Origin: a bacterium SCSIO 12741
GTDB lineage: Bacteria > Bacteroidota > Bacteroidia > Flavobacteriales_G > Salibacteraceae
Assembly: GCA_024398055.1 (NCBI GenBank)
Contig: CP073749.1
Span: 2,170,594 to 2,234,593 of the forward strand
DNA length: 64,000 nucleotides
Direction: 5' to 3'
Part shown: piece by piece, positions 1 to 64,000 of the stretch
Layout of the letters: each line of letters begins with the position of its first letter
Position numbering within the stretch: position 1 is the first letter of the stretch
Program-made: the position numbers and the translations under genes
The notes under the pieces: generated by a model
What the model saw: the letters and a program-made list of their open reading frames with translations, nothing else
Told to the model about the DNA's origin: nothing
The model's database searches: none

Positions 1-629
1 TCGTATAGGTAGTTGTTGTTCTGATCGATTAGGGCAAACATCTGATAGGTGCCTTCCTTCAAATGAGTCAGCTCAAATTGGCCATCAGGTTTTACCTTAG
101 TATAATAGTAGGGGCGCTCAAGAGCTGGAATGGAATCGTCTTCTTGCTCATAGAGCATGACCAGAACATTTTCTGGTGGCGCAAGGGTAAAGGCGTCTTT
201 AACATTTCCACTTACACTTGCCGAATCCAGGTAAGGTCCGGTAGAGAATACAAATACATTGGAGTCCAGAACATTTCCTTCTCTAAAGTCTACAATTCCT
301 TGTCCAAGATTAAAGGTGTAGGTCGTGTTCGGTTTTAAGGAATCATCAAAGGAGATGATCAATGATTTCTTACGAATCTTAAATTCAGGGTTTTTCTCCA
401 AAGGAGGCGAGACAATGAGTTCTTGTCCCAAATTACTTTGCTTAACGTATTCGTCAAAAGTCAAAATAACTGAATTGCCCACGTAATTGGTGCTCTCATT
501 GAGCGGCTTGCTTTTAGAGATTCCAGGAGGAGTAGTGTCCTTATCGCCACCGGTAGGCATTGCTTGTTGGGCGCAACTGGTAGCGAAAAGGGCTAAAGCC
601 GAAAGCCACAAAAGCGATAAATTATTCAT
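1..629 (-). CDS. Ig-like (Big_5-type) lipoprotein, 3'-truncated by window edge
   Basis: The reading frame starts at the ATG at 629 and runs off the left edge, giving about 209 residues without a stop. The N-terminus is a lipoprotein signal (hydrophobic stretch, then lipobox ATSC at about residues 17-20). It is followed by PTGGDKDTTPP, a sequence typical of a widespread Bacteroidota lipoprotein family with an N-terminal bacterial Ig-like domain. The next 100 residues fit that domain (VILTFDEYV, then NTTYTFNLG around residue 105, then FVFSTG). The likely location is the periplasmic face or surface of the outer membrane; its function is not known to me. Its first 8 bases overlap the end of the upstream gene (ATGAATAA), so the two are probably co-transcribed. 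The C-terminal part is outside the window. Confidence 0.8.
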   Translation of the reverse strand, partial: MNNLSLLWLSALALFATSCAQQAMPTGGDKDTTPPGISKSKPLNESTNYVGNSVILTFDEYVKQSNLGQELIVSPPLEKNPEFKIRKKSLIISFDDSLKPNTTYTFNLGQGIVDFREGNVLDSNVFVFSTGPYLDSASVSGNVKDAFTLAPPENVLVMLYEQEDDSIPALERPYYYTKVKPDGQFELTHLKEGTYQMFALIDQNNNYLY

Positions 630-1101
630 GAACCGGTAGTTTATCAGACAACAAGGTTGCCACCCTTTCCAAATAGGATTGATCCGTTTGATCGAAGTGA
701 TCAAATTCGCGGCTGTCTACATCTAGTATAAGGCTAACCTCTCCATTGTGGTCCAATACAGGTACAACGATTTCAGAATTTGACTCAGCACTACAGGCAA
801 TATGTCCGGGGAATTGGTGCACGTCAGGAACCACAAGCGTGGCCTTTTGAGCCCAGCTTGTCCCGCATACCCCTTTTCCAAAAGAAATTCGGGTGCATGC
901 TACCGGACCTTGGAATGGTCCCAGTACCAGTTGACGATTTGAAGGGGTTTCTTCTACCCGGTAGAATCCAACCCACCACCAGTTAAAGGTTTCTTTGAGT
1001 GCGGCCGCTACATTAGCCAAATTGGCCATGAGGTCATTTTCGTCTGAAATTAAACCCTCTATCTGAGCCAGGCACAAGTCGTATTTTTCCTTTTTAGACA
1101 A
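622..1101 (-). CDS. msrC: Free methionine-(R)-sulfoxide reductase (GAF-domain fRMsr)
   Basis: A small single-domain GAF protein that reduces free methionine-R-sulfoxide using thioredoxin-type electrons in the cytosol. The three family cysteines are present in the contexts GPVACTRI, GKGVCGTSW and GHIACSAES. They are spaced 10 and 24 residues apart, the same spacing as Cys84, Cys94 and Cys118 of E. coli YebR. SNSEIVVP and LDVDS, also conserved, follow. The open frame extends upstream to a TTG at 1170. Homology to YebR begins at SKKEKY, so I chose the TTG at 1101 (159 residues, close to the usual 150-165). A TATTTTTG box (1106-1113, minus) sits 4 bases before that TTG, which fits a nearly leaderless start. 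The downstream lipoprotein gene overlaps by 8 bases. The start is less certain than the function. Confidence 0.88.
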   Translation of the reverse strand: MSKKEKYDLCLAQIEGLISDENDLMANLANVAAALKETFNWWWVGFYRVEETPSNRQLVLGPFQGPVACTRISFGKGVCGTSWAQKATLVVPDVHQFPGHIACSAESNSEIVVPVLDHNGEVSLILDVDSREFDHFDQTDQSYLERVATLLSDKLPVHE

Positions 1102-1105
1102 GCGC

Positions 1106-1113
1106 CAAAAATA
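1106..1113 (-). promoter_or_regulatory. Bacteroidota -7 promoter box TATTTTTG
   Basis: A perfect match to the TAnnTTTG -7 consensus, read on the minus strand, placed 4 bases before the preferred TTG start of the fRMsr gene. No TTG -33 element lies at the usual 17-23 base distance, so this is only a candidate. Confidence 0.35.
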
Positions 1114-1341
1114 AAGTAATCCGTCAAGCAATGTGGTATCCTTAAAGGTTTGTATTAGCGGGTTTTGCAAACAATAGGGCTAATGATCTGAAATTGGGAA
1201 TGTTGGGGCGATTGGCGAGCTAAAAATCGATTACTAAAAAATGTTATTTTAGCAGGCTTGAAAAAAGTTTAAAAAAATAGGCAACCCTTATATAAAAGGT
1301 TCGTCATTTTGGTTGAGTAAACTAATGCAAATACGTAAGCT

Positions 1342-4300
1342 ATGAAAAAAATCGTAGGAATCTTGTTCGGAATATTCGCCCTCCTGGCCTTTACTCCGGA
1401 CCTAAATGCCTCTCACGTATCGGGTGGTAGTATCAAGTATACTTATGTTGGTCCAGGTGCACAGCCGGGTACCCATCAGTATAAAATTACCGTCGGAATT
1501 ATTCGTGACTGTTCCGGGATTAGTTATGGTGCCAATACCCAGGTGGTAACGGCGAGATGTACCTCTTCGGGTGCTACCCAGACCTATACCCTGAATAAAG
1601 TAAATTATGTTTCTAAACCTGGAGAACGTCCTGCCAACAATGGTGCCAAGGATGTATCTGACGTTTGTCGAAACAAAGCTTCTCGTTGTAACTCCACCAC
1701 CGGACCGGATGGATACGAGTTATATACGTACGAAGGAATTGTTACGCTGGGGCCATGTAATAGTTGGGAATTTGGAACGCTTACACAGTGTTGTCGAAAT
1801 GCCATGGCAAACTTTACGGCATCCACAGCTTACCTACGAACCTTTTTCAATACGTTAGACTTCCCGGTAAATAGTGCGCCGCACTTTGCCGATGAGGTGA
1901 AACCGATGCCTTCCGCTTGTGTGGGCCAGGACGTGTTCTACGGACTGGGCACATCGGATACAGCCTTTGGAGGTGACAGTTTGGCTTACGTTTTTGCCTG
2001 TCCTTCCAATACTCAAACCACAAACGCAACACCAAGAAACCCATATACCTGTCAATCTCCTATTACTGGTATTACCCTGGATGGTAAAACTGGTTTGATC
2101 TCCTTTAAGCCTACTACTCAAGGAACGTTCCTGGTGGCTTTCTGGGTTCAGGAGTATGAGCGTTGTACTGGTAGACTAAAAGGACAGACTCTACGTGAGG
2201 TTCAGTTCCGGGTTAAGGGATGTACCAATAAAGTACCAAAAGACGTCAGTGGGGTTTCCAACTTAATTGGTAATGCTCAGAAGATTGGACGTTATGCAAT
2301 CGAGGTTTGTCAAGGGGAAACATTCTCTTGGTCAGATACGATTCGAGATCCAGATCCTGACTCACTTTATTTTGAGACGAACGTGGATCGTGTGTTGCCT
2401 GGTGCAACGCAAACCATCACTTTCCTGAAAAGAAACGAAGCAGTTGTAACTCACACTTGGACTGCTGTTATTGGTGAAAACCCTGTAAAGTCTTTCTTCA
2501 TCTCTTTTGATGATAACAAATGTGATTATCCTGGTAATGGATTCTCTGCTTTTGAGATTCAGGTTCGGAATGCAACAAATGCTGGACCCGATCAAGTTAT
2601 CTGTATTGGTGATGACGTTAACCTCTTAGCTTACGGAGGTCGTAAATACGATTGGAAGTCCCTTAGTGGAGACCCACTTCTTACAGGTGTGAACTTCTTT
2701 CCTGATACTACTAATCAGGATACCAATAGAACGGCACTCTTTAAGCCTACTAAAACAACTGTACTTAGTGTAGAATCAGATTTGATTTTGGGATGTTTGG
2801 TAGCCTTGGCTTGTAAGAAAACAGATACTACTCTAATTACTGTAGTAGATAGCTTCTCGAATAAAGTTGTTCCAGACTTGTTCTTGTGTAACCCTGGTTC
2901 TGGACAATTGGGTGTGACTCCTTCACGCTCAACCATGAATTATACTTACAAGTGGACCCCATCAAGTTTCTTGAACTACGATACTTTGCAGAATCCAACA
3001 TTCTCTGGAGTAACACACGATACTACATTTACTGTTCTTGTTGAATCAGATTCAGGTTGTGTTCGTGAATCACAAGTGAAGGTTTCGGTAACGGATCCAT
3101 TCCCTGACAATATGGAAGCTAAAGTTTCCGATACCTTGATCTGTTTGCAGAAGACTATTGACCTTTGGGTAGATAAAGGAAGTATTAACTACGGTCCTTG
3201 TGGAACGGTTCAGTACAAATGTCAAGGGACAACGAAAAACTTTAATATTGGTGGTAACGGTTCTTTGAAGAACGGTGCTAACTCCAATAACCTACCGGTA
3301 GTATACGGTAGTGATAACCCATCGGCTAAGGCTCAGTTCATTTACCTGGCAGCTGATTTGAAAGCCCGTGGAATGGAAGCTGGACCTATTTCGTCCATCG
3401 CTTGGGAGATTACCAAGATCTACGGATCTCCAGGTAGTCCACAGTACACTCCATTCAACAACTTTACTATTAAGATGGGTTGTATCAGTCAAAATGAATT
3501 GGTTGGAACAAACTTTGTGAATCAGCAATTGTTTGAAGTATTCTCTCCTAAAGCTGTAATTCCTACAGTTGGATGGAATACTCACGTATTTGACAACCAG
3601 TACAACTGGGATGGAAATTCGAACATTATCGTTGAAGTGTGCTGGCAAAACCAAAATGGGTATGCAGGTCACCACGAAATGACTTTCGATCCGGTTACCT
3701 ACAACGCATCTGGTTACTACTTCCAGCAGTTTAACTGGAGACCTGCTGCTTGTAGCAACGGAGCTATGTCTCCTGGATTCCCACAACAAACGATTCCAAG
3801 AACTCAGTTTGGTGCTTGTTCAGGAATGCGTTCCAGCTTGTTCTCTTTCGATTGGAACCCAAAACCAAATGGTGGTTTTGTAGGAGCTACAAACCAAGAC
3901 TCTGCAGTTGCTAACGCTTCTTTGGCTACAACTGGAGTTTACCGAGTAATCATTACTGACTCAGCTTACCAAGTATGTCACGATACATTAGATGTGTTAG
4001 TTGATGTGGTTAGCCAATACGATGTTAAGCCTGATACTACAGATCCTCACTGTATTGACAATGGATACGTTCAGTTGACCTCTCCAACTCCTTGGAACAT
4101 TACTACCCCAGGTGGTAACTGGTCAGGAGCTGGTATCATTAACAATACACTTGGACTTTGGGACCCTAAAGTATCCGGTACAGGAACTTTCTGGGTAGTT
4201 TATGAAGTAACCGGAGACGCTTGTGCCAATAAGGATAGTAACCTGGTAACGATTGTTGGAAAACCAGATGCCGGATTGTTAACTCCGGATAGCTTGTGTG

Positions 4301-6240
4301 CTCTGTGGAAGGATACTACCGTTCAGCAGTTGATTGCCAAGACTCCAGGTGGATACTTTAAAGGATATGGAGTTGACTCCATTCCAGATGCCAATGGAAA
4401 GATGACTTACTTCATCGATGGAACTAAGTTTAACACCTCGGGTGGTAAAGTAGATACAGCCGTATTTACCTACACTGTATTCAAAGGCTGTTGGAACACC
4501 GATACCTTTGAGTTACCTGTACACCCAGGTTGGGATACGACCTACAACGGTATTTTACACAACGGTATACCTTATCTGGACTACTCCTTCTGTTTGAGTA
4601 ACCCAGTCATTGATACGGTAGATGTAGAAGGAAAAGGTGGAATCTGGAGTTGTTTGGAAGTGCCAAACGCCATTATCGACGCCCAACGTGGTGTGATTGA
4701 TCCTGCTTTGTTTGGAACTACGGGTAGCTATACCTTGAAGATTGAGAAAACTGGATTCTGTGGAAACAGCGCCACTATTCCAATCACGGTTGTAGAAGCA
4801 CCGGAGATTGATATTCTGGACATGTACTACTGTAACGACTTCTGTGATATCCAGGCAAACAAGATTAGAACGGATACCTTCCAGTTCTTAATTGCCAAAG
4901 GGATCAATATCGGAGGAACAGGAGATACCAAGTTGGGTATTCCCGGAAACGACATTCTGTTGAGCTATGGCGACAAAGCCAGTTCAGGATGGCCGAATGC
5001 GATAGAAGATTTAGCCTTTAACTTCTGGGATGGAGGTTCATGGATGCCACTTCCTCACATTGCTCGATTCCGTCCATGTCAGATTCCTGCCGGACAGGAG
5101 CGTACGATCAAGTATCAGTTTGCTGTTCGCTACCGGACCAATCACCCTGAGTATGGCTGTTTGTCCTTTGACTCAGCCAAGGTGATCCACCGTGCACAAA
5201 TTGAGCTACCAGAAGTGGAAGAGCGTTTTGTGTTCTGTCAAGGGGATAGCATTCAGGGATTGTTTGTAAAAGATGCTCCAGCCGGATTGATCGTTGAGTG
5301 GTATGTAGATACACTGTCTACTCTTCCAGATGATACCGGATCTACTTTCGAATATCCAGGATTGGATAACAGCAATGGATTGCACTATGTGTTTGCCCGC
5401 TATGTAGATACCATCACAGGATGTGTAAGCCGCGTGGATGGTAGAGGATTCCAGAATATTCCTTACAAGGTTTATGGTAATCCAAATGCGGATATCAGAA
5501 CCAATCCAGCAGGGGTAGACAAGAAGTTTATCGGTGAAGAAGTTACTTATGTAAACATCACCGAGCAAGGCAACTACGGAGATACTACCATCACCTCATC
5601 CGGAGGCGGATACTTTGAGTGGTACACTGCATCAGGTCCATACTTTGGAACAGCAGATACCCTATCACGTTGGGATGAGTATGACCCACACGGACGTTAT
5701 ACTTCTCACCCTGGTCCTGAATCAGAGTTGAAAGTGAAGTACGATTTGTTTGGAGCCTACGATGTATGGTTGGTCGCTGTAAACGATGCTGGCTGTAGAG
5801 ACAGTATAAAAATCGATATGGACATTGATCAGCGCGTTAAGCCTAAATTCCCGAACGTATTTACCCCAGCGAAAAAGGGTGAAGACTTTGGTGATGGCAT
5901 GAACGACTGGTGGTCGATCATCACTCCAGCAGCAGAAGACTGCCCATGTGGACCCAACAGCAATGGAGTAGCTACCTGCTACTGTGCCGATGGAGAAGAG
6001 GTGATGAAGGAATGGTTTAAGCGTGACTTCTACAGCATCGAAGGTTTTATCTACGACCGCTGGGGAAGAAGAGTGAAGAAGTTGACCTTAGAAGATCCGA
6101 TCTGGAAAGGAGATAACCAAGCAGGTGCTCCACAAACTGACGGAACCTACTTCTATGTCATCGAACTCAAAATCAGAGACCTGGATCAAACCATCATTAA
6201 AGAGAAAGGAACTATTACTCTGATCAGAGAAAAAGAATAA
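1342..6240 (+). CDS. Large T9SS type B adhesin (1632 aa), paralogue of next gene
   Basis: A secreted surface protein of a Bacteroidota-specific family. The signal peptide is about residues 1-24 (MKKIVGILFGIFALLAF, then LNA before SHVSGG). The N-terminal module starts SHVSGGSIKYTY with IIRDCSG and is rich in cysteine. A cadherin-like stretch (around GGDSLAY, with LDGKTGLISF) follows, and then several Ig-like/PKD-like repeats. A Cys-bounded module of about 207 residues (3199-3819) interrupts one Ig-like repeat. The C-terminus from about residue 1503 (FPNVFTP, then YDRWGRR near 1571, then GTYFYVIEL) is a T9SS type B (gliding-motility-associated) sorting domain. That domain holds an unusual CPC...CYC insertion. 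The N-terminal 440 residues closely resemble those of the gene at 6378. Expected location is the cell surface; the ligand is unknown. A strong terminator follows. Confidence 0.9.
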   Translation: MKKIVGILFGIFALLAFTPDLNASHVSGGSIKYTYVGPGAQPGTHQYKITVGIIRDCSGISYGANTQVVTARCTSSGATQTYTLNKVNYVSKPGERPANNGAKDVSDVCRNKASRCNSTTGPDGYELYTYEGIVTLGPCNSWEFGTLTQCCRNAMANFTASTAYLRTFFNTLDFPVNSAPHFADEVKPMPSACVGQDVFYGLGTSDTAFGGDSLAYVFACPSNTQTTNATPRNPYTCQSPITGITLDGKTGLISFKPTTQGTFLVAFWVQEYERCTGRLKGQTLREVQFRVKGCTNKVPKDVSGVSNLIGNAQKIGRYAIEVCQGETFSWSDTIRDPDPDSLYFETNVDRVLPGATQTITFLKRNEAVVTHTWTAVIGENPVKSFFISFDDNKCDYPGNGFSAFEIQVRNATNAGPDQVICIGDDVNLLAYGGRKYDWKSLSGDPLLTGVNFFPDTTNQDTNRTALFKPTKTTVLSVESDLILGCLVALACKKTDTTLITVVDSFSNKVVPDLFLCNPGSGQLGVTPSRSTMNYTYKWTPSSFLNYDTLQNPTFSGVTHDTTFTVLVESDSGCVRESQVKVSVTDPFPDNMEAKVSDTLICLQKTIDLWVDKGSINYGPCGTVQYKCQGTTKNFNIGGNGSLKNGANSNNLPVVYGSDNPSAKAQFIYLAADLKARGMEAGPISSIAWEITKIYGSPGSPQYTPFNNFTIKMGCISQNELVGTNFVNQQLFEVFSPKAVIPTVGWNTHVFDNQYNWDGNSNIIVEVCWQNQNGYAGHHEMTFDPVTYNASGYYFQQFNWRPAACSNGAMSPGFPQQTIPRTQFGACSGMRSSLFSFDWNPKPNGGFVGATNQDSAVANASLATTGVYRVIITDSAYQVCHDTLDVLVDVVSQYDVKPDTTDPHCIDNGYVQLTSPTPWNITTPGGNWSGAGIINNTLGLWDPKVSGTGTFWVVYEVTGDACANKDSNLVTIVGKPDAGLLTPDSLCALWKDTTVQQLIAKTPGGYFKGYGVDSIPDANGKMTYFIDGTKFNTSGGKVDTAVFTYTVFKGCWNTDTFELPVHPGWDTTYNGILHNGIPYLDYSFCLSNPVIDTVDVEGKGGIWSCLEVPNAIIDAQRGVIDPALFGTTGSYTLKIEKTGFCGNSATIPITVVEAPEIDILDMYYCNDFCDIQANKIRTDTFQFLIAKGINIGGTGDTKLGIPGNDILLSYGDKASSGWPNAIEDLAFNFWDGGSWMPLPHIARFRPCQIPAGQERTIKYQFAVRYRTNHPEYGCLSFDSAKVIHRAQIELPEVEERFVFCQGDSIQGLFVKDAPAGLIVEWYVDTLSTLPDDTGSTFEYPGLDNSNGLHYVFARYVDTITGCVSRVDGRGFQNIPYKVYGNPNADIRTNPAGVDKKFIGEEVTYVNITEQGNYGDTTITSSGGGYFEWYTASGPYFGTADTLSRWDEYDPHGRYTSHPGPESELKVKYDLFGAYDVWLVAVNDAGCRDSIKIDMDIDQRVKPKFPNVFTPAKKGEDFGDGMNDWWSIITPAAEDCPCGPNSNGVATCYCADGEEVMKEWFKRDFYSIEGFIYDRWGRRVKKLTLEDPIWKGDNQAGAPQTDGTYFYVIELKIRDLDQTIIKEKGTITLIREKE
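3199..3819 (+). other. Nested ~207-residue Cys-bounded module inside an Ig-like repeat (copy 1)
   Basis: This segment begins with CGxxxxxC (CGTVQYKC) and ends at the Cys of FGACSG. Inside are QFIYLAADL, MGCISQ, GWNTHVFDN, NWDGNSN and IIVEVCW. It sits between the first strand of an Ig-like repeat (ICLQKTIDLW) and the rest of that repeat (FSFDWNP onward). Equivalent modules lie at 8309-8902 and 28415-29005 in two other genes. The interior resembles a beta-sandwich module common in secreted Bacteroidota proteins (xxxYxxxELxAxGxxxG ... WDGxSNLxVExCxxN); that resemblance is from memory. Confidence 0.7.
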
Positions 6241-6267
6241 ACCGGTAGATTAACTTGGTGAATCAGA

Positions 6268-6299
6268 AAAAACGCTCCGTAAAGGGGCGTTTTTTTTTT
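6268..6299 (+). terminator. Rho-independent terminator
   Basis: A hairpin with arms AAACGC and GCGTTT and a short GC-rich interior is followed by nine or more T residues. It lies 28 bases after the stop of the first large adhesin and separates it from its downstream paralogue. Confidence 0.8.
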
Positions 6300-6377
6300 C
6301 GTCCTTCTCTAGGTATATTTATCGCCCGGAAAATGCGGTCCGTCAACCGTTTCCGGAACAACAAAACTGGGTGAGTT

Positions 6378-9300
6378 ATGAATTTTATTTTTAAATCTTT
6401 GCAAAAAGGCCAATTGCTATTATTGGTGGCTTTTTTGTTTTTCGCATTTGGGGCTAATGCTTCTCACGTTTCTGGGGGTAGTATTAAGTATAAATATGTA
6501 GGCCCTGGAGCTACTACTGGTACTTATCAGTACTATATAGAAGTAGCGGTATTCCGGGATTGTGCGGGTATTAACTATTCGGCAACCACGGCAAATGTTA
6601 CTGGACAATGTTCTACTGGTGGAGCTTCTTCCACTTATACGTTGAATCACCTGGCTTTTGTGGCTCCAGTTCCCTCACCCTTTGGAGGGCCTTACTCGGG
6701 TGTTACTTCCGGTACGGGTACCAATCAATTGGTGGCTGAAGAGGTGTCTGACCTCTGTGACAAGATTCTAAATCCGGGTATTGCTCCTACATCAAACTGT
6801 CGGAACGGTACCGCTCAAGGATACCTTCGATTTAAATACTCAGGAATCATTACTCTGACTCAGTGTAATTACTGGGTTTTAGGTTTTACACCACAATGTT
6901 GTCGTAATACCGGTAACTCCAATATCAGTTCTGGGGGTATGTATGTTGAAACTCGATTCGACAATCTCAATTTCTTCGACAACAGTGCTCCTGACTTTGC
7001 GGATGAAGTAAAACCTATCCCATCTGCCTGTGTAGGTAAGAAAGTACTATTTGGTATTGGTACCATTGATAATGACGGTGATAGTTTGAAGTTTACCCTG
7101 AATTGTGCGATGCAGAATTCTACTACATGTGCGAACTACACGGGTAACTTTAGTGCAACTGCTCCAGCCGCGAACTTTACATTGGACCCTAAGACTGGTT
7201 TGATGGAATTTACTCCGGCCTCCGCTGGTAAACGGGTGGTTGCATTCTGGGTAACCGAATACGAAAGATGTACAGGTACCTGGAAGGCTCAGACCCTTCG
7301 TGATGTACAGTTTAGGGTTGCTACCTGTAACAATAACATTCCAATTGACTCCTCAGGTATTTCCAATGTTCAAGGGAAAAGTGCCATTAGGTTAAGTAAG
7401 TACAAACTCCAGGTTTGTAATGGAACAACCTTCAGTTTTGAGGATACAATTTACGATAAGGATATTGGTGATACACTGGCATTTAACTCAAATCATGATC
7501 AGGTAATGCCAGGGTCTCAGATGACCGTAACGAGTATCACGAGTAATAAAGCAGTGGTTAAGTTTACCTGGACGGCATCCATCGGTAATAACCCGATTAA
7601 GATATTCTACCTCGTATTTAATGACGATAAATGTGACTACCCAGGTAACGGATTCTCCGTATTCGAAATACAAGTGAGGAATGCGACCAGTGCAGGGCCG
7701 GATATGGCGGTCTGTATGGGCGCAGATACGGTCACGGTGGTGGCCTCCGGAGGGTCGAGCTATCAATGGGCCTCGGTTTATGGGGACTCCCTCCAATGGG
7801 GGGTCAATATATGGGGGATACGAACGCCACGGATACGAATAAAACCATACGATTCTTCCCCTCGAAAACGACCTACCTGGAGGTGTGGTCAGACATGAAA
7901 GAGGGTTGTGTTAAGGCCTCGGCATGTCAGGATCGAGATTCGGTCAAAATTGTTGCGGCAAGAAACTACAACGTGCTGAAACACTCAGACACCTTGATCT
8001 GTTTCGGGGATAGCACGATTAATATTTTCGCAGGAGCGGACTCCACGCATTTTACCTACACTTATGAGTGGGATGCGAATCCGACCTTGTCGAATGACTC
8101 GATAGCGAATCCAGATGTTACTCCGATAGTCGGTCAGTATTATCCGTTTACAATCATATCGGATTCGGGATGTACAAAACGAGACTCTATTTTCGTAGAT
8201 GTTACTCCACCGATGCCGAAGAGTATTATCGCTACGGCAAATCCAAACCCGGCTTGTCCAGGTACTCCTTCACAGATAAACTTATCACTAGGAGCAATGC
8301 CTACCAGCTGTGGATCAACGGTGGATCAATGTACGGGTGCCTTGGTGCATAAATCAAGCACTTCTACAGCAAACTCAAACGGTTCTGGTCCTTCAGGAAC
8401 CTCTAACTGGCCATGTCCTTACGGTGGTGGTCAGGTGAAAGCACGTCAGCAATTCTTGTACACGGCTGCTGAACTTAGCGCTATGGGTATTGGAGCTGGT
8501 ATTATAGATGGTCTTGGGTTTAATGTTGTGGGTACCAATGGTGTTTCGCCTATGGCCGGATATACCATTAAATTAAAGTGTTTGCCTGCCAACAAAACTA
8601 CCTTGACCTCCTGGGAGCAAAATGCAGTAACTGTATTCAATGCGAAAACCGTTACACCAGCAGCTGGATGGAATATGCATCCATTCGATAACAACTACAA
8701 CTACGATGGAAATAGTTCTCTTCTTGTAGAAGTATGTTGGGATAACTCAGCAAGTGGCTCATCCAGCAATGCATCTGTAGCCTACGTTTCAACATTGGCT
8801 CCAAGTTGTTTGGCTGACTATGGTACACTTTCATCTTGTACTTCTCAAATGTTGAGTTTGAGTAACAACCTAAATCGTCCTACCTTCCAGGTGAGCTACT
8901 GTGGGGCACGTGATCCTAAAGAGTTTACCTATAAGTGGACTCCATCAACTGGATTGAACTTCGATACCTTGCAAAATCCAGAAGCAACGATCAACTCTAC
9001 CGATTCTTTCACGGTATTGGTAACTGATACTTTTGGAAAGTGTAGCGATGATGCTGGAATTAAGATTTTAGTAGCTGAGTTGGAAATCGGAAACGATACC
9101 GCCATCTGTGCTGGTGACAGCCTTCAGTTGAATACTACTTACTTTACTGGATGTGGTCAAAGCACTTTTAGCTGGACACCTGCTTCTGCGTTCAACGATC
9201 CAAGTATTCCAAATCCAAAGGTTTCTTTGACCCAAACTACGGTTATCAAATTGACTTACACGGATACTTGTAGCTGTACGATTGTAGACAGTATAACCGT

Positions 9301-11605
9301 ATTTGCAGATTCGGTTAAAGCGAATGGAACTCTTACCGATCCTAACTGTCAAACGGGTCAAGGATCAATTGCCTTCTCTCCAACAGGTGGTGTAAAGCCT
9401 TACTTGTTTACCATTGATGGTGGATTGACTTGGTCAACGGATAGTCTCTTTAATAGCCTCACCATTGGTACTTACACCTTGCAAGTTCAGGATAGTATGG
9501 GCTGTTTGAGTGATACTACAGTTGATGTACTTTACAATCAAGGTGCCCCGGTAATCGATTCCGTGTCACTGCAGAACTTAACGTGTTATGATAACGGAAC
9601 GGGACAGATTACGGTGCATGCCACAGGTGGTGTTCAACCGTTGTCTTTCAGTATTGACTCAGGAGTAACCTGGAGTAATAGTGCAACATTCACAGGTCTT
9701 TCGGCTGGATCGTATATCGTTTTTGCCCGAGGAGCTAATGGATGTAAGGCCTTCCCAGAATTTGATACCCTGACTCAGCCGAATCAGTTGCAATATTCAT
9801 TCTCTACTTTCATCGACAGCTGTTACAAGCAAGGTGATGGTTGGGCCATTGCATCAGGTAGTGGTGGAACAGGGCCGTATACCTATACCTGGAGTGGTTC
9901 CTGGTCGGGTGCAACTCACCCACCTCAAGTAGTTCAGGATTCTGCTTTCACCAAGTTGTTTGCCTACAACGGTTACTCCATGGAAGTAAGCGATGCGAAC
10001 GGATGTAAATTGGATACCACGTTTACCATTACCGAGATCCCAGAACTTATTGTGGACTCGCTGGATTATGTAGCTCCAACTTGTTATGGATACGGAGATG
10101 CAGAACTACACATCAAGGGTAAAGGTGGAAACGGAATGTTCTTCTTTAGCCTGGATTCAGGATCCAATTACTACCCTCCAACTTCAGGTGCAGATTCTAC
10201 CTACGCCATGTTGGATAGCTCGGTAACTAAGACCCATGTAGGTGCTAAAACTTACCAGGTGTTTGTACGTGACCAGAAGGGTTGTAAAGGAAACAAAGCC
10301 ATTACGGTAACTGAACCACCATTGATGGTGTTGACTACTCCACAAGATTCTACCACAGTTTGTGTGTCTACTTGTGCTAAGTTGGAAGTGTTCTCCACCG
10401 GAGGAAACAGTCCACAGCACCAGTACCACTGGACTCCATCTGTGAGTTCAACCAATGTGGCTAATGTGTGTCCGGATGCAAATTCGATCTACTCGGTATA
10501 TGCAACTGACAACCGCGGTTGTGCTTCGAACGGACTTTTGATGAAGGTTAACTTGTTTGACTCCTTGTCCATCGAAATGCCAAATGACACTGCTATCTGT
10601 AAAGGATCCAACACCAAGCTTAAGGCTAAGGCCCTGGGTGGAAAAGGAGACGGATACAAATACTTGTGGCAACCATTCGTTGGCTTGTCTAATGCCTTCA
10701 TTGCACAGCCGAATGCTTCTCCCGAGAAAACCACTACTTACTACTTGATGTTAAGCGATGAGTGTGGTACACCAGAAGTAATGGATAGTGTGACTATCGC
10801 TGTTATGCCACAACCGGTGGTTGACTTTAGCTCTGATACTGCCGCTGGATGTCCTCCACTCACAGTAGGGTTCCAGAACCTGACCAATGCATCAGCAAAA
10901 TGTGAATGGTCTTTCGGTGATGAAACCAGTGCTACTACCTGTAGAAGTGTTGACAAGACCTATACTCAGAGTGGTAAGTACGACGTGAAATTGGTGGTAA
11001 CCAGTACAGATGGTTGTGTGGATTCCTTAGTAAGAAAGAACTACATGGACGTATACGAAGTGCCTACAGCATCCTTCAGCATGAGTCCTCAGCCTACTAC
11101 GCTTCTTGATACTCGAATTAAGTTTAGAGACGAGTCTGATGGGAAATTGGTAGAATGGCAATGGAACTTCGCTGGATTGGATACAGCCATGCAGCGCAAT
11201 ACCCAGTTTACTTTCCCATCCAGTGAAGCAGGTAATTATCCGGTAAGATTGGATGTAATCAACAACTTGGGTTGTAAGGATGATACAATCATGAACTTAG
11301 TGATCCGTCCAGACTTCTACATCTACGTACCAACGAGCTTCACGCCCAATGGCGATGGCAAAAACGATGTTTGGAAGCCGATTGGAACTGGATTTGAATT
11401 GGACTTCTACCACGTAATGGTTTATGACCGTTGGGGTGGATTGGTATTCGAATCCAGAGACTACAATGAGTCTTGGGATGGAACCGTTGGTAAGTCCGGC
11501 GAGTCTGCTCCAGTAGGCGTTTACACCTGGAAATTAATCACGGGTGATGCCAAAGATGAGAAGAACCGACACGAAGAGCTCGGTACGGTGACTATTGTGA
11601 AATAA
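6378..11605 (+). CDS. Large T9SS type B adhesin with SprB and PKD repeats, apparent -1 frameshift
   Basis: The frame opened at 6378 ends at 7898, and a second frame continues to 11605. They join at the G run 7813-7817. With one G restored, VNIWGDTNATDTN reads through and aligns with VNFFPDTTNQDTN of the upstream paralogue, giving one protein of 1742 residues. The signal peptide is about residues 1-29 (ending GANA before SHVSGG). The N-terminal module and cadherin-like stretch match the gene at 1342. The nested Cys-bounded module is at 8309-8902. Four SprB-type repeats follow (for example QGSIAFSPTGG and TGQITVHATGG, 9.3-10.3 kb), then PKD domains (10.8-11.3 kb). The C-terminus is a type B sorting domain (FTPNGDGKND, MVYDRWGG, PVGVYTWKL). 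It is probably a cell-surface adhesin. The frameshift is more likely a base-calling error than decay, because both halves are well preserved. Confidence 0.87.
8309..8902 (+). other. Nested ~198-residue Cys-bounded module inside an Ig-like repeat (copy 2)
   Basis: It begins with CGSTVDQC and ends at the Cys of SYCGARD. The interior has QFLYTAAELSAMG, IKLKC, GWNMHPFDN, YDGNSSLLVEVCWDN. It interrupts the Ig-like repeat between ACPGTPSQINL and FTYKWTPSTG, the same topological point as copy 1 (3199-3819) and copy 3 (28415-29005). Confidence 0.7.
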
Positions 11606-11630
11606 CACTTAGCCAAATAAAATGATAAGG

Positions 11631-11663
11631 AAGACCGCACGCAATGCGGTCTTTTTTATTTTT
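11631..11663 (+). terminator. Rho-independent terminator
   Basis: A perfect stem AAGACCGCA / TGCGGTCTT with a CGCAA loop and a T-rich tail, 26 bases after the stop of the second large adhesin. Confidence 0.85.
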
Positions 11664-11746
11664 GGAACCCTGAAAATGTTCATGGCCAGATCTACTTCTC
11701 GATAACGGGAGTTTGATTTTGGCGATGACTAAGAAAAAGATTAGCT

Positions 11747-13290
11747 GTGGAAAAGAAATTCGAAGAACTGGATAGAAAAATTGCCGAAGCCCAATTAGGG
11801 GGAGGCGAAAAGCGAATTGAAAGTCAACATAATAAAGGAAAGCTTACGGCTCGCGAAAGAATTCATTTTCTACTTGACGAAGGATCCTTCCAGGAGATTG
11901 GCATGTTTGTGACCCATCGCTCTTCCAACTTTGGCTTGGACAAGCAGAAGTTTTTAGGAGATGGTGTGGTGACCGGTTATGGTACTATCGATGGAAGGTT
12001 GATCTATGTATTTTCTCAAGACTTCACCGTTATGGGGGGTCATTGGCAGAAGCTCATGCTGAGAAGATTTGCAAAATCATGGATTTGGCCATGAAAAACG
12101 GTGCGCCCGTAATTGGCCTAAACGATTCAGGTGGTGCACGTATTCAGGAGGGAGTAGTTTCCTTGGGTGGCTATGCTGATATTTTCTACCGAAATACGCG
12201 TGCCTCAGGTGTTATTCCACAGCTTTCATCCATTATGGGGCCATGTGCCGGTGGAGCGGTTTATTCTCCTGCTCTTACCGACTTTATTTTCATGGTGGAA
12301 GGAACGTCTTACATGTTCGTTACCGGACCTAACGTAGTAAAGACAGTAACCCATGAGGATATTACTTCCGAAGAATTGGGTGGAGCATCTGCTCATTCAA
12401 CAAAATCGGGAGTCACTCACTTTTCCTGCAGAAACGAAATTGAAGCATTAGATTCACTTAAAAAGGTGTTGTCTTACGTACCTCAGAATTGCGAGGAAAT
12501 GCCTCCATCAGTGGCTTATGATGCACCGGAATCTGAGTTGCGCGAAGCCCTGGATTCAGTGATTCCAGATAACCCAAATCAGCCTTATGATATTCGTGAG
12601 GTGATTGAAGAAGTGACCGATACTGATTCCTTCTTTGAGGTTCACAAAAATTTTGCAGAAAACATTGTTGTTGGTTTTGCACGAATCGCTGGTCAGTCCA
12701 TCGGTATTGTAGCCAATCAGCCAGCGGTATTGGCTGGAGTATTAGACATTCAAGCTTCTCGCAAAGCAGGACGATTTGTTCGTTTCTGTGATAGCTTTAA
12801 TATTCCTCTTTTGGTGTTTGAAGATGTTCCTGGATTTTTACCGGGTACCGACCAGGAGTGGAATGCCATTATTTCCAACGGAGCTAAGCTTCTTTATGCT
12901 TTTAGTGAGGCTACTGTTCCAAGAGTTACAGTTATTACGCGTAAGGCCTACGGAGGTGCTTATGATGTGATGAATTCCAAGCACATTGGTGCAGACATGA
13001 ACTTCGCTTGGCCTTCGGCAGAAATTGCTGTAATGGGAGCCAAAGGTGCAGCCGAAATTATCTTCCGTAAGGAGATTCAGGGTGCCGAAGATTCGGAAGC
13101 TAAATGGAAGGAAAAGGAAACTGAGTACGCTGAGTTGTTTGCTAATCCTTACAACGCAGCGGCAAGAGGCTATGTAGATGAAGTAATTCGTCCATCAGAA
13201 ACCCGTGAAAAGCTTATTCGAGCCTTTCAAATGCTAAAAAACAAGGTAGACCATCTACCGAAGAAAAAGCACGGAAATATCCCTCTGTAA
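11747..13290 (+). CDS. pccB: Acyl-CoA (propionyl-CoA type) carboxylase beta subunit, apparent -1 frameshift
   Basis: Carboxyltransferase subunit of a biotin-dependent acyl-CoA carboxylase, transferring carboxyl from biotin to propionyl- or another acyl-CoA. The GTG at 11747 starts [14 protein letters not shown]. Family landmarks are [67 protein letters not shown] and [11 protein letters not shown]. The first frame ends at 12094 and the second covers 12043 to the end. They join at the six-G run 12034-12039: adding one G turns MGGHWQK into [12 protein letters not shown], the conserved family sequence. The restored protein has 514 residues, the normal family length. No biotin carboxylase or biotin carrier gene lies nearby, so the exact acyl-CoA substrate cannot be read from context. 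The frameshift in such a conserved enzyme argues for a sequence error. Confidence 0.9.
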
Positions 13291-13296
13291 GGCGAT

Positions 13297-13902
13297 TTAG
13301 TAGTTGACCTTGATCTTATCGAGATAGGTCGCTACGTATTTTCCCAGAATATCAAATTCGAGATTAACGCTACTTCCTGGTACTAAGGTGTGGAATGTGG
13401 TATGCTCGTGGGTAAACGGAATTATAGCTACCGAGAAGGACCCCGGAGTGGAGTCAACCACAGTTAGGCTTACGCCATTGATGCAAGCAGACCCTTTTTC
13501 TACCGTTACGTGACCACTATTGGCATCATACTCGATGGTGTACTTCCAGCTGCCATCAAGCTCTTCTACATCGGTAATGCTGCCTTTAAGGTCCACATGT
13601 CCTTGAACGATGTGACCGTCGATTCTACCATTGTATACAAGGCTTCGCTCTAAGTTCACTTTATCACCAATTCTCAATTGACCAATGTTAGACCTTACCA
13701 AAGTTTCATCAATGGCGGTAACCACATATTCCTCTGTTTCCAGATCAATTGAAACTACGGTAAGACACACTCCATTATGAGCTACACTTTGATCAATTTT
13801 TAATTCGGGAGTGAGTTTGCTATTAATATGCAAATGGATGTTACTTCCTTCGGGAACTATTTTTTTGACCGTACCCAAGTCTTCGATAATACCAGTGAAC
13901 AT
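13297..13902 (-). CDS. ribE: Riboflavin synthase, alpha subunit
   Basis: Converts two 6,7-dimethyl-8-ribityllumazine molecules to riboflavin plus a pyrimidine, the last step of riboflavin synthesis, in the cytosol. The 201-residue length is typical. It begins with the invariant MFTGIIE and contains two lumazine-binding repeats: the first has VAHNGVCLTVVSI, the second starts near residue 99 (GHIVQGHVD) and has GSACINGVSLTVVDS. The C-terminus is the usual short helical tail (GKYVATYLDKI). It is convergent with pccB (6-base gap) and lies 3 bases downstream of the type B protein gene on the same strand, so it may be co-transcribed with it. No other rib gene is in the window. Confidence 0.96.
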   Translation of the reverse strand: MFTGIIEDLGTVKKIVPEGSNIHLHINSKLTPELKIDQSVAHNGVCLTVVSIDLETEEYVVTAIDETLVRSNIGQLRIGDKVNLERSLVYNGRIDGHIVQGHVDLKGSITDVEELDGSWKYTIEYDANSGHVTVEKGSACINGVSLTVVDSTPGSFSVAIIPFTHEHTTFHTLVPGSSVNLEFDILGKYVATYLDKIKVNY

Positions 13903-13905
13903 GCA

Positions 13906-16602
13906 CTATTCAGATGATGGAACAAAGTCCAATTGATTAACCAGGGTAATAAACCCTTTTAATTCGCGCTGGCGGATGCCGGAAAGTCTAATTTCATTGA
14001 CAATACACACGTAGAAGTAGGTTCCCGATGGGCATTGCTTATTGGATTCCTGATTGATACCACTCCAATTAATATCCGGATCGGTAGTTTTAAACACAAC
14101 TTGGCCCCAACGGTTGTATATGACCATATCAATGTCTTGAATGTAGCGATAGGGCATCAAGGGGTGGAAAAAGTCGTTGTGCCCATCTCCGCCCGGAGTG
14201 AAAACGTTTGGTAGTTCGTAGATCGGACAATTGTCCACACAACCTCTTTCGGACAGCACACTTTCGTTTCCAAAGGTGTCAATGGCGGTAATTCCATAAC
14301 ATCCGGCCACGGAAGTCAATTCGTCAAACAGAATAGTGGTGTCTTCAATGTTTGGAATATGAACCAGTAACTCATAAGGTTGGCCTACAACCGGAGTAAA
14401 GTAGATGTTATAAGATACCGCATCTACATGAGGACAGCTTGTGTCTTTGTTCGGGTTATTCCAGGTCAATTCGTTTTGGTACAATTCACAACGGGAGTCG
14501 ATATCCGGGAGTCGTGGAGGGCATGGAGGAATGGTGTCCTTGGGAATGCCTAATGCGATTTGAGAATTGTTGAATACGGTATCCGGTAGCTCTACAATGG
14601 AGTAGTTTCCAAAGGCTCGAACAAAGTAGCGATACTCTCTTTCGTTCACCAGATTCGAATCCGTGTATGCCGGTTCAGTTACCGTATCAATCACCTGAAA
14701 GGTGCCGTTGATTTCTTTGAAAACGTGGTACTCATAATTCTTCCAGGGAACGTCGTAGTCCCAAAGCAGGTGAAGTTTTCTGTCATCCGGCTTAATACGA
14801 AGGAATACCGAAGAAGCTACGTGGGTTGATCCTATTAAAGAATCTTCGCTGTAGAGTTCGATCATGGCTGTATTGGCCTTGTTATCGGTATTGATGTTCT
14901 CCAGTAAATAATGCGTGTCAATGTCGTTCCAGGCATTGTATTGAGGAGAGGTGTAAACCAAATCCGTAGCACTGTTGAGTCCTTCTGAACTATAAATTTT
15001 TACCTGGTAGGGTGGAGGCCATTCAGCCAATATAATATCAACTGGCTTTGCCCATAAGATCGAATCGGTTCCTTGATTAGAATGGGTAATGTTCACCGAA
15101 TTTCTTCGAACGATAGGGGCATCGAATGATAGCTCTGCACAGGCCTCTTCTGATGCATATCCAGGGTAGTTCTCAGGATACATGGGAACAATACGGTAAC
15201 AATAGGTTTGCCCATGTACCAGGCCTTTGCCATCGTTGTTGTCAATATAGCTCGAAGAAGAGGCTCCGGTAACCGTGGCTATTTTATCATAACCTAAGTA
15301 AGAAGGAAGTCCAATTTCACATGAGCTGGCCGTCCATGCGGTTGAACTGATTTTTCGGTAGATTTCATAGGATACCACGTTGTTGCAAACCGGTGGTGTC
15401 CAGTTGAGATGGATGTTTTTGCGAATGGCTTGGGCCGTAACATTTTTAGGAGCGGGTCCCACAATTCGAATTTTGTGGGTCATAAAGTTGATCAGCGGGG
15501 TGGCGGTGTTTCCATCTTCCGCTTTGTAATTCATGAGGTATTGACTCGGACGAATATGTGAACAGGCGGTTTCCCAATAAAAATTGGAGCGTACCGTATC
15601 CCGATTCACAGCCGTATTGAAAATGGCTTTTTTCGAGGGTAGGGATAGAGGTTCACCGGAACCCGAAAGTGTAATTTGATCGCCTTCGTTGTCATAGGCC
15701 ACGATTTCTGTGAGGAGCGTGTCACCCGCTAAAACACAGGTATCTCGAACTTCAAGAAACTGTGGGGGAGAGTTGAAGCATTTGTTTACTTCAATCTGCA
15801 TATCTCGTAGCACGTTTCCTATTTCGCGGTAAGTATTGGTTATTTGATCTCTTCGCCATTCGCGAACGAGAATACAGGCATTGTAGATCCCATCGTCTCC
15901 AGGCCCGTCCCAAGTGAGCGTTCCAGTAACCGGATCAATGGAAAAAGTATTGTTTGGGCAAGTTGGAGCAGGAAAGGAATAACCAGGAATGGGATCACCA
16001 TTTTTTCCGTAGCACACGGAAAGTTCGTAGCTCAAACTGTCTCCATCAGCATCCACCGCACCAGGATTGTGGTAGAAGGGATTACACTCACAAGCCTCAT
16101 CGATAGGGGCAAAGGTGAGCTTTGGAGAGTTGTTGACTCCCAGCAAGGGTGAAATAATCAAGGTGGTTCTTAGAAAGAAAGGCACATTAACCGAACTGGG
16201 AATATTTTTAATGTCTTTTACCCGGTTAGGGTCACCCATCGTTATAACGTAGGTTCCATTACCGGCGTAGGTATGTGTGGTTTCGTAAATGTTCTTTTGA
16301 ATTTTTCCGGGAACCAGAATTTCACCCTTACAATCGCATTTGATGTTGGGGTTACATCCGCCAATTCCGCCAGGAGAATTTACCCGGGCGATGGTATCTT
16401 CCTGCCCATCCCCAAATTTGATTCCCAACTCACACCGGTCAGCCTGGGTACTCATCGGATCCGTATAGGTAGTAATCCGAATTTTGTAGGTGTTCCCCGA
16501 AACACGCTCATAGGTGATTTCACCCGCCTTGTTGTGCGTAGCGCTGAGCTCCAGGCAAAAGCTGGTCATCAGTAGGATTAGAATGTAAAGTCCTTTTTTC
16601 AT
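13906..16602 (-). CDS. T9SS type B sorting-domain protein with fibronectin-like region
   Basis: A secreted protein of about 898 residues. I start it at the ATG at 16602 (MKKGLYILILLMTSF), not at the upstream TTG at 16614. A perfect -7 box (16612-16619, minus) overlaps that TTG, so transcription should begin after it. The signal peptide is about 20 residues, ending before ATHNKAGEITY, the same mature-end signature as the big adhesins. A cadherin-like stretch follows (DADGDSLSYEL, FSIDPVTGTLTWDG). Fibronectin type III-like segments (PKNVTAQAIRKNIHLNW; YEYHVFKEINGTF) follow that. The C-terminus is a type B sorting domain (LPNVFTPGGDGHNDFF, VIYNRWGQVVF, CPSGTYFYVCI). It lacks the nested module and SprB repeats seen in its relatives. 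Function beyond surface exposure is unknown. Confidence 0.88.
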   Translation of the reverse strand: MKKGLYILILLMTSFCLELSATHNKAGEITYERVSGNTYKIRITTYTDPMSTQADRCELGIKFGDGQEDTIARVNSPGGIGGCNPNIKCDCKGEILVPGKIQKNIYETTHTYAGNGTYVITMGDPNRVKDIKNIPSSVNVPFFLRTTLIISPLLGVNNSPKLTFAPIDEACECNPFYHNPGAVDADGDSLSYELSVCYGKNGDPIPGYSFPAPTCPNNTFSIDPVTGTLTWDGPGDDGIYNACILVREWRRDQITNTYREIGNVLRDMQIEVNKCFNSPPQFLEVRDTCVLAGDTLLTEIVAYDNEGDQITLSGSGEPLSLPSKKAIFNTAVNRDTVRSNFYWETACSHIRPSQYLMNYKAEDGNTATPLINFMTHKIRIVGPAPKNVTAQAIRKNIHLNWTPPVCNNVVSYEIYRKISSTAWTASSCEIGLPSYLGYDKIATVTGASSSSYIDNNDGKGLVHGQTYCYRIVPMYPENYPGYASEEACAELSFDAPIVRRNSVNITHSNQGTDSILWAKPVDIILAEWPPPYQVKIYSSEGLNSATDLVYTSPQYNAWNDIDTHYLLENINTDNKANTAMIELYSEDSLIGSTHVASSVFLRIKPDDRKLHLLWDYDVPWKNYEYHVFKEINGTFQVIDTVTEPAYTDSNLVNEREYRYFVRAFGNYSIVELPDTVFNNSQIALGIPKDTIPPCPPRLPDIDSRCELYQNELTWNNPNKDTSCPHVDAVSYNIYFTPVVGQPYELLVHIPNIEDTTILFDELTSVAGCYGITAIDTFGNESVLSERGCVDNCPIYELPNVFTPGGDGHNDFFHPLMPYRYIQDIDMVIYNRWGQVVFKTTDPDINWSGINQESNKQCPSGTYFYVCIVNEIRLSGIRQRELKGFITLVNQLDFVPSSE

Positions 16603-16611
16603 CAGGGAGTA

Positions 16612-16619
16612 CAAATTTA
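16612..16619 (-). promoter_or_regulatory. -7 promoter box TAAATTTG
   Basis: A perfect TAnnTTTG match on the minus strand, 9 bases before the ATG at 16602. No clear -33 TTG at normal distance. It supports the downstream ATG as the start of the type B protein. Confidence 0.4.
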
Positions 16620-16732
16620 CTGAATAAACAGATTTCTTGGCGATCTATTTTACAGGAACAAACAAATGGGAGAAACGGTCGTATAAATGGTCAAATTAGG
16701 TTTCAACTTCACCCTGGGTTGAAAATCCTATC

Positions 16733-16740
16733 TAATTTTG
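16733..16740 (+). promoter_or_regulatory. -7 promoter box TAATTTTG
   Basis: A perfect TAnnTTTG match 26 bases before the ATG at 16767 of the sigma-54 regulator. The in-frame TTG at 16719 lies upstream of it, so the ATG is the better start. No matching -33 TTG was found. Confidence 0.35.
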
Positions 16741-16766
16741 GGAAAAATTCCAATTTTTGCACTCGA

Positions 16767-18110
16767 ATGCGCATATACATTGTAGAAGACGATCCAGTTT
16801 ACGCCCGCTATTTAAAGCATAACGTGGAGTTAAACCCTGAGTTTGAGGCAGTCGTCTTTGAAAGTGGAGGCGATTTGCTAAAGAACCTGGACGGTGCACC
16901 CAGGGTGATAACTTTGGATTACAGTCTCGCTGATATGAAATGCGAGGATTTAATCGAACGGATTAAAAAAACACGACCGGATACCTCTCTCATTGTCATT
17001 TCTGCTCAAGAAGATATTACCACAGCGGTAAAATTGCTGCGTGGAGGAATTTATGATTACATCGTTAAGAATGAAGAGACCCGCGATCGTCTTTGGAACA
17101 CCTTAAGGCACCTCAAGGAAAACATTGGCCTGAAAGAAGAGTTGGAACACCTCAGGCAGGAAATTGAAACTCATTACGATTTTGAATCCATCATCAAGGG
17201 ACATAGCTCGGCTATAAAGCGGTTGTTTAAGTTGATGGAGAAAGCCACCAAAACCAACATCACCGTTTCGGTGACGGGTGAAACAGGTACAGGTAAAGAA
17301 TTGGTGGCCAAGGCCATTCACTACAATTCCAAATTACGGAAGAAACCTTTGGTAAGTGTCAATATGGCCGCTATACCGAAGGAGTTGATCGAAAGTGAGT
17401 TGTTTGGCTACGAAAAGGGAGCCTTTACCGGAGCACAATCCCGGCGAATCGGGAAATTTGAAGAGGCCAACGGAGGAACTGTTTTCCTCGATGAAATTGG
17501 TGAGCTCGATCTGAACCTTCAGGCGAAATTGCTCCGGGTACTTCAGGAGAAAGAGGTGACTCGGATTGGAGGTAATCAGACCTTGAAGTTAGATGTTCGC
17601 GTGATTGTAGCTACGCATAGAGATTTGGCTGAAGAGGTAAAGAAAGGAAACTTTAGGGAAGACCTCTACTACCGCCTCTTGGGACTGCCGATCGAGCTTC
17701 CGCCGCTGCGGGAAAGAGAAAATGACATCATCATCCTCGGGCGATACTTTGCCGATGTGTTTTGCAAAGAGAATGGCATGAACCGGATGACCTTTACCAA
17801 AGAGGCGCAAAGCAAAATGATGCATTACCACTGGCCAGGAAACGTTCGGGAATTAAAGGCAGTTATTGAATTGGCTGCGGTGATGGCCAATGATAATGTG
17901 ATCGATGAGGAGTCTTTGGTGTTTAAGTCTACCAGAGACACACCTGAGTTTATGATGCAGGAAACCACGTTGAAAGAATACAATGAGAACTTGATTCGTT
18001 ACTACTTAAAGAAAAACAACAATAACGTTCTTGTAGTGGCAAAAAAACTCGATATTGGTAAATCAACAATCTACCGGATGATTAAAGAAGGTAGAATCGA
18101 AATAACCTAA
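16767..18110 (+). CDS. Sigma-54-dependent response regulator (NtrC/AtoC family)
   Basis: A cytoplasmic enhancer-binding transcription factor of 447 residues with three domains. The receiver domain (1-120) has acidic residues E7, D8 and D9, phospho-acceptor D51 (TLDYSL) and K101. The AAA+ sigma-54 interaction domain (about 140-370) has Walker A GETGTGKE at 171-178, the RpoN-contacting GAFTGA loop at 218-223, Walker [11 protein letters not shown], and LREREND with the WPGNVREL sensor motif. The C-terminal HTH_8/Fis-like domain ([20 protein letters not shown]) binds DNA. An intact GAFTGA motif predicts activation of sigma-54 promoters. No histidine kinase is adjacent, but an Hpt gene follows after 2 bases, so signal input probably comes through a phosphorelay from a kinase elsewhere. 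Targets are not visible. Confidence 0.93.
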
Positions 18111-18112
18111 AC

Positions 18113-18448
18113 GTGGACAAACTGTATAACTTGGATGAGTTGCGGGAAATGACCGGCAATGATGAATCCTTTATGAAAGAGATGATTCAGCTCTTCGTAA
18201 CCAACAACAAAGATTACCTCGAACAATTGAACCAAGGGCTTGAAGAGAAGGACTGGAAGAAGGTGAAATTCTTCGCTCATAAGATTAAACCTTCCATCCT
18301 AATGATGAAAATTGGTAAACTGGAAGACAATATTTACCGATTAAACGAGTTTGCTGGAGAGGAGAAGAATTTGTCGGAAATCCCTGCCCTGGTTGAAAAG
18401 TTGAACGATATTCTCCCTCAGGTTTTGGTGCAGCTTTCGGAAGAGTGA
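18113..18448 (+). CDS. Hpt-domain phosphotransfer protein
   Basis: A 111-residue all-helical protein from a GTG start 2 bases after the response regulator stop. It has the histidine phosphotransfer signature around VKFFAHKIKPSILMM; the His in AHKIKPS is the expected phospho-acceptor (canonical form AHxLKGS). The Gly of the canonical motif is replaced by Pro. It should shuttle phosphoryl groups between a hybrid kinase and the adjacent regulator's receiver domain. It is translationally coupled to the regulator by position. No kinase is present in the window. Confidence 0.85.
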   Translation: MDKLYNLDELREMTGNDESFMKEMIQLFVTNNKDYLEQLNQGLEEKDWKKVKFFAHKIKPSILMMKIGKLEDNIYRLNEFAGEEKNLSEIPALVEKLNDILPQVLVQLSEE

Positions 18449-18492
18449 AAAAATTATTAAGAAAGTTGTGCAAAACTTTAAGAGAATATTTT

Positions 18493-18500
18493 TAAATTTG
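18493..18500 (+). promoter_or_regulatory. Promoter candidate for structured RNA: TTG (18466-18468) and TAAATTTG
   Basis: A perfect TAnnTTTG -7 box with a TTG 24 bases upstream, just past the usual 17-23 spacing. It lies after the Hpt stop and before the double-hairpin region, with no open reading frame downstream on this strand, which fits a stand-alone RNA starting near 18507. Confidence 0.45.
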
Positions 18501-18564
18501 TCTCATAGTTCTTTGATACTCCCAGTATGGGAATGATAAAATTGAAATAAACAAGTAGTTTATA

Positions 18565-18590
18565 ACGATTGGTTGGTTGGGACCTCCTCC
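18565..18590 (+). repeat. 26-base direct repeat, copy 1
   Basis: Identical to 18657-18682, 92 bases downstream. It contains a doubled GGTT followed by GGGACCTCCTCC and supplies the 5' arm of hairpin 1. Confidence 0.9.
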
Positions 18591-18656
18591 TGTGTACGCC
18601 CTATTACCGGGAGGGCTCAAGGTCCTAGGCAAGTTTAAAACTACTTCATAATATTT

Positions 18657-18682
18657 ACGATTGGTTGGTTGGGACCTCCTCC
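18657..18682 (+). repeat. 26-base direct repeat, copy 2
   Basis: Identical to 18565-18590. It supplies most of the 5' arm of hairpin 2, whose 3' arm ends in AGGTCCCAA at 18722-18730. Confidence 0.9.
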
Positions 18683-18740
18683 CGCATAGGGTTTGTGCTT
18701 GTCACAAGCGGGAGGTACCTCAGGTCCCAAACGAAATTGG

Positions 18741-18775
18741 AAAGCGGTCATCTTCGGATAGGCCGCTTTTTTTTT
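18741..18775 (+). terminator. Rho-independent terminator of the structured RNA
   Basis: The stem AAAGCGG / CCGCTTT with a 15-base interior is followed by a run of nine T residues. It points rightward, so it ends the plus-strand transcript before the convergent gene. Confidence 0.85.
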
Positions 18776-18796
18776 GCCCAAATTTTTCTTCTGCAC

Positions 18797-18832
18797 AAAA
18801 AAAACGGCCCTTCCCAGGAGGAAAGAGCCGTT
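18797..18832 (-). terminator. Rho-independent terminator of the convergent T9SS protein gene
   Basis: Read on the minus strand, AACGGC pairs with GCCGTT and is followed by eight T residues (A run 18797-18804 on the plus strand). It lies about 27 bases after the stop at 18859. Confidence 0.75.
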
Positions 18833-18858
18833 AAGACATTTATGTTTTGTTTCGAGTA

Positions 18859-20373
18859 CTACTCGATTACCAATCGTTGGATAAGTTCTGATCCGTTTTG
18901 TTTGATCAGTACGATGTGCAATCCGCTTTCAATAGAGCGAATGTCAATTTTCTGTCCAGCTTCTGCTTCAATGACCATTTCTGAAGCTCCAAGTACATTG
19001 AATAACTCAAGGGTGAAGCTTCCTTCAATTCCTTGAATAGAAAGCCAGTCCTTAGCCGGTTGTGGTAGAATTTTCCAGTTTTCAAGGTTTGCACGGTTAT
19101 CTTCAATTCCTACATGAGATCCTAAAGTAATCGTGGTGTCTTTCTGGCAATTGTTGTTATCAGTAATTGTCACCGTGTTGTCTCCAGATGGAAGATCGGT
19201 GGCTACTGAGCTGGTTGAGCTTGAGTTGTCCCAGTCATAAAGATAAGGAGGAGTTCCTCCACCAGCCTTTACATGAATTTCTCCAGTATTAGGAGTTGTG
19301 CCTTCATCCTTAGTAGAATCAACAGTAAGGGTAAGAGCAGGTGGATCCATCAAAGTAACGTTGATAGAAGAAGTTTTTCCGGCCACTACGTCACTTACGG
19401 TTACGGTATGAGTACCTGAACCCAAATTACTCGCCTTAGCTGTACCCTGGCTGCCTGCTGAGGCACTCCACATATAGGTGTAATTTCCAGATCCTCCAAG
19501 AACGCTTACTGTGGCATCTCCCGTTTTTTCTCCAAAACATTTCGGATCGTTAGATGCTGAGATGTAAGTAAAAAGAGAATCGGTTAACTTGTAGTAAACT
19601 TCTGTTACAATTCCGTTTGGAGCATCTGCAATAGCTTCGGCAATGGGGTAGCTTTCGCCTTTGGCATACCAGCGGTAGCGGTAAGTAGTATCGTTAAGCT
19701 CGATAATCGGAGTGGTTGTCCACTGACCGGTTAATGCGTTGTAACCATTTACATCCAGATCGCGGTACTCTTTGGTGAAGACCTTGAGCACGTCATACGT
19801 CTTTTGAGGGGTGATCAATTTTCCCCATCCTTCAACCGTGGAAATAAACCCAAGATCTCCGTCGATGCGAATTTTGCTGTAGATCACAATGTTGGTATCT
19901 ACGACGGTGTCAATCAAAGTTACGCTGGTTTCAGCATCCTGATAGGTGAACGGGAACTCGATCATTTTAACATCCGGGTCAAAATTCATGTCCATGTTCA
20001 CTCCAGCCACGAAGGGAAGATTTCTAACTCCATCGATGATCAGGGAGTCTTTGCTTTTATTAAAGTAAATGGTTCCGTCAACCGGGTTATCCATAACCAC
20101 GTTGGCTCCTGGAAAAGCAGTGTCTTCAGGATACATAGTGGTGTTTACCTTACGAATACTCACCTTAAAGGTAGAGTCCGCTAAAATGGAAGAAAAGTCC
20201 CAGGTGTGGTTTGCCGTACCAGAAACGGAGGCTACTGAGGGGTTGCTCCCTCGGATAATGTCAAACTCTGTGCTTGGTGTATAAACGTCCGAACTATCCA
20301 GAACAATTGGGGTCTGGGCGAACAGGCTGGTTGAGAATACGAATAAAATCGCGGCAGATAAAAGGTGTTTCAT
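18859..20373 (-). CDS. T9SS type A cargo with SprB-type repeats
   Basis: A secreted protein of 504 residues. The signal peptide is about residues 1-20 (MKHLLSAAILFVFSTSLFAQ). Residues 20-270 are a domain I do not recognise that ends with YRWYAKG. Two SprB-type repeats follow at about 275-420 (CFGEKTGDATVSVLGGSG, YTYMWSA; then TGEIHVKAGGGTPPYLYDW). The last 75 residues (ENWKILPQPAKDWLSI, ELFNVLG, LHIVLIKQNG) form a T9SS type A sorting domain. SprB repeats are more usual in type B adhesins, so a type A signal on them is worth noting. It lies 27 bases downstream of the ABC exporter gene on the same strand. Confidence 0.88.
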   Translation of the reverse strand: MKHLLSAAILFVFSTSLFAQTPIVLDSSDVYTPSTEFDIIRGSNPSVASVSGTANHTWDFSSILADSTFKVSIRKVNTTMYPEDTAFPGANVVMDNPVDGTIYFNKSKDSLIIDGVRNLPFVAGVNMDMNFDPDVKMIEFPFTYQDAETSVTLIDTVVDTNIVIYSKIRIDGDLGFISTVEGWGKLITPQKTYDVLKVFTKEYRDLDVNGYNALTGQWTTTPIIELNDTTYRYRWYAKGESYPIAEAIADAPNGIVTEVYYKLTDSLFTYISASNDPKCFGEKTGDATVSVLGGSGNYTYMWSASAGSQGTAKASNLGSGTHTVTVSDVVAGKTSSINVTLMDPPALTLTVDSTKDEGTTPNTGEIHVKAGGGTPPYLYDWDNSSSTSSVATDLPSGDNTVTITDNNNCQKDTTITLGSHVGIEDNRANLENWKILPQPAKDWLSIQGIEGSFTLELFNVLGASEMVIEAEAGQKIDIRSIESGLHIVLIKQNGSELIQRLVIE

Positions 20374-20400
20374 AACTATCAGTTCTTATTAAGTTATACG

Positions 20401-22248
20401 CTATCTGAAATTCTGTAGTTGGTATAACTTCTTATAGATACCATTTTTTTCGACTAATTGTTGGTGTGTGCCTTCCTCAACAATGATGCCTTTCTCTAAA
20501 ACCACAATTTTATCGGCATTTTGAATGGTGCTCAATCGGTGAGCAATGACAAGCGAGGTGCGGTTTTTCATTAAGTTGTTTAAGGCCGATTGAACCAGTT
20601 GTTCAGATTCTGTATCCAAAGCGGATGTGGCCTCATCAAGAATAAGTATCGATGGATTTTTGAGAACAGCTCGAGCAATACTTAAGCGTTGTTTTTGCCC
20701 ACCAGAAAGTTTTCCTCCTCCATCTCCGATATTGGTTTGGTAGCCATCGGCTAACCCTTCGATAAATTCGTGAGCATTGGCAATTTTAGCTGCACGCACC
20801 ACATCCTCGAGTGAAGCTTTGTCTTCACCGTAAGCTATATTGTTGAATACGGTGTCGTTAAACAGAATAGATTGCTGGGTAACCACTCCCATTTGATCGC
20901 GGAGGCTACTAACCGTAACATCCTTGATGGGTGTGCCGTCAATAAAAATTCCTCCTTTAACCGGATCATGGAAACGAGGCAGTAAGTCGGCCAGGGTGGA
21001 TTTTCCACCTCCACTGGCTCCTACCAGGGCAACCATTTCTCCTTTGTTGATGGTAAGATTAATGTTGCTAAGCACGGTTTCGCCGGTATAAGCGAAGTCG
21101 AGGTCCTTAAATTCAATTTTGCCTTGGAATCCAGGTAGGTCTTTAGCTCCTTCCTTATCCCGGATAGTCACTTCCGCTTGAATAATTTCTTCTAATCGCT
21201 CGGCGCTGGCCGCTCCCTTTTGAACATTGAAGTAGGCCTTTGATAATGACTTGGCTGGATTAATGATCTGCGAAAAGAACATAATGAAGGCTACAAATAC
21301 CGAAGCTTCCATTTCCTCCTGCAGCACGATTCTTCCTCCAAACCAAAGAATGATGGCCAAAATGGAGACTCCAAGAAACTCACTTAGAGGTGAAGCCAGA
21401 TCCCGTTTGCGGTAAATCTTAACCATCAAGGTGAAGTACTTGTGGGTTAATTCCTGAAAACGGTTGTACGATTTTTTCTCCGCGTTAAAAGCTTTGATGA
21501 TTCGAAGTCCACCCAAAGTTTCTTCCAGATTGGCAATGATCATTCCGGCCATATCTTGACCCTCATTGGAGGATTTGCGCAGGCTGTTTCCAACCCGGCC
21601 TATTACAAGAACAGTCACGGGAAGCATCAGAAATACAAACAAAGTCAGCTGCGGACTCATGTAGATCATGAAGGAAAGTATCGCGATGATGGTAACGGGT
21701 TCCCGAAAAATCAGCTCAATGCCTAAAAGAACCGACCATTCGATTTCCACCATGTCATTACTAAACTTGCTTAGAATGTTTCCTTTTCGTTCCTCAGAAT
21801 AGTAGGAAAGGGGGAGGTGAAGAATTTTGTCGTAGGTCTTGCGACGAAGGTCATACAAAACCCCATTTCGTACCCGGGCCATAACAAAGAGAGCCAGGTA
21901 GGTAAACAGGTTTTTCAGGAAAAAGGCCACTACGATGACGATACATAGAAACACCAAGGCATTGATTCGGCCATCATAAAGGGTTTCGCCCGAGGTGATA
22001 ACCTGGGAAAAATGATAGTTAAAGGTGTCGACGAAACTGTCAACACTTAGATTAAACTGGGGAGCAACCGCATCACGGGCGGACTCGAACTCCGAATCTT
22101 TTTTCAAAAAAATCAAATCCAGAAACGGCATGATCATCGCCATGGAAAACAGGGAGAAAATCACCGCAAAAAGATTGAATAACACATTGAGTGCCAAATA
22201 GCCCCGGTAATTTTTAGCCAGGGCCAGGATTTTTCGTAGGCTCTTCAC
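20401..22248 (-). CDS. msbA: MsbA-like ABC exporter (fused TM and ATPase)
   Basis: A 615-residue half-transporter that homodimerises in the inner membrane. The N-terminal half holds about six membrane helices (for example LNVLFNLFAVIFSLFSMAMI near residue 25 and a stretch around residue 90). The ATPase half starts near residue 370. It has Walker A GASGGGKSTL, the Q-loop VTQQSILF, signature LSGGQKQRLSIARA, Walker B ILILDEATSALD and the H-loop IAHRLSTI. Closest role by sequence style is lipid A-core flipping, but MsbA-like exporters of other lipids or drugs look alike. It begins with GTG at 22248. It probably shares a transcript with the downstream T9SS protein. Confidence 0.85.
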   Translation of the reverse strand: MKSLRKILALAKNYRGYLALNVLFNLFAVIFSLFSMAMIMPFLDLIFLKKDSEFESARDAVAPQFNLSVDSFVDTFNYHFSQVITSGETLYDGRINALVFLCIVIVVAFFLKNLFTYLALFVMARVRNGVLYDLRRKTYDKILHLPLSYYSEERKGNILSKFSNDMVEIEWSVLLGIELIFREPVTIIAILSFMIYMSPQLTLFVFLMLPVTVLVIGRVGNSLRKSSNEGQDMAGMIIANLEETLGGLRIIKAFNAEKKSYNRFQELTHKYFTLMVKIYRKRDLASPLSEFLGVSILAIILWFGGRIVLQEEMEASVFVAFIMFFSQIINPAKSLSKAYFNVQKGAASAERLEEIIQAEVTIRDKEGAKDLPGFQGKIEFKDLDFAYTGETVLSNINLTINKGEMVALVGASGGGKSTLADLLPRFHDPVKGGIFIDGTPIKDVTVSSLRDQMGVVTQQSILFNDTVFNNIAYGEDKASLEDVVRAAKIANAHEFIEGLADGYQTNIGDGGGKLSGGQKQRLSIARAVLKNPSILILDEATSALDTESEQLVQSALNNLMKNRTSLVIAHRLSTIQNADKIVVLEKGIIVEEGTHQQLVEKNGIYKKLYQLQNFR

Positions 22249-22348
22249 GGCGGCAAAGATAAGCTCAATTGACCCGGAGACCGATCAATTAGGATTTATT
22301 ACCAACTGCTCTGCGTTGGTAACCGAGCGGCTTAGCCGCCAAAATGAA

Positions 22349-22356
22349 TATTTTTG
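22349..22356 (+). promoter_or_regulatory. -7 promoter box TATTTTTG of rbfA
   Basis: A perfect TAnnTTTG match 4 bases before the rbfA ATG, giving a leaderless or nearly leaderless transcript. A TTG at 22316-22318 is 30 bases upstream, too far for a normal -33 element. Confidence 0.4.
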
Positions 22357-22360
22357 CAGC

Positions 22361-22696
22361 ATGGCAAGCATTCGACAAAGTAAATTGGAGAGCCTTCTGA
22401 AGCGAGACTTGAGTGATATTTTTCAAGTGGAAACCCGCGGACTTGGTATTAAAGAAATGGTGACCGTCACGGTAGTTAGGGTGAGTCCTGACATGTCGTT
22501 TGCCAAAGTATATGTGAGTATTTTTCCAAGCGATAATGCACAAGCAGTGCTGGTGACGCTCAAAGAACAACAATCCTATTTTAGAGGATTGCTTGGTAAG
22601 AAGATTGGTCGACAAGTGCGTATGGTTCCTGAGATCGCCTTTTACCTTGATGATAGTCTGGACTACGCCGACAGAATCGATCAGCTGCTTAAATAA
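22361..22696 (+). CDS. rbfA: Ribosome-binding factor A
   Basis: A cold-shock-related 30S maturation factor with a KH-like fold. The ATG at 22361 gives MASIRQSKLESLLKRDLSDIF and 111 residues, the usual size. A longer frame from a TTG at 22316 exists, but the -7 box at 22349-22356 lies inside it. Conserved features are the RDLSDIFQVETRG region, VTVTVVRVSPDMSFAKVYVSIFP, and the C-terminal VRMVPEIAFYLDDSLDYADRIDQLL. The LolC/E-like permease gene follows after 9 bases, so the two are likely co-transcribed, a common Bacteroidota pairing. Confidence 0.94.
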   Translation: MASIRQSKLESLLKRDLSDIFQVETRGLGIKEMVTVTVVRVSPDMSFAKVYVSIFPSDNAQAVLVTLKEQQSYFRGLLGKKIGRQVRMVPEIAFYLDDSLDYADRIDQLLK

Positions 22697-22705
22697 TCAG
22701 CAGGA

Positions 22706-23923
22706 TTGAATCTTCCATTTTTCATAGCGAAACGTTATCTCTTTGCTCGAAAGAGTAGAAATGTAATTAACCTGATTTCCGGCATTTCCCTTTTGGGAAT
22801 TGGAGTTGGGGCTATGGCGCTCATTGTGGTTCTCTCGACCTTCAATGGGATGCGAATTTTGGTGGAAGATTTGTATAGTTCCTTCGATCCTGAGATTCGC
22901 ATTGAGCCCGCTCAGGGAAAAACCTTCGCTTGGGATGAGTTTCCCGAGGAGAAACTCCGCGAACACCAGGCCGTTAGGTTGATTTCGCGTTCCATTCAAG
23001 AAACCGTATTGCTTCGCTACCGGGAGGCTCAATTTTTTGTCACTCTAAAAGGTGTCGATTCCACCTACCTGGAAATGACGGGTCTGGACAGCATGATGTA
23101 TAGCGGTGATATGAAACTACGGGAAAACGGCAAGAACTACTGTATTGTTGGATACGGTGTGGCCGATCAGCTCAGTATTTTTCTGTCCCACATGTTTGAG
23201 CCCGTTAAGGTATATGCGGCTAAACGTACGGCCAAGGTAACGGTCAATCCTCAAGATGCTTTCTTAACTGACGTCATTTACCCAGCTGGCATTTTTGCGA
23301 TTAATCCTGAGTTTGATTACCAGTATGTTTTGGCGCCCTATGAGTTTTCGGCAGAGTTACTTCAGCACCCAGGCCGGGTTAGTTCGGTAGAGGTGGGGCT
23401 GGTTCCTGGTGCCGATATGGATCAGGTGGCTCGTGAGTTAAAGGAGATTCTGGGTGATGACTTCCAGGTGAAATCACGCTATCAGCTAAACGAAGTGCTG
23501 TATCAGACGAACCAAACAGAGAAGTGGATCACATTTATGATTCTTTCTTTCGTTTTAGGTATTGCAGCTTTCAACTTGATTGGATCCATTAGCATGGTCA
23601 TCATCGATAAGCGAGAAGATATTTATACCCTTCAGGCTATGGGACTACGACCAGCCCAGATTCGCAGGCTGTTTTTGTTGGAGGGGATGATGGTGAGTGC
23701 CTTAGGTGGAGGTGGCGGATTGGTCATTGGGGCCATCTTGTGCATTTTGCAGTCTACGATAGGATTGGTAAAATTGCAGACCGGCGCCATCGTCGAGTAT
23801 TATCCTGTCTCCATGGAGTGGGCTGATTTTCTGGCGGTTTCGTTGATCGTTATAGTCATTGGATTTATTGCAGCCTGGTTACCTGCATTTTGGGGAACCC
23901 GGAAATACTTACTACACAAATAA
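22706..23923 (+). CDS. LolC/LolE-like ABC transporter permease (FtsX/MacB family)
   Basis: An inner-membrane permease of 405 residues with the LolC/E layout. One N-terminal helix (residues 20-50, LISGISLLGIGVGAMALIVVL) is followed by a periplasmic domain (about 50-270). A C-terminal FtsX-type three-helix block follows (FMILSFVLGIAAFNLIGSISM; ALGGGGGLVIGAILCIL; FLAVSLIVIVIGFIAAW). The N-terminal FIAKRYLFARKSRNVINLISGIS is the family signature. It probably acts with a LolD-type ATPase in extracting lipoproteins from the inner membrane; no ATPase gene is adjacent. The start is TTG at 22706, preceded by AGGA. Confidence 0.88.
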   Translation: MNLPFFIAKRYLFARKSRNVINLISGISLLGIGVGAMALIVVLSTFNGMRILVEDLYSSFDPEIRIEPAQGKTFAWDEFPEEKLREHQAVRLISRSIQETVLLRYREAQFFVTLKGVDSTYLEMTGLDSMMYSGDMKLRENGKNYCIVGYGVADQLSIFLSHMFEPVKVYAAKRTAKVTVNPQDAFLTDVIYPAGIFAINPEFDYQYVLAPYEFSAELLQHPGRVSSVEVGLVPGADMDQVARELKEILGDDFQVKSRYQLNEVLYQTNQTEKWITFMILSFVLGIAAFNLIGSISMVIIDKREDIYTLQAMGLRPAQIRRLFLLEGMMVSALGGGGGLVIGAILCILQSTIGLVKLQTGAIVEYYPVSMEWADFLAVSLIVIVIGFIAAWLPAFWGTRKYLLHK

Positions 23924-23929
23924 CCTACG

Positions 23930-25093
23930 ATGAAAAAATTTCAATACCTGTTGCTAAGTGGCTTGGTTCTGCTTTCCTATTGTGGTCATTCGCAAGATGA
24001 AAGAAGAAACAAAGAGGAGGGAGGATTTATCTTCTCGGATATTAAAGAACAAGAAGCTACCGAAGTAAAAAACCAATACCGCTCTGGCACTTGTTGGAGT
24101 TTTGGAGGGTCCTCTTTTCTTGAATCTGAATTGATTCGCATGGGGAAAGATCCGGTGAATCTGAGTGAAATGTTCATCGTTCGCCATGCCTACAGCATGA
24201 AGGCTGAGGAGTATGTGCGCATGCATGGTTATTTCCAGTTTGGGCCTGGAGGACAGTTTCATGATTTGATTAGAATCATCGAGAAAAATGGCCTCGTTCC
24301 TGAGTCGGCTTATGGTGGACAACCCATTTATTATGGAAAGCCCGTTCATGAAGAAATGGATGCTATGGCCAAGGCCATGGTAGAGGTTGTGGTAAAAAAT
24401 CCCAATAAAAGATTATCAGACCACTGGCGAAGTGCTTATGAAGGAATGCTGGATTCTTACTTGGGTGAATTTCCAGAAGAGTTTGAATTTAAAGGTCAGT
24501 CCTACACTCCTCAGAGTTATGCTGAATCTTTAGGTGTTAATTGGGGGGATTATGTAGAGATTACGTCCTTTTCTCACCAGCCCTTTTATGAGTCATTTGT
24601 ATTGAAAATACCTGACAATTGGATGCTCGAATCGTATTACAATCTTCCCTTGGATGATTTGATGGAAGTGATGAAAAATGCGGTTGATCAAGGGTATACG
24701 GTTGCTTGGGACGCGGATGTTAGTGAGCGCACATTTTCCTTTAAAAATGGAGTGGCCTTTATGCCCGATGTGGAGTATGGGCAAATGAGTCGTGAGCGTA
24801 GAGATACTTTGTTCAATGCGCCTGGTCCGGAATTGGAAGTAACTCAGGAAAATCGCCAGAAGATGTACGATAACTACCTGACTACAGATGATCACTTAAT
24901 GCACATTACAGGAAGTTGTAAAGATCAAAACGGGACCGGTTACTTCATTGTGAAGAACTCCTGGGGTGACGATCGCAACGATTGCGGTGGATACCTCTAT
25001 GCATCAGAAGCTTACTTCAAGGCAAAAACAGTTGCAATCCTCATTCACAAGGATGCAATTCCAGCAAAAATCAAAAAGAAATTGGGACTCTAA
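23930..25093 (+). CDS. C1-type (bleomycin hydrolase-like) cysteine peptidase with signal peptide
   Basis: A papain-fold aminopeptidase of the C1B (PepC/bleomycin hydrolase) group, 387 residues. The catalytic Cys is residue 55 (GTCWSFGG), the His residue 325 (DHLMHITG) and the Asn residue 343 (VKNSWGDD). The N-terminus (MKKFQYLLLSGLVLLSYCGHSQ) looks like a signal peptide, possibly a lipoprotein one with a poor lipobox (LSYC). That predicts a periplasmic or outer-membrane enzyme, unlike the classical cytosolic PepC. The C-terminal region is shorter than in classical PepC (about 440-450 residues). It follows the permease gene by 6 bases and overlaps the convergent aspartokinase stop by 4 bases. 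Confidence 0.88.
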   Translation: MKKFQYLLLSGLVLLSYCGHSQDERRNKEEGGFIFSDIKEQEATEVKNQYRSGTCWSFGGSSFLESELIRMGKDPVNLSEMFIVRHAYSMKAEEYVRMHGYFQFGPGGQFHDLIRIIEKNGLVPESAYGGQPIYYGKPVHEEMDAMAKAMVEVVVKNPNKRLSDHWRSAYEGMLDSYLGEFPEEFEFKGQSYTPQSYAESLGVNWGDYVEITSFSHQPFYESFVLKIPDNWMLESYYNLPLDDLMEVMKNAVDQGYTVAWDADVSERTFSFKNGVAFMPDVEYGQMSRERRDTLFNAPGPELEVTQENRQKMYDNYLTTDDHLMHITGSCKDQNGTGYFIVKNSWGDDRNDCGGYLYASEAYFKAKTVAILIHKDAIPAKIKKKLGL

Positions 25094-26337
25094 CGGAACA
25101 GTATTTTTAGCGTTCCCCTGGTTTTTTGTTCCATCAATACTTCTTTTCCGGATACGATATCCTGAAGCACTTTTTGGTTGTAGTGTCTTACCGTCATGAG
25201 CTGTAGGTTCTCGTTGTAAAGCACCCGGAAATCTTCACGAATTTCGTCCAACGCGGCGTGAAGTTTACTTTTTTCAGCATCCAATACCAAGGAGAAGTTG
25301 ATGGCGGAGTTTTGCATCATACTTACCTCCAGTTTGTGCTTGTAGAGAATGGAAAAAATATCGCTAAGCTGTTTCTCTCCAATGAAGCTAAAATCCTTAG
25401 GCGATATCGATAGCAAAACCAAGCTGGGTTTGTAAATGTAGATTGGCAATTGGGTGTCGTCTGAAGTGTCAGAATCTACCCGTGTGCCCTCCAATTCCGG
25501 ATCTTCAAACGATCGAATGAACAGTGGAATATTCTTGTTTTGTAGAGGCTTAATCGTTTTGGGGTGAATGATAGTAGCGCCGTAGTAAGCTAGCTCGATT
25601 GCCTCCCGAAAGGATAGATGATCCAGTTTTTCCGTGTTTCTGAAATACCGCGGATCGGCGTTAAGAATTCCTTCTACATCCTTCCAAACCGTTAGGCTTT
25701 CAGTTTCTAAAATATTCGTGAAAATGGATGCGCTGTAATCCGACCCTTCCCGGCCTAGCGTAGTCATTCTGTTTTCGGAAGTTCCTCCGATAAATCCCTG
25801 GGTGAGGTAAATGCCTTTTTCCTTAACCGCATGGTGGATGGCCTCCGAGGTTTCCGCCCAAAGTATGTTGGCCTTGCGAAAACGGTCGTCCGTCACGATC
25901 AATTTTCGAGCATCGAGCCAGTGGTGATCTACTTCCTGAGCCTGGAGGTAGGCCGAAAGAATACGGGTGGAAAGGAGTTCTCCGGCCGGAACAATTTGGT
26001 CGTAAACTTCGTCGTAGGATTTGCCTTGGGCATGCTCCAGGTATTTTTGGCAATAGGCGAAAACCTTGTTCAGGCTTTCCATGGCTGGTGAGTTTTCTTC
26101 AGGAAAAAGGGCGTTTAGAATTTCCAGGTGATAACCCTTCGATTCCTCCAACCATTCGTCCGTCGACTCGCCTTTGAAGTAGGCATCCACTACTTTTTCC
26201 AGTGCATTGGTCGTCTTTCCCATCGCCGACACCACAACGATTACACTTTCTTCTTGTCGAATAATTTCGGCTGCATTCCGCACCCCATCTGCGTTTTTGA
26301 CCGATGCGCCACCAAATTTGTAAGACTTTCTAATCAT
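25090..26337 (-). CDS. Aspartate kinase (monofunctional)
   Basis: Phosphorylates aspartate at the head of the Lys/Met/Thr pathway. The 415-residue protein has the N-terminal KFGGASVKNADG motif, VVVSAMGKTTNALE, TLGREGSDYSA, and VWKDVEGILNADPR. The C-terminal part (LVLLSISPKDFSFIGE onward) holds ACT-like regulatory sequence, with YKHKLEVSMMQNSAINFSL as the allosteric-site type segment. There is no homoserine dehydrogenase fusion. It is convergent with the peptidase gene (4-base overlap of stops) and divergent from the giant adhesin gene, with a shared upstream region of about 240 bases that shows no convincing -33/-7 pair. Confidence 0.95.
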   Translation of the reverse strand: MIRKSYKFGGASVKNADGVRNAAEIIRQEESVIVVVSAMGKTTNALEKVVDAYFKGESTDEWLEESKGYHLEILNALFPEENSPAMESLNKVFAYCQKYLEHAQGKSYDEVYDQIVPAGELLSTRILSAYLQAQEVDHHWLDARKLIVTDDRFRKANILWAETSEAIHHAVKEKGIYLTQGFIGGTSENRMTTLGREGSDYSASIFTNILETESLTVWKDVEGILNADPRYFRNTEKLDHLSFREAIELAYYGATIIHPKTIKPLQNKNIPLFIRSFEDPELEGTRVDSDTSDDTQLPIYIYKPSLVLLSISPKDFSFIGEKQLSDIFSILYKHKLEVSMMQNSAINFSLVLDAEKSKLHAALDEIREDFRVLYNENLQLMTVRHYNQKVLQDIVSGKEVLMEQKTRGTLKILFR

Positions 26338-26581
26338 GATTTTATCATTACGGAGGCTTATTTGACAAAGCCATACAGCGAATTAGTGAATCAAATCAAT
26401 AGAAACTGCCGTAGAAGACAGGAATTAATAAACGTTTTTTTGTTTAAATCCTTGATAATTAGCGGGGTGTTAACGAATGGTAAAAGATTGTATTTTTACG
26501 AGTTTAGTCTAACTAAGGTAAATTGTTTCGAACCAAACGATTAGGGAAATTTTCTTGTTTGGTTGGTTAAAAAAAGTAGCT

Positions 26582-29500
26582 ATGCGCAATTGCTATAAAT
26601 TCTTCTCCCGCTTCGCGGCGGTTGTTATTTTATTTCTCTCCCTGGTATTTTCCGCTCAGGAAGCCCATGCCACCCACATTGCTGGGGGAGATATCACATA
26701 CAAGGCTTTGAATGATACTGACTATATCATCACGCTGACTATCTACCGAGATTGTAGAGGGGTTGGTGTGACGAACAGTCCACGTAGCATTCGAATTTTT
26801 GAATTGTGTTCCAACAACGGGGCAGGTACCAGTTGGAATAGTCCTTACGCTACCGTTAGCCTTCCACTGACCAATCCTGGTGGGACGGAAGTTTCTCAGC
26901 TTTGTAAGTATGCGATTGACAGTAGTTTCTGTTCCTCTACTCCGAGTAAACGGAAGTATCAAGGGATGGAAAAGTTTATCTACGAGGACACTGTTGTTCT
27001 GCCCTTCAAGTGTAATGCATGGTATATCGGCCACTCCTTTTTTGCGCGTAACTCGGCCCAAAATGCCAATGCTGCTAACCGAAACTTTTATACCCAGGCT
27101 ACTATTTTTACCGATAACCGAGACTCCAACTCTTCCCCCATTTTTACCGCTGACCCCACGCCTTACTTCTGTTTGGGGAACCCAGCTACCTACAATTATG
27201 CAGTGGTGGAAAACGATGGAGACAGTATGGTCTTTCAGCTCGTCCCGACGGAGAGCGCCTATGGTACGGCTTTGAGTTACATCTTCCCCTACTCAGCCAC
27301 CAACCCCTTGGATGCCACAAATTTTAATGCCAACACAGGGCAATTGTCCTTCACACCGACTACCTCAGGGCGATTTATTGTCGCCATGCAGATCACGGAA
27401 TACGATCGAGCGACCAAGAAAAAGGTCGGGGAGGTCCGGCGGGACGTCCAGTTCTTTATTGACCCGTGTCAGAGTAACTCAAATCCCGTCATGGTCACCG
27501 GAGGGGTCTACAATATTACGGGAGGAAGTAAGGTTGACTCCTTGACAATTAATACCTTACGGTCGGCAACTTTGGTTTATGACCTCTCCTTTAGTGATGC
27601 CAACTCCGGAGATACATTAACCACCACCACCAACTCAGCAATTGCCCTTTCAGGTTCCACTTCAAACAACAAGGGTGTTAACCCCGACACCACCACCATT
27701 ACCTGGAATCCAGGGGTAACCGCGACCAACAACAAATACACCGTAACCTATTTCTCAGAAGATGATAACTGTCCAGTATCTGCGGCTACCTCCGTGGCGG
27801 TGGACATTGTACTCATCGATTCGTTGACTTCGGCCTCCATTGTGGGGGTCAAAGAGAGTTGTAACAATTCTCAAGATGGAACCCTGACCGCGGAGCATAG
27901 TGGAGGGATAGGTCCCTTTGGTTATGTTTGGTACAAGCAGGGTCTGAAGATTACCGACAACACGAAAACCATTACCGGAATTTCTGCTGGGGTATCTTAC
28001 TCCGTAACGGTAATTGACCTGTTTAACAACGACTCCGTTCAGACCCCGGGATTTAACCTGGCTGCTACGCTTCCAGTGGAAATTGTAAACAGCTCGGTAA
28101 CCGATATCGACTGTGATGGTGGTTGTACTGGGGAGATCAATATTACCGGTGTGGTGGGTGGAAATACCACCGTTCCTGGAGCAAATGGTTACCAGTATAC
28201 CTGGTCTGGAACGACCAATACTACGGCAAACCCTACCAATTTGTGTGGCGGGGTTCACTTAGTAACCGTTACGGATGACAACGGTTGTGATACAATCGGA
28301 AGATTTGTGATTAACCAACCCTATGCCTTTAATGCGCAGATGAACGATAGCACCGATGTGTCTTGTCAAGGTGGGTCTGATGGTGCGGCTGCCGTTAAAA
28401 TGATCGTTACCGAATGTGGTACGACAACCGATCCTTGTAATTCAACTACCTTGGATACGGTAGGGACAGGTACAACAGGCCATGATGGAATTTCACTTCC
28501 TAGCCCCTATGCCACTACCAACAATGTAAAGCAACAATACTTATTCAGAAAATCAGAGTTGAACGCTGCTGGAATTACCGGTGGAACTAAGATTTCGTCG
28601 CTCGGATTTTTCATCACCAACTGGAACTTCCAAACTCAAACAAAGCAGTTTTCCATTGCTATGGGATGTACCTCAAGTGATACCCTTTCCTCAACCGAGT
28701 TTGAAGACGGATTGTTTGAAGTGTATTCTTCGACTTCCGAGAGTTATTCGTTTACCAATAGCAACAACTGGAAGAACCATACCTTCTCCAATTCCTTTGT
28801 TTGGGATGGAGATTCAAACCTGGTGGTTGAAATCTGTTTCAAAAATGACAACGCCAATGCCATTCACTTAAGCCCAAGTGTTCAAACTACAACCACGGCT
28901 TATCGATCGGCGCATTGGTATACCAGTGGAACCGAAGATGCCTGTGTAAAGGATACCGTGATTGGTTCTGCTTTTAGCCGACCTAATATCCGATTGGGTT
29001 GGTGTTTACCCGAACCTTCATTCGTTTGGAGTCCTTCAGGTGGCACCGACAGTGTAGCCACTGGATTGATGGCTGGAACATACAAAGTGGTAGTGACGAG
29101 TGAGTCCGGATGTAAAGATTCAGCTACCGTAACACTTTCTCAGCCTGCCACAGGAGTGAATGCAAGTCAAACCCTTATTCAGGATGTGGTTTGTGCCGGA
29201 GTTGCCAATGGATCAGTTTCGGTTCAGGCAACTGGAGGAACAGCTCCTTATTCTTTTGCTTGGCCAGCCGGTGTACTTACCCCGGTTCATGATAGTGTAG
29301 CCACCAACCTTCAAGGTGGTGTTACCTACACCGTAACCGTTACCGATGACAACGGATGTACCGATACCGAAGTTATTACCCTAAGCGATCCAGATCCAAT
29401 GACCTTTGGAGCTTCAACCATTTCTCATGTTCAGTGTAATGGTGGAAACGATGGTTCGATAACCGTTGTGGTTAGTGGAGGTACAGCGCCTATTACCAAC

Positions 29501-32500
29501 TATGCCTGGTCGCATGGTCCAAATGGTGCCGGATTCAATACGGTGAATACCTTGACCGCTGCAAATTATACCGTAACCGTAACCGACAATGCCGGTTGTA
29601 CGGAAGACACAACATTTGCTGTAACCGAACCAGCAAATCCGCTATCGGTAACAGTTAACATTACCCAACACGTTACTTGTTTGAATGGAAGCGATGGAAC
29701 AGCTCAAGCAGTGCCAAGTGGAGGTACGGGCCCCTATAGCTATGCCTGGAGCAAAGGAAACGCCGGAGCCACCGATGACCTTAGAATTGGCTTAAACGCG
29801 GGAACTGTAACGGTAACTGTAACCGACAATAACGGATGTACAACCACCGGAAGTAACACCGTAAATCAACCGGCAACTGGAATTGCTATCAGCTTTACCA
29901 GTCAAACCAATGTTCTGTGTAAAGGAGACAATACCGGAGAAGCAATCATTACTCCAACGGGAGGAACCCCGGGTTATACTTATAACTGGGATGCCGGTAA
30001 TCCAGGTACAAGAGATAGTATCCGGGTTGATTTGGGTGCAGGTAAAGTGCGCGTAACTGTAACCGATAATCAAGGTTGTACAGGTATAGATTCAACCACG
30101 ATTACTGAACCTGCAACACGTCTGTCTGCAAGCTTTACCAGCACTACCAATCCATTATGTAATGGTCAGACCAATGGTGAAGCCATCGTAACCCAAGTGG
30201 CGGTACACCAGGATACACCTACGCCTGGAGTGGAGGAACGGCAGGAGCCAGAGATAGTATCCGTAATGCCGGAGCTGGAGCCTTAACAGTTACCGTAACC
30301 GACAACAATGGTTGTGATACCAATTTGACAATAAACTTGGTTGATCCACCAGCATTAAGCTTGGTGATTTCAGATACAACTCATCCATTATGTAACGGTA
30401 ATTCCGATGGAACTGCCATTGCAACTCCAACCGGAGGAACCGCACCTTATTCTTTTACCTGGCCGGCAGGATTGCCTGGAGCTCGGGATAGCATGAGAAC
30501 GAATCTGGCTTCCGGAACCTATACGGTTACAGTAACGGATGACAACGGATGTACGGCTACGGCATCTTTCACCTTGGTAGATCCTACCGCATTGGGCGCC
30601 ACCGTGAATGTAACCGGTCATGTTACTTGTCGCAATGGCAATGATGGAACTGCCCAGGCCGTTCCAAGTGGCGGAACCGGACCATTCTCCTACAGCTGGA
30701 GTAAAGGAAACCCCGGAGCCACAGATGATCTTCGCATTGACCTAACCGCAGGATTGGTTAGCGTAACCATCACCGATAACAATGGATGTACGGCTACTGG
30801 AAGCGCCACCGTAAATCAACCTGCAACAGGTATGACCGTGAACTTTACCGGTCAAACCAATGTATTGTGTAAAGGAGATAGCACGGGTCAAGCCATTATT
30901 ACTCCAACGGGGGAACACCGGGTTATACCTATAACTGGGATGCTGGTGATGCTGGAATCCGGGATAGTATCCGCATTAACTTGCCTGCTGGCAAAGCTCG
31001 GGTAACCGTAACAGATAACTTGGGTTGTACTGCTATTGATTCGGTAACTATTACCGAGCCTGCTACAGGCTTATCCGCAACCTTCACCAATACAACCAAT
31101 CCATTATGTAATGGCCAAGCCAATGGTGTAGTCATTGTTACTCCAAGTGGCGGTACACCAGGATACACCTACGCCTGGAGTGGAGGAACAGCAGGAGCCA
31201 GAGATAGTATCCGTAATGCCGGAGCCGGAGCCTTAACAGTTACCGTAACCGACAACAATGGTTGTGATACCAATTTGACAATAAACTTGGTTGATCCACC
31301 AGCATTAAGCTTGGTGATTTCAGATACAACTCATCCATTATGTAACGGTAATTCCGATGGAACTGCCATTGCAACTCCAACCGGAGGAACCGCACCTTAT
31401 TCTTTTACCTGGCCGGCAGGATTGCCTGGAGCTCGGGATAGCATGAGAACGAATCTAGCTTCTGGAACCTATACGGTTACGGTAACAGATGACAACGGAT
31501 GTACGGCTACGGCATCTTTCACCTTGGTAGACCCCACCACATTGGGCGCTACCGTGAATGTGACCGGTCATGTTACTTGCCGCAACGGCAATGATGGAAC
31601 TGCCCAGGCCGTTCCAAGCGGCGGAACCGGACCATTCTCCTACAGTTGGAGTAAAGGAAACCCCGGAGCCACAGATGATCTTCGCATTGACTTAACAGCG
31701 GGAACCGTAACGGTAACCATCACCGATAACAATGGATGTACAGCTACTGGAAGCGCTACAGTGAACCAACCTGCAACAGGAATGACACTGAGTTTTACCG
31801 GTCAAACCAATGTATTGTGTAAAGGAGATAGTACCGGCCAGGCCATCGTAACTCCAACGGGAGGAACACCGGGTTATACCTATAACTGGGATGCTGGTGA
31901 TGCTGGAATCCGGGATAGTATCCGCATTAACTTGCCAGCCGGCAGGGCACGGGTAACCGTAACGGATAACCAAGGATGTACCGCAGTAGATTCAATCACC
32001 ATAACCGAACCTGCTACCTCTCTTTTCGGAGTGTTTACAGGACTTACCGATCCTTCTTGTAGCGGTACCCCAAATGGACAAGCCATAATTACTCCTTCAG
32101 GAGGAACGCCTGGATATAGCTATGCCTGGAGCTCAGGAAGTCCTGGAGCCAGAGATAGCATTCGTGTAGCCTTAGGTGGAGGTCAACTTTTTGTGACCAT
32201 CACGGACAACAATGGATGTACTTTTATCGGAGATACTACCCTGACTTCTCCTTCTACCCTTAATTCAAGCTTTACCCAAACCTCCAACCCATCCTGTAAT
32301 GGGGTGAGTGATGGAAGTTTGACTGTAACGCCTACCGGCGGAACCGCACCTTATACTTATGCTTGGAGTCATGGTACAGCTGGAGCAAGAGATAGTATCC
32401 GTCTTCAGTTACCAGGAAACACTTCCATCTCAGTAACGGTTACCGATGCGGGTGGATGTACCTCGGTAAGTAGTACGACTTTGACCGAACCGCTGGCATT

Positions 32501-35500
32501 GGCCCTGAATTTTACTGACTCAGTAGTTCCATTATGTAATGGAGCAGCAACGGGTAGTATTACGGTAACTCCATCTGGAGGTACACCTATATATACATAT
32601 ACCTGGACAGCAGGTGTGACTACCGGAGCATCGGATAGCATTGCCATCAACTTGATGGGGAACACAGTTTATGCTGTTACCGTAACCGATGCCAATGGAT
32701 GTACGGAAGCGGATTCGATGAGTTTATCTCAGCCAAGTGCTCTTACAGCGATTTATTCTGATTCCACAACCATTGCTTGTAATGGTGATGCGAATGGAAG
32801 TTTAACCGTTACTCCTACCGGAGGAACCCCGGGTTATTCTTATGCTTGGCCAATTGGAGTAGTGACCGGAACCACGGATAGTATTGGAACCGGGCTTTCA
32901 GGTTCAACGAGCTATACCGTAACTGTAACTGACAACAATGGTTGTACAACCACGGTTACTCAAACCTTGTCGGAGCCTACAGCTATTAATATTACAGAAA
33001 CGGTAACCAACTCTCGATGCGGAGCCAAGAATGGTAGTATTACCTTATTTATAACGGGCGGTACGCAGAACCCAACACCACCACCGTATACCATCTCTTG
33101 GGATTCCAACGGAAACCCATTGGCTGGAACATTGCCTACTTTGAATAATCTTTATTCTGGTGTTTACACAGCAACTGTAGTGGATGCCAACGGATGTACG
33201 ACTTCAAAAAACATTACCGTAAGCGATACAGGAGCCGCCACCATTACTTTAGATAGTGTGGTAAACGCTACTTGTGCCGGTATTTGTGACGGTGGAATAT
33301 TTGTTTCAGTGACTGGTGGTAATGGAACCATCTCTTACGTTTGGTCAAATGGTACCAACAACCAAAATCTCACACCTGTTTGTTCAGGTAGATATACGCT
33401 TCAAGCCACAGATACGGCGGGTTGCGTTAGCTTCTTCAGCGATTCGGTTGGATTGGATAAAGTAATTACAACCACCATCGCAGCTACACCTTTAAGTTGT
33501 GGTGGGGCCATTTGCGATGGTAAGTTGAAAGTAACACCTGCCGGTGGTGGAATGCCTTATCGCTATGTATGGTCCACTTCGGTAAATGATACCTTGGATA
33601 GCTTGGTTAACCTGTGTGCAGGAAAGTACCTGGTAACTGTAACCGATAACGATGGTTGTCAGGTAGTGGATAGCTCCACTTTGGCTAATCCTGCAGTGGT
33701 CACTCCATTTGCATCAGCCGACAGTGTTTCTTGTTTTGGAGGAAGCAACGGTGTAGCACGAGTGGATAGCATTCGCGGTGGCACCGCCCCATACCGTTAC
33801 CAATGGAGTAGTGGACTGCTGGATACGAATTCAAGCGTTTCAGGGCTTTCGGCCGGTCAATATTATGTAACTGTAACCGAGGCTGGCGGATGTGCTGGAA
33901 TTGATACTGTGGATGTTCACGAGCCTTTGGATATTTCTGGAACCTTCGTAACGGTTGATGCAGACTGCGGTCAAGCCAATGGTGTGGTTACCATTACCCC
34001 TTCCGGTGGAAATGGAGGTTATTCGTTTAACTGGCCAGTAGGTGGAGTTCAGACGAACCCAACAGATAGTTTCTACGCCGTGGGAAGTTACAATGTGGTT
34101 GTGACGGACAAAAAAGGTTGTGTTAAATCCCTACCGTTTACCATTAATAATAAGAATGCACCTACCATTACACTGGATAGCTTGAATGATGAGTCTTGTC
34201 CAGGTCTTTGCGATGGAGGTATCTATGTTTCAGTAACCGGCGGTACTCCAAATTATACCTACTCTTGGACACCAGGTGGATCTACCGATCAAGATCTGGA
34301 TAGCGTATGTAGCGGAATCTATCGTCTGCAGGTAACTGATCAACAAGGGTGTATTTCGTTCTACACCGATACCATTGATTCAGCCACCACCGTGGTTGTG
34401 AATGCTCATGTTGTTTCTCACGCCACTTCCTTTGGAGCATGCGATGGAGTTGCAGCCGCCACTCCAACAGGTGGAGCTACACCTTATAACTTTACTTGGA
34501 GTAGCACAGCTGTAACCGATACCGCGAAGGGTCTTTGTGCCGGAAAATACTACGTAACTGTAGTAGACAATAATGGTTGTACTTACCTGGACTCCGTTGA
34601 GATCACCGAGCCGAATACTTTAGTACTGGATTCTTCACATGTAACAAATCCAAGCTGTAATGTTACTCCTTGTGATGGACGTGTATTCGTGAAAATCAGT
34701 GGAGGATCTGGAACCTATACTTACCAGTGGGATGATGGAGGAACCGGTGATACTACCGTTAATCGTTGTGCCGGATTGGTTTCTGTAACGGTTTCCGATG
34801 GTAGTATCTCATCTGTATTCACCTTCCCATTGTCCAATACTCCTGGTCCATCGATTACCACTTTTGCTCAAGATGTGAGCTGTAATGGATTGAGTGATGG
34901 AGTTGGGGCCGGAGTTCTTGTTTCCGGTGGACCAGTCACCTGGTTTTGGCCAGCATTAGGAGCCAATACGGATACGGTACGCAACCTGTCCGCTGGAACT
35001 TACGAAGTGCGCGCAACCGACAATTTAGGATGTATCGCTGTGGATACCGTGGTGATTGATGAGCCAACACCTATTCAAGTGTCCTTTGCTCAAACCCGTC
35101 CAAATTGTACTCAATCTAATGGACAGATTGTGGCTACCATTACAGGTGGAACCTCACCTTATACTCAGAATTGGTTGGATGGAACTAAATCCTCCCTGGT
35201 GCCACCACAAACAGGTACTACAGCCACAGGATTGGCAGCGGGTATCTATTACTTAAGCGTACGAGACGACAACGGTTGTAGAGATACCGTTCAAAATATT
35301 CTTAACGACGACAATGCTCCGACGATCACCTTGGATAGCCTGGTTGCTGAAACCTGTGCAGGACAATGTGACGGTGGAATTTTCATCAGTGCTACCGGTG
35401 GAACAAATCCATTGGGTTATTCCTGGAGCAACTCATCTTCAGCTCAGGATCTGACTCCGGTTTGTCCCGGTAATTACGATGTTACGGTAACAGATGCCGC

Positions 35501-38500
35501 TGGATGTCGGTCATTCTACTCAAACACTGTAACCGGGCCAGATACCGTGAAAACGACGGTGACTCTAATCTCCAATACAAGCGGAGCAGGTCAATGCGAT
35601 GGTCAGGCCAGCGTATCGGTGACGGGTGGAAATGGAAACTACACTTACTCCTGGACCGGTGGTTCGAATTCAAGCAGCGCCAACAACTTGTGTGCAGGAA
35701 TGAATTACGTAACCGTAACTGACGCCAAAGGATGTTCCACCATTGACTCCATCTTGATTTCAGATCCAGTTGTTCTTCGTTTGGATTCTGTTCAAGTAAC
35801 CTCACCTGGATGTGGAGTATGTGATGGAAAAGCCCGAGTATTTGTTTCTGGAGGTGTTATGCCATACACCTACTCCTGGGATAATGGTGATTCCAAAGAC
35901 AGCACCATTAATCGTTGTGCTGGAGTGACTCAGGTGACCGTAACTGATAACAATGGACTTCAAGGAATCTTCACCGTTGGTATTTCCAACAGTGCCGGAC
36001 CTGCTGTTACGGTAGCTACAACTGATGCTTCTTGCTTCGGGTCTTGTGATGGAACGGCAAGTGTGACTGCCACCGGTGGAACACCAGGCTATACCTTTAA
36101 TTGGCCAACTTTAGGAAAAACCACACCTTCTCTCAGCGGATTGTGTGAAGGGGTTTACCTGGTTGAGGTACGAGACGCTAAAGGATGTATCACAGTAGAT
36201 TCAGCTGATATTAATGAGCCTACGGAAATTAAAACGACCCATACTACGGTGAATGCCAATTGTGGTCAATCGGATGGATCAGTTACTGTGACTGCCTCTG
36301 GTGGAACGGGTGGTTATACCTATAAATGGTCTTCAGGTCCATCTACTTCAATTGGAACATTGAGCAACCTTTCTGCGGGTGCTTATGACGTAACGGTAGA
36401 AGATAATTCTGGATGTTTCACGGTACAAACCTTTGACATCAATAACCCATCAGGGCCTACAGTGGTGATTGACACCATCAATAATGTGACCTGCCCGAGC
36501 TCTTGTGATGGAGCCATCTTCATTACCGCTTCAGGAACACCATCTCCTTATACCTATAACTGGGTTCCAGGAAACATCAACAGCGAAGACTTATCCAATA
36601 GCTGTGCTGGTGTTTATCGAGTAGAAGTTACTGACGCTAATCAATGTATTACCGTTCTTCAGGATACGATTAAAGTACCAGATGGACCAGGGTTGTCTGC
36701 ATCTGTAAACAGTCATGCAAGTGCTTATGGCGTTTGTGATGGGTCTGCAACGGCTTCGGTTAGCTCGGGTGGAACAGGAATGTTGTATCAGTGGAGTTCA
36801 GGAGCAGTTGGAGCTACAGCTTCCAATTTGTGTGCAGGAATTAACTATGTGACAGTAACCACTCCTAAGGGTTGTCAATATGTTGATTCAGTAGTGATCC
36901 TACAGCCTCAGAAATTGATCATCTCAAACCAGAGCAGTACAAACCCAGCATGTAATGTATGTAATGGTAAAGTGAAAATCACGGTTGCCGGTGGAACGCC
37001 ACCTTATTCTTACCTATGGGATAACGGTGATATAGCAGATAGCACCATTAACCGTTGCGCTGGAACATTGACCGTTACGGTAACTGATTCCAGAAACTAC
37101 TCTGCCGTGTTTATGGTCGGATTGTCCAATACCTCAATGCCGGGCGTGGTTATTTCTACCACAGATGCTACCTGTTTTGAATCTTGTAATGGAATGGCAA
37201 TCGCCACCGGATCGGGAACCGTTGGACCTTACACGTACAACTGGCCTGGAACAGGTCAACTAAATGATACCGCTGTAGGTCTGTGTGCTGGGGTTCACCT
37301 TGTACAAGTAACCGACAAGGTAGGTTGTGTAGCTGTTGATTCAGCGGAGATTAAAGAGCCATTAGGATTCGATGTTCAGTTTGACAAATCTTTGGCAGCT
37401 TGTCAATTTGCCAATGGACGGATTGAAGCCTTTGTTTCTGGAGCCACTCCAAAATCCACCGGTTACGATTACCTCTGGTTAGATAAGGATAAGACTCCAA
37501 TCGTTCCAAATCAAACGAATTCTGCCTTGACTCAGATCGTGGCTGGTTTGTATCACCTTGAGATATCCGACTCTTTGGGTTGTGTTGATACGATTGATGT
37601 AACCTTGAACAATGTAGGCGGAGTTCCTATCGCTCTTGACAACATTAAGCACATAACTTGTCCTGAAAGTTGTGACGGTGCTGTTTCTGTGAAAGCCTTT
37701 GACGGGGGAACGGCATCCTATCTATGGATTCCAACGGGAGATACCACCATAAGTATCGATAACTTGTGTGCCGGAGATTACACCATTGAAGTGACGGATA
37801 CAAGCAACTGTAAAACGGTAAATACCTTCACCATTCAGGCTCCGGATTCCATCGATATCGTATTTAGCCAGATCGACAATGCGACCTGTTTGAATACCAA
37901 TGATGGAGCTGTGACCACCTTTATTCCACAACCGGGAACCTATTCCTACGAATGGTCTGGTCCGGAAAACTTTATTGCGATTTCACGTGATGTGTCTAAT
38001 CTGTTAACCGGAAGATACTTCCTTGAAGTGACCGATGATAAAGGTTGTAAGTCCACAGATTCAGTTGATGTTGGCGTGGATATTTACTATGAGTTGATTA
38101 CTACACCAGATACCACTTACTGTGAGTCTGTAGAGGCCGTGAAATTGGAAGTACGCTCTACCAGCACCGGACCTTACACCACTCGCTGGTACGATCATGC
38201 AGGAAACATCATTGCTAAGCAGGATACAGTAACCGTTTCTCCAAACTCGGGAGAAAACACCTACTATGCTGAAGTCCGCGAAGATGTGTGTGTCCTTCTT
38301 GATACTGTAATCATCAACCTGGGAAGCGACTATGTGATTGATGCTGGTGAAGACCGAAGCATCGTGAAAGGACAGGTGACCACACTTGGAGGTGATCCTA
38401 CAGTTCCAGCTGGAAAACTGGTAGAGTGGAGACCGTCTACAGGATTGGATGATGCGAATTCGGCTAATCCGGTGGCATCGCCAGATAGCACTACGACTTA

Positions 38501-38837
38501 CATCTTGGTAGCAGGTGATGAAGCGACTTGTATCAAGTACGATACGGTTACCGTAAACATCTCTACCCGAATTAAAGTGAACGACGGATTTACACCTAAT
38601 GGTGACGGCGTAAACGATACCTGGGAAATCACCATATTGGAAGATTACCCGAATGCTAAAGTTCAGATCTTCAACCGCTGGGGTCAGCTGTTGTACGAAG
38701 CTGAGCCCTACATCCCTTGGGATGGAACTTCTGAAGGCGAGCCTATGCCGCTGGGTACTTACTATTATATCATTGATCTGAAGGATAGTGCGCTGGAAAC
38801 TCCAGTTATTTCAGGTCCTGTAACGATCATCAGATAA
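26582..38837 (+). CDS. Giant SprB-like T9SS type B adhesin (~4085 aa), two apparent -1 frameshifts
   Basis: A very large secreted adhesin, the likely main surface filament of this locus. The start is the ATG at 26582 (MRNCYKFFSRFAAV), not the TTG at 26555. The signal peptide ends at EAHA before THIAGGDITY, the family's mature-end signature. Domain order: N-terminal module and cadherin-like stretch (to about 27.5 kb), Ig-like region, nested Cys-bounded module (28415-29005), then roughly 35 SprB repeats (form CxGxxDGxxxVxxxGGTxPYxYxW ... VTVTDxxGC). A short Ig-like region and a type B sorting domain (FTPNGDGVNDTW, IFNRWGQLLY, GTYYYIIDL) close it. Frame breaks at the C run 30192-30194 and G run 30909-30913 are repaired by one base each. 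The neighbouring repeat copies at 31142 and 31859 show the intact sequence. The SprF-like gene follows after 10 bases. Confidence 0.9.
28415..29005 (+). other. Nested ~197-residue Cys-bounded module inside an SprB repeat (copy 3)
   Basis: It begins with CGTTTDPC and ends at the Cys of GWCLPEP. The interior has QYLFRKSELNAAG, IAMGCTS, NWKNHTF, WDGDSNLVVEICFKN. The host SprB repeat is split: CQGGSDGAAAVKM lies before it, and FVWSPSGGTDS ... VVVTSESGCKD lies after it. This makes the insertion point unambiguous. Confidence 0.75.
30201..30720 (+). repeat. SprB super-repeat copy A (951-nt unit, four SprB repeats)
   Basis: Matches 31151-31670 with about 15 mismatches over 520 bases by my line-by-line comparison. 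The first 280 bases have only 2. The offset is 950 bases here and 951 once the missing G at 30909-30913 is restored, i.e. exactly 317 codons. Less similar sequence continues on both sides. Confidence 0.9.
31151..31670 (+). repeat. SprB super-repeat copy B (951-nt unit, four SprB repeats)
   Basis: Near-identical partner of 30201-30720. Each unit encodes four SprB repeats in the order LCNGQ(A/T)NG, LCNGNSDG, TCRNGNDG, LCKGDSTG. A partial, more diverged earlier unit (the third and fourth types) starts near 29650. Confidence 0.9.
33243..38060 (+). repeat. Diverged higher-order SprB array, period about 379-389 residues
   Basis: A marker segment of the form ITLDSxxxExCxGxCDGGIF recurs at 33243, 34167, 35325, 36462 and 37629. 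The spacings are 924, 1158, 1137 and 1167 bases, all multiples of three. Each full unit holds five SprB-type repeats in a fixed order, with marker motifs CDGGI, QCDG/ACDG, VCDGKxxV with STINRCAG, SCDGxA with LCxGVYLV, and CGQSNG/CGQANG. The first interval is shorter by about one repeat. Confidence 0.75.
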
Positions 38838-38847
38838 GGAATAGATT

Positions 38848-39746
38848 ATGAAGAAGATTTGGATAGGAATAGTGTTGATGATCTTCGGCTTTGGAGCCGG
38901 AGCTCAACAATTGGGACAATTCTCCCAGTTCTTTATGAACGACTACGTAATCAACCCGGCAGTGGGTGGAACGAAACCCTATTTCGATGTTCGATCATCC
39001 TACCGCTATCAATGGGTAGGAGTTTCGGATGCTCCTCGAACCTTTTTGCTGAGCATGAATGGCCCGGTAAATAAAAAAGGAAATATGGGAATTGGCGGAT
39101 ACGTCTATGCGGATGTAACCGGTCCAACCAGAAGAACGGGTTTTAAAATCTCATACGCCTACAACTTCAAAGTGACTTCAGATATTAAGTTGTCCTTTGG
39201 TTTGTCTGGGGGATTGATGCAGTTTTCTGTGGATGGAACAGAGATCGAATTAGCAGACCAGAATGATGTGGCTTTGGGCAATAGCTTAACCACTGCTTAT
39301 ACCCCTGATGCTGCTTTCGGAGCCTACCTCTACCACGATGATTTCTACGTGAGCCTTTCCATTCCTCAACTTATTGGAACTGAGATGAAGTTTGTAGACA
39401 ATCACCGCAACTCCATGAACAAGCTCAACAATCACTACTACTTCAATGCAGGATATCGTTTCCATGTGGGTGATGATTGGATGATTGAGCCTATGCTTCA
39501 GGTGAAATATATTCCACCAATCAATCCTCAATTGGATTTAGGAGCTCGGGTGCATTACAAGGAAATGGTATGGTTAGGAGCAGCTTGGCGCTCTGAAGAT
39601 GCCGCTACAGTTTTTGCTGGGATGAATATCGCTGAGAACTTTACCCTGGGTATTCCTACGACATCATTACCTCCGACATCAACAATGTAAGTTCGGGGTC
39701 CCATGAGATTCTTTTAGGACTTAAATTCCACAAACGACAAGAGTAA
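38848..39746 (+). CDS. PorP/SprF-family outer membrane protein, apparent -1 frameshift near 3' end
   Basis: An outer-membrane beta-barrel protein of the PorP/SprF family, which assists export or anchoring of a partner type B adhesin. The signal peptide is MKKIWIGIVLMIFGFGAGA before QQLGQFSQFF. Family features are FSQFFMNDYVINPAVGGT, SSYRYQWVGVSDAPRTF, and the GNMGIGGYVYAD strand. The frame as given stops at 39690 in IPTTSLPPTSTM. One extra G in the run 39648-39650 (CCCTGGGT) gives LGYSYDIITSDINNVSSGSH and a finish in HKRQE at 39746. This is the normal C-terminal barrel-strand sequence, for a protein of 299 residues. It lies 10 bases after the giant adhesin, the sprB-sprF order. Confidence 0.9.
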
Positions 39747-39760
39747 GATCAAATCTCCGA

Positions 39761-41050
39761 TTATTCTTGAAGATCGAGAATATCGGTTTGAAATAATTCG
39801 AAGATGGCCTTTGCTTTAAGCAGGGTCTCTTCGTATTCATTTTGAGGGTCAGACTTCATGGTGATGGCTCCACCCACAGCAAAGCTCAAGGCATGCGTTT
39901 CTGATTGATAAAAGAGGCTGCGGATGACTACATTAAAATCATAATCGCCATTGGGTTTCAGATACCCTACCGACCCGGAATACAATCCCCGTTTAAAGTG
40001 CTCCAATTCTTCAATGATCTCCATAGCCTTCACCTTGGGCGCTCCGGTCATGGAACCCATTGGATAAGACTGTATAAGGGCATCCAGACCATGAGTATTT
40101 GGCTTTAGTTCACCCGAAATAGTCGAGATCATTTGATGCACCTGCGGGAAACTATAAATTCCGAAAAGTTCTTCTACCTTAACGGTGCCGGATATACAGG
40201 TGCGAGCCAGGTCGTTTCTTACCAGGTCCACAATCATCACATTTTCATTGCGGTCTTTAGCACTGGATAGAAGTTCCTTTTTGAGTTGCCTGTCCTTTTC
40301 TTCTGAAGAGGATCTACCAATAGTTCCTTTGATGGGTTGAGATAGAATTCGATTCCCTTTCTTTTGAATAAACCGCTCCGGACTTGCACATATTAGGTGG
40401 TGTTCATGAAAGTGCATGTAGGCCGAGTAGGGCGTAGGCGAAATATCCGACAATCGGTGGTATAAACTAATCGGATCTTTGAGTTCTGTCGTAGTATGAA
40501 ATTCCTGGCAGAAGTTGGCTTCATAAATATTGCCGTATTGAATTTCTCGCTTGAGCTCTTGTATGGCCTCAATATATTCTTCTCGACTTATGGTCGGGTT
40601 GAATTGAACCTTTGGGAGTGGGCCATCGATATCGGTGGTGGGGTCGAGTAAATTTTGAAGGATGGCTTGCAGTTTGGAGATTTCCGTGTGTTCTGGAAAG
40701 TAGTGGGCTTCTAAAAAGCCATCACCAAGTTGAATGACCACTTCGGGCTGAAAAAATCGCAAATCTTGAAAGCCTTGCCGATCCGGGTTACAAGAATGGA
40801 GGCTTTCTAAGCGGTTTTTAAGGTCATAACTAAGGTAACCGAACAACCAATCCTCCACCGAAGCGTGAAACGCTTTTAGGGCATCGAAACCATCTCCTGG
40901 AAGAGTTTCCTTTATCGAACCAAAGGCGAGGTAAGACGTTTTTTCAGAATCGTTGCTATTGAGATAAACGACAGGATCAATTCCCGTGAGGGCATGAAGA
41001 TTTAAAGATGGCCCTGAAAAAGGAATTCGATATGCCTTTCGATTAGCCAT
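39761..41050 (-). CDS. pabB: Aminodeoxychorismate synthase component I
   Basis: Chorismate-utilising enzyme of 429 residues that makes 4-amino-4-deoxychorismate for folate. The chorismate-binding domain covers about residues 165-425. It has EYIEAIQELKREIQYGNIYEANFCQEF, CASPERFIQ, QPIKGTIGRS, VDLVRNDLAR, SYPMGSMTGAPKVKAMEIIEELE and YSGSVGYL. The N-terminal domain is short. The PIKGT motif (Lys in place of the Ala found in anthranilate synthases) favours PabB over TrpE, and no trp genes are nearby. It overlaps hemH by 8 bases (ATGGCTAA), so the two are co-translated. No PabA is in the window. Confidence 0.9.
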   Translation of the reverse strand: MANRKAYRIPFSGPSLNLHALTGIDPVVYLNSNDSEKTSYLAFGSIKETLPGDGFDALKAFHASVEDWLFGYLSYDLKNRLESLHSCNPDRQGFQDLRFFQPEVVIQLGDGFLEAHYFPEHTEISKLQAILQNLLDPTTDIDGPLPKVQFNPTISREEYIEAIQELKREIQYGNIYEANFCQEFHTTTELKDPISLYHRLSDISPTPYSAYMHFHEHHLICASPERFIQKKGNRILSQPIKGTIGRSSSEEKDRQLKKELLSSAKDRNENVMIVDLVRNDLARTCISGTVKVEELFGIYSFPQVHQMISTISGELKPNTHGLDALIQSYPMGSMTGAPKVKAMEIIEELEHFKRGLYSGSVGYLKPNGDYDFNVVIRSLFYQSETHALSFAVGGAITMKSDPQNEYEETLLKAKAIFELFQTDILDLQE

Positions 41051-42050
41051 TCTTGACCAGATCCTCTAAGGTGTCGATCCACTTGGGATGATCGTTTAGA
41101 CTTTCCACTAAATCCAATGTTTCGCCGCCATGCTCTTCAAAAAGTTCTTTGTACTCACTTCCAATTTCTACGGTAGTTTCCAGGCAATCGGCAACGAAGG
41201 CGGGACTAAAGACCAGCATTCTTTTACAACCGTCTTTGGCTTTTTGAATTACCGTTTTGTCCGAAAAAGGTTCCAGCCAGTTTTTATCCAGGCGAGATTG
41301 GAATCCTACCGAATATTGACTCTCATTCAGGTTCAACCTTTCTGCAATCAATCGGGTAGTGGCATAGCACGTTGCCTTGTAGCAAAATTGATTTTCGTCC
41401 GTGATTTCATGTTCACAATCGCGATCCGAGCAAAGACCATCATCGTATACCTTGTCTACCTGCCGGGTAGGAAGGCCATGGTAAGAGAACAGAATATGAT
41501 CGTAGGAATTCAGGTCGTATTTCTTTGCTTGCTCTACTATGGTTTGCAAGTAGCCTGGATGATCGTAAAACTGCCCGACAAATCGAATTTCGGGCATCAC
41601 ATACCACTGGCTGATAATCCGCATTGCTTCTTCCACAGTACTTCCGGTGGTGGAAGAGGCGTACTGTGGGTACAGCGGAATAACAATCAATTTGGATGTC
41701 TTGGATTTCCGGATTTTTTCCAAAACCTCAGGCATTCCGGGATTTTGATACCTCATGGCCAGCTCCACTTGGTACTCGTCGCCCAATTGAGCTTGGAGTT
41801 TGTGTTTGATACTTTCTCCATGAAACATCAAAGGTGATCCTTTATCCGTCCAAAGCTCCTGGTAAACCTTAGCCGATTTGGGAGCCCGAAACGGAACAAT
41901 GATCAAGTTGACCAGCATGAACCGAAGCAAAGCCGGGATATCGATAACCCTAGGGTCATTCAAGAATTGAAAGAGGTATTTTCTAACCGCGCCAACCGAC
42001 GGATTATCCGGGGTTCCCAGATTGATAAGTAGTACTGTAGTTTTGCTCAT
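41043..42050 (-). CDS. hemH: Ferrochelatase
   Basis: Inserts ferrous iron into protoporphyrin IX at the end of haem synthesis, membrane-associated or cytosolic. I start at the ATG at 42050 (MSKTTVLLINLGTPD), giving 335 residues. The frame continues upstream to 42152, but that part has no homology and would overlap the neighbouring gene. Landmarks are LLINLGTPDNPSVGAVRKYL, VELAMRYQNP, IPLYPQYASSTTGS, ILFSYHGLPTRQVDK (with the catalytic His), VGFQSRLDKNWLEPF and VFSPAFVADCLETTVEI (His replaced by Asp in this segment, as in many bacteria). It overlaps pabB downstream and follows the long sortase gene by 59 bases. Confidence 0.95.
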   Translation of the reverse strand: MSKTTVLLINLGTPDNPSVGAVRKYLFQFLNDPRVIDIPALLRFMLVNLIIVPFRAPKSAKVYQELWTDKGSPLMFHGESIKHKLQAQLGDEYQVELAMRYQNPGMPEVLEKIRKSKTSKLIVIPLYPQYASSTTGSTVEEAMRIISQWYVMPEIRFVGQFYDHPGYLQTIVEQAKKYDLNSYDHILFSYHGLPTRQVDKVYDDGLCSDRDCEHEITDENQFCYKATCYATTRLIAERLNLNESQYSVGFQSRLDKNWLEPFSDKTVIQKAKDGCKRMLVFSPAFVADCLETTVEIGSEYKELFEEHGGETLDLVESLNDHPKWIDTLEDLVKNG

Positions 42051-42109
42051 ACCCAAGAGAACAATTGAAGGGCACAAAAGTAGATATACTCTTGCATTTT
42101 CTTGGCGAA

Positions 42110-45100
42110 TTACCGCATCAGGTACATTTTCCCGAAATCTTTTTTGAACCAATTGTCGGCACCCGAGGAGCGATGCTCGATTTCTTCACCTTCTATTCGG
42201 GTAATCACACGGTAGAAATAAACGCCATTGGCCAACCGATCTCCGTATTGATCCGTACCATCCCAGGCATAAGACGTGATGTTTTTTCCAATTCGAATTT
42301 CACCCAATTCACCGCGATCTATTTCTTTAACCACTTTTCCTGTAACGGTTAAAATCTGGATGCGGAAGTAATCGGGAACCTTCCATCCGGTTAGTGTGAA
42401 CACAAATCGGGTAGAGGTCGTAAAGGGGTTAGGGTAGTTCATGATTTGAGTGATCGTGCTTTTGTTGATCACTTCAAAGTGTACCTGATAATCCAGTTTC
42501 CCGCTTTCATTGCCACTAGCATCGGTAGCTCGAACTCGAAGTTTGTAGACCCCGTCTTCTGTGAGAACTGGATCAAAATTAACCCGAGCTTTATTTTTTG
42601 CGTTGGATGCTGGCGTGAAATTAAGGTGTGTGCCAGAAGGGTTTTCTCGGAAATAAACGCGGCGTTCCCGTTTGTCAGGATAGGTCAGATAAACTTCAAA
42701 CGAAGAGGTGTCTTCAAGTAACATGAAGGGGTTGTCATCGTCCAGGCTAATGCCAATCTCTGGACGGGCCGAAACCAAATCACCATCCAGAATATGAACC
42801 CCGTCAAAAGTAACATCGAGCAAAGGATTGGTTTGATCTGCAACAACAAAGGTTTGAGCAGCCATTACGTTGTTAAAGTGCTCCTGCTCATAAACCCAAC
42901 CCGAGTCTTGCGGATTGACGTCGATTACCAGGCTATAAGGCCCGCTAAGTTCTTCCGTTGGAAGGGTTAGAGTATCTATTTTTATAGCACCGGGATCCAA
43001 GGTGGGCAATAGACCACGATCCATAGGAATTCGTTTGTTATTCTTATCCAGTATCAGGTAATCGATCGGCATGGGAGGATTACTCACCGAACCAATATTC
43101 TGAATAGCGAGCTCAAGAACCACCGCCTCCCCCTGCATCACAGTATCCGCATGCAAAGAAAACCGTTCCCCCGGAGCCACAGCCACCTCAGGTGCAGGAT
43201 CAAAATACAAGTGCCATTTTTTGAGCTGAGGAGCTTTATTGAAAGTAGAGTCAATAAAGTGAGCCTCCATCCTTAAGTAGGGATAATCATTGATGTCTGG
43301 AATGGCCTGACTCAAATCGGCCAAATATCCTTGGTGACCGCCTAAATCGCCTAGGTGTTTTTCTCCGGCATCGTCCCTGCCATAAAGTTTGAGGAAAATA
43401 CTGTCCTGCACATCTGAAGCTTGAAAATGCCAGTTGATTTCCCGCCAGCGGTCCACCGGGCCAATTTCTGGGGAGGTCATTACACCACGCCCACTTACCC
43501 CTTGAATCTGGGTGGTAAAGGTGATAAAGTCAAAAGGATCTTTTCCCCACACTTCCTGGGCACTGGAGGGTTTTCCTTTTTGGGCGAAGAAAATATACGG
43601 CACACTATCCTCCAGAAAACGAATGGAGTCAGCCCCAAGATCTTCGAATGCCTGAAAATGGTGATTCTGCCAATTGGTTTTAAACAAAGGTGTGCGACCA
43701 CTGTAAGCCAGAATGTAAAAGCTATCTGGAATATGCTTGCTTAGCATGCTCACCATCGAATCCATTTCAGCAGGAGTTCCTACGCGGAACATGAACTTCT
43801 TATCCGGCATGGTACAATTCTGCCTGCTGTTGGGTTGGCTTAAATCATATCCGTTGAAGTTACCGAAGTTGTTCTCAGGATTGTGGTGTACGGCTGGAGT
43901 CACCGAACTGTCGACCCAATAGACCTCCCAACTCTCCAGGGATCCGGGATCAATAACCGCGATCATCATACTGGGCCATCCTCGGCAAATACTGGCAAAA
44001 CCTTGCTGTCCACCATTTTTGGACCAATAAATCGTATTCCATTCAGCTCCGGTAGTAGGGATTCCCTTGTTCTGAGCATATATGCTTTGTGAGCGGCTGT
44101 TAAATTCGAAAACTTGGTTGGCCTGGTTGTATTCGATCGACTCGAAATCGTTGTTTCGGTACTGATCAAAATCGTACTGTCCCCATCCCTTTTTGTTGGA
44201 TACAATTTGAAAGCTGCTTTCTCGCCAGCGCAAATCTGCCGCATTCGTTGCTTGAGGGGTACACCTCCAGTAGTAAACTACAGAGTCTGGCGCAAAATCG
44301 ATACGAGGGTTCCATTCCACCACACCACCAGGGGCAACGATGTTGTATTCCTTTTTCATAGGTGATGAGAAGTCGCTTTTAATATCAAGCTCAAAACGGT
44401 ATTCTCTTTCCGGAGCATTGGGGTCGGCCGTGGAGGCTCGAATAATGATGTTTTTATCGGGTAAGATCTCAAAGGCTGCTGGGAATACCGGAATGAGATC
44501 ATCGGAAGTAACTTGTACCTGAAGTTGTAGAATCTGGTTGTTGGTATAATGTTGTTCTTGAATCCCTCGTTCTGGATTCAACTCAATGGCAAATTTGTTT
44601 TCCCCAATGTGTTCATCCGCAAAAATGGGGAAGGTAATAGAATGATTTTCCTTGTATAGAGCGGCTGAACCGGTCAACGAATAGATCGTGTCCTCTCCAT
44701 TTGGAAGGGTTCTTTTTACCTGAATGGTGTAACTGGTATCCAGTCCTCTTTGTGTGTTGTGGGTGGCAAATTGGAGGGTTAAGAAGCGCTGATCGGTACT
44801 AATCAATGCGGGCAGTATTACATCCTGGCGTTCAATGGCAAAGTCAGGTACTTCATGTGGATAGAGCTCCAGAGAGGGATCCCATGAAGGGTGATTTCCA
44901 TGCAGGTACGGTTACTTCGGTCATTGATGTCTGAGGAAGTATTCTGAATCTGGCGGATGGTTTTTTGCATGTGCTCTCCGATAGATCCACCGTAGTTGTC
45001 TCGGGTTAATTCCTGGTAAAAGGACTGACTCCACCGATCCAGGTTGTAGGGAAATCCGAGGGAAGTGGAGGCAATAAAGGCAATGGCTCCAGCCCGTGGT

Positions 45101-47196
45101 GCCAATACCCATCTTTCATTGATGGTAAGCGAGTTTTCATTGGGGAGGTGGTAGTCTCCCACATTACACGAATTGGCAATGAACAAAGGATACTTACCCC
45201 GGTTTTCATAGTCCTCGGGATTTCCCAGGTTCACGCCCAGTTGCCCTCCGGAGCCATGTCCAAAGAAGGAAAGCAGAGTTACCCCATCATTGATCAATAT
45301 CCGTAACGAATCAAACTCCTGATCCTGAACCGACCCTGAAATGAAGCGTTGAAAATTGAAGATTTTACCCGATTGACTTACCCTTTCCCAATCGTTTTGG
45401 TAGTTCTTCAAGTAGGCTTTAAAGGTGCTTTGCTGAGATTCATTTTCTCCACCAGCTACATGGATTCCTCTTTTCTTCCAGTTCTCTTCTGCAATTCCAG
45501 GATCCTTCCATTGAGCCGCTTGCTCAAATTCCTTGATCTTGTTTAGGTAATCCAGTACTTGATTGTTGTCCACCGCTGCCAGTCGGCCTACCGGGATGGA
45601 AGGCGTATAATCGTTGCCCTTCATGGAAGAGGTAAACAGGTTGTCAGAAGCTGGAAATCCAATGGTTGGAACTTTGTTTTTGGCGCGATTCACATTTGAT
45701 TTTCGCGTTTGAACTTCCTTCACCGATTTTCCGATCAAGAAGAGGTAGGAAGGAGGCTTGCTCCATACTTGGTTTGTGAAGGCCACAAAATTACGCACCG
45801 CCGCTGGGTGTTTTTGAATTCCATAGCTAAACTGATCGTATAATTCCTCTACTAGTTCCAAGGAAGTTTGCATGCCTTGCGACTGCCTGTAGCTTGCGTA
45901 CTGATTGGCACTTGAATACAATCCGGAGTGAGTAACAATCAAAAAAGCCGAATCGGGTGATAGACTTTGGTAGTCAGTGAAATATCCTTTTCCTCTCCGG
46001 TAATTGGACAAGGGCTGTAGCTCAACTACATCCTGAATGGTATTGTCGGGAGCCAGAAAACAGTTTCGTTCATTTCCCGGAGGTAGGAGCATCTCAATTT
46101 GATTTCCTGTTTTTACGATCAAACTTCTAACTCCTTTCTCCAGATCATACACGTAGGACGAACTGTGGTTGTAATTGGTGAACCTTACATAGGTTGTATC
46201 CACATTTTGAGGAAGTCGGAAAGGAAAGGTACTTTCTCCACCCAGCGAAGGGGAGTGGGCAAATTTGAAATAAATGTAACCCAGGGCCTGAGAATTGGGC
46301 AGGCTTGGATCTATTCGTGGACTCTCCAGCTGAATCCAAACATCGTTGGCCATGTTGGTTGCCGGCACTTTGAAGTTATGTCGGAGCATGACATAACCCG
46401 TATACATCGTGTCCTTCACCAGGTTCAGAGTAGAAAGCGTTCTTCCATAATGCAGCCTGAGGTGGTGATTCGGGATTACCGCAGGATTATTTGTTCCCAA
46501 GGTAACTATGCGTGCTGTAGCATCTGGAGAAATAGCCGTAGTTAAGGCATTTCGAGTGGTAATGTAGATCGAATACGTGGTCGTTCTGGGAGGGTAAATC
46601 CATCCTTCACCAGGACCGTAAAGCGGACTCGATACACCTGATGCATCCTTATGCCCTTGGTTGTAACTGGTGGTGCTTAAACGGGTGGCCTCTTTCCAAA
46701 CATAGGTAGCAGCGGTCTTTCCGGTAAAGTGAGTATTTGTTTCGGTTTGAAACCGCATGTTGGTCAATTGCGAATTCCAGGTTAGGTAATACCACTGGGT
46801 ATCGTTAATTAAGCTGTAGTAAGGATTGGGCTGTGCCTGCGGGTTAATGTACAAGCTGGTATCGAACCAACCATCATTTCCCTCTCCATAGAACAAGAGT
46901 TCGTCTCCCGGATCGAATCGGCCGTCAGATTCCCCGTCGATGTAGATGAACTGCTCTTCTCCACGAACAAAGAGCTGAAGGTTTCTAGGATCGATGCTGG
47001 ACAGAGAAACGCCCATGTCTGCCATCCCGTCGTTGAGAGTTTGGTAGTCAATGCGGTGAATTCCCTGGCTGCTAACCGGTATTTTTAGGTATTGCTGCTG
47101 GAAGTCAATCCAGTCGTTTACGCGGTTCTGGGCCAGGCCATGAAAAGAAAACAGGGTTAGAAAAAAACAGAAGGAAACTGTTACCCAACGGATCAT
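42110..47196 (-). CDS. porU: Long PorU-type T9SS sortase (C25 peptidase), apparent -1 frameshift
   Basis: The cell-surface sortase of T9SS removes C-terminal signals and attaches cargo. The first frame runs 47196 to 44818 and the second 44806 to 42110. With one base added at the C run 44881-44883, ITLHGDPSLELYPHEVPDF reads through (the PorU-typical LHGDP). The result is 1695 residues, the size of the long PorU form. The signal peptide is MIRWVTVSFCFFLTLFSFHGLA. The gingipain-like C25 domain (about residues 400-780) has LLSFFGHGSGGQLG (catalytic His) and FIANSCNVGDYH (catalytic Cys). The second half has CARDB-like and Ig-like parts (VLELAIQNIGSV). It ends in a FlgD-like/sorting-type segment (NYPNPFTTSTRFVF, GVYFYRV). 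It overlaps porV by 4 bases (ATGA). Confidence 0.88.
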
Positions 47197-48293
47197 TTTT
47201 CCGGTTTATTCAAGTCGATTTTTAGGGAGAATACATTGGAGTACAATGCAGCGGATTGATCACCAATGTCTGTCAGAGCGTAATCAATCGTCACCCCTTT
47301 CAAGCTCAGTCCGATTCCCGCACTGGGCATAAAAGTAGTCACTTTGTGGTCTCCAACTTCTGCTTTGGTCTGTTGGAAATTTCCAACGCCACCACGTAGA
47401 TAAACCAGGCGGTCATAGGATACTTCTAAACCAAAATAGGGGTCAATACTTAAAGGATCTCCTTGAATTAAGGTATTCCGCTGACCATCGAAAGTCAGGT
47501 CAAAATTCAGTTCAGGTAATACGTGAAATTTTTCTTTGATGGTAAACTCTCTGGCTACACCTAAAATCAAACGGGGCAAGGTGATTTCGAGTCCGTTTTC
47601 AGGTAATTCATTGTTGGTTTGCTGAAACACTTCCTTCATTCGGTCAGACAGGCTGTAGCTCCAGGAGTTAAAGGTAGAAGTAGCATCGCGCAGCAAGGCT
47701 CCAAATTTCCAGTTCTTCTTTTCGTAGCGCCCACCGATATCCAGGCCAAAACCCCAGGATTGGGCAAAGTCTCCAATTTTCCGGTAAATCACCTTGGCGC
47801 TTCCACCAATCGATAATCCTTCAATATTGGTGTTTCTGGCATAAGAAATTAAGAAGGCATTGTCTATGGCCGAAAAGGAAGTGATCCGGTCGTAATTTAC
47901 ATTTCCGTCGTTGTCGATTAGCTCCGTGGTGTTAGGAATATCATCTACTCCAAAGCGGATATACGAAAGAGCCAAGGCTGATTTGTCGTCCAATTTTAAA
48001 CCGAAGGAGGCGTAGTCGTATTTCGCAATTCCGGCAAAATATTCCGAGTGCATCAAGCCAATGGAGTAATCTTTCTCCATTTGAGTGAGTCCTCCTGGGT
48101 TCCAGTAACCGGCCGTTACGTCATTTACCGAGGCAACAGTGGCCTTGGCCATGGCCATAGAACGGGCGCCAACACCAATCGATAGGAAGGCATTCGAGTA
48201 CTTTCTTGATTGCGCCTGAGAAGAATGGCCGGCTAATAGCCCAATCAGTACTGCAAAAATGGTTTTATAGCAAAAGGATTTTATCCGATTCAT
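47193..48293 (-). CDS. porV: T9SS outer membrane protein PorV (LptO)
   Basis: Outer-membrane barrel that carries T9SS cargo to the PorU sortase. I start at the ATG at 48293 (MNRIKSFCYKTIFAVLIGLLAG), giving 366 residues. The frame is open for 44 more codons upstream, but those encode no signal-like sequence. The signal peptide ends near SSQAQ. Family features are NAFLSIGVGARSMAMAKATVASVNDVTAGYWNPGGL, YFAGIAKYDYASFG, YARNTNIEGLSIGGSAKVIYRKIGDFAQSWGFGLDIGG, and a barrel-type C-terminus VFSLKIDLNKPEK. It sits directly upstream of and overlaps porU, the classic porV-porU pair. Confidence 0.93.
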   Translation of the reverse strand: MNRIKSFCYKTIFAVLIGLLAGHSSQAQSRKYSNAFLSIGVGARSMAMAKATVASVNDVTAGYWNPGGLTQMEKDYSIGLMHSEYFAGIAKYDYASFGLKLDDKSALALSYIRFGVDDIPNTTELIDNDGNVNYDRITSFSAIDNAFLISYARNTNIEGLSIGGSAKVIYRKIGDFAQSWGFGLDIGGRYEKKNWKFGALLRDATSTFNSWSYSLSDRMKEVFQQTNNELPENGLEITLPRLILGVAREFTIKEKFHVLPELNFDLTFDGQRNTLIQGDPLSIDPYFGLEVSYDRLVYLRGGVGNFQQTKAEVGDHKVTTFMPSAGIGLSLKGVTIDYALTDIGDQSAALYSNVFSLKIDLNKPEK

Positions 48294-48467
48294 GACTACG
48301 CTGCTAAGATACCGTAAATGGCCCTTTAACTCAAATGTGCCGCGAAAATTGTAATTAATTCCTGATCGGCCTAATTTAATCGTTTCAAAGGTTGGCTTTT
48401 CGACCTTTGAACGGAGTCTTGGCACAAAGATTAACGGATTTTATCTCCCGATTCGTACTGCCCGGAA

Positions 48468-48475
48468 TATATTTG
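48468..48475 (+). promoter_or_regulatory. -7 promoter box TATATTTG of pssA
   Basis: A perfect TAnnTTTG match 19 bases before the pssA ATG. No TTG lies at normal -33 distance. Confidence 0.4.
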
Positions 48476-48494
48476 TCGTCTTAAGTAGGATCCT

Positions 48495-49352
48495 ATGGTG
48501 GTTATTCGCTTTATTCCCAATTTGTTTACGCTGACCAATCTTTTTTTGGGTGCGCTTGGTATTGTCCTCTGTTTTGAACAGCAGCTGGCTTGGGCAGGTG
48601 TGATGATTTTTATCGCATCGGTGTTTGATTTTCTGGATGGATTCGTGGCTAGGGCCTTAAATGCTCAGTCTGAATTGGGAAAACAATTGGACTCCATTGC
48701 TGATATGGTCACTTTTGGAGTACTTCCCGGAATGATCTTGTATAACCTGATTTTGGCCTCCATGGGTTGTTACTTTACGCCCTTTGACGAACGTTCGCTG
48801 GATCAGCACATTCTGTCATTATCTGCGTTCTTATTGCCCCTGTTTGCGGGATTGAGGTTGGCCAAGTTTAATATTGACGACCGTCAGACGGATTCTTTCA
48901 TTGGAGTGCCTACACCGGCCATGGCCATTTTTTTTGGCTCTCTGCCCGCCGTGTTTTACTGGCAGCTACACATGAACATTTATGTGCCTTTAAACGATTA
49001 CGCCTTGGCCAGCATGACTAAAATGCTGCACTTGGACGGATTCGACTTAGCTATGATATCACTGGTTCAATCCACTCCCTTTTTGGTAGCTTGTGGTGTG
49101 GTATTCGCTCTATTGATGGTTCTTCCACTTTCGGTTATTTCTTTAAAGGTGAAAGGCCTTGGATGGGCTGGAAATGAATGGCGATATACCTTCATTGGAG
49201 GTGCCTTGTTAATTATAGCGCTCTCCTTTATTCAGGAATTACGCGGCGTTCACTTTGACTTTTGGCCGCACATCAACTGGTTTTGTATCCCGCTCATTAT
49301 CGTAGAACTTCTGGTGCTCTCCGGAATCAAGACCGTGTTTAATCGGAATTAA
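48495..49352 (+). CDS. pssA: CDP-diacylglycerol-serine O-phosphatidyltransferase
   Basis: Makes phosphatidylserine from CDP-diacylglycerol and serine, the precursor of phosphatidylethanolamine. It is an integral inner-membrane protein of 285 residues with about seven or eight helices. The CDP-alcohol phosphatidyltransferase motif DGx2ARx8Gx3Dx3D is complete at residues 48-70 (DGFVAR ... G ... D66 ... D70). The N-terminal IPNLFTLTNLFLGALGI is typical of the PssA branch. The last 14 bases overlap the convergent phosphoesterase gene. Confidence 0.94.
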   Translation: MVVIRFIPNLFTLTNLFLGALGIVLCFEQQLAWAGVMIFIASVFDFLDGFVARALNAQSELGKQLDSIADMVTFGVLPGMILYNLILASMGCYFTPFDERSLDQHILSLSAFLLPLFAGLRLAKFNIDDRQTDSFIGVPTPAMAIFFGSLPAVFYWQLHMNIYVPLNDYALASMTKMLHLDGFDLAMISLVQSTPFLVACGVVFALLMVLPLSVISLKVKGLGWAGNEWRYTFIGGALLIIALSFIQELRGVHFDFWPHINWFCIPLIIVELLVLSGIKTVFNRN

Positions 49353-50604
49353 GGGTAAGGGTGAAATTTCCAGGTTCCCAGAGAACCACGCCTTTGGGCA
49401 AGCTAAATCGATTTTCTGGAGATACAGGTTCGCAACCTTGGGATTCTTCAATCTTTACGGTTCTTACTTCCAAAGATTCCGGACCAACGATCATCCACCT
49501 GAACTGCAAAAAACTATCAATACCCCGTGTCCAGGAGTAAGCTTTGATTTTGCTCCGGGTAAGGGCCCAGGTTCCTTCTCCAACATAGATAGTTCCATCC
49601 TCATCGGCTCGTACCATGCCATGATCAGCAGAGGGGTCTTTTGAGGGCTTCATGGGCCAGGTGCTTTTAACCACATGAGCATCACATTCCACTACCAGGT
49701 TTACATGGTATTGATAAAAGAGACCTGCCCAGTTGTTGTAAATGTCGGGACGTAGTTTTTTGCGTTCGTGGTGTGGAAACATGGGTTGGTGGTATTGTAC
49801 AATGCGCCACGTCTGTTTGCCTTCGTTTTTCTTGAGTTCCTTGTTCAACCAGTCAGTTTGGTCGCCTTCTATGGAAATCAAAGTGTTTAGGGTGTAAATC
49901 TGAGCCAGTTTGCCGCCTAAAGTCAGGTTGTAATATCCCTTGGCCGATGAAATATCGAATAGGTTGACCAACACTTCATCCGAATCTTCGTGATTTCCCC
50001 TGGCGGGAACCAAAGGAGTGATTTTACCATCCTTGGTAAAGGAATGTTGCCAGTCATCAAACCAGGCTTGCCACTGTCCGTCACTGTCTCGAAGCGTAAA
50101 GTCACCACCGAATAACACCAGATGAGGTTGGATTTTGGCTACCATAGAGTTGGTCTTAATTCTCGGGTCAATGGCCTGATTTCCGATTCCTGATCCTCGG
50201 GCATCACCTCCAGCCACGATGGAAAGTTTTTGAGAGGGTTTGTTCGGTAAGGTTTCAAAACGAAATCGTTGACTTACGCCTTCACTATCTCGAATGACGA
50301 AGTAGTAATGAGTTTGTGGTTTCAATCCTTTGAGACGAACGAAATGATTGTTCATTCCTTTGTATTCGATGGTTTTGTCGGCAGCCTGGGAATGGGGATA
50401 GTCCTTCCAATTTTGGCCAAAATCTTCTGTGCCGTAGTAGAGTTTAGCATCCAAGCCAGAAACTTGTTGCCATCCTACGACCATCGAGGTGGCCGGATTA
50501 TCTCGGATCACCAGGCGGTAGCGATCTGTCTTTCCATTTAGGTTTATGCTCAGGCAAAAGGTGAGAACCAGTAAAAAAGTATATTTCGGTCTCAATGTGC
50601 TCAT
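49339..50604 (-). CDS. Secreted metallophosphoesterase (purple acid phosphatase-like)
   Basis: A phosphoesterase of 421 residues from the ATG at 50604. A longer frame from 50646 lacks support. The signal peptide is about MSTLRPKYTFLLVLTFCLSINLNG. A fibronectin-like N-terminal domain (about 25-125: RLVIRDNPATSMVVGW ... LKPQTHYYFVIRD) is followed by the calcineurin-like domain. That domain has the metal motifs VAGGDARG, LFGGDFTLRD, PARGNHED and IVQYHQPMF. The last metal motif (usually GHxH) appears only as CDAHVVK, a possible variation. The N-terminal domain plus catalytic arrangement is that of purple acid phosphatases. The substrate is unknown. It is divergent from the membrane protein gene, only 9 bases away, and convergent with pssA. 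Confidence 0.88.
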   Translation of the reverse strand: MSTLRPKYTFLLVLTFCLSINLNGKTDRYRLVIRDNPATSMVVGWQQVSGLDAKLYYGTEDFGQNWKDYPHSQAADKTIEYKGMNNHFVRLKGLKPQTHYYFVIRDSEGVSQRFRFETLPNKPSQKLSIVAGGDARGSGIGNQAIDPRIKTNSMVAKIQPHLVLFGGDFTLRDSDGQWQAWFDDWQHSFTKDGKITPLVPARGNHEDSDEVLVNLFDISSAKGYYNLTLGGKLAQIYTLNTLISIEGDQTDWLNKELKKNEGKQTWRIVQYHQPMFPHHERKKLRPDIYNNWAGLFYQYHVNLVVECDAHVVKSTWPMKPSKDPSADHGMVRADEDGTIYVGEGTWALTRSKIKAYSWTRGIDSFLQFRWMIVGPESLEVRTVKIEESQGCEPVSPENRFSLPKGVVLWEPGNFTLTLNSD

Positions 50605-50613
50605 AACTTCAAG

Positions 50614-51444
50614 TTGTTGAAAGTCCAAATTAAAGAATCTGATCATTTGTTGCCTCGGTTTTGGGTGGGGCTTTTCACCTTGGGATTTAGTTTACTACTT
50701 TTTGTGGAGCAGCCGGAGTTTTCCAATTTGCTATACGAATTGCCTGAATCCTGGGCAGAAGCAATTTTGGGAACACTCCTTCCTTCGGGTGCTGAACTCT
50801 ATGAATTTGATAAATGGGTGACCGTGGTTGTGATCCTATTGAATTTGCTCACCCTTATTCCCAAAGGCAAAAAATTGGACCGGGCATTTCTTTGGGTCGG
50901 TTGGGTAGGCGTATTTCTCTTCTACCTGGTAAAAGCGCAGAGTCTGAGTTACAATTTAGGGGTATGGATGGAAGGTTTACTGATGATTTCTTGTTTGCCT
51001 ATTGTTTGGTTAGCTTGGAGCAATCGCACGAAACTGGGACTCAAGGTGGGGTTGATTTTGGCCACATTAACCTTCGCTGGTCATGGACTTTTTGCTTTGA
51101 ATTGGTATCCCAGGCCAGGTATTTTCATTGATATGGTCATTCGGGCATTTCATTGCAGCGAAAGTTCGGCCGAACTTTTTTTAATGGTTATTGGAGTATT
51201 GGACTTGTCGCTGATATTTCTGGTTGCTTTTAAAAAGACTCGGAAATACGCTTTGTGGTATATGGTTATCTGGGGACTCCTTACCGCTTTGGCCAGACCC
51301 CTATTCAATTTTGACCCTCAATTCGCTTCGGCCACACTCGCCCAATGGATACCCGAAGCCCTGATCAGAGCACCGCACTTTTTAATACCACTTTGGCTTT
51401 TGAATTCTGATTCCGATGGTTATCGGAAGAATTTCGAATGTTGA
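50614..51444 (+). CDS. Integral membrane protein of unknown function
   Basis: A 276-residue protein with about seven or eight predicted helices (for example FWVGLFTLGFSLLLFV, VVVILLNLLTLI, LWVGWVGVFLFYLV, LLMISCLPIVWLAW, LFLMVIGVLDLSLIFLVAF, LWYMVIWGLLTALA). I do not recognise the family. No conserved catalytic motif stands out beyond AFHCSESSAELFL between helices. The start is unclear: the frame opens with two TTG codons at 50614 and 50617, and no ATG or ribosome-binding site is obvious. The gene is transcribed away from the phosphoesterase gene. Confidence 0.7.
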   Translation: MLKVQIKESDHLLPRFWVGLFTLGFSLLLFVEQPEFSNLLYELPESWAEAILGTLLPSGAELYEFDKWVTVVVILLNLLTLIPKGKKLDRAFLWVGWVGVFLFYLVKAQSLSYNLGVWMEGLLMISCLPIVWLAWSNRTKLGLKVGLILATLTFAGHGLFALNWYPRPGIFIDMVIRAFHCSESSAELFLMVIGVLDLSLIFLVAFKKTRKYALWYMVIWGLLTALARPLFNFDPQFASATLAQWIPEALIRAPHFLIPLWLLNSDSDGYRKNFEC

Positions 51445-51480
51445 ATTCTGAAATGGTGTTTCTCAATATTCCGAATTGAG

Positions 51481-51507
51481 AATTCAAGATTCAAGATTGG
51501 AGATTGA
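51481..51507. repeat. Short AAGATT-type iterative repeat
   Basis: A 27-base stretch with repeated CAAGATT / GGAGATT units between the membrane protein gene and pth. A similar stretch (TTGAAGATTG units) occurs at 63467-63499. It is low-complexity intergenic sequence and its role is unknown. Confidence 0.5.
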
Positions 51508-51513
51508 TCCTGT

Positions 51514-52077
51514 TCACTTGCCGTTGAACTCAGACATGGTTCGGTCAATTCCAATAGAAGCGAAGGAAGTAATGGCCTGGGAAGCCAATTCAATTCTTTC
51601 CTTCAGGGTTTTATTCTCCTCCTCTGTCCATTCACCCAATACATAATCCACTTGGCGTCCTTTGGCGAATTGGTTGCCTACACCGAATCGGAGTCTGGGA
51701 TATTGGGTCGTTTGAATCAGACTTTGGATGCTTTTAAGTCCGTTGTGTCCACCATCAGAGCCTTTGCCACGCATTCGGATGCGGCCAAAATCGATGGCGA
51801 GGTCATCAGTGACTACTAAGATTCTGTCAGCGGGGATTTTTTCCTTCTCCATCCAGTAGCGAACGGCTTTGCCACTCAGATTCATGAAGGTAGTTGGTTT
51901 GATTAAGACCAAGGTGCGTCCGCGGTGTTTTACTTCAGCGCGATCTGCATATCGGTCAGGGCTAAAAAAAGTATTGGACGCCCCAGCAAGAGCATCCAAT
52001 ACCTTAAAACCTATATTATGACGAGTATTTACATAGTCAGAACCGGGGTTGCCCAATCCTGCAATCAAATACTTCAT
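51514..52077 (-). CDS. pth: Peptidyl-tRNA hydrolase
   Basis: Recycles peptidyl-tRNA released from stalled ribosomes, in the cytosol. The length is 187 residues, as usual. Motifs are MKYLIAGLGNPGSDYVNTRHNIGFKVLD (catalytic His in TRHNIGF), LIKPTTFMNLSGKAV, VVTDDLAIDFGRIRMRGKGSDGGHNGLKSI and YPRLRFGVG. It is the third gene of the prs-rplY-pth set, 12 bases after rplY. Confidence 0.97.
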   Translation of the reverse strand: MKYLIAGLGNPGSDYVNTRHNIGFKVLDALAGASNTFFSPDRYADRAEVKHRGRTLVLIKPTTFMNLSGKAVRYWMEKEKIPADRILVVTDDLAIDFGRIRMRGKGSDGGHNGLKSIQSLIQTTQYPRLRFGVGNQFAKGRQVDYVLGEWTEEENKTLKERIELASQAITSFASIGIDRTMSEFNGK

Positions 52078-52089
52078 AGTAAGCTATTT

Positions 52090-52704
52090 TTATGCTTCAG
52101 CACCTTCAGCAGGAGCGGCAGCTTCAGCACCTTCTTCTTCGTCATCTCCAGTATCCACAGCACCACGAGCGGTTTTGATGAATACTACATAACTGTCTGC
52201 AGGATCTTTGAAAGTCAATCCATCAACAGCCAACTCAGAAACGCGCTTTCCTTGGTTGATACGCATTTTAGAAATGTCGATAGTGATGTAGTCAGGCATG
52301 TTTTCAACTTTACCTTGAACTGACACTTTACGACGGTTCAAACGAAGCTTACCACCATTCAATACACCAGGAGCAGTTCCTTCTAGTTGAACAGGAAGCG
52401 ACAAAGTCACTTCTTGACCTTCTTTAGGACAGAAGAAATCAGCGTGGATTACTTCATCCGTTACTGGGTGAAACTGAATATCTTTCAAAAAGACGTCAAG
52501 CTTTTGGTCGTCAATTGTCATGTTTACCACGTATACATTAGGAGTATAAACGAGGTTTTTGAATTGACGGGCATCAATGGCGAAGTGAATGGGCTCGTTA
52601 GCTCCATATACCACACAGGGTACCATTCCCTCTTTTCTCAGCTCCTTCGCGCTCTTGGATCCCGTCGCATTGCGGGCACTCCCGCTCATTGAAATAGATT
52701 TCAT
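52090..52704 (-). CDS. rplY: 50S ribosomal protein L25 (general stress protein Ctc form)
   Basis: A 5S rRNA-binding protein of the long L25/CTC form, 204 residues. The N-terminal RNA-binding domain has GSARNATGSKSAKELRKEGMVPCVVYG, and VNMTIDDQKLDVFLKDIQFHPVTDEVIHADFF precedes the C-terminal TL5-type domain. A low-complexity acidic and alanine-rich tail (DDEEEGAEAAAPAEGAEA) is typical of Bacteroidota versions. It lies 11 bases after prs and 12 before pth, in one operon. Confidence 0.96.
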   Translation of the reverse strand: MKSISMSGSARNATGSKSAKELRKEGMVPCVVYGANEPIHFAIDARQFKNLVYTPNVYVVNMTIDDQKLDVFLKDIQFHPVTDEVIHADFFCPKEGQEVTLSLPVQLEGTAPGVLNGGKLRLNRRKVSVQGKVENMPDYITIDISKMRINQGKRVSELAVDGLTFKDPADSYVVFIKTARGAVDTGDDEEEGAEAAAPAEGAEA

Positions 52705-52715
52705 TTTGCTTTTGT

Positions 52716-53648
52716 TTAAATCAAAAAATGAGAACTAATAGACTTTTTATGGATCACGTTATCGATCACATCCCTGAATAGATCGGCTACCGAAAGTACT
52801 TTGATTTTCGGGTGATCTTGTTTCAGTGGAATCGTATCGGTAACGATCAATTCTTCTAAACTTGAATTACTCAACCGCTCGTAAGCAGGGCCGGAAAGCA
52901 CCGGGTGAGTAATTACGGCTCTAACGGAATTAGCTCCGTGATCGAGCATCATGTCAGCTGCCTTGGTCAAGGTTCCTGCCGTATCGATGATGTCATCCAC
53001 CAATACAACATCTTTTCCTTTCACATCACCAATCACAGTCATGTCGGCAACTTCGTTGGCTTTCTTACGCTGCTTGTAGCAAATGGCCAAGCCACAGTCC
53101 AAGAACTTGGCGTAAGAGTTAGCCCGTTTGGTTCCTCCTGTATCTGGTGCCGCCATAATCAAGTTAGGTAGATTAAGCGATCTCAAATAAGGAAGGAAAA
53201 TAGATGAAGCATACAAGTGATCAACAGGTACTTCAAAGAAGCCTTGAATTTGATCAGCGTGTAAGTCCATGGTCATAATTCGGGTGATCCCCGCTGCAGA
53301 AAGCATATTGGTTACTAACTTGGAACCAATGGCTACTCTTGGTTTGTCCTTTCTGTCCTGACGTGCAAATCCCAAATAAGGAACTACGGCAACAATTTCC
53401 TTTGCCGATGCGCGCTTGGCAGCATCCACCATCAGGAGAAGCTCCATTAGGTTGTCAGTAGGTGGGAAAGTAGACTGAATAATAAATACAGTATCGCCCC
53501 GAACAGTCTCTTCGTAAAAGGGAGAAAATTCCCCATCCGAAAAGTGCTGAACAGTTACTTTACCCAATTCAACTCCGTAGGCAGAAGCAATCTTCTCGCC
53601 TAAACTGCGTGAAGCAGTACCTGAAAATATTTTTACATGCGACGGCAT
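52716..53648 (-). CDS. prs: Ribose-phosphate pyrophosphokinase (PRPP synthase)
   Basis: Makes PRPP from ribose 5-phosphate and ATP for nucleotide, His and Trp synthesis. From the ATG at 53648 it has 310 residues. The open frame also allows a TTG at 53657, which I consider less likely. Landmarks are FSGTASRSLGEKIA, QHFSDGEFSPF, PYLGFARQDRKDKPR, MTMDLHADQIQGFF, AAPDTGGTKRA and the PRPP-binding loop VVLVDDIIDTAGTL. A GGAGGG sits directly before the ATG. The gene heads prs-rplY-pth and has a -7 box at 53669-53676. Confidence 0.97.
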   Translation of the reverse strand: MPSHVKIFSGTASRSLGEKIASAYGVELGKVTVQHFSDGEFSPFYEETVRGDTVFIIQSTFPPTDNLMELLLMVDAAKRASAKEIVAVVPYLGFARQDRKDKPRVAIGSKLVTNMLSAAGITRIMTMDLHADQIQGFFEVPVDHLYASSIFLPYLRSLNLPNLIMAAPDTGGTKRANSYAKFLDCGLAICYKQRKKANEVADMTVIGDVKGKDVVLVDDIIDTAGTLTKAADMMLDHGANSVRAVITHPVLSGPAYERLSNSSLEELIVTDTIPLKQDHPKIKVLSVADLFRDVIDNVIHKKSISSHFLI

Positions 53649-53668
53649 ACCCTCCAAAAAATGGGGTG

Positions 53669-53676
53669 CAAATTTA
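53669..53676 (-). promoter_or_regulatory. -7 promoter box TAAATTTG of the prs-rplY-pth operon
   Basis: A perfect TAnnTTTG match read on the minus strand, 20 bases before the prs ATG. No clear -33 TTG at normal spacing. Confidence 0.4.
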
Positions 53677-53833
53677 ATTAAATAATCTATTAAAAGCCAA
53701 ATAATTGGATTATGATTCCAGGGTGTCTCAAAATTCGACTTTTTGGCGGCAAGTTTATGGAAATCATGGTCTTAGTAGAGCGGCGAATCACGTGGGCATA
53801 AAATTACTATTTTTACAGCCGTAACTGACGTCG

Positions 53834-54805
53834 ATGCAGAAGATGAAGATTCGTGTTTCAGGGATACTATTATTGACGGTATTAGCGCTGCTTGGTTGTA
53901 AGCAAAAGCCACCCCTGGTCACTTTTGAGTATGAAACCCGTAATGGGGGAATTGTTGTATTTACCAATACCACTGCCGGAATTGTAGATGAGTTGGAGTG
54001 GGATTTTGATGATGGTACCGAGAATTCGAAGGAAACTAATCCGATTCACCGGTATGTTAAAGCAGGTAAATACGAAGTGATATTAACCGCTCAAAATGCA
54101 GGTGGAGCATCTACGCATTCCGAAATCATTGAAGTGGTTGCAGGAACCCAAGAAAATTTGGATGATCATCCACAGTTCTCCGATGCTCATGGTTACTACT
54201 ACGCTCGTAATACCTTGGAATATTTACCATCAATTCCAACCGTATATACCAATATTAGAGGTAGTGCTTTAGCGGCCCTTTATGATTCTTCCAACTTTTT
54301 GGTAGAAGTAGGTATTGTTTCTTGCAATGCTAAGGAGCTTGAACTTAACCCTGATAACAGTTATTCCTATCATTCAGAAGATTCATCCTGGTACTTCTAT
54401 AATGGAGAGGTATTATGGAGGTCAGACGGTGGTAATGGTTATCCAGCCGTGGTAGAAAATCTTCCGGGAAGCTTTCCTGAACTTCAAGGAATCGTGCCTT
54501 CGGGTGACCTTACTTTAGGTAAAGACTCCACTTATATCCTCAAAACAGCTAAGCAGATTAATCCAGCGGATTCGGTGCTTTGGCTAATTCAGGATTTGAA
54601 CGGAAATAATATTGCTTCCAAAACTACCCCGGGTGGAGTAGCCGGTGTGGTGTTTGATTGGGAGGATGGTATCATGAATATCAGGCAGAGAGGAACCTAT
54701 ATAACCAAAGTGGTAGCCTATTCGTATATCCGAAATGTATACAACTTTAAGGTGGTCTATTTTACCAAAGAATCTTTTACCGAAGGTGAGTTTAAGGTTA
54801 TATAG
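53834..54805 (+). CDS. PKD-domain lipoprotein
   Basis: A lipoprotein of 323 residues, or 320 from the second Met. The signal is MKIRVSGILLLTVLALLGCKQ with lipobox ALLGC. A PKD domain at about residues 30-105 has the hallmark WDFDDGTENSKETNPIHRY, GKYEVILTAQN. The rest (about 110-323) is a beta-rich region I do not recognise, with WLIQDLNGNNIAS and a C-terminal VVYFTKESFTEGEF. It probably sits on the outer membrane and may bind protein or glycan. It is a single-gene unit between the prs operon (divergent) and gdhA. Confidence 0.82.
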   Translation: MQKMKIRVSGILLLTVLALLGCKQKPPLVTFEYETRNGGIVVFTNTTAGIVDELEWDFDDGTENSKETNPIHRYVKAGKYEVILTAQNAGGASTHSEIIEVVAGTQENLDDHPQFSDAHGYYYARNTLEYLPSIPTVYTNIRGSALAALYDSSNFLVEVGIVSCNAKELELNPDNSYSYHSEDSSWYFYNGEVLWRSDGGNGYPAVVENLPGSFPELQGIVPSGDLTLGKDSTYILKTAKQINPADSVLWLIQDLNGNNIASKTTPGGVAGVVFDWEDGIMNIRQRGTYITKVVAYSYIRNVYNFKVVYFTKESFTEGEFKVI

Positions 54806-54869
54806 TAAGCTCCTGAAAACGAACTCGAACGACTTTTAATCATGCGGTGTTTACGATAGGTAAATTGTC

Positions 54870-54877
54870 TATTTTTG
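54870..54877 (+). promoter_or_regulatory. -7 promoter box TATTTTTG of gdhA
   Basis: A perfect TAnnTTTG match about 30 bases before the gdhA ATG, in a T-rich leader. The corresponding -33 position reads TTTA, not TTG. Confidence 0.4.
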
Positions 54878-54898
54878 CGCCGCTTTTTTTATAATTAA

Positions 54899-56263
<1,365 letters not shown>

Positions 56264-56290
56264 TAGGATATACTTTAACCTATATATTGG

Positions 56291-56326
56291 AAAGCCCTAT
56301 AGCATTATGCTGTAGGGCTTTTTTTA
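56291..56326 (+). terminator. Rho-independent terminator of gdhA
   Basis: The stem AAAGCCCTA / TAGGGCTTT with a short loop and a T run, 27 bases after the gdhA stop. Confidence 0.85.
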
Positions 56327-56350
56327 TTCCCTTTAACCTCATCTCCACCT

Positions 56351-56429
56351 CATCCGGATTTGCAATCCGGATGTTGGAGCTGCGGATTTGAAATCCGCGA
56401 CTCTTCCTTTCGGATTGCAAATCCGAAAG
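56351..56429. repeat. Cluster of three REP-like palindromes with GGATTTGCAATCC-type core
   Basis: There are three imperfectly related palindromes in 79 bases. 56351-56373 has 10-bp arms CATCCGGATT/AATCCGGATG around TGC. 56382-56398 has 7-bp arms GCGGATT/AATCCGC around TGA. 56407-56429 has 10-bp arms CTTTCGGATT/AATCCGAAAG around GCA. All share a GGATT-AATCC core but have different outer arms, so each stem is separately maintained. They lie between the gdhA terminator and the kbl promoter. They resemble dispersed palindromic repeats of other bacterial genomes; I saw no other copy in this window. Confidence 0.8.
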
Positions 56430-56489
56430 AGGTGCATTATTCTCTAAAACTTACCTCCACCAACCAGCCCTGCAATATCCCTGAAAATT

Positions 56490-56497
56490 TATCTTTG
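56490..56497 (+). promoter_or_regulatory. -7 promoter box TATCTTTG of kbl
   Basis: A perfect TAnnTTTG match 23 bases before the kbl ATG. No -33 TTG at normal spacing. Confidence 0.45.
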
Positions 56498-56520
56498 ATT
56501 CCTCATTTAAAACAACTGCT

Positions 56521-57708
56521 ATGTACGGATCGATGAAAGACTTTTTGAGTAAGGAGCTTGCGGAAATTGAAAAAGCCGGATTGTTTAAACACGAGCGGAT
56601 CATAACTACCCCTCAGGATGCTGTTATTAAAGTATCTACCGGAGAAGAGGTGTTGAATTTCTGTTCAAACAATTACCTGGGCCTTTCCTCGCATCCCCAA
56701 GTTTTGGAAGCAGCCAAAAACGCTCTGGATACGCATGGGTATGGAATGTCATCTGTACGTTTCATTTGCGGTACTCAGGATATTCATAAGCAGTTGGAGG
56801 AGAAGATCTCCAATTTCCTGGGACAAGAGGATACCATTCTTTATGCGGCTTGTTTCGATGCCAATGGCGGTGTTTTTGAGCCCCTCTTGACAGCTGAAGA
56901 TGCAATCATTTCTGATTCCTTGAATCACGCTTCCATCATCGATGGTGTTCGTTTGTGTAAGGCACAACGCTTCCGTTATAGCAACAACGATATGGCCGAT
57001 TTAGAAGCTCAGCTTCAAAAGGCTGCCGGAGCCCGTTTCAAGGTGATCGTTACAGACGGTGTTTTCTCCATGGACGGATATGTAGCCCAATTGGATAAAA
57101 TCTGCGATTTGGCTGAGCAATACGATGCTTTGGTCATGGTGGATGAGAGTCACGCTACCGGATTTATTGGAAAAACAGGTCGAGGTACGATCGAGTTGAA
57201 AAATGTGATGGATCGGGTAGACATCGTTACCAGTACTTTAGGTAAGGCCCTTGGTGGTGCCATGGGTGGATTTACTTCTGGTAAAAAAGAAATTATCGAA
57301 ATGCTACGTCAGCGTTCTCGCCCTTATTTGTTTTCAAACTCCTTGGCGCCTTCCATCGTTGGAGCGGCTTCTGCGGTATTCGACATTCTGAGCGAAACCA
57401 CTGAGCTAAGAGATAAGTTGGAATCTAACATCAACTACTTCAAGGAAAACATTCGTTCAGCAGGATTTGATATTAAAGATGGAGATAGCGCCATTGTACC
57501 CATTATGCTTTACGATGCGGCTCTGTCACAGCAATTTGCCAATAAGTTGTTGGATGAAGGGATTTATGTGATCGGATTTTTCTATCCCGTGGTGCCTAAG
57601 GAACAAGCTCGTATTCGGGTTCAGCTTTCGGCAGCTCACGAAAAGGAGCATTTGGACAAAGCGATTGCAGCATTCACCAAGATAGGTAAGGAGTTGGGAG
57701 TTATATAA
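56521..57708 (+). CDS. kbl: Glycine C-acetyltransferase (2-amino-3-ketobutyrate CoA ligase)
   Basis: PLP-dependent alpha-oxoamine synthase family enzyme of 395 residues. It cleaves 2-amino-3-oxobutyrate with CoA to glycine and acetyl-CoA in threonine breakdown. Motifs are [81 protein letters not shown] and the PLP lysine K242 ([15 protein letters not shown]). The FICGTQ and DGVFSMDG sequences favour Kbl over the related BioF or serine palmitoyltransferase. No threonine dehydrogenase is adjacent. The next gene follows after 4 bases. Confidence 0.92.
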
Positions 57709-57712
57709 TCCC

Positions 57713-59311
57713 ATGAAAAAACCAACGACAAACCGACTCCTACCGGTTGCCCTGTTTCTTGTACTAACCGGATTGATATGGCCATGGTCATCCAAGGCTG
57801 GTGATGAACTTTTGGTGGAGTTTGAAGAACTTACCTTCAATTCCATCGGAGAAAAGAACGTGTTTACCCGCATCGATAACGATGAGGAAGTAGACTGGCT
57901 GGAAGTGTTTGTTTATGCCACCCGATCGAGTAGTAAAGGGGTTTACCTTGAAATCAAAAGGGAGGTACGTGATCATCTGGCCACCTTGGAGTCTCGCCAC
58001 AAGCTTTCCAAGAAGAAGCCGGCTAAGAAGGTGGCTACGGTGTATGATTACGTCAACGACAATTTGTTATCGAAGTACGAATTGCACAATGAGTTTACCG
58101 AAATCTTTGGCGAGGGAAAATTCAATTGTGTTTCAGGTACTGCTTTATATGCGATTCTATTTGAACGATTAGGAATGAAAACCTCCATTCTGGAACAACC
58201 TAATCATGTTTACCTAATCGTACTTCCAGAAACGGAGGCTATCGAAGTAGAATCCACCAATCGACTTTCTGGATTGTCTTATTACGATCAGCAAGACGTT
58301 GCCGCATTTGTAGAGAACCTTGTTAAGTTTAAGTATGAGCCGGAAGAATCGCTTGAAACGGAATCTTATAATGAGCTTTTTGAGCGATACTATTTCCGCG
58401 ATAAGGGAATCACCATTCAGGAACTGGCGGGCATACAGTATGGTAATGTAGCCAACTACAACTACCGCAAAGGAGATTTTAAGGAAGCATTGAACTACTA
58501 CCGGAAAGCCTGGTACCTGTACCCAAGTTTTCGTTTTCAGGTGATGATTTACGATTGCCTGGCCAAACAGGTAAAACCCGAACGATACAAAAAAGGAAGC
58601 AAGCGATACCTCAACGATTTGGTTACCCTGGCCAACCATGGCCCTAAAGACAGCGAGGTATATCTGGAATACGTTTATACCCATCTGGGTGATCAGCTGA
58701 CCATTGAAGAAACCCGTATGGAGGAATTCGATACCCTTTCTCAAAATCTTCTGAGAAGATTAACCGACTTGGAAATGGTAGAAAGTACCACCTTTTTCTA
58801 CTACCTCTTCAAAGCGAACTATGCCTTAGAAGATCTATCCTATTCCCCTGAGATTGAACAGATGGTTTACGATGCCTACAAAATGAGGCCGGAAAATCGA
58901 TTTGTTCAAGACTTGGCCTTTAACTTAGTGGTACAGCAAATTACCGATGCTCGCCGGGCAGATAGCGCTCTGGCCATTGTGGAAAGAGCTAACGAGCATT
59001 TTTCGCACTTTGAGGAAAGTAACCGGTATCAGATCCTGGAGTGTGGGGTAATGCTTTTTGTGGCCTTGGAACACTATCGTTACCAAAAAGGATCTTTGGG
59101 CGAGGAGTATTTGAAAAAATTTGAAGCTTATCCCGAAAGTGTGCTGAAGGAAATTAATGGCGAGTTGATCGATGAAACCTATGGTGAAGCGGCTTCTTAC
59201 TATTTCAAGCGGGGGCAAAAAACGCGATCCAGGCAAGTTGTAGAAAGGGGGTTAAAGGTAAACCCCGACAGCTATGAGCTTAAGACGCGGTTACGAATGC
59301 TTAGTTATTGA
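57713..59311 (+). CDS. Secreted transglutaminase-like protein with TPR-type C-terminus
   Basis: A 532-residue protein with an N-terminal signal or anchor helix (LLPVALFLVLTGLIWPW). A transglutaminase-like region lies at about 100-180. It has the catalytic Cys in GKFNCVSGTALYAILFERLG and the His in QPNHVYLIV, then an acidic residue in IEVESTN. The second half (about 230-532) is helical with TPR-like pairs (NYRKGDFKEALNYYRKAWYLYPS). The peptidase-like core may cleave or cross-link proteins, or may be inactive as an enzyme. It is likely co-transcribed with kbl (4-base gap) and overlaps the convergent lipoprotein gene by 11 bases. Confidence 0.82.
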   Translation: MKKPTTNRLLPVALFLVLTGLIWPWSSKAGDELLVEFEELTFNSIGEKNVFTRIDNDEEVDWLEVFVYATRSSSKGVYLEIKREVRDHLATLESRHKLSKKKPAKKVATVYDYVNDNLLSKYELHNEFTEIFGEGKFNCVSGTALYAILFERLGMKTSILEQPNHVYLIVLPETEAIEVESTNRLSGLSYYDQQDVAAFVENLVKFKYEPEESLETESYNELFERYYFRDKGITIQELAGIQYGNVANYNYRKGDFKEALNYYRKAWYLYPSFRFQVMIYDCLAKQVKPERYKKGSKRYLNDLVTLANHGPKDSEVYLEYVYTHLGDQLTIEETRMEEFDTLSQNLLRRLTDLEMVESTTFFYYLFKANYALEDLSYSPEIEQMVYDAYKMRPENRFVQDLAFNLVVQQITDARRADSALAIVERANEHFSHFEESNRYQILECGVMLFVALEHYRYQKGSLGEEYLKKFEAYPESVLKEINGELIDETYGEAASYYFKRGQKTRSRQVVERGLKVNPDSYELKTRLRMLSY

Positions 59312-60023
59312 CGGCTAAGTTGTACTCCTTTTCCAGTACGTAATAGTTTCGCGATCGGGTTTTTACTTTGACCACTACCTGCATCGTTTCCATCAGAAAG
59401 CCGCCCCGGGGAACAAACCGTTCAAATTTGGCCTTCTTTGAGCCCAGCCATTGGTCTTCATAGTTTTCCGTAAGAAACCCATCCTCGTCCAAAAAACCAC
59501 GGTAAAAATCCATGTCCTTAAACTTCTTGTCCAGTTTGAAAGTAACGAGAACCTGACCATCTAATGCGGCCGTATTATCCTCTTCTACCACAATCTTTGG
59601 AATTTTCTTTTTCAGCTTGCCCTCCCGGGTATACTCTTTCAATCCTTTTCCGGGTCGACCTTGCTTCCAGGGCATTTCTGATAGGAGAGCTCCGGTTTCG
59701 TAATACTTCCTTTCAATGCCGTGCATCACTCCTTCCAGGTACTCAACTTCTTGATACACCTTGCCATTTTCATAATAATGGCGGAACGGCCCTTCTTTTA
59801 CATTGTTTTTGTAGTTGTATTCAACCTTCACCTTTCCGTCTGGGTAAAAGTTTTGAGCAAGTCCATGTCGCTTACCATCCTTGTAGTTTACCTTGGAGTA
59901 GAGCTTCCCTTCTCTAAAGGTTTCATACACCCCGTTACGTGGTTTTTTGCTCTTTTCAGGTTTGCCTTGTTCCTCGCAGGATAGCAGGAAAAGGGGAATA
60001 ATAATCCATAAGAGGTGTTTCAT
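59301..60023 (-). CDS. MORN-repeat (YwqK-like) lipoprotein
   Basis: A 240-residue lipoprotein with signal MKHLLWIIIPLFLLSCEEQ (lipobox LLSC). Residues 30-130 hold about five MORN-type repeats (GVYETFREGKLYSKVNYKDGKRHG; DGKVKVEYNYKNNVKEGPFRHYYENGKVYQEVEYLEG), the pattern of YwqK-type proteins. Related repeats appear in antitoxins of polymorphic toxin systems, but no toxin gene is next to this one, so I do not claim that role. The C-terminal 80 residues are not recognised. It ends 11 bases inside the convergent transglutaminase-like gene. Confidence 0.85.
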   Translation of the reverse strand: MKHLLWIIIPLFLLSCEEQGKPEKSKKPRNGVYETFREGKLYSKVNYKDGKRHGLAQNFYPDGKVKVEYNYKNNVKEGPFRHYYENGKVYQEVEYLEGVMHGIERKYYETGALLSEMPWKQGRPGKGLKEYTREGKLKKKIPKIVVEEDNTAALDGQVLVTFKLDKKFKDMDFYRGFLDEDGFLTENYEDQWLGSKKAKFERFVPRGGFLMETMQVVVKVKTRSRNYYVLEKEYNLAVNN

Positions 60024-60144
60024 GGCGACGTATTTGGTAGTTAAGTCAAATGTAGGAAATCCAGCTTGAGCGCGCTCGTGGGGATGAGTTAAGAAGAATT
60101 GAATAGGCTGTAATTAGCTGTGTAATATGAGGTTAGCTTTTTGC

Positions 60145-60152
60145 TATATTTG
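60145..60152 (+). promoter_or_regulatory. -7 promoter box TATATTTG
   Basis: A perfect TAnnTTTG match 36 bases before the ATG at 60189. It lies downstream of the TTG at 60141, so it argues against that codon as the start. Confidence 0.4.
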
Positions 60153-60188
60153 GTAGAACTATCGGATATTTCTCAAATTCTGTTTGCT

Positions 60189-61718
60189 ATGAAAAAGCTA
60201 ATACCCTTTCTTGTAGCCAGCCTTTTATTCAACCTGCCACTAATTGGTCAAAATACATCAGCCGACTTAGACGGCACCGACGGCCGTATCGTGGTGGATT
60301 CAACTAACTTCTCTTTTACCCGACTTTCAGCTGCCTCCTTCACCATGTGGGTGAATGCAGATTGGAGTTCCGGAAACAACTACCTGCTCGACTTTGCCGA
60401 GGGCGGAGGATATGCCAATGGAACCAATGGCATGCGTTTTTTATTGGGTGAGTTTCAAAATCAAATTCGCCTATACACCTATTACAATCAAAACAATACC
60501 CAGCCGGTATCTACGGGTAGTATTGCTGCCACGGCCAATGAGTGGATTCATGTGGCGGCCGTTATCGAAGCGGGTCGAACGGTGGGAACTACTACGACCT
60601 ACAACATCACGCTGTATGTGAATGGTCAGGCTGAAGGTCAGGGGACCAAGGGCATTACGGACGCCAACGCTGCTTTAAGGGACCTGCACCTTAATGCAGG
60701 AAGTAATTTACGCCTGGGCTGTCGATGGAATCAGCAAAACAATTCCTTTCTGGATGGTGCCTTAGACAATGTTATGATCTACGACCGGGCCTTGTCGGCT
60801 GCGGAAGTAATGGACATGGCCTGCAATGGTTCTGGTCCTACCAATGGCCGGGTGATCTATTACAATTTCAATGAAGGTGCTGGAACCAAGGCCTTCGATT
60901 TGTCAGGCGGTGGCCATGATGGAAACCTGATGGGAGGATATTCCTGGTCAGCTGGTGTATTTAATGGATTCGGATCTCAAACCCCGACGGCCGCGTGGAA
61001 TGAAAATACACAAGCCCCTTCTTTGGTTGTTCAGTTTCAAAATCAAACGCAGGGCGCAGCGGGACATCTGTGGAAATTTGGAGATGGAGATTCTTCCACT
61101 CAAACCAATCCAAGACACACCTATGCGACAGAAGGTACCTACAATGTTTGCCTTACCTCCGAAAATGTTTGTGGTAATGCTTCTTCGCCCACCTGCAAAG
61201 ACATCAATGTGGATTGCCCAAAAGCGGTTTCTGCCTTTATCTATACAGTAGAGGATCGAAAGGTGGTATTTGAAGCAGATACGAACGGAATCCAGAATTT
61301 CACCTGGACATTTAGTGATGGTACACAAGATATCACTGGGCCAGATAAGGGAACGGCCTCCAAAATTTTTGGGGTCTATGGTTCTTATGAGGTTTGCTTG
61401 TATGTGAGCAGTCCTTGTGGTGTAGATACCCTTTGCGAAATGATTCCCGTTTTTGCCAGTGGAATCGATGAAAGCCGGCTTGAGGCATCCTGGAAAATTT
61501 ACCCGAACCCTTCCAGTGGAATGGTTTATGTGTCCACTACAACGCCATTCGAAAAAGGCTTGATTGTACGCGATATTAGCGGTCGGGTGGTATTTGAGAC
61601 CTTAGAATTGATTGATGCCGAATATGGCCTTGATTTGAGCGCTCTCGAGGCAGGAATCTATTACATCGAAGGATTGACCGAAAACCACATCAGTCGAAAG
61701 CAGTGGGTTAAGGAATAG
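60189..61718 (+). CDS. LamG/PKD-domain T9SS type A cargo
   Basis: A secreted protein of 509 residues from the ATG at 60189 (MKKLIPFLVASLLFNLPLIG). A LamG/concanavalin A-like lectin domain covers about residues 25-215 (SFTMWVNADW, WIHVAAVIE, YNITLYVNGQAEG, LRLGCRWN, GALDNVMIYDRALSAAEV). A PKD domain follows near 275-345 (WKFGDGDSSTQTNPRHTYATEGTYNVCLTSEN). A second PKD-like repeat is near 350-420 (FTWTFSDGTQDI). The type A sorting domain is at the end (WKIYPNPSSGMVYVSTT, ISGRVVF, GIYYIEGL). It probably binds surface glycans or is displayed at the cell surface. A bidirectional terminator separates it from the next gene. Confidence 0.9.
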   Translation: MKKLIPFLVASLLFNLPLIGQNTSADLDGTDGRIVVDSTNFSFTRLSAASFTMWVNADWSSGNNYLLDFAEGGGYANGTNGMRFLLGEFQNQIRLYTYYNQNNTQPVSTGSIAATANEWIHVAAVIEAGRTVGTTTTYNITLYVNGQAEGQGTKGITDANAALRDLHLNAGSNLRLGCRWNQQNNSFLDGALDNVMIYDRALSAAEVMDMACNGSGPTNGRVIYYNFNEGAGTKAFDLSGGGHDGNLMGGYSWSAGVFNGFGSQTPTAAWNENTQAPSLVVQFQNQTQGAAGHLWKFGDGDSSTQTNPRHTYATEGTYNVCLTSENVCGNASSPTCKDINVDCPKAVSAFIYTVEDRKVVFEADTNGIQNFTWTFSDGTQDITGPDKGTASKIFGVYGSYEVCLYVSSPCGVDTLCEMIPVFASGIDESRLEASWKIYPNPSSGMVYVSTTTPFEKGLIVRDISGRVVFETLELIDAEYGLDLSALEAGIYYIEGLTENHISRKQWVKE

Positions 61719-61736
61719 GATCTAAAAAAATGAGTT

Positions 61737-61777
61737 GAAAAAGCCGCATAGATATGTACTGTGCGGCTTTTTTATTT
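61737..61777. terminator. Rho-independent terminator, probably bidirectional
   Basis: The stem AAAAAGCCGCA / TGCGGCTTTTTT is flanked by an A run on the left and a T run on the right. It lies between the LamG gene (plus) and the convergent lipoprotein gene (minus), so it can stop both transcripts. Confidence 0.85.
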
Positions 61778-61797
61778 TAGGGATGAGGTTTAGTAGA

Positions 61798-62478
61798 TTA
61801 CCTCGTTTCATAGGTAAAGTCGATTTGCGTTATAGACGGATCTCTCTCGTCTCCTCGGGATGTATAGATTCTGGTTACAAAACTGTTTTCATCAAATTCA
61901 TATCGGTACCTCGTTGGACGACTACCGCGGTATGCCATACCTGATTTTCCACTATAAGAGACTAGATTGTGGCCGATGGCATTAAACAAAGGGTTGGTAT
62001 TGACCGCAGCGGTGTAATCACTAAATTCATGACGGTGGTAATTTGTATTAGCGTTATCTATCACAATTTTAATTAGAATGACATTTTGGTGGTCGTAGGT
62101 ATAGGTCGCTGTATGGTTTCCAGGACCGGAAATATTCCTATGTCCGTAGTGATTTTCCCTGTACAAGGTTTTCGTGGAACGAGCAAGCCTTGTGCCGTCA
62201 TAGAAGTAACGATATTCCCAAAAGAGACAATCAACGCTGTCACAATACATAGTGTCGTCAAAGTTTTCGTAAATCTTGTTTTCAAAAAACGATTGATGCA
62301 AGGTGTCTCTTTTCCCCCCGTTTGTGCGTATTGCAAATAGAGGTTTCCGATTTCCATCGAGCACAAAGTGATACTGTTGGAAGTAATCTGGGTTTATCCC
62401 CTCATCCGAATCCTTTTTACAGGATGAAAAAAACAGGGTAGTTAGGAAAATTCCTAGAATAAATAGGGATGGTCTCAT
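61798..62478 (-). CDS. Lipoprotein, member of tandem paralogous family (copy 1)
   Basis: A 226-residue lipoprotein with signal MRPSLFILGIFLTTLFFSSCKK (lipobox SSC). It has a CDSVDCLFWEYRYFYDG segment and ends in an RYEFDENSFVTRIY ... DFTYETR beta-rich stretch. The same landmarks (CDSxxCLxEE, Gxx-R near the end, C-terminal YTF or YET) occur in the next two genes, so the three are tandem paralogues. I do not recognise the family; the general look is of small Bacteroidota YD-like lipoproteins. This copy is the most diverged and the shortest. Confidence 0.8.
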   Translation of the reverse strand: MRPSLFILGIFLTTLFFSSCKKDSDEGINPDYFQQYHFVLDGNRKPLFAIRTNGGKRDTLHQSFFENKIYENFDDTMYCDSVDCLFWEYRYFYDGTRLARSTKTLYRENHYGHRNISGPGNHTATYTYDHQNVILIKIVIDNANTNYHRHEFSDYTAAVNTNPLFNAIGHNLVSYSGKSGMAYRGSRPTRYRYEFDENSFVTRIYTSRGDERDPSITQIDFTYETR

Positions 62479-62500
62479 ACAGAGGGTTTATCCCTCTAAT

Positions 62501-63310
62501 TTACTTAAAAGTATAAGACAAATCGCATCGGGTTATCGATCGGGTGCCAGTGCTTTTTTGTTCTGTGGTAATATATACGTGGGTAACGTAGCCTTGGGTA
62601 TTCATTCTATAGCTGTATTCCTTAGTAATGGCATGACGCGACCCTCCGCCTTCGAAGTAGTTGCTTTTTACCAGATTTGGACTTTGCCCTTCAAACAAGA
62701 TGTTGGTATTGAACTTGGCTGTCAAATCGGAGTAGGTAAAACCATAGACGATGGGGTTGGTCTGATCTTTTGTCTTGGTGATGCGGAGCAATTGATCGCC
62801 TTCGTATTCATAGGTGGAAATGGTTTCTGGAGAAGCATTTTTTCTTTCTCCCTGCGGAGTATAGAGATAGGTTCCATGTGAGTAACTAAGGATCCGGCCA
62901 TTGTCATAATTCATCCAGGCTTCTTCAATCAGGCATCCCGTTGAGTCACAGGATAGGGTGTCCTTCAGTTGTTGATGTTCCCCTTGAGCGTTGAGTAGGT
63001 AGGAGCTCATTATCGTATCGGAGTCGTTAGAAAGGTTCCAGGTGAACTGCTCGTCCTTTCCCTTGAAGTATTGAAAGCGATCGGTCTTGCCGTCTTTGGT
63101 GTGTTCCATAGCCACCCGATCCAAGTCTGTATTCAAAGTGATGTGGTAGGTTTCAATTTCATCGGGTGTAACTTCCGATTGTTTGGGTTCTTCTACTGGG
63201 GTAGGTTCATCTTTTTTGCAAGAATAAATGCTGAGGGTCGCCAGGACAAGAAAGGTGTAAAAAATGGCTTTTGGTGAAGGAAGGACAACGGGAGAGGATT
63301 GGATATTCAT
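62501..63310 (-). CDS. Lipoprotein, member of tandem paralogous family (copy 2)
   Basis: A 269-residue lipoprotein. It has a short N-terminal extension before the hydrophobic segment (YTFLVLATLSIYSCKK, lipobox YSC) and a Pro/Glu-rich linker (EPTPVEEPKQSEVTPDE). The body has DTLSCDSTGCLIEEAWMNY, YLYTPQGERKNASPETISTYEYEGDQLLRI, TYSDLTAKFNTNILF and GGGSRHAITKEYSYRMN. It closely matches copy 3 at 63502. The gap to copy 1 is 22 bases, suggesting an operon. Function is unknown. Confidence 0.82.
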   Translation of the reverse strand: MNIQSSPVVLPSPKAIFYTFLVLATLSIYSCKKDEPTPVEEPKQSEVTPDEIETYHITLNTDLDRVAMEHTKDGKTDRFQYFKGKDEQFTWNLSNDSDTIMSSYLLNAQGEHQQLKDTLSCDSTGCLIEEAWMNYDNGRILSYSHGTYLYTPQGERKNASPETISTYEYEGDQLLRITKTKDQTNPIVYGFTYSDLTAKFNTNILFEGQSPNLVKSNYFEGGGSRHAITKEYSYRMNTQGYVTHVYITTEQKSTGTRSITRCDLSYTFK

Positions 63311-63466
63311 CAGAAGGGCTTATCAAATATTTGAATGCGCGATAATAGCTCCTAACCCACAAAAAAATCCCCTTCCAATATTAAGTTTAGTTCAATTCCA
63401 TGCGAACTTAATTCGAGATAACCTCAAAAGAGCTGACAGGGATTAGATTACTATCTGAACTCCAAG

Positions 63467-63499
63467 TTGAAGATTGAATGTTGAAGATTGGATATTGAA
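63467..63499. repeat. Short TTGAAGATTG-type iterative repeat
   Basis: Three near-repeats of (G)TTGAAGATTG / ATATTGAA in 33 bases between lipoprotein copies 2 and 3. It resembles 51481-51507. The remainder of the 191-base gap (63311-63501) is A/T-rich with no gene seen. Confidence 0.5.
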
Positions 63500-63501
63500 A
63501 A

Positions 63502-64000
63502 CTACTCAAACGTATAGCTGATGTTGTACTGAACAATGTTTCTGATTCCTGTGCCAACGTGGATTCGGGTATCGGTCATTTGGGTAACCAAGGATTGGCT
63601 GTTCAGTTGATAACTATAACTGCGGTTTGTGGAATAACGCGATCCGCCGCCGTCGTAGGACGAAGTCTTGACCAAATATTCTCCGGTTCCACCAAACAAG
63701 GAATTGGTATTGTATTTGGCTGTTAGCGTGGAGTAGGTGTAAGTGGTTGATATTGGATCAGTACCATCTGTGGAATGGCTCACTTTTATAAGCTGATCGT
63801 TAGAGTAGGTATAGGTAGAAACTGTCTCAGGGCCAGCTTTTTCACGCTCACCATTTGGTTTATAGAGGTACCTGCCATTAATCGTATTTTGTAATCTGTT
63901 GTTTTTGTAATGGGCCCATTGTTCTTCCAGAATACAGCCATTGGAATCGCAAGACAAGGTGTCTTTGGATTGAAGGTGTTCTCCATCGGCCATGTGCTCT
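63502..64000 (-). CDS. Lipoprotein, tandem paralogous family (copy 3), 5'-truncated by window edge
   Basis: The frame is open to the right edge, so the N-terminus is missing. The visible 166 residues match copy 2 along their length: GEHLQSKDTLSCDSNGCILEEQW, YLYKPNGEREKAGPETVSTYTYSNDQLIKV, TYSTLTAKYNTNSLF, GGGSRYSTNRSYSYQLN and a final NISYTFE. An internal ATG at 63993 is not a credible start, because homology to copy 2 continues upstream of it. Confidence 0.8.
   Translation of the reverse strand, partial: EHMADGEHLQSKDTLSCDSNGCILEEQWAHYKNNRLQNTINGRYLYKPNGEREKAGPETVSTYTYSNDQLIKVSHSTDGTDPISTTYTYSTLTAKYNTNSLFGGTGEYLVKTSSYDGGGSRYSTNRSYSYQLNSQSLVTQMTDTRIHVGTGIRNIVQYNISYTFE

Follow-up and report, generated by a model that had tools for sequence, protein, structure and literature searches.

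A twin-hairpin RNA is housed in the intergenic gap between an Hpt gene (18113-18448, + strand) and a convergent gene (18859-20373, - strand) of the window, that is the whole stretch of 64,000 nucleotides analysed. By comparison of related sequences it is a structured noncoding RNA of a new family; here it measures about 270 nt, and it is built on a doubled module. An undescribed structured RNA with a promoter box and a terminator had been proposed at this place in an earlier note, and the proposal is supported by the compensatory changes described below and by the search of the whole window against Rfam 15, in which 0 families reached the gathering score. The RNA would add a covariation-supported family to the Bacteroidota, a phylum with few understood sRNAs. 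The features of the locus, all on the + strand, are the following.

18113..18448, +, Hpt phosphotransfer protein of 111 aa, the upstream neighbour (Pfam Hpt, E 5.2e-8)
18493..18500, +, -7 promoter box TAAATTTG, of the Bacteroidota TAnnTTTG type; TAnnTTTG is found upstream in 6/6 homologs
18507..18775, +, inferred transcript, from 5' leader to terminator, with predicted start (fold z -5.0; conserved core 18554-18731)
18554..18560, +, 5' strand of P1, the outer stem around module 1; pairs with 18639-18645
18565..18590, +, module 1, i.e. the 26-nt repeat: unpaired UUGG repeats, then the 5' arm of hairpin 1; 100% identity to the module 2 copy
18580..18625, +, hairpin 1: base 18580-18585/18620-18625, invariant; upper stem 18586-18596/18605-18614, covarying; bulge 18615-18619
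18599..18604, +, hairpin 1 loop CCCTAT, candidate kissing site; complementary to 18686-18691 in 6/6
18639..18645, +, 3' strand of the outer stem P1; pairs with 18554-18560
18657..18682, +, module 2, the second copy of the 26-nt repeat; kept in 6/6
18671..18728, +, hairpin 2: 18671-18677/18722-18728 and 18678-18685/18708-18715; inner hairpin 18693-18697/18703-18707; bulge 18716-18721
18686..18691, +, hairpin 2 bulge ATAGGG, candidate kissing partner; complementary to 18599-18604 in 6/6
18742..18775, +, intrinsic terminator hairpin and T run; fold -16.0 kcal/mol (48-nt stretch), the 3' arm running into nine T at 18767-18775

The two hairpins were said to open with the same 26 bases, and the 26-mers at 18565-18590 and 18657-18682 are indeed 100% identical, 92 nt apart. 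In each module an unpaired stretch, GAUUGGUUGGUUGG, precedes a hairpin whose base, GGACCU/AGGUCC, is invariant and whose upper stem covaries, with a bulge on the 3' side. The first hairpin is enclosed by an inverted repeat (18553-18566/18633-18646, 14 nt, 86% complementary). The outer stem had been given 9 bp; 7 pairs of this repeat (18554-18560/18639-18645) form in 6/6 homologs. Hairpin 2 is a composite stem of 7+8+5 pairs, close to the 22 bp first counted, and of the two AGGTCC 3' arms placed at 18620 and 18723 the second really starts at 18722. The convergent gene encodes SprB repeats and has a weak match to a T9SS tail. A terminator-like hairpin at 18803-18832 (- strand), 28 nt past the end of the terminator of the RNA, probably belongs to it.

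Of the 34 further genomes in the family, 5 contain a homolog of the RNA, and in each the homolog follows the orthologous Hpt gene directly. When 100 genomes, the window's own among them and the others its relatives, were searched at the DNA level, strong matches (E no worse than 6.2e-36) came from 5 genomes besides the window's own, all within the same family; another four, short and weak (20-36 nt, E 0.002-0.009), were taken for chance. Model R1 matched 6 of the 42 genomes of the order, 35 of which belong to the family, and the six are the same. In the class sample, searched with stricter filters and 6 candidates scored per genome, R1 matched 1/395 genomes, the window's own, the five homolog genomes not being among the 395. 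In genome_contigs, a collection described as covering 84,980 species by one genome each, a scan for an exact 19-mer returned 5 records with two copies apiece, all MAGs labelled Flavobacteriales or Crocinitomicaceae bacterium; a longer exact pattern had 0 matches in the same collection. The RNA was unmatched in plasmids and, by exact pattern, in viral contigs. The full-model scan of 20 regulator loci recovered 3 known copies, all else scoring E 0.16 or worse. With an E limit of 1, the single-module model R2 had 21 matches in the 42 order genomes; 12 were the known modules, and the remaining 9 had E values of 0.015 or higher. The best of these extra matches (L141) sits within a 502-aa reading frame, and another R2 match (L155) overlaps the L087 site, itself within a same-strand reading frame. 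The distribution of the RNA family looks narrow.

The six sequences have been aligned for comparison. In alignment A3, which is fitted to the structure of the model and so leans towards it, 99.7% of the cells in the 49-pair structure are standard pairs, and double-sided changes occur at 12 of the 49 pairs (23 cells); shuffles average 6.1 such pairs, and 0/500 of them reach the observed value. Sliding the partners by 1-3 columns lowers pairing to 37-52%. In the unfitted MAFFT alignment A2, in which the 3' end of G002 is misaligned by one, 97.9% of the cells are paired and 10/49 pairs are doubly changed, a number again reached by 0/500 shuffles. Compensatory changes, which the earlier note had proposed to look for in homologous intergenic regions, are hence present in both alignments. 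The shuffles ignore the relatedness of the sequences; as these are only six, and three of them are 94-95% alike, independent double-change events are few, below the cell count. The count of further pair types is no higher than in shuffles, its value being reached by 440/500 (A2) and 483/500 (A3) of them.

Double changes are spread over several helices. P1, with its 7 pairs, has 100% of cells paired and 3/7 pairs doubly changed. The figures are 5/10 pairs and 98.3% of cells for the upper stem of hairpin 1, 4/8 pairs and 100% of cells for the upper stem of hairpin 2. The base stem of hairpin 1 is made of 6 invariant pairs; since the GGACCU/AGGUCC base pairs never vary among the six sequences, they yield no covariation support. 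The RNA core is better conserved (77-95% identity) than the Hpt gene (60-73%), the RNA being higher in 15/15 genome pairs. A coding explanation was considered and rejected, in agreement with the claim that no ORF accounts for the gap. Stops interrupt 16 of the 18 frames (3 per core, six cores), and the two open frames running through the core, one in G022 and one in G017, are different frames. Core lengths (193, 196, 189, 190, 190 and 191 nt) show several differences that are not multiples of three. Between lineages, the two hairpins show parallel changes in their 5' arms (A3 columns 35-37 and 132-134; a gap in G025 is placed differently), a pattern like that of gene conversion or of a shared constraint acting on both copies.

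For the 269-nt stretch the folding energy is -97.3 kcal/mol (z = -5.0), and 0/200 shuffles are equally stable. Its minimum-energy fold contains the local hairpins; its centroid has long-range pairing. The repeated 5' arms had been said to allow two alternative folds, by pairing with either 3' arm. On paper they do, and the folds compete in the window, where the 193-nt core has P(local) 0.33 and P(long-range) 0.67, as well as in G002, where the swapped pairing reaches P 0.83. In the other 4/6, however, its P is 0.002-0.031 and the swapped fold is 2.5-10.7 kcal/mol less stable. The suggestion is weak, because of these low values and because the covarying P1, being a nested helix, is compatible with the local fold only. 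Arm exchange between the hairpins is not a conserved feature. A conformational switch from local hairpins to a long-range duplex, formed by the 5' arm of hairpin 1 with the 3' arm of hairpin 2 and perhaps triggered by a kissing loop, would explain the high long-range values of the window core and G002, and also why the arms of both hairpins changed in parallel. The four species in which the duplex is disfavoured and the covarying P1 speak against it, and parallel change is equally accounted for by gene conversion between repeats; we regard such a switch as very unlikely.

A kissing contact between the hairpin 1 loop and the hairpin 2 bulge is suggested by their complementarity (CCCUAU/AUAGGG). 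In G025 the bulge reads AUGGGG, which results in one G-U pair with CCCUAU. When the loop letters of the homologs were shuffled, at least 6 consecutive Watson-Crick pairs were obtained in 1773/100000 trials, and random loops gave them in 129/100000. No double change is seen among the six sequences: 5/6 kissing pairs are invariant and one varies on one side, so that covariation neither backs nor refutes the contact. The kiss would keep the two modules side by side.

Signals for transcription flank the RNA in all six genomes. The -7 consensus published for Bacteroidota is TAnnTTTG (PMC7366714, in excerpt). A perfect box had been claimed upstream, and TAAATTTG lies just before position 18507, where the candidate had been said to begin. 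When each upstream 110-nt stretch is shuffled, 5-13% of the shuffles contain TAnnTTTG, and the product of these rates, about 7e-7, overstates the case for the box since the sequences are related. A shared -33 element was not seen by eye across the six upstream regions. The strong terminator described downstream was likewise found: a hairpin followed by a T run occurs, with differing sequence, in 6/6 homologs (-9.8 to -21.5 kcal/mol). A simple consensus scan listed no + strand terminator, and missed the hairpin of the window. Of the traits of structured trans-acting sRNAs in general, a conserved secondary structure with compensatory changes is present, and in 6/6 the sequence signals suggest a promoter and a terminator of its own. 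The RNA would be transcribed on its own from the TAnnTTTG box and end at its intrinsic terminator signal.

In another view the region is a 3' untranslated element of the regulator-Hpt mRNA, and the RNA would chiefly be that transcript's 3' end, whether stabilising or processed. The RNA lies on the same strand as the Hpt gene and always adjoins an Hpt ortholog, the -7 box starts 45 nt past the Hpt stop codon, and the terminator follows the RNA in 6/6. Against this, a conserved -7 box is interposed between Hpt and RNA in all six genomes, and a structure so elaborate and letter-invariant would exceed the needs of a 3' end. We consider this interpretation rather unlikely and favour an independently transcribed RNA.

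Close orthologs of the Hpt protein (E 7e-27 or better) are encoded by exactly the six RNA genomes among the 42 of the order, the next Hpt scoring E 3.9e-17. His56, in the phospho-histidine motif HKIKPS, is invariant in 6/6. A sigma-54 regulator gene is intact upstream of Hpt in 4/6. In G025, only a remnant with stops is found just upstream of Hpt (L102, L012; 29 C-terminal residues, 52% identical, E 6e-4), and the Hpt gene and the RNA beside it are intact; G022 gave no significant regulator match upstream of Hpt. Hpt and RNA thus outlive the regulator, decayed in one genome and gone in the other. The sigma-54 core patterns GG-N10-GC and TGG-N8-10-TGC, the two tried, are absent between Hpt and RNA in 6/6; one GG-N10-GC match falls inside the Hpt gene of the window. 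The RNA had been described as following a sigma-54 regulator and an Hpt gene. Hpt adjoins it in 6/6, but proximity to the regulator seems incidental, given that 2/6 lack an intact adjacent one and neither of the two core patterns separates Hpt from the RNA. We infer a closer tie of the RNA to the Hpt locus than to the regulator gene next to it.

These data bear on a possible likeness to Qrr RNAs. The Vibrio gene qrr1 neighbours luxO, and the Hpt protein of the pathway is LuxU (PMC8043402, in excerpt). Here too, with an intact regulator in 4/6 genomes, an sRNA gene is found near a sigma-54 regulator gene with an Hpt protein alongside, and the RNA might be an output switched on by the phosphorylated regulator, as qrr1 is by LuxO. 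Unlike Qrr, the twin-hairpin RNA has no sigma-54 core pattern upstream and no Rfam match, Hfq was found in 0/6 RNA genomes, and the regulator, decayed or missing beside the RNA in 2/6, is dispensable for keeping it. A Qrr-like role looks extremely doubtful.

The coincidence of Hpt orthologs (as defined by score) and RNAs in the 42 order genomes, and the survival of both after regulator loss, could also denote a dedicated pair, in which twin modules locked by the kiss would bind Hpt or a partner, and so couple the phosphorelay to RNA independently of the regulator. The coincidence could also reflect common inheritance of a single locus, and we hold a dedicated pair to be unlikely. The tie to the Hpt gene may connect RNA regulation with a phosphorelay.

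Within the modules, TTGGTTGGTTGGGACCTCC is conserved in 12/12 and GATTGG in 11/12, while the upper stems change freely. Letters are frozen both in the unpaired stretch and in the stem base, and in both modules, which points to a recognition site used twice. As the best explanation of the whole, kissing contact included, we tentatively propose, at a little under an even chance, that the RNA acts in trans as a two-site platform, most likely for a protein. A protein partner is favoured because the stem letters are frozen too, and because complementary sites are not in excess. Sponge RNAs of the CsrB/RsmZ type carry repeated protein-binding modules in one RNA, and by analogy the partner would be sequestered or brought together by the twin-hairpin RNA. 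The likeness is one of working and implies no kinship: what recurs in the twin-hairpin RNA is UUGG together with a GGACCU stem, and no Rfam family is matched. The Hfq family was found in 0/6 RNA genomes by a search that detects it in 5/14 named control genomes. RbpB-like proteins have an RRM_1 domain, and this family, used as a stand-in for them, was found in 0/6 RNA genomes and 2/14 named control genomes. At that sensitivity the partner, if a protein, falls outside both families, and the RNA would point to an RNA-binding protein of another kind. The doubled recognition module with its complementary loops offers a clear handle for finding such a partner in these bacteria.

Ranked next after the platform is an antisense sRNA, in which the two GAUUGGUUGGUUGG copies would be seeds pairing with CCAACC-type mRNA sites. 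In Bacteroidota, single-stranded seeds have been described for GibS and FopS of Bacteroides, which share with the RNA described here a conserved single-stranded stretch and an intrinsic terminator (PMC7366714, PMC11697453, both in excerpt). A long, conserved and doubled unpaired stretch fits a seed as well as a protein site, and the 16-mer AAGATTGGTTGGTTGG is found elsewhere in the genome before a hairpin and a terminator-like hairpin, as expected of a shared seed. Yet the complement of the 16-mer, with up to 2 mismatches, has 45 sites in the six genomes (12 being the RNA's own copies) and the reversed control 48, no excess in what is a weak test. Among 24 inspected of the 33 other sites, one (in G005) has an ORF of at least 100 aa starting no more than 300 nt after it on the same strand, at 34 nt. 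That Hfq was found in 0/6 genomes also tells against pairing of this type, and a pure seed leaves the invariant stem base unexplained. An antisense role is a serious contender, to which we give less credit than to the platform. In contrast to the twin-hairpin RNA, a doubled module and kissing loops are not described for GibS and FopS in the excerpts of these papers, and the RRM_1 stand-in for RbpB-like proteins was found in 0/6 of the twin-hairpin RNA genomes.

Where the gathering score is 115 bits, the Rfam model of GibS reaches 20.8, and its match is on the minus strand and outside the core. In permissive mode, Rfam gives 14 sub-threshold matches to unrelated families in 18400-18900, 8 of them to microRNA, snoRNA or scaRNA models. 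Rfp18 of Flavobacterium, compared by description only, is similarly a strongly structured Flavobacteriales sRNA, conserved in its genus (PMC9723704, in excerpt). No publication naming the twin-hairpin RNA was found among the matches listed, which comprise titles and openings of abstracts and mostly leave subscription journals outside their coverage.

The genome of the window has a single exact copy of the 16-mer AAGATTGGTTGGTTGG (G000:C1:363163-363178, minus strand), away from the twin-hairpin RNA, whose own copies read ACGATTGG... and not AAGATTGGTTGGTTGG. The five homolog genomes carry the 16-mer within their RNA; it was not found in the 394 other genomes of the class sample, outside which those five fall. 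The site (L061:1446-1517, - strand) lies outside ORFs of at least 80 aa, and is followed by a hairpin and by a T-ended terminator-like hairpin. The single-module model matches it weakly (17.1 bits, E 0.05), and matches of relatives to this stretch are short (26-31 nt). The 211-nt fold has z -5.0, and the site may represent another small RNA that shares the unpaired motif.
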